Below, piece by piece: positions 1 to 64,000 of a stretch of 64,000 nt of DNA. Numbering within the stretch: position 1 is the first letter of the stretch; every line of letters begins with the position of its first letter. The notes under the pieces are model-generated. The model saw only the letters and a program-made list of their open reading frames with translations, was not told the DNA's origin and did not search any database. Where the stretch lies: NCBI RefSeq assembly GCF_040183065.1, contig NW_027185502.1, forward strand, positions 3,895,501-3,959,500. Reading direction: 5' to 3'. Source of the DNA: Periplaneta americana. Lineage: Eukaryota; Arthropoda; Insecta; Blattodea; Blattidae. The position numbers were made by a program, and so were the translations under genes.

Positions 1-141
1 TCTTGATGATAATTTAGGGAAATGCGATGCCATATAAAAAAACGAGACATTTGGCGCACTGAGCATACTTTTCTCGGGACAGGGGACAAGAATCTGAAAA
101 AAGGGACAATCCCATTGAAAATGGGGCATCTGATCACCCTA
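1..141. repeat. Possible right end of a hAT-type non-autonomous element
   Basis: The segment ends in ATCACCCTAG and has short repeated G-rich motifs just inside that end (GGGGACAAG, AGGGACAATCCC, GGGGCATC). This resembles the TAGGGTGA-type terminus and subterminal repeats of some hAT MITEs. The other end would lie outside the window, so no terminal inverted repeat pair or target duplication can be checked. Confidence 0.25.
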
Positions 142-1150
142 GTCTAGAGAAAATATTAATACTTTCTTACAAAAACGTTCTTATTTTTTACGAGTATTAT
201 TGTAAAAGAAGTGTATTTTCCCTGGACCAAAAATACAATATGGCATGCTAGAAAGTGGCGGTGATGTGCTAAACATTTAATGTTAAACTAACCTGATGTA
301 ACAGTAGATGATATAAAGTACTCTGCATATATATTCTGTACCGCTACTAGCGTGATACATTGCGATTTTCCTTTATTTATAGCTGCTTATTATTACCTTA
401 TTTACTATTTTTATAATCAAATTTTGAAATTTGTAGTTACTAGGAGAGAGAACCAAATGTTAGGAAATTAGAATATCACCACTGCATTTATACATACAGT
501 CCGCATTTCACGAGAAGATCCGAGCAAAAAATGCGAGTTTATCCCCCACTTTTATAACCTATCCCTGTTGCGGAACCGGCCGTCCATTGACTGAGCCTTG
601 CTTCTACCAGCTGGCCAATGACACCACTCCTATCCACCTGCTCCTTCAAGAACGCTGAATTACTGGTTACTCTCTCCTCTTACTCTGGAAGGACCATACT
701 CCCCTCGCAGGGATCCTCTCGTGAAATTTGGACAGTATCTGCTTTCGTTATTCCTGTAGTTTTCTTTAGTTTTGCTTTCTTCCCTCAGAGAGATGGAAGA
801 ATGACGGTCATTTTCTTGTGGTATTCCTCAAAGTTTTATTGGAATGCCTTAGATATTTTGCATTCTACAGAATTTCTTTTATTATTCATTAAAGTGTGTT
901 GTATTTTGTTCAATGCACTCTATGTTCACTGTTGATGAAGACTGAAATAAATGTTATATGCACAACCACAATTAATGCAGTTCGAGCATGCTAAACCCCT
1001 TTTGATGTCACGGCAAAAAACCGACTAACTATGGAACACAGCAGTTCAAGTAAGACAGGATACACACCAGTCGATACAGACACATGAAGCAGTATGCATG
1101 GAACATTAAGCATGCATCAAATGAGAATAAACGAACGCCTTTAGGTGCTA
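142..1150. other. Unassigned stretch
   Basis: AT-rich DNA without a recognisable gene. A richer patch at about 556-740 is open in places on both strands but has no splice-site pair or recognisable protein. A block of about 20 bases around 216-235 (TTTTCCCTGGACCAAAAATA) recurs at about 41632-41651, which suggests both belong to a dispersed repeat. Confidence 0.4.
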
Positions 1151-1301
1151 CTAGTCAGGCCAGATAATGCAAGACACAAACAACATAATGCATGTGCCCT
1201 GCATCATAACCAAGATAAAACATGCTGATTCTTTGTGTCGTACTTCATGCAACCTGGCCACTACAGCCCAGAGTTCAGTTGTCAGTGTACACTTTCTGAT
1301 C

Positions 1302-1460
1302 ATCATGGACTACCAGAAATTTAATGTGATGGAGAGACATCCAGTTATTTACGACTATACAGGAGCAGGTTATTCAAAGAAGAATCTCATAGATAAAATT
1401 TGGGCAGAGATAGCTGCAGAAGTAAAACATAAACTGAAACAGGCTTGTCCGGGAAAGTAG
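1302..1460 (+). pseudogene. MADF-type DNA-binding domain of a PIF/Harbinger element (remnant)
   Basis: An open frame ending at a stop at 1458-1460 gives about 50 residues with the look of a MADF/Myb-like domain: a short acidic-hydrophobic start, the core HPVIYDYTGAGYSKKNLIDK, then an IWAEIAAE helix. MADF proteins are the usual second gene of PIF/Harbinger elements, where they assist the transposase. A Harbinger transposase remnant lies about 200 bp away in convergent orientation, which supports the same origin. The domain is short and the rest of the protein is absent, so this is a relic. A host MADF gene exon is less likely given the neighbour. Confidence 0.55.
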
Positions 1461-1672
1461 CTATTTAGTTCTCGTATTTATTTGTTTTAAAATATAAATC
1501 TCCACTTAAATATAAATATCCCACTTCATAACAAGTTTTATTAAGTCACTGGGAATTAATTGCCAAGGAAGAACTACGCTAGACTTAAAAAAATAAGAAA
1601 CTGACCTATCCCTCGTATAGACACTTTTATCTGTAGGTCAGTCATCATACAGTGTGCGGAAATCATTTCGAA

Positions 1673-2000
1673 CTACTGTGGCATCAAAGTCTGGAATATT
1701 TTCCACTGTAGGTTGGCATATTTTTCTTTCTCTTGTTTTCTCAAAGTTGTGCAGAATAAGTGCACACTTGATAATGATACCAATTGACAGTTAAATGCTG
1801 TGTCCAGGACTTTAAATTTAGAACATAACATCCCAAATGCACATTCTACATTCTTTCTAGCCCAGGATAGCATATAGTTAACAATTATTCATCGCTCCTT
1901 TGTCAATATGATCTTGGGCAACGACCGGATCATATGCTTCAACAAGGGAAATGTCTCATCAGCGAAATAAAAAGAAAGTTTAGTTTATCTTGTGTTCGTA
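1673..2000 (-). pseudogene. PIF/Harbinger transposase C-terminal remnant (HARBI1-like)
   Basis: Reading from about 2000 downward, the translation contains FADETFPLLKHMIRS, which corresponds to the conserved (A)DxAFPL region of DDE_Tnp_4 nucleases. It then contains SWARKNVECAFGML and KFKVLDTAFN, which match the typical SRARRxVExAFGxLxxRFRVL block holding the last catalytic acid. A stop sits between the two blocks, so the gene is broken. Only the C-terminal third is visible. The convergent MADF remnant at 1302-1460 completes the two-gene arrangement of this superfamily. Terminal repeats were not found. Confidence 0.7.
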
Positions 2001-2019
2001 ATGGGCAGCACAGCACCAA

Positions 2020-2115
2020 CTAGTGTTGCCAACTCTCCCGTATTATCCCCAATTTTTAACAGTCTCCCAACTTTCGTATTTTTCTTCTCTTCGATCCTTT
2101 TTCTCCCTTATTTTT
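2020..2115. repeat. hAT MITE left end with subterminal repeats
   Basis: AGTGTTGCCAAC at about 2023 is the same 12-bp terminal sequence that bounds the complete MITE at 10198-10617. It is followed by repeated CTCCCGTATT/CTCCC-like motifs. No matching inverted right end was seen downstream, so this is a truncated copy or a solo end. Confidence 0.4.
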
Positions 2116-2370
2116 GCATAATATAAAAATTTATTTGAAACATTTAATTTTTATATGAAGGTGATTTATATGGTGGATTCTGTTGTTCCAGAGATGCACT
2201 GAAATGTGCAGCTAAGCTTATACAAAGAGTGTTTTCTTTTATGAACAGTAAGTGAACATATATATACATACATTCATATATGAGGTCTTGCCATCCTCAT
2301 TGAATAATCGAGACTACTATTTTTTGTTAGCAGTCAACATGTAGATACCTATTAATTTTGAGAAAAATTT

Positions 2371-2451
2371 GTTCCAGCACCGGGAATCGAACCCAGGACC
2401 TCTCAACTCTGCGTGCTGAATGCTCTTTCCAACTGAGCTATGCCAGGACAC
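2371..2451 (-). repeat. tRNA-derived SINE head (tRNA-like fold)
   Basis: On the minus strand this folds as a tRNA. An A box (TAGCTCAGTTGG) and a D arm are followed by a 5-bp anticodon stem TCAGC/GTTGA around a 7-nt loop, then a T arm CTGGG-TTCGATT-CCCGG containing the B box. The loop is ACGCAGA, so position 33 is C instead of the near-universal U and the nominal anticodon is GCA. The acceptor pairing is imperfect and there is non-tRNA sequence on both sides. These points favour a SINE head over a functional tRNA-Cys gene. The A and B boxes could still recruit RNA polymerase III. Confidence 0.6.
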
Positions 2452-3520
2452 GATCCATGGTGCCAGCCGAACTCTCCTCATTATATCATCAATGGACTAC
2501 TACCTGCATTTTAGACATATACCGGTAAGTCATATATGCAGGCGCACATATCGACGGCTTAATGTCAAAGAACACTAACTCCAAAATCACAACTTTACAG
2601 GAGAGGCAAAAAACAGTTTAATTGTGTACATTTTCTTATGTTACTGCCTTAATTTAAGAGATATGTTGATAAAATTTAAACCATATGTAGAGAATATAAC
2701 CCTAAAGACAATACAATACATATTTTCTAGAAATATTTAATATTGTCTTAAAAATTAACACATTTTGGAGATAGTGTTCTTTGTTACTAACATGAAGCGT
2801 TCAATTTTGTAGATAGTGTTAAAAATAAATGCCGAAATTTTGAATTCAAACACTTTAATAAAAAATTATAGATCTATTTGACAATGCAAATTAATAAATT
2901 TAACTTATTGTGGTGAGCAGCAATTATCATATTTCTTCTTCTTTATAAAGGAACAATATCTAAACTCAGAACATATTAGCATTATTATAAAAGTACCAAT
3001 TAATTTTATTTATAAAGCATAAAAGCATAATATTAGCATTATTAGTTCAATTTATACTATTATCTAAAATAATAATTTTAACAGTGCACTTATAAAATTA
3101 TAAAAAAAGCAAAGTTATCTTCATTTTTACATTGCATTTTAGAACAACAGTGTTTTTAAATAGTTGCTAATGTTACTTTAATTTACCACAGCTGATGAGG
3201 GGTTTGGACGAAAAAGCTATTTAACTAATGATCGATTTATGTTAAAAAATAGCAAAGCCAACAATTTCAGTTGATTTAAAAGTCTATCTGCACCTAATGA
3301 AAAGAAAATGCACACTTAACTCAGAATTTATGCCCTAAATGACATTGAATAAAATTATAATCCGAATATATTATATTTTATTTGATTGAGTATTTTATGT
3401 TTTGAAGAGTATCAATATCCATACCTCTCATATAAAAATTTAAAATTTCCTCTTAATTTTATAATCACTCATTGCTCTTCATTTTGAGATTCTTCTACTA
3501 CGATTTCCTGTTCTCCATTT
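2452..3520. other. Unassigned AT-rich stretch
   Basis: No coding potential, terminal repeats or tRNA-like sequence recognised. Confidence 0.4.
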
Positions 3521-5190
3521 TTAAGCTGGTGTAAAAGAAATGGTAATTTCCTGGTATAATGTTCTGTTTACACAGTTGCAATATATTTTTCGTTTGATAA
3601 TCTTGTAGATTTTCAGTGCCCCATTATGCTTTGGTTTAAGCTGAAGATTATCCAGCCTAAATCCACGTGTAATCTTCCTCTGTACCTTGAATTTATGGAA
3701 TTCTTCATCATAATTGTATTTAAAAAATATGCGTTCACTGTCACATTTCCGATACTGGAACCACACTATATGCAGCCATCTTACAATGTTTCCATTAGTG
3801 TCAACTTTCTTGTTCTTTATTAATGTCTTCTGAATTTCTCTTACATCATTACATTACTCTGTTCCACTTTTATTTTTGATACAGCTCTAACTATAGCATA
3901 TGACCCTGATGGATCAAATATTTCTGTATATTTTGCTGTTTTTTTTTCAATGTTTGCATGAACTGTGTCCATTTGTGAATGTCCTGGTTAAAAAAAAATA
4001 TGTTCAATTTGAGATACGTCCAAAACATTCACAGCGTAGAGGAGCATGGTTGATATAAGCACATTCCGGTTTTGTCTTCCACAGGTATCGGACATGAAAC
4101 AGAAACTTTTACCATTCTGCAGTTTTTTCATTTGAGCAAAGAGACATGATGGTACCTCTGCAGCTCCCTTTCCTGCAATTCCCTTGTTCCATATAAAATT
4201 TTCAGCTGTTCTGATGGCTAAATCATACACGGTCAAATTATATACAGCTAATAATCTAAGTTTATAAAACACTAATTCCGTTTTAACATTTGGACTGTAA
4301 CGCACAGCTTCGAAATCAAATTTTAAAAAATAAAGATTGTTTACTGATTCCATAATTTTGTAATCGTTTTTTACTTGACAAGCTGCTTCCTTTCTTTCAA
4401 TGTCGGCTGATGAACTGCCTCCGTCTCTATCTTCTTACATTCAGGCATGTGATCGTATTTATAACATTTATGACATTGATCCTTTGTGGGATTATGGAAA
4501 GCTATATTAAAATTATTTTTGAAAATGTGACGATAATATGAAAACTTTTCTGCCCGAACATTAGCATTCCTGAATTTTTCTTTGTACAATTCATACATTT
4601 TTTTTTTTTTTTTTTTGTAAATTTAAATCACAAAACAGAATATCTCTTGCAGTGTCGTTTCTTATGCTCTTGTTGGACAGTACTCTTGAAAATTAAGCAG
4701 TGTGGTTCACTATATATTCACGAGTACTTTCAGATTTCTTCACTCCGGGCTCAAGCTTTCCTCTTCGATCAGTATCTATTATGTTATTGTCACTTTTTTT
4801 CAAAATATGTTCTATTATTGTGTTGGATATATCAAAGATGGCGAGAAAAAACTCCTGCATACCCACACCTTTTCTTTATTTTTCATCAGGAAAAATGGTG
4901 TTTCGCCTTCTAGATTCATCCTTTTTGGATTTGGATTTCCTTCACTTCTGTAAGGCCCATAAAAAATTACCGCTTCAAATCGTTAGTCTCAATATTGCAA
5001 TATTGTTTATGAATTTCATGTCTGTCTTCAGCACTACATGAGAGGTTGCATTTAAGGAGACATTCTGTACAATCTTTGTCTAGAACTTTTTTACCAGCAA
5101 TTTCTTTCCTCTATTTAAGGACTTGCGGGCTTTTCCTGTTATCTGGCATTGGAGATGGACTAATAACAGCTATGCTCTTATTAGCTTAAT
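3521..5190 (-). pseudogene. DUF7869-like transposon-type gene, multiply frameshifted (copy 1)
   Basis: Reading down the minus strand, consecutive blocks in shifting frames match a protein family common in arthropod repeats that I associate with DUF7869; its function is unknown. The blocks in order are: a Cys-rich N-terminus (KDCTECLLKCN, about 5090-5040); CRSFFLAIFDISNTII (about 4840-4790); KMYELYKEKF...FSYYRHIFKNNFN (about 4600-4490); a CHKCYKYDHMPEC zinc-knuckle-like motif; FYKLRLLAVYNLTVYDL; KGAAEVPSC; SDTCGRQNRN; then GHSQMDTVHANIEKK and IVWFQYRKCDSERIF. The (S/L)DxCxxQN(K/R)N and GHS blocks are the most diagnostic. Frameshifts occur near 4610 and 3990 (both at homopolymers) and near 3860. 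The gene is dead. Copy 2, of a different subfamily, lies at 39915-40850. The family name is from memory. Confidence 0.6.
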
Positions 5191-6185
5191 CACACATTCC
5201 TTGCGAAATTTTAGATGTTGCTAAAGCCAACTTCACCATAACCTGCCCCTAGTATTCGAACTGAGTATTTCTTAGCTCTAATAAAAGAGTATCAAATTAT
5301 CAGAACAATCCTGTGCTGTGTTTCTTACAAACTGTAAACTTATTACAAACTGGATTGATTTAAGAATGCTTATTCAATTAATTAAAAACTTATCAATTCT
5401 CTAACAATGAACAGTATGGTATAAAAGTATAAAAAAGGTTACTAATAATATTTTGGAAACCAATTTTATCAATGTATGGAAGAAAAAAAAAATTCTGCAG
5501 TTAACTATATCATTTGGTAACCATAACATTGTTATGGTCTCTGTGACATCTTTAATATTTTTCCTCCATGTAATAAACACTTATTTCTGAAAAGTAGACT
5601 ACTCTCAGACATGTAGAGTTGTTTATTTTAATACAATTATTTTTTTATTTGTCCTATATAAAATATATAAAAATTTACATAATGTTTTGTGACCTAATTT
5701 TTCTATTTTCAAAGAAATGGGCATTATTGTACTCTACATTTTCCATAAATGCATGTTAAATCAGTGTACAACATTTCAGAATTCTATCTCTAATCGTTGT
5801 GGAGTTATGAAATAATGTGTGAAAATTTTCAAATTTTCGAAAATTTAATTTAAACTAAAAAGTGAATTCTAAAAATTATTATTAGTAGCGTTTTTTAAAT
5901 ACTTTTATCAGTTATTTAAATTCTTACAAGTCTAGTTGTGGTACCTTGTAATTTTTTTCCAATTGTAAGTTCATTTCCTTATAAAATTTTAGAAATTTAC
6001 AGCCTGCATTTTTTAATAATACTTGTGGTCATTCACGTACATATACCCTTAGGCTATGCATTGACAGTCTTGGTTCATTTTCGACAAGAAAGTGACATCC
6101 ATCATTCTTGCAGTGGACTCTTCATATTATACAATGCAATATGCTTACCATTTAATAGTACTAAAAATTTGTATACAATACTGTG
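5191..6185. other. Unassigned AT-rich stretch
   Basis: No recognised gene. The right part may be the 3' untranslated tail of the LINE fragment that follows on the minus strand. Confidence 0.4.
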
Positions 6186-6560
6186 AAATGTCAAGAATTT
6201 ATCTACAGAATAAAAAGTGAGATATTAAGTAATTTTTTAGTTTTATCTTAAATAATGGAGACTTTTGGTTATAATTCTTAATGTCTTCAGGAAGACCATT
6301 GAAAATTTTTATTGCCATGTAACGCACTCCCCTTTGATAGCAAGATAAATTTGATAATGTGTATGAAAATCATTCTTTCTATGGGTATTTGTGCTATGTA
6401 TGGCTGAATTAGTTAGAAAATTTTCTTTATTACATAAGAAGAAATTTATTAAAGAGTATATGTACTGATTTGTTAAGGTCAGAATCTCTCATTAAAAAGA
6501 ATGGTCTACACGATTCTCTAGCCTTTGCTCCAACTAGTATTCTAATTGTTAAGGAGACAA
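6186..6560 (-). pseudogene. Non-LTR retrotransposon ORF2, extreme C-terminus
   Basis: The minus strand reads in shifting frames through RESCRPFFLMRDSDLNKSVH and VRYMAIKIFNGLPEDIKN, then NYNQKSPLFKIKLKNYLIS. This is the usual end of LINE ORF2 proteins of the jockey/CR1 type, where a (G/V)xxYxGIKIFNxLPxxIK block precedes a FKxxLKxYLL helix. Stops and frameshifts show that it is decayed. The reverse transcriptase and endonuclease parts are absent. Confidence 0.65.
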
Positions 6561-6587
6561 GGAGAACAAGTGTGGGTTATTATTATA

Positions 6588-7962
6588 CTTGGCTCGGAAA
6601 CATGACGGCCTCTCTTCTTGGAATTGGTAATCCCTCATAAACCCCCATCCTCTACTCAACCCCTAGCCGCGTGGCAGAAATACAATAGATCTCAGCATTG
6701 CCAAATCTAGTAGTCATTGCCTCTACCTGTTGGGTTTCACCCGTTCTCAGTGTCTTTGTCGACGCGTTGTTTTATACCGTTGTGCGCTTCAATATGCCTA
6801 ATTTATTCCGGCCATGATTAATGAGTGCTGTAGCAGATGATCCGCAGCCAGGCCTCCTGATACACCTGAAGATCCAGGACCATCACAACAAGAACAACAA
6901 ATAACACCGTCGAAGAAAACAGAGTATCTTATTTGCAGAGGAGCGTAGCTAAGAAAACAAAGTGTTAAAATTGTGTCTAACGTTAGAAATTCTATCCATA
7001 AAGTAATCGAAAGTTCAGGCAGTTTAATAAGTATAAATCTTAATCACTTAACATCGGACGCAACCGGTGGAGTTGGATATATGGGCATAGAAATTAAGAA
7101 TTACGGTTCACCAACTAAAGAGAAAATAAACAAATTAAAACAGAATTCGGTAAGATAGACGATTTTATACGTGATTTACTTCGCCGAACAGTATGTGAAC
7201 AGTACGCGAAAGAGATATCGCCAACAGCAACACCGTCCTTAGCAACCTAAATAATAACATTATTCACAGCAGTGCTTAAAAGTTTTCTAACTTACAGCAG
7301 TGAATTAAATGTTTTAAATCACTCTCTACATGACAACCAACATATTAGCAATAGTAAAATGAATGTATATGAACTTCTTCGCCAACACATTACAAAGAAA
7401 AGCCCTACAATTTAAAATTAAATTTACATACCAGTAATGAATAAAATATTGTATAGCACACTAGAGTAAACAGATTTTATGCGTTTGTGGAAATTATCAC
7501 CCAAGGCGAAGTAGATAAAATCTAACTTTACTCTTTTGTACTATACATTCTATAACTATTCAATGGTCACAGTTTCAGAAAATTTTACCAGCGCAACATT
7601 CTTAATTAAGTACAAAATTCTGGAACTTCAATAACATGAGAATTTAACACTTATTATAGAAGTCTACATTTTTTTGTTTATTTAGGCAAAACATGTTAGT
7701 GAAAATATAAATATAAAGTGTTTTTAAAATAAGTTTGTTCACTTTTATACCAATTTTGTTTTAGTATTATAAATTAAGGTATATTTACAAAGATAATATA
7801 GTCTTTCTGAAAATCGCGGTTTCACGGAACACAGTTTGAAAAACGTTCGCAAATCACAATGACTTCAAGAATTGGCAACTCGGTTAAGGGTTTATCCCTT
7901 GCGCGTGCCTGGAGTTAACTGGTGAAGGGTATGAGGGAAGGTCGTCATGTTTTCGTGCGAAG
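6588..7962 (+). mobile_element. Tc1/mariner-type element with TA target duplications
   Basis: The terminal inverted repeats are CTTGGCTCGGAAACATGACG on the left and, reversed, CTTCGCACGAAAACATGACG on the right; they agree at 19 of 23 positions when read a little further in. Both ends are flanked by TA (6586-6587 and 7963-7964), the target of IS630/Tc1/mariner transposases. Inside lies the N-terminal part of a transposase on the plus strand, followed by non-coding sequence, so this copy is internally deleted. Confidence 0.7.
6835..7243 (+). pseudogene. Mariner-like transposase N-terminus (HTH region), broken
   Basis: Frames in this stretch give a Pro/Ser/Gln-rich leader, then KIVSNVRNSIHKVIES (a recognition-helix-like segment) and a GSPTKEKINK segment. 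After a frameshift near 7140 comes KIDDFIRDLLRRTVCEQYA. The last two match the (S)PxKKR...(D)DFDxxxxRRxVxxFY signature that precedes the catalytic domain in one group of Tc1/mariner-like transposases. The DDE part is deleted. It lies inside the TA-flanked element 6588-7962. Confidence 0.55.
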
Positions 7963-7968
7963 TATACT

Positions 7969-8030
7969 ACTTATTTATTTATTCTGGTAAGGTTAAGGCC
8001 ATCAGGCCTTCTCTTCCACTCCACCAGGAC
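7969..8030 (-). repeat. Retroelement 3' end with AAGGCC/GGCCTT hairpin and (TAAA)n tail
   Basis: On the minus strand this reads GGAAGAGAAGGCCTGATGGCC, then TTAACC, then CCAGAATAAATAAATAAG. The AAGGCC-TGAT-GGCCTT part is a perfect short palindrome just before the A-rich tail. The same arrangement is present in the other orientation at 31914-31985, which marks a shared 3' terminus of one retroelement family. Confidence 0.55.
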
Positions 8031-8053
8031 AGTGACAGTTAATTCCAGAGTTA

Positions 8054-8633
8054 GTTCACTGTTGTGGCTGAGGGGTTAGCGAGTCTAACTCTAAACCCAG
8101 TGGGCACAGATTCGATTCCTGGTCGGGACGAGTTGCCTGGGTGAGGTTTTTCCGTGGTTTTTCCCTCACTCCTATGGATGAATATCAGGCAATTTTATAA
8201 GGCAATTGGAACCCCACTCAACTTCGCCACTTCCTTTCCTCCCCTATCATCCTTTCATTCATCATCCCGTTACTTCTTCTGGTTTTCAGATCATTCTACA
8301 GGCGGCCCTCCGAAGCTCCTGGCTCTCTCAACCGGCCTCTATGGATTGTATTCAAGTGATGATGGATAGCTTCTGCAACAGAACCCGGGGCAAACCTCCT
8401 CTGTGGAGGACTTCCGCCTCGGACCGTTAAGGGAGCCTTGGGGGGGTTGCCGAAGCAGGAGTGGTATGTGGACTCTGTTGGCTGTAGGGACCAGTTGTTA
8501 AGGGGGTCAAGATTTAGGTCGGTGCGCATAGGGGATTGATTGGTCGGCATGCAACTCATCCCATATAGGGGGTATACAATAGACCTCAGGTCGTAGTGCG
8601 TGGGATGTTCCCTCCCTCCTAACAAGAAAAAAA
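8054..8633 (+). mobile_element. Long tRNA-derived SINE (SINE-C), 12-bp TSD
   Basis: The element is bounded by the exact 12-bp direct repeat ATTCCAGAGTTA (8042-8053 and 8634-8645). It begins with a tRNA-like head: an A box in GTGGCTGAGGGGTTAGC and a B box in GATTCGATTCC. A GTTGCCTGGGTGAGGTTTTT core follows that also occurs in SINE-A copies, then a long body, and the element ends in an A-rich tail. About 580 bp is long for a tRNA SINE. Polymerase III transcription and LINE-supplied retrotransposition are inferred from the structure. Confidence 0.85.
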
Positions 8634-8930
8634 ATTCCAGAGTTATCATTCATAGGTACCTTCTGAGGAAAAAGACGTAGTTCTACGTGGACAATGGATA
8701 AAAAAAGAGAACAATAGGGCATACACTCATTCATTCATAGGGGTCTGCTGGGGTCTTCGCTACAAGTTCTTTATCAGGACTGGATAGCAAAATCGTGACG
8801 TCATACAAACGGGGCATGCAGAGCATGCCATTTCTCTTGAGTATATTTAATAGCGGTGCTTGGCATTATTTACTCTAGTTAATAGTAAATTATATTAACA
8901 AGACAGTAATCAGCATAATTATTATTTTAT

Positions 8931-8970
<40 letters not shown>
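8931..8970. repeat. (CTA)n microsatellite
   Basis: About 13 perfect CTA units. Confidence 0.95.
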
Positions 8971-9199
8971 GGTAGTACTAGGTACTGCGGTTGTTAAACG
9001 AGCGTTGATTGACTTCTTTTCCTATTGTGAATATATGCATGTTCAGCAGTCTTACATGTACCAACATAACTTACGAGACATTACAAACGTTTCACACTAG
9101 TTTGCAATGTTCCAGCGGCATAGAAATTCGGCCATTTTCATACCTCAGGGAAGTGTGTAGTGGTAACAAAATGGAGTGTTGTGACAGACTAGTTTAGAC

Positions 9200-9672
9200 A
9201 GGTTAGTTTAGACTTTTATTAAGTCTTACGTACTTATCTGTGACAGGTTAGGTTACGGTAGTTTAGTTTGTTAGTTTGTTATGCCTTGTATAGGTAAATC
9301 TGTGTTAGGTTAGGTTAGTTTAGAATTTTAGTAACAGGTTAGGTTAGATTAGTTTAGTTTAGGCTTTTATTATGCTCCGCATATACGAAACTGTGACAGG
9401 TTAAGTTAGAATAGTTTAGGCTTTTGTTATGCTTTGTATAGGCGAATCTGTGAAAAGTTAGGTTAAGTTAGTTTAGGATTTTAGTGTTAGGTTAGGTTAG
9501 GTTAGTTTAGGCTTTTATTATGCTTTGCATATACTAAACTGTAACAGGTTAGGTTAGGATAGTTTAGGCTTTTGTTATGCCTTGTATAGGCAAATCTGTA
9601 ACAAGTTAGGTTAGGTTAGGTTAGATTAGGATTTTAGTGACAGGTTATGTTAGGTTAGTTTAGGCTTTTATT
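9200..9672 (+). repeat. 150-bp minisatellite built of TTAGG telomere-like blocks
   Basis: Short runs of GGTTAGGTTAGG, and variants such as GTTAGTTTAGG, alternate with spacers such as CTTTTATTATGCTTTGCATA. The anchor AGGCTTTTAT (or AGACTTTTAT) recurs at 9210, 9361, 9509 and 9662, giving a period of about 148-153 bp and roughly three full copies. TTAGG is the telomere motif of most insects. The degeneracy and the spacers argue for an internal array and against a chromosome end. Confidence 0.85.
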
Positions 9673-10189
9673 ATCATCAAGATGAAGGTGAAAGCGATTG
9701 AGTATGGCGCTCTTGAACAGGTAGTGGTTTTTTGTTTTCTATGTTGGCAGTTCAAGTCAGTCTATTCCAAATTCGGCGGAAGTCATTCAGAGCTCGTTTC
9801 TTACTACTGTTAGTACAGAAAAACGACAGGAATGAGCAGTTCTCTAAAGAAGTAGAAGCAGTAAAGTTATTCTTCAGATGTCATTTAAATACATACTGTT
9901 ACCGGTAGCCTACCTGTTTTTTATGAAAGTCTGCACTTTTCTTTTTGTTCCTGAAGCACCGGCAATACTATCTTGTTTCATTTTAGAATATTATCCAATA
10001 TAGTTATGGCTCTAGAAACTAGCATACTTGTGGAATGTCCGCAATCACACACTGTAAGTCACCACTTCTATCAACAATTTCACATTGTTCACGTATTAAT
10101 GTTTTTAAGAGACGCCTTTGATTTGTTGCACCGACGAAGACAGAGTCGAAGAAAATTGAAGAAGTTGGTATCTCTCAGTCTATGGCGCC
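9673..10189. other. Unassigned stretch flanking the P-like gene
   Basis: No confident gene. The minus strand next to 10190 may be the decayed 3' end of the P-like transposase, because the MITE at 10198-10617 inserted into its C-terminal reading frame. No diagnostic motif is visible. Confidence 0.3.
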
Positions 10190-10197
10190 AATAAAAC

Positions 10198-10617
10198 GAG
10201 TGTTGCCAACTGGACGGAAATTCCGTCAAAACTGACGGAATTTCAACGTAGTGGACGGCAAAAAAAATGGCTTTGACGGGTGACGGATTTTCTGGCGGAA
10301 ATTACGATTTACATCAACTTTTGACATTTTTAGCTGCTGTCATTTTTAATTATTTAATTTTTAGAAGATTTTACTTTTTATTTGAACAGCCCTGTCTGTT
10401 CCGTACTAAGTTTAAGAATCCCCTGTTTCATATTTCCTCGTAATCAAGTTAGATATTGACGAAATATTATATTAATCAGGATTGGTAAGTAAGTTGTGTT
10501 AAAATTTTCTTTATATATGTTGGGTCTTATTATTATTTTTTTTTTTAATTTTGACGGATTCTGACGGATTTGTAGGTGTTATACTGACGGGATATAATTT
10601 ATGTGTTGGCAACACTG
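10198..10617. mobile_element. hAT MITE, 420 bp, TSD AATAAAAC
   Basis: The inverted ends AGTGTTGCCAAC/GTTGGCAACACT (12 bp perfect) are flanked by identical 8-bp repeats AATAAAAC at 10190-10197 and 10618-10625. Eight-base duplications and C/AGTG ends are typical of hAT elements. The motif GACGG(A/G) recurs many times near both ends, like subterminal transposase-binding sites. There is no ORF, so it is non-autonomous. It interrupts the C-terminal end of the P-like gene. Confidence 0.88.
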
Positions 10618-11541
10618 AATAAAACAGCTGAACGTTATTTGAGAAAATAACTCATGCAGTCTAGGGTTAATGAAGTCGCTCTCATATTTGTCCGAAATTA
10701 AACACTGGAACACTTTATATGCAAGTACAGTCACATTTGTTACGAATTGTGTGCGCCACAAGAGTCCGCCCCTGTCTATTATTCTTAAATAATTATTCAA
10801 TTCTACTGTATAACTGGAATATTCCAATGTCTGATCACTGTATAAAACATGTCTACATCTAACACACTTTACTACTACACTTACACACTTGGCAACATAA
10901 CCTGCAATGTAGTAGGCATATATCAGCGCCATCATATTATTTTTTCTACCTCAACGTCCTCACAATCAAAAATAACATCTTCACAACCACATTCCACAAC
11001 AGCATCCAAATCTCCCCTGTAGTTACAATCATCTCCACTCCCATTTTGAAGGGATTTTTAGAAGTAGACGTTAGTTGTTCATTACATAATTTCTCTAGCT
11101 GTCTAGCATGTTCCAGTTGATTCTAGTGTCTGAAATGAGAATGATAACTCGAAAACCTCGCTGATTCAGTATGTTTAGAATTGATACTGCGAACTCGTAA
11201 AGCTTTCCTGAAGTCAAATTCCTTACAGGAAAAAGACTTTATGGTATATCTTTATTGTTTGACAGAGTGACGTAATCATAAATTCTTGCACTGTGGTAGC
11301 AGGTTGTAATTTATCTGCGAAATCCTGTACGGTGTTTTGCCACCCTTAAAAGAAATTGCAGGTTTAACATAAATGTCGTCCAATAATAAGTTAACAACTT
11401 TCTCGTGATTTTCTAATGTCTGAGCCTTTTCAGAAAGATATTTTAATGAATAGAAATTTGAGCTTTCTGGACTCAAGGAGTGGGATAGCTGTCTTAGATA
11501 ATTAGGATAAGGAGTGGTGAGCACATTGGAACTCCATAATT
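10618..11541 (-). pseudogene. P-element/THAP9-like transposase, 3' segment
   Basis: From 11541 downward the frame reads LWSSNVLTTPYPNYLRQLS, then NLLLDDIYVKPAISFKGGK, which carries the first catalytic acid region of P/THAP9-type RNase-H-like transposases (LLIDEI-Y-K...GG). Further down come YYIAGYVAKCVSVVVKCVRC, matching the conserved YIAGYVA...C..C block, and LEYSSYTVELNNYLRIIDRGGL. Between these blocks the frame is broken and the middle of the catalytic domain, with the GTP-binding insertion, is missing. The gene continues upstream across two insertions at 19370-19453 and 24053-24650. It is cut at its 3' end by the MITE at 10198-10617. It is inactive. Confidence 0.7.
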
Positions 11542-11801
11542 GTCTATAGCAGCCGTGGCGAAAATGTGATCGTGCGCCGAGCCACTGTGTAACCTGCAAC
11601 GTGCATAGCACCTATGGAGGGAGGCGGACACCCAAAGGGGAAGTGAAGCAACTGTCTGACTTATTAACGGATTTTCATTTTCCTTACGTCAAGCGCTTAA
11701 ATATAATTTTATACAGTATAAGGCTACAAACTAATGTTTAGCACGTGTAACGAAGAAAGAAATGAACAAGGAAACATAGGACACATTATCACAACCTAAA
11801 A

Positions 11802-12163
11802 TTAACTGTCTTCAGAATGTCTCTGCGATAGAGTTTCAGAATCAGGAATTAAGTCACTTACTGCCAGTCGTAGTTGATCACGAAGGTATTTGTCTGTCAG
11901 TCGTGATCTAAATTTGGTTTTTACTATTTTCATTGTTGAAAATAATTTTTCACAAATGTAAGTTGTAGCGAACATGGCTTCAACAGAGCAAGCGAAAGAA
12001 CGAAAATTCGGATATTTATTTTTTGGCAAGATTTGAAAAGTTCAACATTTGTGAAATATTTACATCTAGCTTTGATTTAACATCACATTGTAAATCTGTG
12101 AGTTTAAACTGAAGATCTAACCTCATTATTCGTGCATCTGCTGAAAAAGAATCGACGTACAGA
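11802..12163 (-). pseudogene. hAT-1 transposase C-terminus (GTF2IRD2/ZMYM-like group)
   Basis: Reading from 12163, SFSADARIMRLDLQFKLTDL and QCDVKSKLDV match the (P)F..D......LQ.EL..LQCD..LK segment of this hAT group. A frameshift near 12023 then leads into YPNFRSFACSVEAMFATTYI and CEKLFSTMKIVKTKFRSRLT, the hAT dimerisation domain with its CE..FS.MK..K...RS.L signature. The frame stops at 11802. Everything N-terminal was lost or displaced when the LINE inserted at 12164. It is inactive. Confidence 0.8.
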
Positions 12164-12505
12164 GATAATAATAATAATTATTTATTTATTTTATTTATTT
12201 ATTTAGATTATTAATGTGCAAAACAACAGCACAAGGCCAATTACTGTTTAGCACAAGATACAAAACAAAACAAAACAAAACAACAAATGATGATGAGAAT
12301 GAATGATAGAAAATGGCAGTGAGATGAAATACAATCAATAAAATAGTCTACATTAATCAATTGACCAAATTCAACAAATAAATAGTACAAATAATTATTA
12401 AAATTAAATAATATTGTAAAGATATGCAATTGACAAGAATAGTATGATACATATCTTAACAAATGGCATAATTAATAAAACTGACATAAAGACTCAAAAG
12501 ATATA

Positions 12506-15278
12506 CTACACATTAAATGGATCCAAGTTCAATCCATGCAAATTAGCATATTTAATATATCTGCAGACCGGAGAGAGAGATTTAGAATTCCTATTATAAA
12601 ACAATTTATGAAATCTTAAACCCTTAGCAGGAATACGAAGACTGATATTGCTTATGAAAGATTCACAATCAATATCACCCTTAATGGCTTTACAAAAAAA
12701 TAAATAATCAAGATCCTGACGTCTGGTGAACAAACTACCGCAATTGAAATATTTGCAATTAATCTCATAGTTATGATCGGAATTTGGTAAAAATCTATAA
12801 GAACACAAGGAAATAAATTTTCTTTGAATATTCTCAAATTTAGCCAAGTCAGTGGAAGTAATGGAGTTCCATACAACAGATGCATATTCAAGCATGGATC
12901 TAACTAACGTATAGTATAAAATTAATAAACACATAGGAGTGGAAAAAGAATAAGTTATAGATCTAATTAGACCAAGCATCCTTAATGAATGGGTATAAAT
13001 ATATTGCACATGATCATGGAAATATAATTTTGAATCAAGTAGGACACCAAGATCTCTAATACAACCTTTCTTAGTAATTACAACATTACTAAGAGAATAA
13101 TTAAATTTTAGGGAAGTAGTTTTCCGTGAGAAGGAAATAACAAAAGTTTTGGATTGATTCATTTTCATTCCATTTTCAACAGACCAATGTGAAATTCAAT
13201 TAATATCATTTTGAAGAATTTTACAATCAACCGAACTATTAATTTTACGAAAGATTTTGAGATCATCCGCAAATAAAAGGCAGCTAGAACTTATTCTTTT
13301 ACTTATATCATTTATAAATAATAAAAATAGGAGAGGTCACAATGTAGACCCTTGAGGAACTACGCATAAACTATTAAATGGAACAGAGAGAAAATTACCT
13401 AGTCGAACACAAGACTGTCTATCTGTTAAATAATTTTCAAACCAATTAACGTAGTTAGTGGAGAGACCAAAATTACTTAATTTATTTAATAAAATTTTGT
13501 GAGGAACAACATCAAACGCTTTGCTAAAATCAAAATAAATTGAGTCAATTTGACCTTGATTTTCAACTATAGGCATTATAAGATTCAGATAGGAAACTAA
13601 ATTAGTAGTAGTAGATTTCCCTCTTGTAAATCCATGTTGGGCCGAATTGATCTTATTTTTGACATAAAATGAAATGTGTTTGTGAATAATTTTTTTCAGA
13701 AAAATTGTTTAGGATAGAAATGGGTCTATAATTAGTAACACTGTTTTATTACTGTTTTTGAAAACTGGAATAATGGATGCTTCCTTCCAAAGTGATGGGT
13801 AAATTCCTGTTTTTAAACTAAGATTGAATAAAAAAGTTAAAATGGGTATGAAAATATTAGAGCAACCCTTGATTATAAAATTAGGAATGCTATCTGTACC
13901 TTTAGATTTATTAGGCTTTAGCTTTTTAATAGCTTTAGTTACATCATCGAATGTAATTTTAGGCAGGGGCAAACATTCAGTAATATTAGAATCATAAGTA
14001 ATGAAATTAGAGTTACAATTTTGTTGAACAGATTTAAATTGACTAGCAAATGCATTTGCAATTTCTTTTTCATCTGTGATGTGAACGCCATTTATTATTA
14101 ATTCAGTGGGATTGCTATTAGTTTTTCGAAAAGTTTCTACATATTTCCAAAATTTATTTGGTTCATGCTTTAGGTTATCATCAATTGATTGTAACCATTT
14201 GAATTTATCGGATTTAATCATGGCTTTAACTTGTTTTCTAAAATTAGAAAAAATTTGATAATGATGATCAGTTTTATATTTTTTGTAATTTTTATGAGCT
14301 TTATTTTTTTTCTTTATAAGCTGACGTAAATCGTTTGAAAACCATTTAGGATAGTGCGATTTTTTTAACAAAGGTGACAGGGACACAAAGAGATATAGCA
14401 TTGCATATAATTTGAGACAAGGAATTTGCAGCAGTGTTTACATCAGTAGTCTGATATATGCTAGTCCAATCATAATTGTATAGAATAGAATAAAGATTCA
14501 GATAATCACCTTGAGAATAATTTAAATAAGAACTGATTTGACAGTGTTCCGGTAACGATAAATTTACTTCAATATAAATAGAGATAGATGGATGATAAAT
14601 GTCCTCTAAAACTAGAGAGTGATCGGCAAGTTTAACTGTACTGTTATTGACATTAGTAAAAACCAAATCATGAAGATTTTTACTCGTAACGGTAGAGTTA
14701 ATTTGATTTAATCCAAGAAGGCAGGACGAGGAATATAAATCCTTAGCCTTAATTTTAGAGTAATAATGAGTGTCATTAAGATTGGAACCAGTTGACCAGT
14801 CCATACCAGGAGTATTAAAATCACCAAGGATTACTATTCTAAAATTATGAGTGTCAAGATTTTTTTCAAGAAAATTAAGATAAGATTTTAAGTGAATGTG
14901 ATCTGTATCAGGAGAGAAGTAATGGTTACCAATTAACAGATTAATACCATCAGTCATTCTAATTTCAACCCAAACGCATTCACTAATAATTTCTAAGTCT
15001 AAACACCTTCTAGTGAAAGGTTACTGGTTGCTAACGCTGTTAGGACACCACCACCTCTTTTTTTTATTAGTGTCTTCAAACAGTCTGTCTGCACGAAACA
15101 CAGTATAATTATTAGGAAATAAATTTGAATTAATAACTGACTCAGATAACCATGTTTCAGTGAGACAGATAATGAGATCATTATTACTCACTATATTTTG
15201 AAAAATTTCATCAACTTTAGTATTAAGTCCACGAACATTTTGGTAGAAAATCTCAAGATGATTAATAGAACTGAACAT
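12506..15278 (-). pseudogene. LINE ORF2: AP endonuclease and reverse transcriptase, frameshifted
   Basis: The N-terminus reads FYQNVRGLNTKVDEIF and LIICLTETWLS, which are endonuclease motifs including the catalytic E. ILGDFNTPGMDWS and the HDLVFTN region (about 14860-14640) follow. The RT fingers and palm read KSKGTDSIPNFIIKG, DFSKAFDVVPHKILLNKL and VPQGSTL. The catalytic FADD box is at 13262-13273 (CLLFADDLKIF). The C-terminal LFYNRNSKSLSP region ends at 12506. Frameshifts fall near 15070, 14990, 14350, 13720 and 13600. Stops appear after VPQGSTL (13337) and before the last segment. Motif order and wording fit the jockey superfamily; the exact clade is uncertain. Confidence 0.85.
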
Positions 15279-15299
15279 AGAAAGTGAGAGCGAACAAGA

Positions 15300-15647
15300 C
15301 TAAGACTGAGAGGCATTTCCCTGAGAATCAACAGAGTTCGAATTAGCAGAATGCGCAAAGTGCTGCTCAGGCTTTAATTTACCATAAAATGGTGCAACTA
15401 GGCAACCAGCAGGCCAAACTTCAGGTTTGTTAATGGAATCGAAATCCCTCACATCAACAGTGATGTGAAAGGAAGAATATGATTGATATTTAGTTTTTAG
15501 TTTAGTTACAACAAGAGATCTTAGCTGAAGTTGATTCTTCAGGGAGTCCTCTATACTGTTTGTGTTGACTTTGGAACTAAATCTCGAAACAAATAGAGAT
15601 TTAGTTTTAATTCTCTCAGGGGCCATTTCAATGCTACTCATGGCCAA
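15300..15647 (-). pseudogene. LINE ORF1 C-terminal part
   Basis: About 115 residues ending in a stop just upstream of ORF2. The segment YSSFHITVDVRDFDSIN followed by PEVWPAGCLVAPFYGKL matches the C-terminal domain of jockey/CR1-type ORF1 proteins (SF.V.V....D..L..P..WP.GC.V..F). The nucleic-acid-binding N-terminal part is absent because the element is 5'-truncated. Confidence 0.65.
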
Positions 15648-15654
15648 TGTTCCA

Positions 15655-15687
15655 ATAATAATAATAATAATAATAATAATAGTAATA
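15655..15687. repeat. (AAT)n microsatellite
   Basis: Perfect AAT/ATA units between the LINE 5' end and the hAT left end. Confidence 0.9.
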
Positions 15688-15689
15688 AC

Positions 15690-17798
<2,109 letters not shown>

Positions 17799-17897
17799 CA
17801 CATTGTGAAACATAAAGATAATGCAAAATATAAATTATATTAGCTTTATAAGTAAATATGTATTTACATATAAATCCTTTCCCTGGTAATAACTTTT

Positions 17898-18375
17898 CAT
17901 TCATTCATTCATTCATTTTATTCCATAGATCTTACATGAGCAATGAAGCTTTAAGATGTGGAACATGTCAACATTTTACAATATTACAATTACAATTTTT
18001 ACAAATTTTTATAGTTTTACAATTTAGTAATTTTCTACAATTTTTACAATGTTGTACAATTTTTTTTACATTTTGGCGAGATGTAGTGAGATGAAATGAG
18101 GTCCGAGGATTCGCCAAAATATTACCCCGCATTTGCCTTTTCGGTGGGGGAAACCTCGGAAAAACCCAACCAGGTAATCAAATCAAAGGGGGTAATCAAC
18201 TCAAAGGTGTTGATGCCAAGGACTCGCCATAGACCATCCGGCTTCAGTCCCACGGCTGTGGAAAACCTCGGAAGAAACCAAAGTCCAAAGGGGGATCCAA
18301 CCCAAGCCCGAACGCAGCTCCGGAACAGCAGCCCAGCGAGTCTGCCGACTGAGCTACATCGATGGCTCTACTAAA
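17898..18375 (-). mobile_element. tRNA-derived SINE (SINE-B) with (AATG)n tail
   Basis: On the minus strand the head holds an A box (TAGCTCAGTCGGCAGA) and a degraded B box (GGGTTGGATCCCC). A central segment reads ACCTGGTTGGGTTTTTCCGA, which is the same core seen in SINE-A and SINE-C. The 3' end is a run of AATG units (plus strand 17898-17918, ATTC). No clear target duplication was found. It lies inside hAT-1. Confidence 0.65.
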
Positions 18376-18419
18376 AGTATACAATACATAGCCAATCAGA
18401 TTATTAAATTTACAAACGC

Positions 18420-19020
18420 AAACGATCATTCATAAGTTGAGCTATATTATAATACAAAACAATTTAATTAAATTTAAGGTATAAACAATTCAACCAGTTG
18501 TGATATACAGAAATTGATAATACATATCATGCAAACTACTTCAAATTACAAACACAAATAATTTATCAGTAGAGCTATATAGATTACTATTCAATTTAAA
18601 GCATATACAATTCATCGGCCAAAACTATACAAATATATACAATACAAAGTAGCATACTTTCATTAAGCTATACAAATTTGTGCAATTAATATCAAGTAGA
18701 TTAATTCAATTTATAATCATAAACAATTCATCAGTTGAGCTATACATATTACCATTCAATTTACAGTAGGTCTATATACAATTCATCAGTAGAGCTACAC
18801 AGACTAGTAATCATTTTAAGAACATATACAATTCATCAGCCAAACTATACAAACATATACAATCAAATTAGTTCAATTTACAAACTTATTTTCGTTAAGC
18901 TATACAATTCATATGAAGTAGATTAATTCAATTTATAAGCTTAAACAATTCATCAGTTGACGTATACAGTACATACAATTCATCAGTTATGCTAAACAAA
19001 AAATACAATACATAATACAT
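18420..19020. repeat. About 60-bp minisatellite (AATTCATCAGTTGAGCTATAC units)
   Basis: The motif ATTCATCAG(T/C)(T/C), followed by GAGCTATAC or a close variant and an AT-rich spacer, recurs roughly every 55-65 bp about ten times. Spacers include CAATTTATAATCATA and AAGCTTAAAC. It is imperfect and non-coding. It adjoins the head side of SINE-B inside hAT-1. Confidence 0.7.
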
Positions 19021-19369
19021 AACAATACATAACACTTAACCTTTTAATGTTTCATGAGTGACATGTAGTATAATGCCGTTTATACAACCGTTTTCCTCGT
19101 AATACTTGTGAACAATTCATATATTTAATATTCTCATCATATTGGCAGAAAAAAAAAATCTTTCATTTTTGTAGAGGTACATGGTTTCGAGAGAGACATT
19201 GCGATGGTACGCCACTCGCAGGTCAGAGACAAATACAAATGGAACGGAGTTTGACTCCAGTGAGTGAGAGGGTGGGGTTGGGGAAGGCAGGAAGCAAGAG
19301 AAATGCACAGCTATCATTGTGAGCCACAATGTGCTCATGAGTCATATTTTCGCCACGGCTGGTCTATAG

Positions 19370-19453
19370 GATGGCGGATTTGAAAAATAATTCAAGGATG
19401 CCCATACTAAAATATCAATCGAGTATTTCGGCACTTTGTTGTTAACAGTGATA
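19370..19453 (-). pseudogene. P-element/THAP9-like transposase, middle segment
   Basis: A short piece between hAT-1 and element A reads KYSIDILVWASLNYFSNPPS on the minus strand. It matches the (R/K)YS.(D)...A..(I/Y)F..SP..Y segment that precedes the catalytic domain in P/THAP9-like proteins. It continues directly into LWSSNVLTTP at 11541 once hAT-1 is removed. Upstream it should join KFLKEQ at 24053 with a one-base frameshift. Confidence 0.65.
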
Positions 19454-20157
19454 CTTGCTCCCATAGGCGGAGAGAGAACCGTTTTCTTTGGGGGGGGGGG
19501 GCAAAGAAAAACCATAGAATCCCCATATAACAGAGTTATGGGGGACATCATTTACCTTCGGGGGCATGTTTCTTACAGGTACATCCATATCCGCGATATT
19601 TCGGACAGAGTTTAATAGGGCTTGAACTGTAGGTCTACTACATATTATAATAGGGCATAACTTAAAACAAACTCCTTCCTTGTTGTCTGTCGTACAGAAA
19701 TACATGCATACATCAATAAAATTACGTAACAGTGCTAACAAACTTTTTTTTATATGAAGCTTACTTTCCTGAAGATATCATAACAAATGTAAACTCTTAT
19801 TTTATTTAATCTCGTTTTTAAGTTTATACATTATACCGGAATCACTTTTCTTTTTTCTGCAATGTTGTGCAGTATGTTATTCATATTTCTCAAAGTGGCG
19901 GCCTGAACACCTGCAGACTTCTAACACATGAGTACAGGCTGTTACAAAAGAAACATTACAATGCTTTCATTCCTCAAATGAATGGAAATATTGAGAAACC
20001 CGAAATGTCCACTTTTTTACGAAATTGAGTTGCATTCCATTTTGTATTCTACACACCAGGACGCATAATTCTGAAGAGAGACACTACCAGTGGCGACTCG
20101 TGATATTTTTTGTTTGTAGATTGACGACTAATGACCAAGACAGAAAATGATAACAAC

Positions 20158-20158
<1 letters not shown>

Positions 20159-20209
<51 letters not shown>
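20159..20209. repeat. (AAT)n microsatellite
   Basis: About 17 near-perfect AAT units. Confidence 0.95.
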
Positions 20210-21776
20210 GAGCATGAGCAACTAACTTCTTGCTACAATTAAATTCTTCTAAATGATCAAATACAACTTCAGATATTCTTTCGGGAGTCCTGTCATCTGA
20301 AAGTCCTGTTAATTCTTGTGTTTTATTAGCCTATAGCTTATTTTATTTATTTTTATGTAATTTTGGTTTCGATTCATTTTATGTTTTATATTATATTATT
20401 TTAAATTATTATTTCGTTTATTCCGGTCTTTTAAAATGACCAATGAACTGCATTTAAGGAGGCTACAAGGGTACTTGAAATTCGTATTGTAGTCTCTGAC
20501 AGGGTTTCCTCACCACCACCCAGAAAGAAGGGTCGTAGTATTAGGATATACGGTCATATCCTCAAATGCGGTTAAAGGCAAGCCATACCCCGCCCTTCGC
20601 ACTCATCCCTGTCCGTAACTTCACTGCTAGAAAAAACCGTTTGCTGTAAGATATTTGGATGGTTCCTCGGAAAGTTTTCCTAAGGTCTGAGATGTGCAGT
20701 GGCGACAACTCACGACAGAAAGTGAAAGTTTGAAGAAAATTATTACATCGGGAAGCATTAAAAATGAAATCAGTAATTGAAATGTTTTCTCTCCTCAGAG
20801 GCACGAAATTAAACTGTAGGATCATCCTCATATCCTTCATGGAGGAATCGCCATCATATCCTATGCCAGAATTCAGCTCAACTTATTTCCAATATGAAGA
20901 GAAACCACACATGTTCAGGACTTGTGGGGTTTCTCAATATTTTAGATTCTTAGATTGGCAGCACCTGCATAAGATTTACCATCAATTAATTAAAAATAAT
21001 TATTATAGTTTGGTAACATTGTATATTAAATACCATTTTCCCCAGCACAGGGGAGGTTTGAAACAATCACACATTACTTCCCCATAAGAGGCCATTCCTT
21101 CCTCCCCTGCGACCGTGATTTTGGCGTTATAGAAAGGAAACTGAAAAGGACAATCAGTTCAAAAATAACTTTAAGTTACAGTTCCAGAAAGAACTGAAAT
21201 ATTGATTTTAAAGAATGGTGGCCTCACCATTATCGCAAGAATACATAGCTTAGTCTCTGGAAACTCAAGTGAGAGGAACTCCACGTTCTCAGTAAGAACC
21301 ATTTTAAACTGAATTCCATCCGTTTCATTACTCCAGTGAAAATCTCAGAGTTGTAAAAGCAAAAGTACACATAGGTAGAAGAATAATGTAACATACTTTT
21401 GTATTATCAGAACGTTCATTGATTCCTCATACCATATAAAGGAAGTTTGCCAAAAAAAACGGATTATCTGAAAAAGTCCCACAGATTCCATCCAGAAAAC
21501 GAAGGGGTGCAGGAAGTTTACATTATGATTACACATGAAAATGATCGAGTATTATAATATGACATTGATGATTTGTACCCTTTGTTCTGAAGAATGCGCG
21601 CTTCCTCCTCATGGGGGAAGAAATTTTCTCATGAAATTTCGGCTAGTGTAGGCCTGTGGGACCGATGTGCACCCAGCATCGTGATGTACTTGGGGAGCTG
21701 CGATAGGTCGCGAAAATCCGGTTTCGCAAACCAGCTTTGACAGCTGGGGGCATCATCGTGCTAACCACACGATACC

Positions 21777-22031
21777 AGTCCACACCTGTGGGGTAACGGT
21801 TAGCGTGTCTGGCCGCGAAATCAGGTGGCTCGGGTTCGATTCCCGGTCGGGACAAGTTACCTGGTTGAGGTTTTTTCCGGGGGTTTCCCTCAACCCAATA
21901 TGAGCAAATACTGGGTAACTTTCGGTGCTGGACCCCGGACTCATTTCACCGGCATTATCACCTTTATCTCATTCAGACGCTAAATAACCTAAGATGATGA
22001 TAAAGCGTCGTAAAATAACCTACTTAAAAAT
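21777..22031 (+). mobile_element. SINE-A copy 1, full length, 13-bp TSD
   Basis: It is flanked by exact ACCACACGATACC repeats (21764-21776 and 22032-22044). The tRNA-like head has an A box in GGTAACGGTTAGCG and a B box in GGGTTCGATTCCC. The core AGTTACCTGGTTGAGGTTTT follows, then CAACCCAATATGAGC, and the end region CGCTAAATAACC...AAAGCGTCGTAAAATAACC. This is the best reference copy in the window. Confidence 0.9.
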
Positions 22032-22157
22032 ACCACACGATACCTCCATTCTGGTTGGATGATCGTTCACCTCTGCTTCAGCATGTGGACGTGAGACCAG
22101 CAACTGGCTGGTCGGTCTTGGTCCTTAATGTGCTGTAGTGCCACGGATTTACTTTTT

Positions 22158-22387
22158 CATTATTATTTTATTAGGTTATTTAGCGTCTGAATGAGATGAA
22201 CGTGATAATGCCGGTGAAATGAGTTCGAGGTCCAGCACCGAAAGTTACCCAGCATTTGCTCATATTGGGTTGAGGGAAAATCACGGAAAAACCTCAACCA
22301 GGTAACTTGCTCGGACCGGAAATCGAACCCGGGCCACCTGGTTTCGCGGCCAGACGCGCTAGTGTCCACAGGTCCGCAAGTGTGGAC
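22158..22387 (-). mobile_element. SINE-A copy 2, 12-bp TSD
   Basis: It is flanked by GATTTACTTTTT at 22146-22157 and 22388-22399. Same family as copy 1 in the opposite orientation: head with the CGAACCCGGGCCACCTGG B-box side, and a 3' end in AGGTTATTTAGCGTCTGAAT. The extreme 3' end is slightly shorter. Confidence 0.88.
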
Positions 22388-23209
22388 GATTTACTTTTTG
22401 ACTTTTACCCTTTGTTGTGAATAAAAATTTAATTTTATTGTTCTAGTCTGACGTTTACTCTTTGAGTACGCATAAAAATAAATGAATATTGCATTATATT
22501 GATGATCTGTGGATGTTTCGAAATAAGTAACAATTTTTACTGAATAAGAATATAATTTTAACGTTCTATTCTGAAGCTTAAAGTTTGACTACACATGAAA
22601 ATGACTATTTTATTATATTGATGATTTGTGAAGGATTTGCAATCCTAAGTAACAATTTATTCTGAATAAAAATTTAATTTAATTGTTCTGTTTTGAAGTT
22701 TATAGGCTAGTAATACTGCACATGAAAATGATATATTGATGATTTTTTACAGTTTTGCAAAGTAACCATTTGTTGTGAGTAAAGATGTAATATTTTATTG
22801 TATTCTGCTAATTAATGTATGTTCAAAATATTGAGAAACAACACATACCCAACGCTTTTATATATTTTTTCTCGGAAAATAGATGTCGCATAGGGATGAA
22901 ATCTACTGTATATCTTTAACTTACTGTACTTAACCTCATATATTTTTTTATGGGGTCAAAGTTTTAGATAAAAGTAGCTGTGTGGTTTTTGTCGTTCCTG
23001 AAAATTTTACTTTTATGGACGTGTGTGGTTTCTCAATATCCCATTCAAATGATGTATAGAGATTATTATACATTCAGAAATTTAAAATAAAGTATATTAT
23101 AGTCCAGACACATGGTCTGAAGACATTAATTCGTCAATTAAGCACAGAAACTTAATCATAAACGAAAACAAAAAACATCTTTTGAATTAATTACTTTCTA
23201 AGTTTAATA

Positions 23210-23975
23210 TACAGGATGATTCAAAACCTCTGCGACAAACTGTGGCAAACTCTGAGGAGTGATAGGTCTCTTTTTGTTAAACAACCTATGTCGTTTCAAA
23301 GTTACCGTTGAAAATGTTTTTTTTGCGCGGGCGTACGTCAATGTATGTGAATGTGTGCACCCCTGTTTGTTTGTTTGTTTGTTTGTTTGTTGAGATGTTT
23401 GTAAGAGAAGAGAAGGGTTGTTGTTGTTTGTTTATGTTTATTGTTCAATGCCTTTTCGTTTCAGTTCTGTGTAATCATCAATTGAGAATGGATGTTTACG
23501 CGGTCTTCCACCAGTGCGCCAGGGACGAAGAGACCCATCGTCTCGAAAGCGCTGATAAAGTCGAGCAAACATTGTGTGGTGAGGGTGATTGCTGTTTTGA
23601 AACTGTTGTTGGTACATGTGGAGAGCTCTTCTTCCGTTTCCGTGAGCCTCCCCATAACACATTACCATGTCGGCTAACTCGGGAAAAGTGTAGACATCCA
23701 TTCTCAATTGATGATTAGACTGAACTGAAAGGAAAAGGTATTGAACATTAAACGTAAACAAACAACAACAACCCTTCTCGTTTCTTACAAACATCTCAAC
23801 ATTAAAACAGGGGTGCACACATTTGCCTACATTGACATACGCCCGCGCAAAAACATTTTCAACGGTAACTTCGAAACGACGCGTCAAAAGACATAGGTTG
23901 TTTAACAAAAGAGTTCCTTATTATTAGATCTGTCACCCCTCAGAGTTTGTCGCAGAGGTTTTGAATCACTCTGTA
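23210..23975 (-). mobile_element. Fold-back Tc1/mariner-like element with a DUF4817-type ORF
   Basis: The ends are TACAGGATGATTCAAAACCT and, reversed, TACAGAGTGATTCAAAACCT, with TA duplications at 23208-23209 and 23976-23977. The inverted arms are very long: about 280 bp on each side (about 23210-23490 and 23690-23975) can pair, leaving a loop of only about 200 bp. The arms carry GGTTGTTGTTGTTTGTTTA and AATCATCAATTGAGAATGGA in inverse orientation. The loop plus part of an arm encodes the DUF4817 segment. No catalytic domain remains. Confidence 0.75.
23438..23701 (-). pseudogene. DUF4817-type helix-turn-helix protein fragment
   Basis: The ATG at 23699-23701 starts a reading frame with YTFPELADMVMCYGEAHGNG, RRALHMYQQQF, then HPHHTMFARLYQRFRDDGSL and GRPRKHP. 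This is the DUF4817 pattern (F/Y...E.ADM...YGEA.GN.RRA...Y...FP.R..P....F.R..QRLRE.GS), a helix-turn-helix that forms the N-terminus of a group of mariner-like transposases in arthropods. The frame then runs into the inverted arm and stops at 23438, so the catalytic part is gone. The open frame upstream of the ATG is arm sequence and probably not translated. Confidence 0.65.
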
Positions 23976-24052
23976 TAAAGAAAAAAGGAGTTGACACAAG
24001 TTTGGGGGGCAGTGCCCCCATGCCCTCCCATAACTCCGCCTATGCTTGCTCC

Positions 24053-24650
24053 TTCAAAAACTTAACCTTACTGTATAGTCCAGGACTTTAGTCAATTTGA
24101 TCGCAGTAGTTGCGCAACAAGTTTCAAGCTAGTTCAATTTTCTCGTTTGGTGATAAATTCCAAATTTTGTAAGACTTCAAATGACTCAACAGAGTGTCGA
24201 ATTTAGACCACTTTTGCATTATCATATCTTTGCCAAGCACCCATTTAAATTTAGAACTAGCAATGGAAATGTCGTTGTTTTTGAAATATTAATTCTAAGT
24301 TCGTTAATTACTTTTAAACTCGCAATAATTTTTGGCACAACAGAAGTACTGCCAATTTTAAAAAATACAACGTTCAATATCATTTACTATTACCGTGAAC
24401 CCATCAATTTTCATATTTTCGATACTACTTTTGTACTGGTTAAAATCTGAAATCACGTCATTTGCCAACCACTTGCTAAACGCATCTTCATCTCTCGCCT
24501 CCGCTTCTTGTCATCTTTCTTCTGGTTCTTCACGTTTTTGTTTACATTCAGAGGACAAATATGATGGCTGATTTGGAAGTTTTGAAGGGACTGCATCATC
24601 TGTGAGTTTAGGTATTTTTCTGGGCACTACAAGGACACTACCGTCACTTC
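24053..24650 (-). pseudogene. P-element/THAP9-like transposase, 5' segment (THAP end and linker)
   Basis: On the minus strand VPRKIPKLTDDAVPSKLPNQ followed by PSYLSS matches the end of a THAP zinc-finger domain (L.P.AVPS.FP..P.YLS). A charged linker comes next, then KWSKFDTLLSHLKSYKIWNL and KVKFLKEQ just before element A. The zinc-binding N-terminal half of the THAP domain is not visible. Stops and frameshifts are present. With 19370-19453 and 10618-11541 it forms one gene of about 1.6 kb, now spread over 14 kb. Confidence 0.6.
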
Positions 24651-24762
24651 GAACTGCTCTTCCACATTTTAACCAGTTCAAAAGTAGGATCGAAAATATG
24701 ATAACTGTCTCTGGTAATCGACTTGGATACCACGAAACCTGCGACATGAGTAGCACAAAGGA

Positions 24763-24966
24763 TTTTTTTTATTTTACGACGCTTTATCAACATCTAGGTT
24801 ATTTAGCGTCTGAATGAGATGAAGGTGATAATGCTGGTGAAACGAGTAACGAAAGTTACCCAGCATTTGCTCATATTGGGTTGAGGGAAAACCCCGGAAA
24901 AAAACCTCAACCAGGTAACTTGTCCCGACCGGGAATCGAACCCGGGCCACCTGGTTTCACGGCCAG
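24763..24966 (-). mobile_element. SINE-A copy 3, 5'-truncated, 11-bp TSD
   Basis: It is flanked by AGCACAAAGGA at 24752-24762 and 24967-24977. The core and 3' end are intact, including CGACGCTTTATCAACATCTA at the tail. The tRNA head stops inside CCTGGTTTCACGGCCAG, so the A box is missing and this copy is unlikely to be transcribed from its own promoter. Confidence 0.88.
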
Positions 24967-24984
24967 AGCACAAAGGAAACTGGA

Positions 24985-25912
24985 TTCTGTTCACTATGTG
25001 AAGACGGTTGTGCACCACTCAATGACAGTGAAACGGTGTGTGAACTAGATCCATATAATGGAAAGACTATTATGAAATTTAAATGTGTGGAATACTATTA
25101 AAAACGTGTTAGAAATGCTCTACGCCAACTAGCAAAATCAAACAATCTAGGTTGTAGAGGGGGGCTAACGCACAAACTTATCAACAAGCTCCAGAACTAC
25201 TTTGGCATTGCTTTGAGGGCCAATACTGGCAGTGCAGAAGATACGTGTAGAGCAATCTGGGCTTCCTTGTTCCTTATCGCAGCAGATGATGACCAGCCTC
25301 TCCACGTGAAGTGTCCAGTGGGTGAAGGGAGTTGGTGTCCTTACCAAGTAGCGAAAGCCAAAGGAGAAACATGCAAACGCAAAGGACCTGGCATGAAAAT
25401 AGATATCGTAAGAGCGATTAAATCTGTATATAAGAGGTTGATTGACATAACGTTGTTGGCAAGGTGCTTACATAGAAAAACCCAAAATGTGAATGAGGCG
25501 TTCAATGGAACAATATGGAACAGGTGCCCCAAGGAAGTTGATACAGCTCAGGAAACTGTAAATTTGTGTGTTAGTAATGCTGTGTGTCATTTTATTTTTG
25601 GATTCAGAAGTAGAAATTAAAATTCTAAGGAGGATGGATGTAAACCCTGAAACAAACACCATCGCAGGAGTTGCCGCATCAATGGAAAATGAGGACAAAA
25701 GCCGCATCAATGGAAAATGAGGGCAAAGCCGCATCAATGGAAAAAGAGAACAAAAGTGCCAGAAAACATCAACACCTAAAGTTAAAACAAGGAGGAGGTA
25801 TCTGAGAGACAGAAAGAAGCTGAAACTGGACCAACATGAAGCTGCTGAAGGGGTGACATATGAAGCTGGAGGCTTCTATGCTCTGAAAGTTCGTGGCTCA
25901 TTTCCTGTAAGT
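24985..25912 (+). pseudogene. Mutator-like transposase, 3' half
   Basis: The plus strand reads LDPYNGKTIMKFKCVEYY, a stop, KRVRNALRQLAKSNNLGC, GGLTHKLINKLQNYFGIALR, then ASLFLIAADDDQ, CPVGEGSWCPYQVA, a KTQNVNEAFNGTIWNRCPK block holding the likely third catalytic acid, and SNAVCHFIFGF. After further breaks it ends in KTRRRYLRDRKK and TYEAGGF, the usual C-terminus of a Mutator-like family common in arthropods. The 5' half is absent. A relative holding the 5' half lies at 52690-53850, overlapping only around the GG(R)LT...LQNY(F/Y)G segment. Confidence 0.75.
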
Positions 25913-26424
25913 AGTAATTTTAGAACATTTAATTTTTTGAGACATGATATCTCAGCCAAATATGATGATTAAGGAGCGGATTCCTATGTAATTAAATATC
26001 ATTTTTGTTTGTGATAAAACACAATTAACAAAGTTAAAAATTTCGAACATGAAGTTTCAAGTTTAAAACCCGAATTTTATTTCACATAAAAACATATATT
26101 TTTACAAAAAATTGTGTAAATACATATTTTCAGGAAATCTATTATAAACACATAAATCTTGGAGTTTTTTTACTTAAATAATTTTTTACAAGAATTTTTA
26201 AACATTTTAAAACTAAATCAATTATGTAACTCAGAAGTACGTTATCTTTTTAAGAATTCTTGGTTGCTTCGTGTTTCTAAGCGCTGTGTGGTGTATCCAT
26301 GGTACATTTTTGTAATAGTATCGCCTCAAGTTCTGAGAACTGCTAGGCAGCATATCAGTGTTATTATTAGAGAATAAATTAAAATGGACAAGAAGGAGAG
26401 ATCTTGCAACACAAAATTAGGAGT

Positions 26425-27470
26425 TTATTGTTGCTGAAGATGATTTCATTCAATGCTTTGTTTGTGAAACACAACAGATAAGAGCTCGGGTATGAATATT
26501 ATTTTTTTTCTTAATTTAGACCGGCCAGAGGTCGTTTACCAAAGTTATCTCTTTTGTTTTCTGTTTTCGTTTTTCATTTGTTTTCCTTTGTTTTACTTAT
26601 ACTAATACAAACACAACACCCATGCTCAAGGCGGGACTCGAACCCACAACCCTTCGGACCAAGCAATAAGGACATGCCGTACCCCTACCACTTGAGCCAT
26701 CCGGGCCGACATTTTATTTTGACCGGCCAGAGGCCATTTACTGAAGTTATCATTGTTTTCCTGTTTTCTTTTATTTGTTTCCTTTTACTTAAACTAATAC
26801 AAACACAACACCATGCCCGAGGCGGGACTCGAACCCACAGCCCTTCAGAGCAAGCGGTAGAGACAGTCCATGCCTCTAGCGCTTGCGCCACCCAGGCCGG
26901 CTAATTTAGACAAATCTCTCACCTCTCGCTCGGCAATAAGTCTTGTGATTCCCTGTTATCGGCTTCGTCAATCGATATCCTTCAAGATATACTGAAAGAT
27001 GGTTGTTTAAAAAACGATTTGGCTTTCCTATTAGCAAATCTAATCTTTTTGTGTGACACCACAAAAAAAAAACTCGATACATCCAAAAGCCTGTTGTCTG
27101 AAACAGGGAGGTGCGTGCCGTGAAAATTAAACTAGACTCGCTACCAGGTTCAGAAGTACAATTACTAAGGGACAAATTCCAGAATGTGTTTGGGAAAAAC
27201 AGTAGATATAAAAAAAAAATGTGTAAAGTTGCTCAAGTATTGGAGGGTGTGCCTGTAGGTGAAATTGACGGTGTATGTGTTTGTGACATTCCTCTCTTTA
27301 AATATGCACGTCTGACGTCCTGTGATGTGGAAAGATCGTTTTCACAGTATAAGTCGTTGTTCAGAGATAATCGGCATGCATTTGTGATGGAGAATTTGGA
27401 GATGACCTTTGTTGTTCACTGCAATTCTCGGCCAACTACTAGCACTCAAGTGTGGTTGGTGAGTACCTAG
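26425..27470 (+). pseudogene. hAT-2 transposase remnant
   Basis: Before the SINE a frame gives EFIVAEDDFIQCFVCETQQI, a possible start of a BED finger with its C-x2-C. After the SINE a frame reads CLKNDLAFLLANLIFLCD then KKLDTSKSLLSE. From 27111 a frame continues with LLRDKFQNVFGKNSRYKKKM, VAQVLEGVPVGEIDGV and [20 protein letters not shown], ending at 27470. The last block aligns with residues about 453-472 of the hAT-P1 transposase. The catalytic middle is deleted. Confidence 0.72.
26521..26901 (-). mobile_element. Dimeric tRNA-derived SINE, TSD TAATTTAGA
   Basis: Two head-to-tail tRNA-like monomers (minus strand: 26721-26901, then 26521-26710) are joined by a short A-rich linker (AAAATAAAAT). 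They are flanked as a unit by TAATTTAGA at 26512-26520 and 26902-26910. Each monomer has GGTTCGAGTCCCGCC (B box) and a TGTTGTGTTTGTATTAGT body, and ends in GGCC(T)CTGGCCGGTC. A single duplication around both implies insertion as one dimeric RNA copy. Confidence 0.85.
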
Positions 27471-27624
27471 TAACATTTTTTTTTTCCAAGCTAAGTAAGG
27501 TATTTTTGTCATATTTAAAGAAAATATTTTTTAATTTTTAGCAAATATTTTCGTACTTTTTAGCACATAAAAATAAATATATTTAAATTTTTTAGCACAT
27601 AAAAATCCGCTCCCTAATGATGAT

Positions 27625-29130
27625 ACCAAGAAGATATTGGTATCATTTTGAAGCTTCCTTAGTGCCTGACAATGAATAAAATTACAATAATATAGTTAAT
27701 ATCTTTGGATTTTTTTTACATAATTATGGAACATAAAACACTGTCATATGTTACATATATGGTAATATTTAATTAATGTAAATGAAAATAAAAAATAGCT
27801 CTATGTCAGGCATTAAACAATAGTTTTAGCTATAAAATAGTGAAAAAAACTGTGGCTCTATCTTGAAAACTGCATGAGATATGTTTTAGTTTTAAGTCAA
27901 ATTTAAAAACAAAATAATTTTTAGAAACAATTTAGAAACAATTTTAAGGGATCTGTTCAGTACATTCTCTTTCCGGTACCATACTCAATTGTTTAAAAAT
28001 TGTATAGGGCAATATTATGCAAAACAAAATTGTTTATATGTAAAGGTGTACATATAGGCTACCTAAATGCAATTTATTCATTTTGTTTGTCTATAGTTGA
28101 GTTGAGATGTCTGAAAAGTCTAACCAGTTTAATTAAAGATAGAATCAAGAAGGTGCTTTCAGATGGTACAACATAAAGACATAAAAATTACATTATTTTG
28201 TTTTGTTATAAAATAAAATTAATTGCTCTATTGAAGGACAACGTTTTATAGCTTCTTCTTCTTCTTCTTCTTCTTCCCTTCAAGTATTAGGCCAAATGGC
28301 CTGTTACGATCTCACATTTTATAGCTAAAAGAAAAAAAATAATGACATTTCATCAACATACTCTAGGATTCCAGAATCTACAATATTTTCGTTGAAATTT
28401 TTTAATTTTCCGAAAACGAAAGCTTCGAAAATTGGAATGCAATGTTCATTACAGTGGTCAACAGTCATTTTGCGCCAGACATAAAACTAACAAATTGTTA
28501 CTAATTTCGACTCATGAATTAAAAAAAAAATAACAAGAAAAATGTTCCATCAGTTCGGGTTTTCGAGGTGAACAATATAATTTTCTATGTATTTTATTTA
28601 AAAAATTACCGTATTTCTTGTGAAACTATTTGTGATGACCTATTATGTGGAAAACAATGTTAGAAGCACTTGTAGAAATGTAAATTATTTTATTGCCCTT
28701 TTACGAATCGATTTGGAGGAGGTGAAACAGGTTCGCGATATGAATTCGCTAGAGTTTACATGATTTTATTGAGATGTGTATTTATTTGATGACATTACTG
28801 TAGTTTATATTTTGCAATATACTACTCTGTAAACACCATTTATAGAAGCAGAAATTGTTTTAATGCCCTTTTCGGTGTCATTTAGAGAGGGAGATTCGCC
28901 GCATGAAATCACTTCAGATTACCAAGAGATTTCCTTGGTGTTAGTATTCTGTGTAAGAAGTGTATTGCTTTAAAATGTGCTTTAATGATAACATTCAAAG
29001 TACGAATGTTTATATGAGCGAATTTGAAGGTTGTAGCATTGCTTCTTAGAATGCAATTAGGTTACACAAAATCGTTCTGTGCGAATGGGACAGTCACGCT
29101 CGAAATAAGCATTATAAAATAAAAGTATGG
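27625..29130. other. Unassigned AT-rich stretch with minor repeats
   Basis: No gene recognised. TGCCTGACA (about 27664) and TGTCAGGCA (about 27804) form a short inverted pair about 140 bp apart. The stretch 28085-28150 (TTTGTCTATAGTT...AGTTTAATTAAA) recurs at 32175-32240. Segments at about 28670-28780 and 28845-28935 (TTATTGCCCTTTT versus TTAATGCCCTTTT and what follows) look like an old tandem duplication of about 170 bp. Confidence 0.4.
28251..28320. repeat. (CTT)n microsatellite and AGGCCAAATGGCCT palindrome
   Basis: Eight CTT units are followed by TTAGGCCAAATGGCCTG, a hairpin similar in kind to those at 7969-8030 and 31914-31985. It is probably the 3' end of a related retroelement on the minus strand. 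Confidence 0.5.
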
Positions 29131-29139
29131 CCAATGCGA

Positions 29140-29932
29140 CAATTACTAGAGCCAGGGAAGAAAAATATTATATTATACCTCAAAGTAAAGTAATTTTATC
29201 CCGTTTACACATTATGTTAGGGTTAATGAAGAATACTGCTAAAGGGATTACTCATGAAACTAATGCATTTAGTGACTAAAAAATAAAAGAGAACGTTTTC
29301 AATGGACCACAAATTACAGTAATAATGAAGGACAATCACTTCGAATCTTTGTTGGAAGGAAAAGAGAGAGCCGCCTGGATTGCATTCAAGATTAAATTTT
29401 CTGGGTAACCGTGAAAATTTATTTTTGTTTTATTGGGTTATTTTATGACGCTGTATCAACATCTAGGTGAAATGAGTCCGGGGTCCATCACCGAAAGTTA
29501 CCCAGCATTTGCTCGTATTGGTTTGAGGGAAAACCACGGAAAAACTTCAACCAGGTAACTTGCCCCGACCGGGATTCGAACCCGGACCACCTGGTTTCGC
29601 GGCCAGATGCGCTGACCGTTACTCCACAGGTGTGGATACCGTGGAAGTGAGTACTATGAAGAACTAGTACAAAATTTACTGTTGGCGTTTGACGCTATGG
29701 GTTGCCCGTATCCCTTAAAATTCACTTCATTTACTCCCATCTTGACTTCTTCCCTGAGAATTGTGACAAATTCAGTGATGAGCATTGTAAGCGCTGTGAT
29801 GAAGAAATTTTATTTAAAAAAAAAATAGCAAGGACAGTGAGTACTAATATGATAGCAGACTATTGTTGGACTTCAGCTCGTGATGTACCTGATGCCCACT
29901 ATAAAAGAAAATGCAGAAAAAGAAAGCTGTAA
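29140..29932 (+). pseudogene. Unclassified transposon-type ORF split by a SINE
   Basis: Plus-strand frames read LHIMLGLMKNTAKGITHETN and a VFNGPQITVIMKDNHFESLL block, then EGKERAAWIAFKIKF. After the SINE come SEYYEELVQNLLLAFDAMGC, LKIHFIYSHLDFFPENCDKF, SDEHCKRC and MIADYCWT...KRKCRKRKL. I recognise the block order (LH..LGLMK...FDGPQI...AW.SF...LK.HFLHSHLDFFPEN...SDE.GER...MMADYCW) as a protein often met in arthropod genomic repeats. I cannot name its class. Frameshifts and a Cys in place of the usual Gly-Glu show decay. Confidence 0.5.
29417..29637 (-). mobile_element. SINE-A copy 4, internally deleted
   Basis: SINE-A in minus orientation with a complete head (TTACTCCACAGGTGTGG side) but lacking the GTTATTTAGCGTCTGAATGA segment near the 3' end. 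The flanks ACCGTGAAA (29408-29416) and ACCGTGGAA (29638-29646) form an approximate 9-bp duplication. It splits the ORF at 29140-29932. Confidence 0.8.
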
Positions 29933-30608
29933 TCTTCTGAATAGTGAGTATTTAACTTTATGGTCATTATATAAAGCAGGATTTTCAATAGATATAAATT
30001 CGAAAATTTCTCAAAAAGCCGTAACCTAAAACTGCTTTTTATTGTCATATTCGTATTCAAGAGGTTCAAATTATGTAGAAAACTTTTATCACATGCCCAG
30101 TGCAAAAAAAAAAAAAAAAAATGTTAAAATTTGTTACGCAGTGATCAATATTAGTTTTAAAAGTAACTACTACGGAAATAGACATTTATTTCAATGAACG
30201 AATGTCGAATTAACCTATTTCTATTGTATTATTATTTTAAAAAGTTTTGACTCCTACAGATGTTTCTAATCTATGTCTTCTATCAGTAAGTTCATTACCA
30301 CATGACTGACATAATGTAGTATCAGAAACTGTCGTAGTGTGATAAAAAGCGGTGAAATTTCACCTGTCTACTTTCACTTGTCCAAGAGAAAATGGGGACA
30401 CATGCAAATAAATGTAATTTTTTAAAAACCAAATACACAGATGAACACGTGGTAAGAACTATATTTCCTTAACTACACAGTCGCAACATTGAAGTTCATC
30501 TCCTAACTATTACGAAAACGCAGCCAACATAGTATAGAATTAATTTCTGCTACAAAATTAATAAAACAAGAGGAAGAAGATCTCCAAGCTTAAGAGTGAA
30601 TTTTATAA

Positions 30609-30775
30609 TGATAAAAATCAAGTAACATGAGTGCAATACATAACTGCATCATAAAATGTAAGTTATATCAGTTTCTTTACAAAACTTAAAAATAGGGTTT
30701 AAATATAAAATACGAAAACGACAATATTTAAATTCCATTGCGGCCGGTTGACTACATTTAAAATCAAGTCGAAAG
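30609..30775 (+). repeat. Dispersed repeat E, copy 1
   Basis: About 165 bp (from GATAAAAATCAAGTAAC to CGGTTGACTACATTT) recurs in the same orientation at 59090-59251 with moderate divergence. It is non-coding, and the ends are not resolved. Confidence 0.75.
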
Positions 30776-31913
30776 TTGTCAACACAAGTACCATCAATTT
30801 TCTCACCTACAGCTTCTATTCCCTGACGCTAGTTCCATTTTTGCATTCTCTATGGAATTCGCGTTCATCTCTCAACGCGTAACAAAGCCCTCTTCAACAA
30901 TGCAAATGATATATTGGACCGCCATTATGAGTTTTGATTTCATTTAAAGCAAGAAAAGATAGCGCATTATGTATATTGTGGAGCTCGGTTCGATTCTCAT
31001 GGGACAATCAGGATGAAGCTCTTCCCACTGAGGTAAGCTTTCTAATTATATTACGATTCCTGCTTGAAAACTACAACAGCAAGTAGGGAATAAAACATTT
31101 ACGTTTTGTAGCGTCAGTGGCTATTCTAGGAATAAATGTGTATATTAGGGGGCTGATAATTAAGACTACATTGGACAGGCATATTTAGAAACACTAACGA
31201 ATGCACGACGTAGTTTAAAAGTTACTGAGGATAATGAGGTTTTGTGGTTTTAATACATTACACTGTTTTATGACCATCCTTCCTTACTAATGAATAGTAA
31301 TAAAATAAATCATATAATGCTGCACGTGTGAAAGTTTGGAAACATGTGAATCGTAAATAGTATTTAAACAGTATTTTAAATTTGGATAATACTGCAAAAT
31401 GTATACAAACTCACGAAAATACGAATCAATAAAAACATGTAATATCACCAATAAAATTATTATAATATAATCGTACTATCCGAAAATATGTTACTGCGAA
31501 ATTCTATCTTTATAATCACGTTGCAAATGTAGTATGTTATGCGTTGTGAAAATAACAATCTCTTAATTTCTAAAATACCGTTAAGCCTATACGTCTCTCA
31601 GAATATTAGTCTTTATGTTAAAAAATGACTTATTGCAAGTTTATATTGTATCTGTAATCTGTGTATAAAATAAGAATTAATATAATATGTTCTGAATTTG
31701 TGAGATATAGTTTTCCAAGTCATATTAAAAAAAAACTGGGTATGATATAAGTGGGTGTACAGCGGTCAAGGGTAAAAAATCTTCCAATATAAATTAAATT
31801 ACTGTATATGTGTACATATTGATTCGATGCTGAAACTGATCAGAAAGAGGAAAAGGAATCATATTTTCGTTGGGTTTTACTTTGTTTATAGTTTGATTTT
31901 CTATTCTTTTATA

Positions 31914-31985
31914 TGTATTTCTGGCGGTGTGGAAGAGAAGGCCTAATGGCCTTAACTACACCAGAATAAATAAATAAAAACAAAT
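31914..31985 (+). repeat. Retroelement 3' end with GGCC palindrome and AATAAATAAA tail
   Basis: GGAAGAGAAGGCCTAATGGCC followed by TTAACTACACCAGAATAAAT and an A-rich tail is the plus-strand counterpart of 7969-8030. Confidence 0.6.
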
Positions 31986-32154
31986 AAATATATAAATTAA
32001 AAAAGAAAAACCTTGAACGTCAGGCACATGATGACATGTTTTCTTTTCGGTGCCTGATTTACAACTGTTTTAAATTGAGTTAACGCTGCCAGGCATTTCG
32101 CTAAGGAGTTCATCAATTCATGTAAGTGACGTTAAGTAAAGATTAATCTTAGCT

Positions 32155-32281
32155 TAGTAAAGGCAATTCGTTTTGGTTGTCTATAGTTAGGTTTCCGAGA
32201 TTTCCGAAAATATAATAAGCAGTTTAATTAAAAACAGAAGCAGAAAGGAAAACCCATGCAACGCCGGGTGCTTTTAGCTAG
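32155..32281 (+). mobile_element. Candidate Helitron 3' end
   Basis: ACCCATGCAACGCCGGGT forms a short hairpin, followed after a few bases by GCTTTTAGCTAG and then T at 32282. A GC-rich hairpin just before a terminal CTAG, inserted before T, is the Helitron 3' signature. The upstream block is shared with 28085-28150. The 5' end (TC) and the length are not determined, and no Rep/helicase ORF is present. Confidence 0.45.
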
Positions 32282-32798
32282 TTATAAAATAAATATTAAT
32301 AATTATTTTGATATCATTAATGCTATTAAAGATCTAACAGGAAATATAATATTTATCAGTTGCATATCTGGATTCTCTGCGTATTTATCCATGAAAACAA
32401 ATTACAGTACAAAAACAGGCTAAATGAAGAAGCAGAAATGAGGCTACACCTTCCCGCCCTAAAACCAAATAATTATACAAACAATTTGTAGCCTTTAAAA
32501 AAGAACATATTCAACCCACCAAACAGAACAATTAGGTTCTAGATTTTATATATTTACGTGTGTTATTTATTAAATACTATTAAAATATATTAATATTTGC
32601 ATCGTAAGGATTATTTTTTTTATTTTATTCTTTTAAAAATTTTATGAAAATTCTTTGTAGGCCTACTCTCATTAAAGCAAATGTGCACTTTAAACTAAAC
32701 TGAAAATGCAAGTATTGACAATGTATGTGCATTATCAACACAGTTTCAATCTACAGCTACACCCATTTCAATAAATTTGTAATAATAATTACTTACAA

Positions 32799-33070
32799 AT
32801 GGCTTTTAAGGAACCCGCAGGTTCATTGCTGCCCTCACATAAACCCGCCATCGGTCCCTATCCTGTGCAAGATTAATCCACTCTTTATCTTCATATCCCA
32901 CCTTCCTCAAATCCATTTTATTATTATCCTCCCATCTATGTCTCAGCCTCCCCAAAGGTCTTTTTCCCTCCGGTCTCCCAACTAACACTATATATGTATA
33001 TCTGGATTCGTCCATACCTTCTACATACCCTGCCCATCTCAAACGTCTAAATTTAACGTTCCTAATTATG
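32799..33070 (-). pseudogene. RTE-like LINE copy a, ORF2 3' end
   Basis: The minus strand reads MRWAGYVEGMDESRYTYIVL, VGRPEGKRPLGRLRHRWEDN and WINLAQDRDRWRVYVRAAMN, then LRVP and a stop. This is the C-terminus of the LINE whose copies b, c and d occur at 35733, 47606 and 42250. The 3' end is AAAGCCATTTGTAAG. It is interrupted at 33071 by another insert and continues at 33873. Confidence 0.82.
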
Positions 33071-33872
33071 TATGTATTTATTCACACTGCAAATGGATAA
33101 ATACCCGGTGGCAGTGGTAACTAATTACACTCAATAATTACAATAATAATAAAATACAGTCATAATATTAATAATAAAATAATAATAGCAATACTTATAT
33201 AATATTAACAAGGAGCATCCTAAATTAAATGAATTACTTAATATAGTTTAGTTAATTAAAGTAAATCTAATTTATATGTTAACCCTAAGTTAGAACTTAA
33301 AACCACGAGTATATATGATATATGTACAAACTTGCACAAGTACCTTTCAGCACTACACTCATTTCGCTGTCAATTCACTCACTGCACTGGAACTAAGACA
33401 CATTTTACTGACATTATCCTGATTTCACTAACACTTCAAAAACATTTCTCTGTTCAAATACTTTGCACTACCACTGTAAACTATAGAACTTCACTGACAC
33501 AAACACACTTCACTGACACAACACACTTCACTGACACAACACACTTCTTCAATGATACAACATTTAAAATAACAGAACATCAATTACATTCTTATTATTC
33601 CGTAGAATTGTACTTACTATATTAACCTCAAATCGCTAGCCTAGACCCCATTACAAGCACTATAACTCACACCTGTTCACTATAAATCTATTTTTTCTGC
33701 CACTATAACTCTCAGAATTTACTTATAAGCTTACTGCACTTTCACTACAACACACTCCACACTCAATATAAATCACTGGAGATTTACAATAGTTCTGTCC
33801 TTACTTACTATACTTGTAAAACCAAAAAATAGTCTGCATAATGTATTACCGTCTATTAGTAAAGTCCTTAAG
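33071..33872 (-). mobile_element. 0.8-kb insert in LINE copy a, TSD CCTAATTATG
   Basis: It is flanked by exact CCTAATTATG (33061-33070 and 33873-33882), and LINE sequence resumes on the other side. On the minus strand it ends in CCATTTGCAGTGTGAATAAA TACATA, an A-rich tail, so it is probably a non-coding or 5'-truncated retroelement. No protein is recognised in it. It contains a minisatellite at 33489-33550. Confidence 0.75.
33489..33550 (+). repeat. 20-bp minisatellite, three units
   Basis: Units close to ACTTCACTGACACAACACAC, repeated about three times. Confidence 0.8.
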
Positions 33873-34057
33873 CCTAATTATGTCAGGTGAAGTATAATAT
33901 GCATGCAGTTCTGCGTTGTGTAACTTCCTCCGTTCTCCTGTAACCTCATCCCTTTTAGTCACAAATATTTTCCTAAGAACCTTATTCTCAAACACCCTTA
34001 ATCTCTGTTCCTCTCTCAAAGTGAGAGTCCAAGTTTCACAACCATACAGAACAATGT

Positions 34058-34058
<1 letters not shown>
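33873..34058 (-). pseudogene. RTE-like LINE copy a, continuation upstream of the insert
   Basis: The minus strand reads [20 protein letters not shown], then [19 protein letters not shown] and LHNAELHAYYTSPDIIRL, collinear with copies b and c. It is lost upstream into an (AAT)n tract. Confidence 0.8.

Positions 34059-34115
<57 letters not shown>
34059..34115. repeat. (AAT)n microsatellite
   Basis: About 19 units. It reads as poly-Asn or poly-Leu in spurious frames. Confidence 0.95.
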
Positions 34116-34116
<1 letters not shown>

Positions 34117-34759
34117 TCTAACAATAATTCTAACAATAAAGGACCTTCGAAACCCTCCCATACCACATATGAGACTGTTATTTGATTTGCGTTGTGTTAA
34201 TTCATGTTCTAATGAAAGTGAGAAATGTATTAATAATAGTAATGAATAGCCATTTTTAGAAAGGAAGTAAGTCAAAATTTGCTGCTATTCACGTTAATTT
34301 TTATTTGTTCTTGTTTACGTTATGATGCACAATTCGGTCAATACAAAAAATATCTTCGTAGGTTACACAATGCACGTTATTGAAATTGGTGTGGAGTGAT
34401 TTATTATGGATAGTATACAAGACTGATTTAGAAACGTGTTAAAGGAATTATTCTTACATCAAATGTATGCTTCATGGACTAAAATTATCGTATTTTATTG
34501 TTTAGATATAATTAAGTTAAGTTGAATTCACAAACATGTTGAAGAATTTCTTCTTGTGCAAAATCGGATGCAGCCCGGACCAAATGATCATATCTTTATT
34601 ATGTAATTTACTTTATAAAGTTTGTTCCCGCATGGTTAAGAATAGAATTTGAACTGCCTACTCATGCGCAGGGTACGATTAAATATAAACTTACAATTAA
34701 ATAAACTATTGAGGGAAATTAATATAGGGTTTGATAATTAGTTGCTAAATATGTCTTAT
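34116..34759. other. Unassigned stretch
   Basis: Nothing recognised beyond AT-rich sequence. Confidence 0.4.
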
Positions 34760-35235
34760 TCATTCATTCGTTCATAGTGTTCTGCCCAAGGTCAGGTCTT
34801 TCACTACAACCCAGCATTCTCCAGTCTTTTCTATTTTCTGCCTTCCTCTTTGTCTCCGCATGTGATCCATATATGTTAATGTGGTCTATCATCTGATATC
34901 TTCTTCTGCCCCGAACTCTTCTCCCATTTACCATTCCTTCTAGTACATCCTTCAGTACGCAGTTTCTTCTCAGCCAATGACCCAGCCAGTTCCTTTTCCT
35001 CTTTCTGATCAGTTTCAGTATCATTCTTTCTTCATCCACTCTTTTCAACACAAATTTGTTCCTTATTTTGTCTGTCCATTTCACACGTTGCATTCTTCTC
35101 CATATACACATTTAAAATGCTTCTATTCGCTTCTCTTCACTTCGTCGTCATGTCCATGTTTCTACCCCATACAATGCTACTTTCCACATAAAGCACTTCA
35201 CTAAATTCTTCTTTAGTTCTTTCTCCAGAGGTCCG
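34760..35235 (-). pseudogene. LINE family 2 ORF2 C-terminus, copy 1
   Basis: The minus strand reads MQRVKWTDKIRNKFVLKRV, EERMILKLIRKRKRNWLGHW, LRRNCVLKDVLEGMVNGRRV and RGRRRYQMIDHINIYGSHAE, ending after RPDLGQNTMNE. The pattern WT.(K/R)IRNE..L.RV.E.R..L..IRKRK.NWLGH.LRR is the post-RT domain of a LINE family distinct from copies a-d. The 3' tail is (ATGA)n (plus strand ATTCATTCATTC). Confidence 0.8.
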
Positions 35236-35649
35236 CAGAAGATACTTCTGTATTAGTCTTATATCCTTGTGAATAATGGTTATAAATTTTTTCAATTTTG
35301 ATCGCTTTATATCATAATTACAGACTCTTGTTTTTGTAAGTTTTGCTACTTTAGCCTATTGCTTATATTAATTGTTTATTTTGTCTTCTTCTTTCAGCTT
35401 ATCTACAGTGCGGTTTTGATCTCCCGACCATGAGCATTTGCTCATACGAGAGACAAATTCTTTAATTTATATATCTGTTTTTGTTTAAATATTTGACACG
35501 TACATTTTTGTTCCACGATGTAATAGCTCTTTTAATGAATTTTTATGTCTTTTGTATTTAACACCTATTTTTGTAGTTTCCTGATTGCAATAATTGTAAT
35601 CGTTATTGTAACATGATTGTTTCCTAAATAAATTCAAAAAATTACAAAA

Positions 35650-35651
<2 letters not shown>

Positions 35652-35729
<78 letters not shown>
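35652..35729. repeat. (AAT)n microsatellite at a LINE 3' end
   Basis: About 26 units, one imperfect, directly adjoining the 3' end of LINE copy b. Confidence 0.95.
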
Positions 35730-35730
<1 letters not shown>

Positions 35731-35732
35731 AA

Positions 35733-36995
35733 ATGGCTTTTAAGGAACCTGCAGGTTCATTGCCGCCCTCACATAAGCCCGCCATCGGTCCCTATTCTGT
35801 GCAAGATTAACCCAGTCCCTATCATCATATCCTACCTCCTTCAAATCCATTTTAATATTATTCTCCCATCTAAGTCTCGGCCCTCCCAAAGGTCTTTTTC
35901 CCTCTGGTCTCCCAACTAACACTGTATATGCATTTCTGGATTCGCCCATATGTGCTACATGCCCTGCTCATCTCAAACGTCTGGATTTAATGTTCCTAAT
36001 TATGTCAGGTGAAGAATACAATGCGTGCAGTTCTGTGTTGTGTAATTTTCTCCATTCTCCTGTAACATCCCTCTTAGCCCCAAATATTTTCCTAAGCACC
36101 TTATTCTCAAACACCCTTAACCTACGTTCCTCTCTCAAAGTGAGAGTCCAAGTTTCACAACCATAAAGAACAACCGGTAATATAACTGTTTTATAAATTC
36201 TAACTTTCAGATTTATTGACAGCAGACTGGATGATAAAAGCTTCTCAACCGAATAATAACAGGCATTTCCCATATTTATTCTGTGTTTAATTTCGTCCCG
36301 GGTATCATTTATATTTGTTACTGTAGCTCCAAGATATTTGAACTTCTCCACATCTTCAAAAGATAAATTTCCAATTTTTATATTTCCATTTCGTATAATA
36401 TTCTCGTCACGAGACATAATCATATACTTTGTCTTTTCGGGATTTACTTCCAAACCTATTTCTTTACTTGCTCCAAGTAAAATTCCCGTGTTTTCCCTAA
36501 TCGTTTGTGAATTTTCTCCTAATATATTCACGTCATCCGCATAGACAAGCAGCTGATGTAACCCGTTCAATTCCAAACCTTCTCTGTTATCCTGGACTTT
36601 CCTAATGGCATACTCTAGAGCAAAGTTAAAAAGTAAAGGTGATAGTGCATCTCCTTGCTTTAGCCCACAGTGAATTGGAAACGCATGTGACAGAAACTGA
36701 CCTATACGAACTCTGCTGTATGTTTTACTGAGATACATTTTAATTAATCGAACTAGTTTCTTGGGAATACCAAATTTAAATAAGAATATCGTATAAAACT
36801 TCTCTCTTAACCGAGTCTAATGCGTTTTTGAAATCTATGAATAACTGATGCACTGTACCCTTATACTCCCATTTTTTCTCTATTATCTGCCGAATACAAA
36901 ATATCTGGTCGATAGTTGACCTATTACGCCTAAAACCACACTGATGATCTCCAATAATTTCATCTACATATGGAGTTAATCCTCGATTAAAACTT
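35733..36995 (-). pseudogene. RTE-like LINE copy b, reverse transcriptase and C-terminus
   Basis: From 36995 downward come [40 protein letters not shown], the [14 protein letters not shown] region, [20 protein letters not shown] and [14 protein letters not shown] (YADD at 36532-36543). [60 protein letters not shown] and the shared C-terminus VGRPEGKRPLGGPRLRWENN complete it. A frameshift near 36770 and another near 35955 break it. It is 5'-truncated, with no endonuclease. The clade is judged RTE-like from wording and 3' end; a related clade is possible. Confidence 0.85.
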
Positions 36996-37030
36996 TAAAA
37001 TCATTATTCCACATTTCTGAAATTTTCTAG

Positions 37031-37202
37031 AAACATCAGGAGCCCATGCAGTTGGAAGGCATCGACGCCAAGAATGACATGCAGCCCATGGAGTGGGAGT
37101 CTGCAACTAACCCAGTCGAACATCTGGCTGCAACAGAATACCAGACAATGGAATGGGATACCCACTGGAAATAATGCTAGTGAACTAATCTTTCGCCAAC
37201 AA
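37031..37202 (+). other. Candidate host-gene exon (acidic, MEWE/MEWD repeats)
   Basis: A pyrimidine-rich acceptor (TTCTGAAATTTTCTAG, ending 37030) is followed by an open frame from 37031: KHQEPMQLEGIDAKNDMQ, PMEWESATNPVEHLAATEYQ, TMEWDTHWK, stop at 37172-37174. A consensus donor AACAAG|GTAAGA follows at 37202/37203. The sequence is GC-richer than its surroundings, and the paired MQPMEWE and YQTMEWD repeats look like real protein. The +1 frame is also open to the donor, so frame choice is uncertain. It could be a terminal coding exon or a coding-plus-UTR exon. I do not recognise the protein, and no other exon of it is visible. Confidence 0.4.
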
Positions 37203-37619
37203 GGTAAGATCTTGCGGCTTTCATCTTGTTTATTAGGTCACATAACTTAATTAGCATGAACTATTACTCCAGCAGTATTTCTGGTCCGCACTGCACTAGC
37301 AGGAACCTGAGGATTTAAGATTATTTACCTCCAGAAATATAAGGCTTTTGTTTTCAGAATTATTCTAATTCAGTGGTGGGCAAAATGAACGCAACCCACA
37401 AGACAGGATTTAAATGGCAACTACATACCGTGGGAGGGGTTGCACTCTACAGTGCAGTGACGGATTTACAGACAGTTGCGCCACTACCTACCATATGTAA
37501 TTAGAATAGTCCATTCGCGTAATATTTAATTAATCATTTTTCAAAGTCATTTCTTCGAAATTGGGATTTATAGCTGTGTATGCTGTTTTCAGTTGCGCAA
37601 GAAGATGAGCATCGCTTAA

Positions 37620-37817
37620 GGGGAGTCTGTACTGCCTATCCCAGCAATGTAATTTTCATCTAATTTAGGTGCACTTTTCTCGGGACTTACATAAGATACA
37701 CATTTGAAATTTTTAGGGGTTATTCTTCAAGTATTATTGTATGTGACAGGCTAAAATTACGATCTTTATCTTTTATTACTCTGCTTTACATTGATGGGAT
37801 GGCAGTACAGACTCCCC
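37620..37817. mobile_element. piggyBac-type MITE, TSD TTAA
   Basis: Perfect 17-bp inverted ends GGGGAGTCTGTACTGCC are flanked by TTAA on both sides (37616-37619 and 37818-37821), the piggyBac target. Length 198 bp and no ORF. A related TTAAGGGGACC start occurs near 51325. Confidence 0.85.
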
Positions 37818-37895
37818 TTAAGCGGGATCTGTGGCTGGACTTTATAAATTTCATTTTAGAAAACAGCTGTTCGCACTTAGGTTGATGAATACATA

Positions 37896-38131
37896 CCGTC
37901 ATTTCCCATAACTATGGTCCTGGAACACAACTATGGTCCACGATACAACCATTCAAAGATCATTGCAGAAGTAACATAGACCGTTCGTAGATAGCTGCAG
38001 TGACTTGAATTCAAACTACAGTACAGCAAGAATATAGACAAACGACGTACTACATTATGGAGTACAAAATTTGAATGGTTGTATCGTGGACAATAGTTAT
38101 GTTCCAGGACCATAGTTATGGGAAATGACTG
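37896..38131. mobile_element. Tc1/mariner-type MITE with about 60-bp inverted arms, TSD TA
   Basis: The ends C(C/A)GTCATTTCCCATAACTAT pair over about 60 bp with few mismatches (left arm 37896-37958, right arm 38068-38131). They are flanked by TA (37894-37895 and 38132-38133). Length 236 bp, no ORF. The transcript would fold into a long hairpin. Confidence 0.85.
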
Positions 38132-38691
38132 TACTTGTTATTTTTGAAGCAAACTGTCTAAGCAGTGGATATGTAGTACTGAACATCTTTTAAAAAATTT
38201 TAGCCCCCAGTAGACCTTCACATTCTGCTTTCAAGAAGCCATCATTCTGCAAATCCAGTACCTCTAACTGCAATTCTGGGATAACATTTTCAATTTAAAC
38301 ATGAAAAGGAGTGGCAAAAATATTGAAATCTTTCTCCATCCTTTGAAAATCACTGATTCTGTGTTCTTTGAACTCGTATAACAGGTGATCTATTTTAAGA
38401 ATGTACATATTTAAGTTCGCGTCCTGAATATTTGTAACTAATCCTAAACATGAGAAATGAAAGAACCGCCTTTCTTGCAAGTGTGATATCCTCTCGATTC
38501 ACATGATTCTGCGAAAGACATTGCATCACTAATGAAGCTCCGAAGTACAGCAGTCCAGTATAATCCGCCACGTACACGCGCAGTATTTTCATGGAGTGGG
38601 GGAAGGGAAAGGTAGGGGATAAGTTTGATGCTTCACTGAGATCTGACGTCACTGCGGCAATGCCGCAGGAATGCCCACCATTGTTCTAGTT

Positions 38692-39914
38692 AAATGATTG
38701 CATTTTCATAACATCTTGAACGGGCAATTTTAACGAAGTTAGAACACTATGTTTTTTCGTATATGTTTTGTGTCTTTTGGGATTTAGGCAAAACCAACTG
38801 TTAGAGATCGCGTACAAAAGTATCAATCACAGATCTACGAGTATGTACTGTATAGATACGGAAAAAAAATTTGGAGCTCCCTTATTGTTCAAGTTTCACT
38901 TACAACACACTGCGCATGTGCAGTAAACAAGTGCCCCTGTATATATGCTACTTGTGGACAGTCGTGCGAAACTGTTGCCTACTTACCAGTGGACTTCCAT
39001 CAAGACTCGCTCCATGAAAGAATTTCGAGAAGAATAAGTACTCAGTGCGTTTGAGAATGGGTAGCGCTTCTGTTTCATTACGATTTTATTGAGATGGGCT
39101 GTTCGCTCCTAGTAGCGCCTGTTCGGTCTGCTTAGCTATGCTTTTTCTACGTGAATCATCAGAGGACTGAAAGCAAGCAATGGTCTCTTAAACCAAATTA
39201 TAGTAATTTAGCAATTCCTTCTAATGAGAAAACATAGGAACTTCACAAATTTTAATACCTTGCATAGTATGTATTGAAACAATTAGAAACATAATTCGAC
39301 CTGGTGTGTACAATAAATACAGAAAGGCGGGAGTAAGATTATTCCAATATTCATGTTAAACAATGTGACGTATACAAATTTACAATATGAATAACACTGG
39401 GCAATTCTGTAAAGCATAGCCCAGTGATGTCAAAGCAAACGCATTTTTCTGACCTTGATGTCGTGCGCGGGCAGCAAGTGCTAAGTATGGAAAGAGGAAG
39501 GGTTGTGTATATGAATAAGCAACCTGTTGGGTTAAGAAAACAGTGGTGCACAAACTTCAAACGGAACGTGAAATTTTATGTCGTTATTTTTATATGGCTT
39601 CTTTCTGTTTAATGTTATCTATATTGTCTGTAAAACAGAAGTACTAACACTGATTTCTTAATATTGTACTTGTGTTTTAAATCTTAATAACATAATAGAG
39701 AGTTAAGAAGGAATATTCACTTAAATTCCTTAGTAGTATAATATTATACTGTATTAAGTGGATGAAACACATCATTCATAAAGAAAGTGATATTCCAAAG
39801 AAAGAGACTGAGTATGACATGATAAGTTGGAATTTATATTGATTGTATCTTTAGCCTTACAAAAGTAATCAGTAAACTAATCAGGTTCAATTTATATTGT
39901 GATGAGTAGTCAGA
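38692..39914. other. Unassigned stretch
   Basis: No gene recognised. CACTGGGC (39392) and GCCCAGTG (39416) make a short hairpin. The segment 39420-39620 has an open plus-strand frame without recognisable motifs and could be the end of another DNA element. Confidence 0.35.
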
Positions 39915-40850
39915 CCAAATGAAAAAAATACTGAAGCTCCACTGGCAGTACCTCAGTCTGGTAAGATGCTGATTTTACTGCATCTACAAAGTCTGCAAAA
40001 TCATATACTTTATATCCACGTCTTTTCACTGACTGTTCTACTTTGTGATGAAAGGATCAGAAGCCATTAATGAATGGCCTGGTTCAAAATATCTTATCAA
40101 AATTTCATTAGTACTTACTCCATTTGAATTAACAACGTAAATCAAAAATGAAAAGAATGTCCAATTTTTGTTCTGGACCGTGCAGTTGTCCAACCATAGA
40201 GTAATTTTGAACAATCTCTCTTGTACTTGAAAAAATTGTAGAAAGTGCTTACTATTTCTTCTTTGCTCCTTTTAAAGAGAGCCTCGTGCCGGACAGCTGC
40301 AAACGGCTTGCACATTTCCCCCCCCCCCCCCATCAGGAACGAAGCTCTCATGTAGACAGTCAAACACTTGTGAATATAGCTACTTTAAATATGTCCAGTC
40401 TTGGCAACAAGATAACTTTTTGAAGATCTGCATAATAAATTATTTTGTTAACCTCTTCAATTTTTTCAGCATCTTCTCTGTATTCGGCCCGAGATTTTGA
40501 TGCTCTCTCAATATGTTTTCCACATTTTACAAGTTTAAAAATTAGTGTTAAAATTTTCCTTTGTGTGGCTTTGTATGCACATTGAAGATTTCACAGTTTA
40601 TCGGAAGATATGTCCATTTCACTGGCTACCATTCTGTACTTTTCATATGAACATTTGTAATTAACATTCTGAGTAATAAAATCATGGTGCATGTCAGTCA
40701 GAGTTATATCACTTGGTAAATAAAGACGATTAGATGCATGTTCCCTCCGGTAATGTACTAATGTGATATGGTAGGATTAAATGAATTTATGTGTCTACGA
40801 ATAATTTCATTGTCCATTTCGTTGTCTCTGAAACATATGTGCATATGAAC
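39915..40850 (-). pseudogene. DUF7869-like transposon-type gene (copy 2, different subfamily)
   Basis: Minus-strand frames read HINSFNPTISH and HASNRLYLPSDI (about 40820-40720), SYEKYRMVASEMDIS, then SRAEYREDAEKIEEVNKIIY, YADLQKVILLPRLDIFKVAI, MCKPFAAVRHEALFKRSKEE and IVSTFYNFFKYKRD. An NCTVQNKNWTFFSFLIYVVN block corresponds to the WLDNC.AQNKN core. YFEPGHSLMAS and KVYDFADFVDAVKSA follow. Block order equals that of the 3521-5190 gene (DLQK...(D)NC..QNKN...GH), but residues differ strongly. Frameshifts and a C-run (40317-40331) break it. Confidence 0.6.
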
Positions 40851-42158
40851 TATCAGTCCAATAGTGATAAAAATATACATTATTTTACTTACATGGTGAT
40901 TATAATGGTGTTTCTAAAATAAGGTTGAGTAGAATCAATATTCTGCGTCTTGGCTACATAACAACTAACAAGCAAATCAAAATTGACATGTTTTCAATAA
41001 TAAGCTAGAAAAATTAATCGGAACACACCTTGCATATTAATTTTCATGATCAACAATGAATTAATTATAAGAACTATGTTTAAACTATGGGAACTGAGCA
41101 TTCGGGTAGTGGCGATTACATGCTGAGAACGGATTAAAACACGAAGGATTTGTTACTAATGCAGTTACGTCTAATTTGACTAGAATGGCAAATAGGAAAT
41201 ACTAAGCGAAAAGAACGTATGCCTGAAAAACGGCCTTTTTGCTTAGAAAAATGAACTTCCGCCAAATTCGCTTAGGAATTCATATTAATTTTGAGATACG
41301 GCTTTCATTAAATCACATCTTAAACGCACAATTTATTGAGAAACGGCCATTTCCTTTAGGAAATAGATATATTAGCATCTGAAGTATCCAATTATTTCAA
41401 AAACTGATTTTCAGAAAATCCTTGAGATACGCCCTTTTGGCTTGGGAGGGCAGAATATGCAAGCTTACTAATGAACTGATGGTGTGGCTGTGTTTTCTTT
41501 GGGATATAGGATTGAACTTGAAGTAACAATATGTATACTTATTACTAATTTCGGAAGTTTCCTAGTACCCGGTTCTCGTTGCATAAGCCATCAAGTCAGC
41601 CATTGTTGTATATTCATAAAAAGATGTATATTTTCCCTGGACCAAAAATATTTTACAAACTGACTAAAATCACATCTAGTAACAAACTATTAAAATTCTT
41701 TTGAGGAGAAACATTAAAAAAATTAGGCGTTACATAAACCCTGATATGAATCCGAAATTTAACCTACAACAAAACTGTTTTATGTGGAAAATGAAGATAC
41801 TATGTGCTACGTTAGACTTTAATCTCTGAGTATTATGATAATAATAAATCTCTTTTATTAAACCCTTTTATACTCGTATTATGACGGTCTTTCCCCAGTC
41901 ATTGGGAGATCTTTTTAGGTGAATTAAAGGCAAAGCTTTCATTTTATTAGAGTGTAATTATTTTCTTTTTTCAGAAAGTAAAAGAATTTAATTTGTGACG
42001 GTTTTCCACATAAACTTAAAATTATGGGAAAATGAAAAATGGTGATTTTTGAGTTGTGATTATTTTATTCCAAGGCAACGATTTGTCACCAACAGATGTT
42101 TATAACGGTCATTATGAAAATTGTTTATAATTTACATTATCGTTATTTTAAATGTTAT

Positions 42159-42160
<2 letters not shown>
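40851..42160. other. Unassigned stretch
   Basis: No gene seen. The motif GAGA(T/A)ACG(G/C)CC recurs three times between 41290 and 41440, possibly an old tandem repeat. The 41632-41651 block is shared with 216-235. Confidence 0.35.

Positions 42161-42213
<53 letters not shown>
42161..42213. repeat. (ATT)n microsatellite
   Basis: About 17 units. Confidence 0.95.
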
Positions 42214-42249
42214 CATCATGTTACAGTATTATTTATTTTTATTATGTAG

Positions 42250-42456
42250 CACTTATGGCCGAATCCAGAAATGCATATAGTGTGTTAGTTGGGAAACCGG
42301 AAGGAATAAGACCTTTGGGGAGCCCGAGACGTAGACGAGATGAATTTGAGGGAGGTGGGATATGATGGTAGAGACTGGATTAATCTTGCTCAGGATAGGG
42401 ATCGATGGCGGGCTTATGCGAAGATGGCAATGAACCTCCGGGTTCTTTAAAAGCCA
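42250..42456 (+). pseudogene. RTE-like LINE copy d, 3' end only
   Basis: The plus strand reads MAESRNAYSVLVGKPEGIRP, LGSPRRRRDEFE, a frameshift near 42340, then GRDWINLAQDRDRWRAYAKM and AMNLRVL, with AAAAGCCATAAGTAGGTAAG as the 3' end. This is the same C-terminus as copies a-c. Confidence 0.8.
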
Positions 42457-42474
42457 TAAGTAGGTAAGGTATTT

Positions 42475-43455
42475 ATTTATTAATATTGTACTGTTTTAAT
42501 AGAACATATTCTTGAATATCCGTATAAAATCTTTGAATCGTAATTTTTTCACAGTTATCTAATTTTTAACAAATTTCAACCTGTTTAATTTTGTATAATA
42601 AAAAATACTTGTGTTATTATTACACTTACATTAAAAGTTTAAATTAAAGATATGAACTGTCAAATGCACAAAACGTTAAACGAACATTTCACAATAAAGT
42701 CAGAACCAGGGGCGTATACTGGTTAAAGGGTTTGGGCTACCGCAGACCCTATTATTACACAAAATATATCTAACAATTACTTTAATTTTAATTACTATGG
42801 TAAAACTAATAATACAAAATTATTACATTATGTTATATTATAAACTTTTTCTTTTGTAATTTCCTTGGGCTACCGCCGGTAGCCCGCAAAATACGCCCCT
42901 GGTCAGAACTCTAACTAACGAACGGGTGAATACCACTCTTAAGATTAATTTAAAATCGGCAATGCACAATATTTAACATCTGCACTGTAAAACTGACAAA
43001 ACAAGTTTTTCAATATGTTTCATAAGAAGTTAGATTTCATATTGTGTTGGCTTTATTTTATTAGGCTATAGGTCTCTTTGTAATAAAGATAGCATTATTA
43101 TAATTCGTACGTGCCGCGGCATCAAGCACAGGGATTATATTGAACAAGGATTAGGAGGGCTATGTCTTATGTCGATGTAGATTTTGTTACTCTGGCAGTG
43201 AAAAATTAGACAAAAGAAAACGATTATAGATACAAAAATTACTCAAATCTAAATATGCCATTTTTTTAAGTTCAAGGGGGGGGGGTTAAAATCCCGTAAC
43301 CCCCTCTTACGTACGGCCGTGTTAGGACCTGATGATGCTCGACATAAGTGAAGACGTTAGTTCAAATTATATAAAATTGTATTAAACATGAGTTATTGAC
43401 GGAAATAAAAACTTGTAAGTAAGATTATTTAAGTTATCGGAACCACAATGTCATC
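42475..43455 (+). repeat. Direct duplication, copy 1 (contains a MITE)
   Basis: It matches 44254-45005 throughout: TATTTATTAATATTGTACT start, AAAGATATGAACTGTCAAAT, CATCAAGCACAGGGATTATA, GTTAGGACCTGAT and AAAACTTGTAAGTAA end. Divergence is moderate and there is no coding content. It is longer than copy 2 mainly because of the MITE at 42707-42901. Confidence 0.85.
42707..42901. mobile_element. hAT MITE, 195 bp, TSD GTCAGAAC
   Basis: The ends CAGGGGCGTAT are inverted, with exact GTCAGAAC at 42699-42706 and 42902-42909. The paired copy at 44254-45005 lacks it, giving a natural empty site. An internal GGGCTACCG...CCGGTAGCCC pairing adds to the hairpin. Confidence 0.9.
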
Positions 43456-44090
43456 AAACTATGACTCATTCATTCATTCATTCATTGTTCTGTCCAAGGG
43501 CAGATCTTTCACTGCAAACCCAGCTTTCTCCAATCGTTCCTATTTTCTGCCTTACTCTTAGTCTCCACATATGATCCACATATCTTAATGTCGTCTATCA
43601 TCTGATATCTTCTTCTGCCCCAAACTCTTCTCCCGTTCACTATTCCTTCCAGTACATCCTTTAGCAGACAGTTTGTTCTCAGCTAGTGACCCAACCAATT
43701 CCTTTTTCTCTTCCTGATCAGTTTCAGTATCATTCTTTCTTCACCCACTCTTTCCAACACAACTTCATTTCTTATACTGTTTGTCCACTTCACACGCTCC
43801 ATTCTTCTCATATCCACATTTGAAATGGTTCTATTCACTTCTCTTCACTTCGTCGTAATGTCCATGTTTCTGCCTCGTACAATGCCATTTCCATATAAAG
43901 CACTTCACTAGTCTCTTCCTTAGTTATTTTTCCAGGGATCCGCAGAAGATGCTCCTTTTTCTATTGAAAGCTTCCTGAGCCATTATTATCCTTCTTCTGA
44001 CCTCGTGGCAGCAGTTCATGTTACTGCTTATAGTAGCCTGCACTCCAAGTATTTGAAGCTGTCCACTTACTGTACTGCCTCATTTAGAAT
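43456..44090 (-). pseudogene. LINE family 2 ORF2 C-terminus, copy 2
   Basis: In minus-strand shifting frames: HEVRRRIIMAQEAFNRKRSI, FCGSLEK, KRLVKCF and CEVDKQ, then the block equivalent to WTDKIRN...NWLGHWLRR. The tail is (ATGA)n (plus strand ATTCATTCATTC, 43468-43485). It extends further 5' than copy 1 (34760-35235). It lies between the two copies of the direct duplication. Confidence 0.75.
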
Positions 44091-44144
44091 TTGAAAGTTT
44101 ACCTTTTTTATTTTTCTTCATCGATATTTTAAATTTGTGTTTTG

Positions 44145-44147
<3 letters not shown>

Positions 44148-44238
<91 letters not shown>
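44148..44238. repeat. (ATT)n microsatellite
   Basis: About 30 units with one GTT interruption. Confidence 0.95.
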
Positions 44239-44253
44239 GTTGGGTATTATTTA

Positions 44254-45005
44254 TTAATATTGTACTATTCTAATAGAACATAGTCATGAATATCTTTATA
44301 AAATCTCTATAACGTGATTTTTTCATAGTCAATTGTTAACAAATTTCAACTTCTGTTTAATTTTGTATAATAAAAATACTTGTGTCATTATTATACTTAC
44401 ATAAGAAGTTTATACTGTATTAAAGATATGAACTGTCAAATGCACAAAATGTTAAACGAACTTTTCATAATAACTAAGGAACGGATGAATACCGCTCTGA
44501 AAATGATTTTAAAATCGACAATGCACAATATTTAACGTCTGCACTGCAGAACTGTCAAAACAACCTTTTCAGCATGTTTAACGAGTTAAATTTCATACTG
44601 TGTCAGATTCATTTTATTACAAGGTCGGTACTAGACGGTATAACAAATATAGCATTGTTATAATTCGAACGTGCCGAAGCATCAAGCACAGGGATTATAT
44701 TGAAGGAGGGGTAGGAGGACTGTACCTTATGTCGATGTAGTTTTTGTTACTCTGACGTGAGAAATTTGAGGGAAAACGATTATGGATTAAAAATACTCAA
44801 ATCTAAATATGTTTTTTTTTTAGTTTAAAGGGGGTTCGAACCCCCTCCACTCTTTGCGTATGTCTCTGTTAGGACCTGATAATAATCACATCAGTGAAAA
44901 CGTTAGCTCAAATATAAATTTGTATTAAACATAAGTTGTGAAGGAAATAAAAACTTGTAAGTAAAATTATTTAAGCTAACGGAACCACAAAGTTAATCAA
45001 GCTTT
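44254..45005 (+). repeat. Direct duplication, copy 2 (empty site)
   Basis: See copy 1 at 42475-43455. The MITE is absent: CATAATAACTAAGGAACGG runs through the position where copy 1 carries GTCAGAAC and the insert. Confidence 0.85.
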
Positions 45006-47605
45006 GATTAAAGAGTGTTTATTGGCATAATGGAAGCGAGAGGATTACAGGATGGTGACTGGGAAGGTAAATTGAATGTAGGAAGAAAATTTCAATTGTA
45101 GTATAACAATCAGGCACAGGGAGATGATATATCTGTATATATAATTTGAACTGGTAATGGAAATTACGGGAAAACGGCTGAACGGATTTCAATAAATGAC
45201 CCCTCATTTTGAAGATTGGAACCCAAAGTTTAAAAAAAAAAAGTTTTCAGTGAAATTTCAATTTTCCTACATCATTTTCCTATTTTCCAAAATCCATCTT
45301 TCGTCAGTTTTGAGAACTAATTAATTGCATATCAGAATAAAACAAAACACACACTACAATAAACAATAGACTATTACACGGAGGCCATGACCTACAGGAT
45401 TGCTGACATAGAGTTCAGATGGCTCAGATTATTTCACATCATAATTCAATATGTCTATCTTTATTTGTGTAATTTTTTGATAATCTATAAAAAATAATTT
45501 ACAGGTCTGATTCTCTAGTCTTAGTCTGTAGTTTTCTGGGTACAGCTGTGTATTGGATATTAAGAACTACAAGAATAAGAATGTTTTATGACATTATTAC
45601 CATTAAAATGAAATATTATTATAGTTAATGCAACACATAATGATATACTGATGATATGAAAGTGAATCCTTTTGGGGCTTTAACTAAGTAGACGCAGAGA
45701 GAATATTTTATATTAGATCTTCATTTTTATAATTTACAGAGTAACGGCTATATATGTTACTGAAAACTATAAAACTTACGTAAGGTAACTATATTGTTAT
45801 TAAAATTGAAATACTTTTATAGTTATTAATCAAGTAGTGTGGGTCTTTTTCATATACAGTATTTAATGGCAGTGTGGTATAGATATGTATAATTATGATG
45901 TCTGATTCCCTAATTTTCCTTGGTAGTAATTGAGTCATGCTTCCTATTTTAGCTGCATCTTTAAACTGCATAAAAATTAATTTAATACTTCTTTGGTTTA
46001 ATAGATTAGATTTGTGATCGCTGCCAAACATATTTTGTTGTAGGGAAAATAGAATGCCATTTCACTTCTTGCTACCGTGATGAGTAAGTTTATTTTCCGC
46101 AACCAGCAACGAATGAAACACTGAAAGTGCTAACGATTTATGATGGACAATTTTATTTAGGGCGCATATAAGATTCTACAACTCTGACATATCATTCGCC
46201 TCATTTTCCGCATCTCAGCAATAGATTCCTCACAACAGCCTATCTTACAGAAAATATACGGGCTAACATTCATTGTTACACAAATTAATCCAGCAGTATT
46301 TGGTAGATCAGTATTGTCTGGAGGAAGCGCAAAAATTACAATTCCTAAGAAAAGACCAAAAGATATTACTTACTGGTAAAATAAGAGGCCTACAAGATTT
46401 TATAGTCTCTTGATCACCTCAGCAAGATCTCTTAGTGGGAAAAAGTGATTCTGCCCTCTACATTTCAGGGTAGTTCACGAAACATGCAGCAGCTATACCA
46501 AGATGCTAAGTCTTTTGTTCAAAGCATGACAAACCTTACATTTTCTTAAGTTTCACCTACAATCCCCAATGACCTGAATTAGCTACTGCATTACTCCCAC
46601 ATGAAAAACTCGCTTATCGTCCTGACATTGTTACTTGCGATTTCGCATTGAAACTCAAGAACTGGAGACGGATAAGTTCAAGAAAAAGTATTTGGTATAA
46701 AAAGAACATTCAGAGGCAGTATGTTTCACTATTATGGAAGCAAATAACTTTCAAAATGTCAAGTATTCTTCACTGAAAATAAATCTGAAAAAATTTTATT
46801 TGAACATCTCACGAACTTAGTTTGCAGCAGCATTTGCTGCACAAGCCACTAGTTTACATTTAAACCCGTGTAATGCTGTTTTACATTGACGACGTGCACT
46901 CTCGGGTGGAAAATACATTTGTGTCGACATTTCTTACAACTTCGCAACGTGGCGAAGGGTCGACGACTGCACAGGACTGGCTTTATTCCGCTGCAGTGCT
47001 GCAGTCTCGAGTTATCACGGCACTGCAGCTGCTCGCACCACGAGTCGATTATTTGGGAGGGGGGGGGTGCTGTGTAATTGTGCGCCAATGCGATATTAGG
47101 ATGACACATATCTATTCAAAAATCTGTTTTCTATTTATCAGCCTCAACTTTAAAATCTTGCGCTATTTTACATGATTTCATGCAGTCAAAATAAAACTGG
47201 AGTTTTTGTTCAGAGGTTCTGCAGTAATACGGAGGTTTGAGGGACACTGGGACTGAGTTTTGAAGCTTTTAATGTTTTCGATTAATTTATTTCAAATTCG
47301 GCAGGTTTGTTGTGTCTGTACATTTAAATAACAGTACCAAATTTCATCAAGTTTTATTCATTAATTACTAAGAGTGCTATGCATAGACATTTCGCTAGCC
47401 CGCGCTACGAATGTGCTAAACTAGCCCCGGCTATCGACTGATTACTTGTACAGGATTCATATCATATCCTATTGCTAACACTGATTTATGAATACGAAAA
47501 ACGTTAGTTCGCTGATCATACACTGGAAGTCCGCGCTAAGAATGTCTATGAATATGACCCATAGACATTAATTTTCATTTATTTTAATAATATTAAATTA
47601 ATATT
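45006..47605. other. Unassigned stretch with a GC-rich island
   Basis: Mostly AT-rich and featureless. The part at 46860-47110 is clearly GC-richer, with several CTGCAG sites, CG dinucleotides and frames open on both strands. No splice pair or known protein was recognised. Around 47382-47572 CATAGACATT-type ends flank CGCGCTA(C/A)GAATG-like segments in inverse orientation, a weak candidate inverted-repeat element. Confidence 0.35.
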
Positions 47606-48640
47606 CAATATGACTCGGTTAAGAGAGAAGTTTTATATGATATTCTTATTGAATTTGGTATTCTCAAGAAACTAGTTCGATTAATTAAAATGTGCCTCAG
47701 TAAAACTTACGGCAGAGTCCGTATAGGCCAGCTTCTGTCCGATGCTTTTCCAATTCACTGCGGGCTAAAGCACTGTCACCTTTACTTTTTAACTTCGCTC
47801 TAGAATATGCCATTAGAAAAGTTCAGGATAACAGAGAGGGTTTGGAATTGAATGGGATACATCAGCTTCTTGTCTATGCGGATGACGTGAATATGTTAGG
47901 ATAAAATCCAGAAACTATTAGGGAAAACACGGAAATTTTATTTGAGAAAGTAAAGAGATAGGTTTGGAAGTAAATTCAGAAAGAAAAAAAAGTATATGAT
48001 TATGTACGAAATGGAAATATAAAAATTGGAGGTGGAAAAATTCAAATATCTTGGAGCAATAGTAACAAAATATAAATGATACTCGGGAGGAAATTAAACG
48101 CAGAATAAATATGGGAAATGCCTGTTATTATTCGGTTGAAAAGCTTTTGTCATCTAGTCTGCTGTCAAAAAATCAGAAAGTTAGAATTTATAATACCGGT
48201 TGTTCTGTATGGTTGTGAAACTTGGACTCTCACTTTGTGAGAGGAATAGATGTTAAGGGTGTTTGAGAACAAGGTTCTTAGGAAAATATTTGGGGCAAAG
48301 AGGAATGAAGTTACAGGAAAATGGAGAAAGTTACACAACACAGAACTGCACGCATTGTATTCTTCACCTGACGTATTTAGGAATATTAAATCCAGACGTT
48401 TGGGATGGGCAGAGCATTTAGTATGTGTGAGCGAATCCAGAAATGCATATAGAGTGTTATTTAGGAGGCCAGAGGGAATAAGACTTTTGGGGAGGCGGAG
48501 ACGTAGATGGAAGGATAATATAAAAATGGATTTGATGGAGGTGGGATATGAAGATAGAGACTGGCTTAATCTTGCACAGAATAAAGACCAATGGCGGGCT
48601 TATGTGAGAGCGGCAATGAACCTGCGGGTTCCTTAAAAGC
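47606..48640 (+). pseudogene. RTE-like LINE copy c, reverse transcriptase to C-terminus
   Basis: The plus strand reads [20 protein letters not shown] sequence, [24 protein letters not shown] with a deletion, then [19 protein letters not shown] and [11 protein letters not shown] with YADD at 47875-47886. [20 protein letters not shown] and the shared C-terminus SESRNAYRVLFRRPEGIRLL to MNLRVP end at 48637. Small deletions and frameshifts (about 47773, 47900-48060, 48190) inactivate it. The 3' end is AAAGCCATTTGTAAATAAGT. Confidence 0.85.
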
Positions 48641-49185
48641 CATTTGTAAATAAGTAAGTAATTTTAAATTATGCGTAAATTCAAAATATAGTTCTAGCTG
48701 ACAGCTTCAGAATTGTTTTTGCTTTTAAACATTTTCTGTGAGGGACTTACATTCCATGATAAAGAAAACTGCGTATGGATTTTTAAATTTGAGAATTGGT
48801 TCACGAGATAAATATTTTCTTACAAATAATAATTTTTGCTTAATAATTTTCTTTAATTTTTTTAAAGTTAAAAATTCATGTCATGAAAAGTTTTCGGTAA
48901 AGAACTCATTCCATACACAGCTTTGTGTATTGGACTAAGCTGGTATTATTGCAAAGTTTCATGTAAATCGGAGCAAACGGAAGCCTTCAACATAAATGAT
49001 CGCATTAAGTTATGCAACTCCTGAAATAATAGCCGTTCTATGTTGACCAAAGCCCTAGTTTTGAGAAAACTTTATTTTTAGTGGGTGTGGTAGGTTTAAG
49101 AGAGCTGCGCGTAGCATCTTAAAAATGGTCACCAGAGCTTTAAAATTTGTAGGTGGGGATTGAATATAGGACAGAATGTTAAACA
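48641..49185. other. Unassigned stretch
   Basis: Nothing recognised. Confidence 0.4.
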
Positions 49186-49466
49186 AATTATGTTGTTGTT
49201 TAGTCAACTGTTCGAAGACAGGTTTGAACCTCACAAGTGACACCAACAAAGCACTGAGGCAACTAGACCAGGAGATAATGGGGTAGGGTGGTCAGTTACT
49301 TTTCCCCTCCATTGCAAACATCGCCGACTAGCTGCATATTACACTAGACAGACTTCAGATGCATACAAACAATTATTTTTCCTCTAACACATATCGTCAA
49401 GTGAGATGTACTGCCTGATAATAGATAGGCTATACATATCAGCCAGAACTTCAATCAGAGGATATA
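49186..49466 (+). repeat. Dispersed repeat F, copy 1
   Basis: About 280 bp from GTTGTTGTTTAGTCAACTGT to AACTTCAATCAGAGG, shared with 50340-50632. Core segments are TTTTCCCCTCCATTGCA and GTCAAGTGAGATGTACTG. Non-coding. Confidence 0.8.
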
Positions 49467-49467
49467 A

Positions 49468-49736
49468 ACAATTGAAGAGTTCGCGGGAAAAACGATGAAT
49501 GTCACAGTTTTGTTAAGGTTGATGTCATTATCTAATTCAATGGATCACTGCGAAATTTAATGTTGTTCTTATGAAAAATGGCAAAAAGGAGAATTATCAC
49601 CACGAATACAGTAATTTTTCCTTTATTTTCTATAGAAACAGCACTACATCTTGCAGTTATAGACTCAATTAGGTCATTATGTAATCCTTAACAGAAATGT
49701 GAAATTCATCGTTTTTCCCGCGAGCTCTTCAATTGT
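49468..49736. mobile_element. MITE with about 45-bp inverted ends
   Basis: ACAATTGAAGAGTTCGCGGG and, reversed, ACAATTGAAGAGCTCGCGGG pair on through AAAAACGATGAAT and beyond. The flanks are ATAA on both sides (49464-49467 and 49737-49740), a possible 4-bp duplication. It sits at the end of repeat F copy 1. No ORF; class not assigned. Confidence 0.7.
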
Positions 49737-50111
49737 ATAAGATAATTATTTATGGAAAGAAACAAAAATGTTTATTTTTACTATTTTGGCCAAAAATTCA
49801 GTCCTAGTGTCCCTCAAGGAAGAGTTTTCATGAAGATCCTAAATAAAAAATAGTGCAATAAGTAGTTAAAATATTTTGTATATTTGTTTCATTTCAGTAA
49901 GAAATCTTTACCAATATTCCTCTCATAAAACTAGAAAAATTTGTACGGAAGTGTGTTTAAAAATATCCTAATTTAGTTTACCCTCGAGCATATGGATGCT
50001 AGAGCCCGATAAAATGTTAAAGAAAAGAACATCCAAATTGGCTACTCGGAGGAGACTTTTTTAGAAAACGAGAACGAAAGGGCTGAGATTCCCGCATGCT
50101 TTACTATAAAT

Positions 50112-50255
50112 CATTCCACATTAAGAAAAAGTCATTGGTTTCAATGGACCTTGCAGAGCACATTGTGGAAGCTGTGGCAGGCAGGCGTTTCTGTGCCAAC
50201 TGATCATTTGATCGAACAGCCCTATATGCTCAATGCGTTTTTCTTAATGTGGAAT
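50112..50255. repeat. Inverted pair ATTCCACATTAAGAAAAA
   Basis: An 18-bp motif at about 50112 and its reverse complement at about 50238 enclose about 105 bp with GC-richer content. It may be a small inverted-repeat element. Borders and duplication are not clear. Confidence 0.45.
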
Positions 50256-50339
50256 AAGTCTATAGCAATCAGTAAAAAAAATGAGCTTCTCCACCATTCC
50301 TGACAGACTTTACGTGAGATAAAAGTTTTTGAGCCTATC

Positions 50340-50632
50340 AAAAGTTGTTGCTTTGTCAGCTGTCCGAAGACAGGTCTGAATCTCATAAGTGACACCAATA
50401 AGTCATCACTCATGAAGCAACTAAGCCGGAAGATAATTGGGTAGGTGACCAATTTCTTTTCCCCTCCATTGCATACATTGCCGACTAGCTACATATTACA
50501 TTAATCAGACTTCAGAATTATATGATACAAACAATTGTTCTTCCTCTGGCACATATTGTCAAGTGAGATGTACTGTCTGATAATAGATGTACATATCAGC
50601 CAGAACCTCAATCAGAGGTACTATCAAAAGTG
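50340..50632 (+). repeat. Dispersed repeat F, copy 2
   Basis: Same repeat as 49186-49466, without the MITE; it ends ACCTCAATCAGAGGTACTATC. Confidence 0.8.
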
Positions 50633-51049
50633 GCTGGGAATATTTCAGCCTTAATTCCGCAGTAGCCAACGACTGGACAAGAAGTGTATGGTTACAGAAG
50701 TAAGAGAATTGATAACTTGAGTTGTCAAACGAAAAGACGAATAAAGGATTATGAGAATAAATAAATAGGTCTATACAAATCAGTTTGCTATTATATCACT
50801 GTCTCTATAGCACTGATGAATTCTTAGAGTTGCTCTATCTTAGATCTTGTCTTCAAGATAATTCAGAGTAGTTAGATGAGGAGTCTATTCTACAATTTTA
50901 CAAGTATTTGGTTTACACACTGCAAATGGTCCTTTTAGCTGAAGTTGGCTCAGCCTATAGTTTTCTAAAATTAAGTTCCAGATTTTGTGTATTTGTATTT
51001 AATATTATAGTCATTTATTATATTTAATACAGCACTGACGAAAACGAAA

Positions 51050-51170
51050 ATAATGGCTTTTAAAGGAAAGGACCCAGTGAACTCAAAAATTGTAGTTGAT
51101 GTTAAAATTTTCAAGCAGACGTCACATTTTAACAGTCCAGGTTACAATGTTTATTATAAGAAGGGTATAC
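51050..51170 (+). pseudogene. LINE reverse transcriptase fragment (MAFKGKDPV segment)
   Basis: MAFKGKDPVNSKIVVDVKIF then QTSHFNSPGYNVYYKKG resembles the (T)MAF.GK.PVRSKIVI....EQV..FNYLG..ISY segment found just after the YADD domain in an insect LINE group. Only about 35-40 residues match and the frame then diverges. Confidence 0.55.
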
Positions 51171-51469
51171 ATGCAGATGGGGCTCATTGCAATTTTACGA
51201 AAAATTGGTTTATTGGCTCCGTCTATAGCATTTTCAGAGGACTTTCATTTAACATAAAGTGAACTGGAAAAAAAAAAAAAAAAGACTAACAGCGATTAGT
51301 TCATTTTAAAAAACACTGAAATTTAAGGGGACCTGGTAAGCCAAAAAATCTTGAATTTTTCATTTTTCATTTATCTTTCAGATGAGCCATGATTTAAGTT
51401 TGTATCTTATTCCTAAGTATGTTTTTTTTTTTCGGTTTAAATGAACAGTGACATTTAAGTGGGCATGTC

Positions 51470-52246
51470 CATAGGCGGAGAGAGAACCATTTCCTTGGGG
51501 AGGCAAAGGAAGACATAATTAATTACCTCCTCCTCCGTTATAGCTTGACCGTGGTACAGTATATTGGAATATGATCAGTTAATAAAGGTATTTTCGGGGG
51601 GAGGGGCATGTTTTTTTACAGTGTTACATCCATATCGGCGATGTTTCAAACCGAGTTGTATAGGGCTTGAACTGTAGGTCTGCTACAAATTATAATAGGG
51701 CATAACTTAAAACAATCTCCCTCTTTTTCTCTCTCGTGCAGAAACACATGCATACATCAATAAAACTACGTAACAGTGCTAACAGAAATATTTTTATATG
51801 AAGCTTACCTTCCGAAGATATATGAAATGTAATTTCTAATAATTATTTTATTTAATCTCATTTTTTAAGTTTACACATTATACTGGGATCACTTTTCTTT
51901 TTCCTGCATTGTCGTGCAGTATGTTATTCATACATTTCGAAGTGGTGGCCTCAACAACTGCAGACTTCAAAGACAATAGTATAGGCTGTTACGAAAGAAA
52001 CATTACAGTGCTTCCATTCCTCAAATGAGGTAGTATAGGAATTCCTATACATTCAGAAATTTAAAATAAATACAGTATTATAGTCCAGGCACATGATCAG
52101 AAGACATTAATTCATCAATTTAAGCACAAAAACTTAATCAAAAACAAAAAAAAAAGATCTTTTGAATTCAGTAGAATAATAGAAAAAAAAAAAAAAGAGA
52201 TCAGACAAGTTGGGGGGGGGCAGTGGCCCCCATTACTCCGCCTATG
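51470..52246. mobile_element. hAT-type element B (CATAGGCGGAG ends), TSD GGC(A/T)TGTC
   Basis: The ends CATAGGCGGAG/CTCCGCCTATG are flanked by GGCATGTC (51462-51469) and GGCTTGTC (52247-52254). Length 777 bp, no ORF. It is collinear with element A (19462-24044) minus A's insertions, so it gives the uninterrupted structure, including the target sites used by element C and the fold-back element. Confidence 0.88.
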
Positions 52247-52288
52247 GGCTTGTCTCCTGTTCATCTAGCACACTACCACAGTCTACTA

Positions 52289-52451
52289 TATACAGTCACG
52301 AAGCTTGAGTTTTGAGGGTGCTAGAAACAATAGACTGTGACTGTACTATTTTGTATTGCCTGTAATGAGGCGATATTAGCGATCCTAGTGGTGAGCAACT
52401 ATCTAAGGTTTGCATATTTACTACGTATTGAGCTTCCCGACTGTATATACT
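52289..52451. repeat. Inverted pair TATATACAGTC / GACTGTATATA near the Mutator-like gene
   Basis: TATATACAGTCACGAAGCTT at 52289 and, reversed, TATATACAGTCGGGAAGCTC ending at 52451 are inverse copies. They lie about 240 bp upstream of the Mutator-like start codon, so they may be part of the terminal inverted repeat of that element, itself folded, or a small separate MITE. Confidence 0.5.
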
Positions 52452-52689
52452 AGACTGATACTACTATGTTAGTTTCAAATTTTGCGCCTTATGTGCGAAA
52501 TTTTTTCATTGTAGGGAATTTATGTGTATTGGCACACCTGGTTTATCGTCTGTGCTTTGTTTCGTAGCAACGGATTTGTTTACAGTGTTGTGATGTTATA
52601 CACGTGCTGTACGGAGTTCTATTATTAATTGTGTTAGGATACAGTTCAATTGCATTATAGAGGTGCATTTTGTGATATTTTCTTACAAT

Positions 52690-53850
52690 ATGGGTTACAA
52701 AAGTAGCTTGAAAGTATTTAAGAAGAGAAGAAATGTTGGTAAACGTAAGAACTCTGTTAGTAAGGTGAATTCTAACCTACAACCCTCTAGCACACGTGGT
52801 CAGTGTGAATCTGTAAATAGTGGCTGTGCATCAGGAAAGAAACTTGAAGATTCTAAAATCAGATATGAAACCCTCAAACAAGAACACAGTGTTAGTGATA
52901 CCAATGGGGTTATAGATGTTGGCATATTATCTAGTGTACTGCAAAATAATGTATTCTGTAAAGGCTGTGGCAAAGGTGGGATATCTCTTGAGGTAAAAGA
53001 GCACATTGGTCTTGCTGCAGAATTAGTTTTAAAATGTAAATACTGTGAGTATGGTGTAAATTTTTACAACTCTTCATCTATTGATATTTCAAAGATAAAC
53101 CCAATAACATGTAAACTCTACACAATAAATGTTAGACTATGTATGGCCTTAGGGCTATAGGAAAAGGTAAGACAGGTGGAGAGACTTTATGCGGCATTTT
53201 GAATTTGCCACCTCCTCCAACCAGGTCTACTAGATATAACATAATAATTGGATCTGCGATTGAAAATGTTGCATTACATAACATGAAGGTTGCTGTGGAA
53301 GAAGCAGTTGCAGAAAATGATAATGTCAGAGGCATATCAGCTGCCTTTGATGGGACGTGGCAGAAAAGGGGTCACATTTCACTAAATGGCGTTGTGACGG
53401 CAACTAGTGTGGACACTGGCAAGGTAATTGATGTTGCTATATTATCAAAACATTGTAGGTGTGAAGGTAGAACAACAAATAAACATGAAACCGATTGTGA
53501 ATGTAATTACAGTGGGTCAAGTGGTGGAGTGGAGGTTGCAGGTGTGACGAACATTTTCAATCGGTCACTCAGTTCATATAATGTGAGATATGTGAAATAT
53601 TTAGGAGATGGGACTCTAAGTCATTCATTGCTGTTGAGGAATTGAAACCACATGGGAATGACGTACAAATTAGAAAATTAGAGTGCATAGGCCACATACA
53701 GAAGAGAATGGGCATTTTGAGGAGACTGAAAACCAGTGTGAAGGGACAAAAATTATCGGATGGTAAGGGTTTATTAGGAAAGGGGAGGCTAACTGACTCA
53801 GTTATAGACAAAATTCAAAACTATTACGGCATGGCCATAAGACTTCTATT
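52690..53850 (+). pseudogene. Mutator-like transposase, 5' half
   Basis: The ATG at 52690 starts MGYKSSLKVFKKRRNVGKRK. A treble-clef-like pair FCKGCGKGG and CKYCEYGVNF follows. After a frameshift near 53140 come YGLRAIGKGKTGGETLCGIL, then AAFDGTWQKRGHISLNGVVT, where the D is the likely first catalytic acid. After another near 53610 come KYLGDGDSKSF (second acid), KPHGNDVQIRKLECIGHIQK and GLLGKGRLTDSVIDKIQNYY. The rest is missing. The missing 3' half is what the copy at 24985-25912 retains, although they are different insertions. Confidence 0.78.
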
Positions 53851-54410
53851 TACTATTTTCCCGAAACACATAACCACAGTGGACCATATGACGATTCACC
53901 ACTGTTATTCTCATCCCAACCGACACTTGAGACAGGCATTGACAAGAACCGAGTTCTGAATGGGAGAAGTGAAGGCTGATGGGTGGGGGAATACCTGCTA
54001 GGCCACGAGGCCACAAGAAATGTATCTCAGTTTCAGCTTTCCCAGTGCAACCATAAAACCCGGGGAAATGCAGAAGCCAGACACGGCATGAGTGATCCTG
54101 GCTTCAGGAACAAATTTTACTGCAAGACAGGTCTATATACATCACAAGGTTTTCTACTTCTACAACTCTATATGCTTCATTGAAAGAACTAATATAATAG
54201 CTATGATATATACGACTAAAAACCACTAAAATTTTGAGTTTAAGAAAACAAAGTGACTGAGGCCCAGCCTCACTTGCCTCAGCCAATCAGCCGCCACTGT
54301 ACAAATCTACCAACATGGAATTTCATCTCAGACTAAAACCTGTCTTGACCCTTTATACCCATTGGTGACTGCACATGATAAGGTCGCAGGGCAGATCTTG
54401 CCTCCTCTGC
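53851..54410. other. Unassigned stretch; possible hAT right end near 54298
   Basis: No gene recognised. CAATCAGCCGCCACTG ending near 54298 has the form of a CAGTGGCGGC-type hAT terminus. No partner end was found. Confidence 0.35.
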
Positions 54411-54425
54411 TATACCAGATAATGT

Positions 54426-55567
54426 TGTTGTTTTCTAATGCCAGGCTTTTGACAGTAAAGTCATTTGACCTCTCCCACTTCAATATTTTTCAAAGATATT
54501 ATCATGGCCAGCCACTGAAGCACAGATTTTGAGGTGTTCCGAATCCATTTCTTGGTTTGAGTTGCACAATGGGCAGTTAGGGGACTGATATATTCCAATT
54601 CTATGCAGGTGTTTGGCCAAACAATCATGGCCTGTTGCCAATCTAAATGCAGCTACAGACGATTTTCGTGGTAAATCGGGAATTAACTGTGGATTTTGAT
54701 GCAGAGAGTTCCATTTTTTTCCCTTAAGATTGTGTTATCAAATTTTGTTTGTTGAAGTCTAAATATGTAGATTTAATAAATCTTTTAACAGAGTAATACG
54801 TAGATTTAGTAACAGGTCTGTAAGTAGCAGTGCTGCCCTTCTTTGCTAAAGCATCCGCATTCTCGTTTCCCAGGATTCCACAATGGGATGGTATCCATTG
54901 GGATACAATTCTTTTATTGAGTGATATTAATTGAGAGAGCATTTTAGTTATTTCTGCTGTTTGAGATGAAGGTGTGTGTTTAGAGACTATTGATAGAATA
55001 GCTGCTTTGGAGTCTGACAATATAACTGCATTCTTAAATTTATTGATGTGGCATAGAAGATTCCTGAGACTTTCACGTATTGCAATTATTTCACACTCAA
55101 AACTTGTTGTCCCATATCCAAGAGATCTATAAAGTAAGAAGAGACAGTACGTAACACCTGCACCGGCACCTTGTTCTCTGGAGATCAAGGATCTGTCGGT
55201 GTATAAATGAAGCCAGTTTTGTGGAGGGTACCTAATATTAATTGTGTCTAAAGACAATTGTTCCATTATTTCAGTGTTTACTTCTGATATCAGTATTTCT
55301 TCTGTTAAATTTAGATTATATTCTATATTTAATAGAGTTAAGGGGTTTGGTTTAATTTGTAAGTTTTCTTTTAAATTTGGGATATTGATTTTCTGTTTTA
55401 ATTCTTGAACAATGGATATGAAACTTTTTTGAGTTTTCAATCTACAGAGAGGACTGTATGAATGCCAATTGTTTCCTGGTAACCTGATAAGTTTTTCATA
55501 TTGAATCAGTGCTTTTTCTTCTATTGTCATTTTGATGCTGTTAATATTGGTGAGGAGTCTCATACAA
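54426..55567 (-). mobile_element. 5'-truncated LINE with RNase H domain, 15-bp TSD
   Basis: It is flanked by exact TATACCAGATAATGT (54411-54425 and 55568-55582). On the minus strand the insertion starts inside ORF2 downstream of the RT and runs to the 3' end, a typical truncated target-primed insertion. The 3' end carries AAAACAACAAC next to the duplication. Confidence 0.9.
54724..55563 (-). pseudogene. LINE ORF2 C-terminal part: RNase H (I/R1-type superfamily)
   Basis: About 279 residues are open from the truncation point. RNase H residues are visible in order: WLHLYTDRSL (D), FECEIIAIRESL (E), VILSDSKAAILS (D) and GNENADALAKKG (D), with WIPSHCGI between the last two. Beyond the stop at 54724 the same strand continues as PDLPRKSSVAALRLATGHDC, LAKHLHRIGIYQSPNCPLCN and MDSEHLKICASV, the CCHC-like terminal domain of these LINEs. 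The stop and the 5' truncation make it non-functional. Confidence 0.85.
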
Positions 55568-55582
55568 TATACCAGATAATGT

Positions 55583-56300
55583 GTAGTACATTATTAAAAG
55601 ATTATGGGCAAAATGAACTAGAAAAGCAACTCAGCTAAAATTTTAAATATGTATGACGACACTTACTTCTCAGGAAAGTGAATGGTGGGTAATGTAATTA
55701 ACATGAAGATTAAAGCCGTATAGAATCCTCAGAAATTAAATTTTTACATACAATAAAAGGATGCTCATGAGTGGACCAGATTAGAAATGAAATAAGAAAA
55801 TAATTAGAACACGAACCTGTCAATGAGCAGATAAAATATGAACCAAAGTGGAGTGAACATGTGAAGAGGATGAACAGTGGTCAGCATGGAAATGTCGGAC
55901 ACATTATAGAAGAGATTTGGTAAATGTTGGAGTACTGAGCCAGGACAGTCCACGAAGATGAATATGGCGATATACTCTTGTGTATTATCTAACTCTCTAT
56001 TAGTTTGTAAATATGACATGTCCCATGATCTAGTGCATGTAATAAATGGTTATGGTTACGATCAGGGCGCGGATTTTGATGACATGTCACCTTTCTTTTT
56101 TTTTACATTCTTTGCAATGCCTGTAAATAAATACATTTTGGATATGAGCTGCTGGTTACAGAAATGTAGAGTTTTTGTCATTCTTAGGTCATTTTTCGCT
56201 GTTTTAATTCTTTGAAGTCATTTTTTTAAATTTAGAGAGCTTTTTTTATCATTTTTCAATTTTAAAATGATTTTTTTTAGTAGGCCTAATTTAAGCTAGT
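55583..56300. other. Unassigned stretch
   Basis: Nothing recognised. Confidence 0.4.
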
Positions 56301-56304
56301 CTTC

Positions 56305-56500
56305 AATGACGAAGTAAAATTTCCCAATATAGAAAAACTCGCAAAATTAGTACTGACACTACTTCATTCAAACGCAGAACTTGGAAGGATTTTTTCGATA
56401 GTCATGTCAAAAGGAAGAGGAGAATAGAATAGCACATGAAGCTCTCAGCTAAGTTGTACGCTTTGCTTCCAAATAAAAGAATTGAACTAGAGCACCTTTG
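56305..56500 (+). pseudogene. hAT transposase C-terminal fragment (ZBED/ZMYM-like)
   Basis: The plus strand reads KFPNIEKLAKLVLTLLHSNA then ELGRIFSIVMSK, matching the hAT dimerisation domain (FP.L..LA...L.LPHSNA..ERIFS.V). In another frame comes MKLSAKLYALLPNKRIELEH, the helix that normally follows. It is frameshifted and isolated, and belongs to a lineage different from hAT-1 and hAT-P1. Confidence 0.6.
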
Positions 56501-56968
56501 AAGTCACCAGCATCCATTTTAGTTTCCGTTATTGGGATACATGTGCTAGATGTGGAGGAGATTTGGTGGTTGGTACATCCACCCTTCTCTTTTATTGTAG
56601 CTGAATGTTTAATTATGACCTAATTAATTATTTTATTGTAGCTCACACTGTAAGTTGTGGGAAAATTTGTGTTCGTGTGGGAAATTTTTATACTTTTATA
56701 TGGGAATACCATAGTAGACAGTCTGAAGAGCTGTTAATTTAAGGTAGTATTTTGACTACTTATGCATAGTATTGTTTGTTTTTAGGTCTGTTTTTTCATC
56801 ATTTCAGGTCATTATTACAGCCCGAAATTTTATGTCCTAAAAGTTAAGAATGGCACTGAGTGTAGATGAATAGAAGTAGGCCTAGTGCCCGTGAGGAAAG
56901 TTTTAAGCTTAGTTCACAATAGTCCATTATGTAATAATAGACAACAGAGTCAGAAGGACTGAGCAATG

Positions 56969-57205
56969 GATCTTGTAAACCGTGTGCTAATTTGTAAGTG
57001 ATGTTAAGAGGATTAAAGACCTTTAACGATACCAAAGGGAAAATACTGAATGACAAGAATGGCATTTCAATGAAGTGGAGGTATGGCAATGATCTTGTAA
57101 ATCGTGCGCTAGTTTGTAAGTGGTGGTTAAGAGGATTAGAGACCTTTAGCAGTACCGAAGGGAAAATACTGAATGACAAGAATGGCATCTCAAAGAAGTG
57201 GGGGC
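56969..57205 (+). repeat. 122-bp tandem duplication, two units, open reading frame through both
   Basis: GATCTTGTAAA(C/T)CGTG starts at 56969 and again at 57091. Both units contain TTAAGAGGATTA(A/G)AGACCTTTA and GGGAAAATACTGAATGACAA. A one-base difference keeps one plus-strand frame (56998-57243) open, giving RGLKTFNDTKGKILNDKNGI and RGLETFSSTEGKILNDKNGI 41 residues apart. No known protein is recognised. Confidence 0.8.
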
Positions 57206-57465
57206 ATGGCTTTTATATTAACTATAGCGAGGAACAATATTAACTTTTAGCACCTAAAATTCCGGGTTCTAGCCATTATAATATAACTTTTTGGGTCTTT
57301 TATAGATAATTTTTTAAGTAATCAAAATCCTCACTCTGGCTGGGGATCGTCCCATACATCAGGGGCAATGTGGTAGCTGTACAGGCTGGTCAGCACCAGA
57401 GAGAAGCTGTGTCATATGACACCTTTCCCCCACAACACACGTGATAGACATGAGCTTACACTCAC

Positions 57466-57542
57466 CTTTGGCACGGAGTACGTGTGTGCAATGCCCAGAC
57501 TGAAGACTGACACAATCCCCATGACCTTGCAATCGGGAAAAC
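57466..57542 (-). other. Candidate 77-bp internal exon
   Basis: On the minus strand an acceptor-like AGTTTTACAG ends at 57543. The next 77 bases include an open frame FPDCKVMGIVSVFSLGIAHT then YSVPK. A good donor GCCAAAG|GTGAGTG follows at 57466/57465. The upstream pyrimidine tract is weak and the plus strand is also open here, so a chance pairing cannot be excluded. The protein is not recognised. Confidence 0.3.
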
Positions 57543-57605
57543 CTGTAAAACTTCCTATAGCTTTGCCAGTTTTCAATTCCATTACAGCAGTTTCTTGATT
57601 TCATC

Positions 57606-59089
57606 ATCTTATTTATCGAAATAGAAACATCAATTTTGAGGCATACTTATGACATTTCACTAGTTTCTGTGGCATCTCATAAACATTTCAAGACATATTC
57701 AAACATTAATAAGGATCATTTAAATATTTCTGCTGATGCCCAGTTCACTCTCTCGTTGTACAATTTAAGTTCTCTGCATTGATTGATGATTCAGTAATAT
57801 AACCGTATAAAATGTAGATATAAACAAATTATATTATTAATTAAAGTTTTACAATTTAGAATATTATGCATTTATTGTTTACAATAAATTATATTGTTTG
57901 AATGTAACTTAAACATCCTTCAAGAGCTTACTTGTATATTTTTGTGAATGTAAACACATATCCCTTCAAAATGATCTGATGAAGAGAATTGAGAAAATGC
58001 ATTAAATTTAATTGGCATTGGGTTGTAACAAAGGGCTGCCATATGCCTCGGACAGTCCATGGCTTTATAGTGTAGGGAGAAAAGACTGATGTCCACGATT
58101 TTGAATGAAGTCGGACAGAAATCTGGAAAAATGCAGTAATTTGTAAGATAGTGTTCAAATGATACTCAAATGGGTGCAAGATAATACATCTTACGAACTC
58201 AGTAAGAGCCTTCTGTCTGACTAGGTGATAAAATTTAATTTTTCCTACTGCACAACAAAGAGGAAATTTCTAAAAATATGATTTCACACGAAATCTCGGT
58301 AAATTTTTGTCGCAGTTGTATTTCCGTGGTGCAGTAGCCTACTTAGAACTGCTGCAAATGGTAGAATTGTTATTTCTCTCTACGTGGATATAATACCAAC
58401 GTTCAAAGATCATTTTCTTTGATGAATGGCCAGTGGATACAAGAAAGAAACAAATTATCACTTAAGTTAGTAAACGCATCTGCAGATAGAGTATAATGTG
58501 AACTGCAGTTAGCTTCACAACTCATCCTTCCTTCTCTTCACAGTTCTGAGAAGTATGAAAGGTTCTGTGACTGTGATCTACAGACATGAATGGTGTGGTG
58601 CTAAAATAAATGGTAATAATGTAAATTGCATGCCAAATAGTGTGCTAGATAAGGTAAAGTGTATCACTGAAGTGGCCAGTCTCATCCACATTAAGTAAAC
58701 AAGTGATATTAATGTGAAAAATAAATTATATATACAAGTTTCTTATAAATTCCTGCGTTTTTTCCTGTCGATCAAATTGACTTTTGAATCATGTACTGAT
58801 TTCTTTGTTTCTTCATTATGGCAACCCTAGTTTTAACAAGTTTCTATTGTTATGACATTCGTAATGAGAAATAAGATCAATTAGTATTATTTTCATTTAA
58901 AACGCCCCTGTATTCGACTGCATGATATTTAGAGTGCAAGTTCCCTATGAGCTTGAAATTTCCAAGATAGTAATTTATCTTCCGTGACTGTACCATATTA
59001 TTATTCTGTGAGCCCAACTTGAGTGGTAATATTGAATTTCTTTAATCTCTTCTTGACACAAAGTCGGACATTATCTAGTGAGATTACTG
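57606..59089. other. Unassigned AT-rich stretch
   Basis: No gene, terminal repeat or tRNA-like sequence recognised. Confidence 0.4.
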
Positions 59090-59251
59090 TCGATAAAAAT
59101 CAAGTAACCTAACAATAATGTAATACATAACTGCTTCATAAAATGTACGTTATATCAATTTCTTTAGAAAAATTAAAAATACGTTTTAAATATAAAATAT
59201 GAAAACGACAATATTTAAATTTCCTTGCGGTCGGTTGACTACATTTTAAAA
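59090..59251 (+). repeat. Dispersed repeat E, copy 2
   Basis: Same sequence as 30609-30775, from GATAAAAATCAAGTAACCTA to GGTCGGTTGACTACATTTTA. Confidence 0.75.
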
Positions 59252-59349
59252 TAAGAAGACCAGCTTTCTTGGTGTCATGCTCGATAAGTATCTTAGTTAT
59301 CTTTTCACATTGATAACCTTTGTAATGTTTTAGACTCAATAAGGGGGGC

Positions 59350-59860
59350 AAAGACTAATTGGGATTTCCCAGTCTCTGATTGGGTCAAAAACCCTGATGG
59401 AACTGATATTTAACCCTAGTGGTAAATTTCGGTGAAGTCCGGAGGGCCTAATTAGTCAAATCCACTCTCCTCACCTCCACGCTGGGGTCCCCTGGGATCT
59501 TTCAAGATGCGAAAGAGAGAGTGGTGTGCGGATAGCAATGGGAACCTACCGCATTTATATATCCCAAGAAGATATGTTGAAAATGCCATGATGAGTCTTT
59601 CCCTGGTAAAAAACTCCGGACGTAAACTATCCCCCCAATCAGATGTCCGGGTGGGGGATACTGGGGAAGGACATGTCATGACACAAGACACAGAAGAGAA
59701 GAAAAGAAGATCAACGACTGCAACGAGGGATGAGAAGACACCAGTTCTACCGGGTGAGTTGGAAAACATGAAGGAAGCAATGAGAAGAAACAGAGTGGAT
59801 GTGATGGGAATGTCAGAAGTGAGGTGGGAAAAAGTGATGAGTTGATGAGTGATGAATAGG
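59350..59860 (+). pseudogene. LINE 5' region and start of ORF2 endonuclease
   Basis: A GC-richer leader is followed by GELENMKEAMRRNRVDVMGM and SEVRWEKV. This corresponds to the first endonuclease motif ((K)LENV..EM.R...DILG.SEVRW) of RTE-like LINEs, whose E is catalytic. The reading frame stops at 59843-59845 and the rest of ORF2 is absent. It may represent the 5' end of LINE family 2 or of a relative of copies a-d. Confidence 0.55.
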
Positions 59861-61050
59861 GCTCGGAAGTTGATGAAATATCATATTTTTTCTTATACTT
59901 CAGAGACAATGCAGGATACAATATAAACTCTTTACACTTCAATAGAGACCAATATAGCCTACTTTTATTTTGCATTTATTTGCACTATTTGGTATTTTAT
60001 TGTTTTTAGGAAATGTTCTACTTTCTGTTGCATTATTGCCCTATTGTTTAGAAAGGACCTTTTTTACGGTGTAATCATAGTCTACATTCCAGAACCTACT
60101 GCAGATAGCGTCATGCAGGAATTTGCCTTATGGTTGCAACAACCTTAACTTCTGATCACGTGTGTGATGTGATTGTCCCCCATTCAATGCAACAGAACAA
60201 ATACTGCAGCCGCAGTGCTCGCAGTTAGCATATTGTATTGCACAAGTAAAGACAGTATTGATAGAGAAAGTGCTGCTTCTATAGCAGTTTCTCAAGGCTT
60301 GCTGGCTGATCCTCAAATTAAGGAATGTCAATGTTGAGGTTTTCTCTGCAGTTTTTCCTCAACCCATATAGAGCAAATGTGTCTTTATCACGCTTGTTTT
60401 TGCACTTAATTATTTTATTCAGATGCTAGATAATAATAGCATTTGATAAAGAGTCGTAAATTAACGCATGAGAAAAGATTACTAGCACACAGGTTCAAAA
60501 AAGTGAAAAATTACTTCATTATTATTGATTTACTGCATTTGTTAAAAGATTTCAGTATTATATTAGCGTATAAAATGGACAGTTTCTAATAACATTGCAG
60601 GAGGAAGATGACTGTTTGTACAACAAAGATGCACTTATAATACATCACATAAGTATTTTGGCATTATATTTAATGTGTTTGAAATTTGTTCCAATAAACA
60701 TAATACTTCGAATACTTCCTACAATAAAGCATTATACTTAAGTAAACATACAAACGTGGCCAACATGCTGTCGTGTTAACACTAAACATCATTACACCGT
60801 AATAATTATTATAATTTACATACTTCAGAAGAATGCTCTCCAATTGAGACCACATTTCTAATTTCATGTGTGCACTTACCAACTCTGTGATGCAATGAAT
60901 ATCATTTTGATTATTTACACACAATTGCACTGATAAATTGTCATATATTTTAATACATCAATATATTTGTGACACACCCTCAAAATTAACCAACAAAAAG
61001 TACAGAAACACTGGATTGAGTTTAATGATCCACCTGCTATCTTTTTTAAA
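59861..61050. other. Mostly unassigned; SINE-A relic inside
   Basis: No gene recognised apart from the degraded SINE at 60333-60465. Confidence 0.4.
60333..60465 (+). repeat. SINE-A copy 5, degenerate
   Basis: TTGAGGTTTTCTCTGCAGTT, TCAACCCATATAGAGCAAAT, TTTATTCAGATGCTAGATAA and GATAAAGAGTCGTAAATTAA correspond to the core, body and tail of SINE-A. The head is missing and divergence is high, so this is an old copy. Confidence 0.7.
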
Positions 61051-61054
61051 GTAT

Positions 61055-61194
61055 CTATGTTACATAGGTCATCAAACGAATTAATTTTGTCCATTTGCAA
61101 GCACTTAATTTGTTGCTGCTCAAATCTTTGAATGCACTTGTTAGCAGGGTCCATTCTTGTTGAGGAATAAGATTATCTATTTGTTCCCGTAAAC
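61055..61194 (-). other. Candidate terminal exon
   Basis: On the minus strand CTTATAACTATTTCCAG is a fair acceptor ending at 61195. After two bases completing a codon, the frame reads LREQIDNLIPQQEWTLLTSA then FKDLSSNKLSACKWTKLIRL and MTYVT, with the stop at 61055-61057. A second frame on the same strand is open longer (ending 60915), so the choice is uncertain. The protein is not recognised. Confidence 0.25.
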
Positions 61195-61995
61195 CTGGAA
61201 ATAGTTATAAGAGATCTGCTTTAGGACTATTCTTGCACATTTCCTTCTCTGTCTCTAGAAACATGTACTAGATACAAATCGTTTCCTTCAAAGTGTTTAA
61301 TACACACAACTGAATGCTTTGTTGGCGTGAAAATATTTCATAGTATACGAGTAGCTTCCAGCCACATAACTTATCTTTTCAGTTGGAAATTTGAGAACTG
61401 TAATGTAACACACTCACTTAAAGCACTCTAGTAATTTTTGGTACACACAGGAACACAACATTTAGGAGCCATCTGTAAATAAAAGAATATGGATGATTTA
61501 ATTTCATTTTTTAATAAAAGTCTAAACTTCTTCATTTCAGTTCTCTGAATTTATTTTTCTTAGAGGTTATGCCATTACTACGTGCTTCATCTTTTGATTC
61601 CTTTTCAGATTTTACTTTTATAATTCACTTATAGTTAATAGTTTAATTTGGTGATGTACATGTTGTCATGCTACTCTCCGTCCAAGTGGTTATGTCACAC
61701 AGTCGTCAAAACAGGGGAAATGATATGACAATTACTTACTTAATGGGGCCCTTTTCTTTAAATTATTTTAAACAGTTGTATAATATTATGTAAACTTCCA
61801 ATTCCGTACAGCAAATATTTGCAGAGAAGAACTTAACAGCTCAGCCACTAGCCCTTACAGAGAGGACAGGAGAAACGAGTGGGACGAACTGGGATGAGAC
61901 ATAACCTTTCAGCTGGACAGTACCTATTTATTCTCTTCATAGTTAGCAATCAGTGTATTACGAAGATTTCAGTTCAGAATTACACTGCCTTTTAG

Positions 61996-62175
61996 CTCGA
62001 CATGATACAACTGGCAAGCTGATGATGCTAGACGCTGCCACCCAGACCTCGAGCAGCGACCACTTCGAGGAATCCAGCAGACGGTACGCCGAGTGGGAGG
62101 AGGAAGTCAGGCTGGAGGAGCTGCAGCATCTGCAGAGAGTGGCGATTCGTCTTTTCGACTTCTCTATGTACTCAG
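61996..62175 (+). other. Candidate host-gene exon, 180 bp, phase 1-1
   Basis: The acceptor ACACTGCCTTTTAG (ending 61995) and donor ACTCAG|GTACAG (62175/62176) bound 180 bases that are markedly GC-richer than the flanks. The frame starting two bases in reads RHDTTGKLMMLDAATQTS, SSDHFEESSRRYAEWEEEVR then LEELQHLQRVAIRLFDFSMY, open throughout. The exon is symmetric (phase 1 at both ends) and the acidic/Arg/Leu-rich EEEVRLEELQHLQRV part looks like a helix or coiled coil. I do not recognise the protein. It is the best evidence of a host gene in the window, transcribed on the plus strand. Confidence 0.55.
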
Positions 62176-62179
62176 GTAC

Positions 62180-64000
62180 AGTAACTGTTTACATCCTGAA
62201 GTAGATGCTCTTTCAGCTATGCACAAGCAGAATCCCAGAGCAGTGCAATCAACTAGTCGGCCACTATTGTTATTCCATTTCAACATGCTTGGGATGGGAA
62301 CATTTAAAGTAAAACTCAATTTAGGCCATGGCCCTTAAAATTAAAAATATTTGATTCTGATTTAGGCTACATTCATTCCCTTTACAAATGTGTACGGCAA
62401 ATAGCAAGCGCTGTAATAAAAATGGCTGATTTGTCGGCATTTCCAGCGCAAAGGATTGCGGTACTCTGGATATCCACATACTCTGTGAACAAGTTCAGGA
62501 GACTTGGATTCTTACTGGTAGGGAATAGGGCATTTATCCAGTGGATTCACTTGTTCAATTTGCCTTAGTTCATAGAACCTGTTCTTAAATGTTTGTAGTT
62601 AAAACAAATTAGGTTCTTGACATAAAAGGAAGAATATTAATTTAACATTTTAACACGAAATTATCTAGTTTTTTAATTTGACATTAAATATAATCGTGTC
62701 ATATTATTAAATTATTGTTCCTTATCCAAGTGTGCAGGCAGTCAAAACAGAAATACAAAATCGACGGCCCAGCTTGAAAGGGAAACAACTCAAAATTTAA
62801 AGTTTAAAGAAAGCTGCATTTTGAAGCTTTATGTTGCTGTGAAGAATCAGAGGATCGTTTAACTTAATCCAAATTCAATTAATCATGTTTTATGTATGGT
62901 TGAAGCTTTAAACTTCATTTTCTCACAACTTTAAATTTTGAGTTGTTTCTCTTTAGAACTGGCCTGTCGATATTACTAAGCTTGCAGGCTTGAGACTGAT
63001 CTGCAATTACTTTGGCAGCCGTCTACCAATATCCCTTTCTCTTTGAGTGCTAATATCGCATACACAATTATGAACCATAATTCATTATTCAAAAACATAA
63101 TTTAAATAAATAAATATATTTTCAGCTACAAAATACATTATTAAGCACATTAATAAGATAGGGTAAAGGTTGGTAAAATCGTGATATGAGTAATATCGTA
63201 ATAGTTGGTATGAGAATTTATTACAATTTTACTTATCGAGACAAAAATCTGTTTTTTTTTGACAATGTATTAAGGACAAGTTCATGGACAAGTTGCTGCA
63301 TCAAATCGGTCCTTCTCTCGCTCTGTAAAAGCATGATAAGCTATCAAACACAGTAGCACGATATTACTCCTATCACAATATTAACAAGATTTACCCTACT
63401 TCGTTTTCCTCTCTCCTACAATTTGTTATTCCATTTGAATGAAATATATTATTTCCTTCTTTTAAAGTATTGACAATTCATAGGGAATGGAATATTTCTC
63501 GAATTTTGGAAAAAAATATTTCTCAACATCTAATTACAGTAAATATACATTATTCAATTCATTTATGCCTGATTTGAATTCGTGAAACATCGCGAAATCC
63601 GTATCAAGTCGGGAATGCGATTTTTTAAGCAATTAGCGAATTATGTGCGCGAATTTTCAATTTTTAATTTTTTTTACTACAATCGATAATCGATAGCTGT
63701 TGCACAGATAAGGTCGATATTTATGGTCGCTAGTATTGCACATTCGATACTGAATCTATTTTAGTCAACGGTCAACGAGCTAGAAGGTTTTAATTCAAAT
63801 ACCTGGTCTAAACACACTCCTGACATCATATCTGATATATGTAGCGATGTGCTAGAATCGTATTGTGAGCATTGTGAGCCTGCTGAATGCCATATTATTT
63901 TGGACGTGTTGAGTGTGTTTGTTTTATTTGTTTATAGTGTCACACATAGGCGAAATAACATTATTGTGTTCCCGTGCAAGTGAGGCTACAAGAATGCTTA
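62180..64000. other. Unassigned AT-rich stretch
   Basis: No gene recognised apart from the inverted-repeat element at 62761-62970. If the exon at 61996-62175 is real, this stretch starts with its downstream intron. Confidence 0.4.
62761..62970. mobile_element. MITE-like inverted repeat, 210 bp
   Basis: TCGACGGCCCAGCTTGAAAG and, reversed, TCGACAGGCCAGTTCTAAAG begin arms that continue with identical GAAACAACTCAAAATTTAAA on both sides, about 45-50 bp in total. No convincing target duplication and no ORF. Class not assigned. Confidence 0.6.

What the first reader, a model, noticed from the sequence alone, without database searches (positions are those of the whole stretch)
10198..24650. A single P/THAP9-like gene split by a five-level stack of transposons with every major border fixed
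The P-like gene (24650-24053, 19453-19370, 11541-10618, minus) is interrupted by hAT-1 (TSD GTCTATAG) and element A (TSD CTTGCTCC). Element A holds element C (TSD TCAAATGA), which holds retroelement D (15-bp TSD), which holds two SINE-A copies (13- and 12-bp TSDs). hAT-1 holds a LINE, a second hAT, a SINE and a minisatellite. Removing the two large inserts makes the P-like coding motifs collinear. This yields a relative chronology of at least seven families from one locus.
Basis: seen in the sequence. Interest (0 to 1): 0.75.

Follow-up and report, generated by a model that had tools for sequence, protein, structure and literature searches.

The report
Nested transposon stack inside P-like transposon
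In a large, probably insect genome, an old P-type jumping gene was broken up by a pile of younger ones, and other copies of the same DNA stretch preserve earlier stages of the pile, so the order of the insertions can be read directly, ending with a jumping gene present in thousands of almost identical copies.

Summary
hAT-1, element A, element C and two SINE-A copies have the stated target-site duplications; only the 15-bp TSD of "D" fails (it is a phase of a 123-bp tandem repeat). The P-like pieces are one gene: paralogs at C10 and C16 lack both inserts and show the pieces collinear, C16 with a natural 590-aa THAP-TNP open frame spanning both insertion points. It is a decayed, 5'-truncated P/THAP9-type transposon and extends to about 9865, past a MITE. 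The locus lies in a multi-copy segmental duplication. Nine other copies were read, and they freeze successive states: A, C, D and two SINEs (all nine); hAT-1 (seven; two empty sites); LINE, MITE and a third SINE-A (window plus its three closest copies); a second hAT (window only). Nesting alone cannot order the A stack against hAT-1; the paralogs do, though the tree behind this is weak at one branch. The last arrival is the most striking part: 6,152 exact genome copies of a 200-bp coding block, 6,777 exact copies of one terminus, and 87 of 87 scored protein matches 100% identical and open. Nested clusters are a known kind. The phased series and the young hAT burst are the value.

The parts
24043..24660 (-). 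P/THAP9-like piece 1 (end of THAP domain and following region)
   Evidence: tblastn of the natural 590-aa ORF of L048: aa 72-277, 61% id; 88% DNA identity to L045
24660..24707 (+). inverted duplicate of 24405-24452 at the 5' truncation point of the P-like copy
   Evidence: inverted repeat I8; beyond 24660 homology to L045, L047 and L048 continues only in inverted orientation
19362..19453 (-). P/THAP9-like piece 2
   Evidence: L048 ORF aa 280-307 at 19446-19363
10663..11549 (-). P/THAP9-like piece 3 (TNP-like RNase H region and following)
   Evidence: L048 ORF aa 306-464 at 11548-11024; L045 frames at 10947-10750 and 10746-10663; PF21787 16.9 bits, below cut-off, in the window itself
9865..10150 (-).
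   Evidence: L045 C-terminal frame at 10150-9865 in three stretches, 65-80% id
10198..10617 (.). MITE, TIR SAGTGTTGCCAAC, TSD AATAAAAC (10190-10197/10618-10625)
   Evidence: empty site in 6 of 6 more distant duplicon copies
11550..19361 (-). hAT-1, TSD GTCTATAG, C-terminal hAT dimerisation region at 11802-12041
   Evidence: empty sites in C15_152.0, C13_31.24, C10 and C16
12182..15688 (-). LINE (endonuclease domain) inside an (AAT)n tract of hAT-1; exact ends not fixed
   Evidence: PF14529 27.4 bits, at its cut-off; absent in C8 and, by alignment gap, in C13_41, C22, C15_147
15690..17885 (-). second hAT (hAT-2), TSD GTAATAAC (15682-15689/17886-17893), TIR CAGGGAAMGGATTTATATG
   Evidence: absent in 3 of 3 closest copies
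15927..17519 (-). open hAT-2 transposase frame (530 aa stop to stop; ATG at 17411, 494 aa)
   Evidence: DUF659 47.1 bits; ATG position; 87 of 87 scored genome matches 100% identical
17894..19032 (.). SINE-like unit and minisatellite, absent with hAT-2 from the closest copies
   Evidence: tandem array
19462..24044 (.). element A, TSD CTTGCTCC, TIR CATAGGCGGAG
   Evidence: empty in C10, C14, C16; its left end also occurs at other sites
19982..23044 (.). element C, TSD TCAAATGA, ends ATGGAAATATTGAGAAACC and ATGGGATATTGAGAAACC; internal copies of its ends at 20918-20942 and 22826
21587..22405 (.). insert D inside the 123-bp minisatellite of C, candidate TSD TACCCTTTGTT
   Evidence: no empty site found
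21777..22031 (-). SINE-A copy 1, 13-bp TSD
22158..22387 (+). SINE-A copy 2, 12-bp TSD
24763..24966 (+). SINE-A copy 3 beside P-like piece 1, TSD AGCACAAAGGA (24752-24762/24967-24977)
   Evidence: empty site in C8, C13_41, C15_152, C13_31, C23, C15_174
23208..23977 (.). fold-back unit inside A with DUF4817 coding remnant
   Evidence: inverted repeats I2, I5, I9, I10; PF16087 36.6 bits

Best explanation
One P/THAP9-type DNA transposon copy, already 5'-truncated, was hit by element A. A was then hit by C, D and two SINE-A copies. The whole segment was copied to many places by segmental duplication, and in one branch hAT-1 inserted into the P-like part. Later, in the sub-branch leading to the window, a LINE entered hAT-1, a MITE entered the P-like 3' part and a third SINE-A landed beside its 5' end. 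Last, in the window copy alone among those read, a second hAT (hAT-2) and a SINE-like unit with a minisatellite landed in hAT-1. Each step is ordinary transposition with target-site duplication. Shown: presence/absence states, empty sites, collinearity. Inferred: that absence means 'not yet inserted' rather than precise excision, and that hAT-2 is still mobile.
For: TSDs. Natural empty sites: hAT-1 and MITE in C15_152.0, SINE-A3 in C8, single hAT-2 target in C28 and C15_171; A in L045, L047 and L048. Presence/absence matrix over nine duplicate copies. Natural THAP+TNP open frame collinear with the window pieces. p-distances to the window: 0.9% (3 closest), 5.5-6.6% (C8 group), 6.3 and 6.8% (no hAT-1), 9.4-16.3% (no A). 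The window group and the C8 group each have full support; C15_152 with C13_31 0.998 by FastTree and 100 by UFBoot when the two partly read copies are left out. A hAT-1 end lies next to piece 3 in 18 of the 22 places that hold both main P-like pieces, the window included. Ends of hAT-1 and A also occur outside the duplicon, so they are mobile families of their own.
Against: The branch joining the window group with the C8 group is short and weak: 0.789 with all 15 rows, 0.790 and UFBoot 75 without the two partly read copies, UFBoot 60 with them. C23, read only around piece 1 (about 1,000 sites), groups with the hAT-1-less copies at 0.683 / UFBoot 56 although a hAT-1 end lies at its site: a conflict I could not resolve. 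Gene conversion between copies was not tested. No empty site was found for C or D; the D empty-site probe gave only 65-72% matches, which I take as minisatellite repeats since the same copies carry D. C14 has a (TA)n tract at the hAT-1 site. C22 shows only the left end of hAT-1 and no left end of A. SINE-A divergences from an eight-insertion consensus agree only weakly (A3 3.2%, A1 4.6%, A2 5.2%).
Confidence: 0.9

Rival explanations
1. The P-like pieces are fragments of different paralogs that came to lie in order by chance or rearrangement.
For: Many P-like domain candidates exist in this genome (2,964 first-look, 150 scored).
Against: Three paralogs show the same pieces joined at the A site, and two of them (C10, C16) also at the hAT-1 site. 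Of the 40 listed piece-1 places, 22 (window included) have piece 3 at 5.6-12.5 kb in the same orientation.
Confidence: 0.02
2. hAT-1 was present in all duplicon copies and was precisely excised from C15_152 and C13_31, so it may be as old as A.
For: hAT elements move by cut and paste (established knowledge). C23, which has a hAT-1 end, falls weakly with the hAT-1-less copies.
Against: The site in C15_152 reads through one TSD with no footprint. The outgroups C10 and C16 lack hAT-1 too.
Confidence: 0.06
3. The duplicate copies are assembly duplicates or unmerged haplotypes, so the states are allelic polymorphisms rather than paralogous stages.
For: The window contig (4.1 Mb) and C28 (0.97 Mb) are short contigs; the window differs from each close copy by only 0.9%.
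Against: Two of the close copies lie 22 Mb apart on the same long contig C15, and the more distant copies differ from the window by 5.5-6.8%.
Confidence: 0.15

Closest known systems
P/THAP9-type transposons (P superfamily)
   Same: THAP domain plus TNP-like RNase H region in the uninterrupted relative L048 (Pfam)
   Different: The window copy is truncated, split and frameshifted; terminal inverted repeats of the P-like element were not looked for
Nested transposon clusters resolved computationally (REANNOTATE, PMC2672092; abstract and outline seen)
   Same: Temporal order of insertions read from nesting
   Different: Here the order is tested with natural empty sites in duplicate copies, which also orders two side-by-side stacks
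hAT superfamily DNA transposons (hAT-1, hAT-2)
   Same: 8-bp TSDs, CAG-type ends, hAT dimerisation (hAT-1) and DUF659 (hAT-2) regions
   Different: hAT-2 is present mostly as near-identical copies that keep coding sequence: 88 of 100 listed termini have the exact coding block at 798-840 bp
Recent DNA-transposon bursts: fire ant Mariner-2_DF (PMC6307670, passages seen) and sea krait Harbinger-Snek (PMC8437027, passages seen)
   Same: Low diversity and intact copies
   Different: Those passages report 857 copies with 30 identical, and 269 fully intact copies plus 2,263 intact transposase-only variants (L. colubrina); here 6,152 exact copies of a 200-bp coding block. The measures are not the same.

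Membership tests
P/THAP9-like transposon | THAP domain at the N-terminus | tested here: met
   PF05485 58.7 bits in L048, 37.8 bits in L045, cut-off 23.9; met in the relatives, while in the window copy only its end remains (24660 downward) and Pfam did not match it
P/THAP9-like transposon | TNP-like RNase H region | tested here: met
   PF21787 29.7 bits in L045 and 25.3 in L048, cut-off 24.6; 16.9 bits, below cut-off, in the window piece
P/THAP9-like transposon | terminal inverted repeats and 8-bp TSD of the P-like element itself | not tested
   ends of the P-like element were not delimited
hAT superfamily (hAT-1) | 8-bp TSD and matching terminal inverted repeats | tested here: met
   GTCTATAG; 19 of 20 terminal bases match
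hAT superfamily (hAT-1) | hAT C-terminal dimerisation region | tested here: met
   PF05699 24.6 bits, cut-off 21.4
hAT superfamily (hAT-2) | 8-bp TSD, terminal inverted repeats, unoccupied target | tested here: met
   GTAATAAC; single copy in C28 and C15_171
hAT superfamily (hAT-2) | hAT transposase domains | tested here: inconclusive
   DUF659 47.1 bits, above cut-off 34.7; PF05699 14.7 bits, below cut-off 21.4
SINE (SINE-A) | internal RNA polymerase III promoter boxes | not tested
   only TSDs and copy relations were examined

The most novel reading that the evidence does not exclude
hAT-2, the last arrival in the stack, is an autonomous hAT element caught in an exceptionally large, possibly ongoing burst: roughly 7,000 near-identical copies in a 3.2-Gb genome, about half of those sampled at the start of contig C1 with a letter-perfect transposase, and with coding copies rather than miniature derivatives making up most of those that share its terminus. 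The segmental duplicates give it an unoccupied target of bounded age.
Probability: 0.6. Interest if true: 0.72.

Novelty: new member of a known kind. Interest (0 to 1): 0.5.

Why it matters
Nested insertions are common, but their order is usually inferred from nesting alone. Here duplicated copies of the same locus act as frozen intermediates, so most steps are checked by an empty site and two side-by-side stacks can be ordered. The newest layer points to a hAT family whose thousands of near-identical copies would make a natural system for asking how an autonomous DNA transposon escapes silencing and avoids being overtaken by its own defective derivatives.

Tried and rejected
PDB sequence searches with two P-like pieces gave no relative (best E 1.3 and 0.097, unrelated proteins). 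Pfam on the window's own P-like pieces was only suggestive (16.9 bits), so the test was moved to uninterrupted paralogs. The 15-bp repeat around D was rejected as a TSD. SINE-A divergence as a clock was weak: a first consensus from three window copies was biased and was replaced by eight independent insertions. The DNA search with whole hAT-2 found nothing, not even itself; the tool says it skips very common words, so protein and pattern searches replaced it. Structure prediction was not used. Of seven paper searches (the last found nothing) only listings were seen, and I recognised none as describing this hAT family or this locus, except that PMC6307670 and PMC8437027 (passages) and PMC2672092 (abstract and outline) were opened for comparison. 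Rows dropped: six of the 3.7-kb loci (L012, L013, L018, L021, L023, L024) gave no state that I counted, probably because of orientation; they belong to copies already in the matrix. In one search, 24 of the 40 places were entered; the 16 that match only query 443-875 were left out. In the first tree the two partly read copies were left out, and the tree with all 15 rows is given beside it.
Full report
Setting. The window is G000:C21:3895501-3959500 of a 3.23-Gb genome in 91 contigs.

Borders. The TSDs of hAT-1, A and C are present exactly as stated, and those of the two inner SINE-A copies are 13 and 12 bp. hAT-1 ends match at 19 of 20 bases and A ends at the first 11. The 15-bp repeat nearest D falls in a 123-bp tandem array, so it is not a reliable TSD; TACCCTTTGTT at 21576 and 22406 fits better. 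Two further inserts have clean 8-bp TSDs: a MITE at 10198-10617 (AATAAAAC) and the second hAT at 15690-17885 (GTAATAAC). A third SINE-A copy at 24763-24966 has an 11-bp TSD.

One P-like element. DNA searches with the two main P-like pieces scored 40 places each (capped lists). Of the 40 piece-1 places, 22, the window included, have piece 3 nearby in the same orientation (in which 24 of the 40 piece-3 places were entered; the other 16 match only part of the query). Three more distant places, C10 (L045), C14 (L047) and C16 (L048), carry the pieces without element A. In L048 the alignments overlap by exactly 8 bases at both insertion points. In L045 they overlap by 9 at the A site, and the hAT-1 site reads straight through a single GTCTATAG; L045's A site differs from the TSD by one base (CTTGCTTC). 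In L047 the A site is empty and the hAT-1 site holds a (TA)n tract. L048 has a natural 590-aa open frame with THAP (58.7 bits) and TNP-like RNase H (25.3 bits) domains. By tblastn it hits the window at 24660-24043, 19446-19363 and 11548-11024 with aa 72-277, 280-307 and 306-464, in order on the minus strand. L045 frames extend the match to 10947-10663 and, past the MITE, 10150-9865. It has lost most of its THAP domain: homology to the three outgroup loci stops at 24660, where an inverted duplicate of 24405-24452 begins. With 150 scored of 2,964 first-look TNP-like candidates in the genome, this is best called a decayed P-type transposon.

A duplicated locus. Nine other copies were read over 13.5-30 kb. 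Three (C28, C15 at 148.86 Mb, C15 at 171.22 Mb) match the window along the 30 kb fetched apart from a few inserts, mostly at 97-99% identity with one stretch at 95%. The others (C13 41.47, C22, C8, C15 147.18, C15 152.0, C13 31.24) match mostly at 82-96%, with lower stretches, broken by other inserts. Over shared segments the p-distance to the window is 0.9% for the three; 5.5-6.6% for C13_41, C22, C8 and C15_147; 6.8% and 6.3% for C15_152 and C13_31; and 9.4, 14.7 and 16.3% for C10, C14 and C16; the partly read C23 and C15_174 give 4.2 and 6.5% over about 1,000 sites.

Stages. A right border, C right border, D left border and both borders of both inner SINE-A copies are found in 9 of 9 copies (A left border in 8 of 9). 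hAT-1 is present in 7 of 9 (C22 by its left end only) and empty in C15_152 and C13_31. Beyond these, the scored list has a hAT-1 end next to piece 3 in 18 of 22 paired places, window included; the four without are the two empty ones, C15_174 and C3 (not listed, which in a capped list shows nothing). The MITE is present in the three closest copies and empty in 6 of 6 others; SINE-A3 is present in the three closest copies and empty in 4 of 6 others and in the two partly read copies, while C22 and C15_147 gave no data there. The LINE is in the three closest copies and missing in C8 and, by alignment gaps, C13_41, C22 and C15_147. hAT-2 with the adjoining SINE-like unit and minisatellite is missing in 3 of 3 closest copies. 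The order is therefore P-like, then A, then C, D and SINE-A1/A2, then hAT-1, then LINE, MITE and SINE-A3 (order among them open), then hAT-2.

Weak points. The branch uniting the window and C8 groups has 0.789 support with all rows, and 0.790 or UFBoot 75 without the partly read copies. C23 carries a hAT-1 end at its site yet groups weakly (0.683; UFBoot 56) with the copies that lack hAT-1. This may be lack of sites or gene conversion; it does not bear on A being older, since A is in all nine copies read and absent in the three outgroups. Copies also carry their own inserts, for example about 870 bp at 12553-12567 in C28 and C15_148.

Independent mobility. The end of hAT-1 (2,916 first-look candidates, 40 scored at 94-100%) and the left end of A (3,556 first-look candidates, 40 places scored at 84-100%) occur also at places outside the duplicon.

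The youngest layer. hAT-2 has a 530-aa open frame (DUF659 47.1 bits). The protein search gave 87 scored matches, all 100% identical over 494 aa and open, all on C1, apparently because ties fill the list (56,070 first-look candidates). The 41-base terminus occurs exactly 6,777 times and a 200-base coding block 6,152 times, with none for the reversed control. With up to 3 mismatches the block count is 6,975, so 88% are exact; a Poisson reading gives about 0.06% divergence (inference, ignoring copies beyond 3 mismatches). Copies that keep coding sequence thus dominate those sharing this terminus; the other terminus was not examined and no second copy was read whole. Published comparisons seen in passages: fire ant Mariner-2_DF, 857 copies with 30 identical; sea krait Harbinger-Snek, 269 fully intact copies. 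Activity itself was not tested.

Verdict. The stack is real, correctly ordered and now independently phased. As a kind of thing it is known; the phased series and the hAT-2 burst lift it to moderate interest.

Noticed in passing
15690-17885: The second hAT belongs to a family with 6,777 exact 41-base termini and 6,152 exact 200-base coding blocks in the genome; 87 of 87 scored protein matches are 100% identical and open.
   Followed up: partly
1-34000: The window lies in a segmental duplication: three copies match mostly at 97-99% along the 30 kb fetched each, with more distant copies elsewhere; 14 of the 40 listed piece-1 places are on C15.
   Followed up: partly
24660-24707: The P-like copy is truncated where an inverted duplicate of its own 24405-24452 begins; seen in several duplicon copies too; origin unexplained.
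   Followed up: no
17894-19032: A SINE-like unit plus a minisatellite directly abuts the right TSD of hAT-2 and is absent with it from the closest copies; one or two events is unclear.
   Followed up: partly
10938: Four duplicon copies (C8, C13_41, C22, C15_147) have about 930 bp more at this point of the P-like part; C15_152 instead has about 690 bp at 11099-11103.
   Followed up: no
10667-11099: 16 of 40 scored genome places match only this 433-bp stretch of the P-like query at 94-95%, as if it were copied separately.
   Followed up: no
61290-61478: Another THAP-like coding stretch on the minus strand (39.7% to the L048 frame, E 1.6e-5).
   Followed up: no
25102-25620: Open frame on the plus strand with a weak Mutator-like transposase match (PF20700, 22.1 bits, below cut-off).
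   Followed up: no
L045 2509-2811: The C10 paralog has a private insert with a GIY-YIG-like reading frame (recognised by eye, no search).
   Followed up: no
G000:C23:463606-470649: This copy has a hAT-1 end beside piece 3 but groups weakly with copies lacking hAT-1; possible gene conversion or too few sites.
   Followed up: partly
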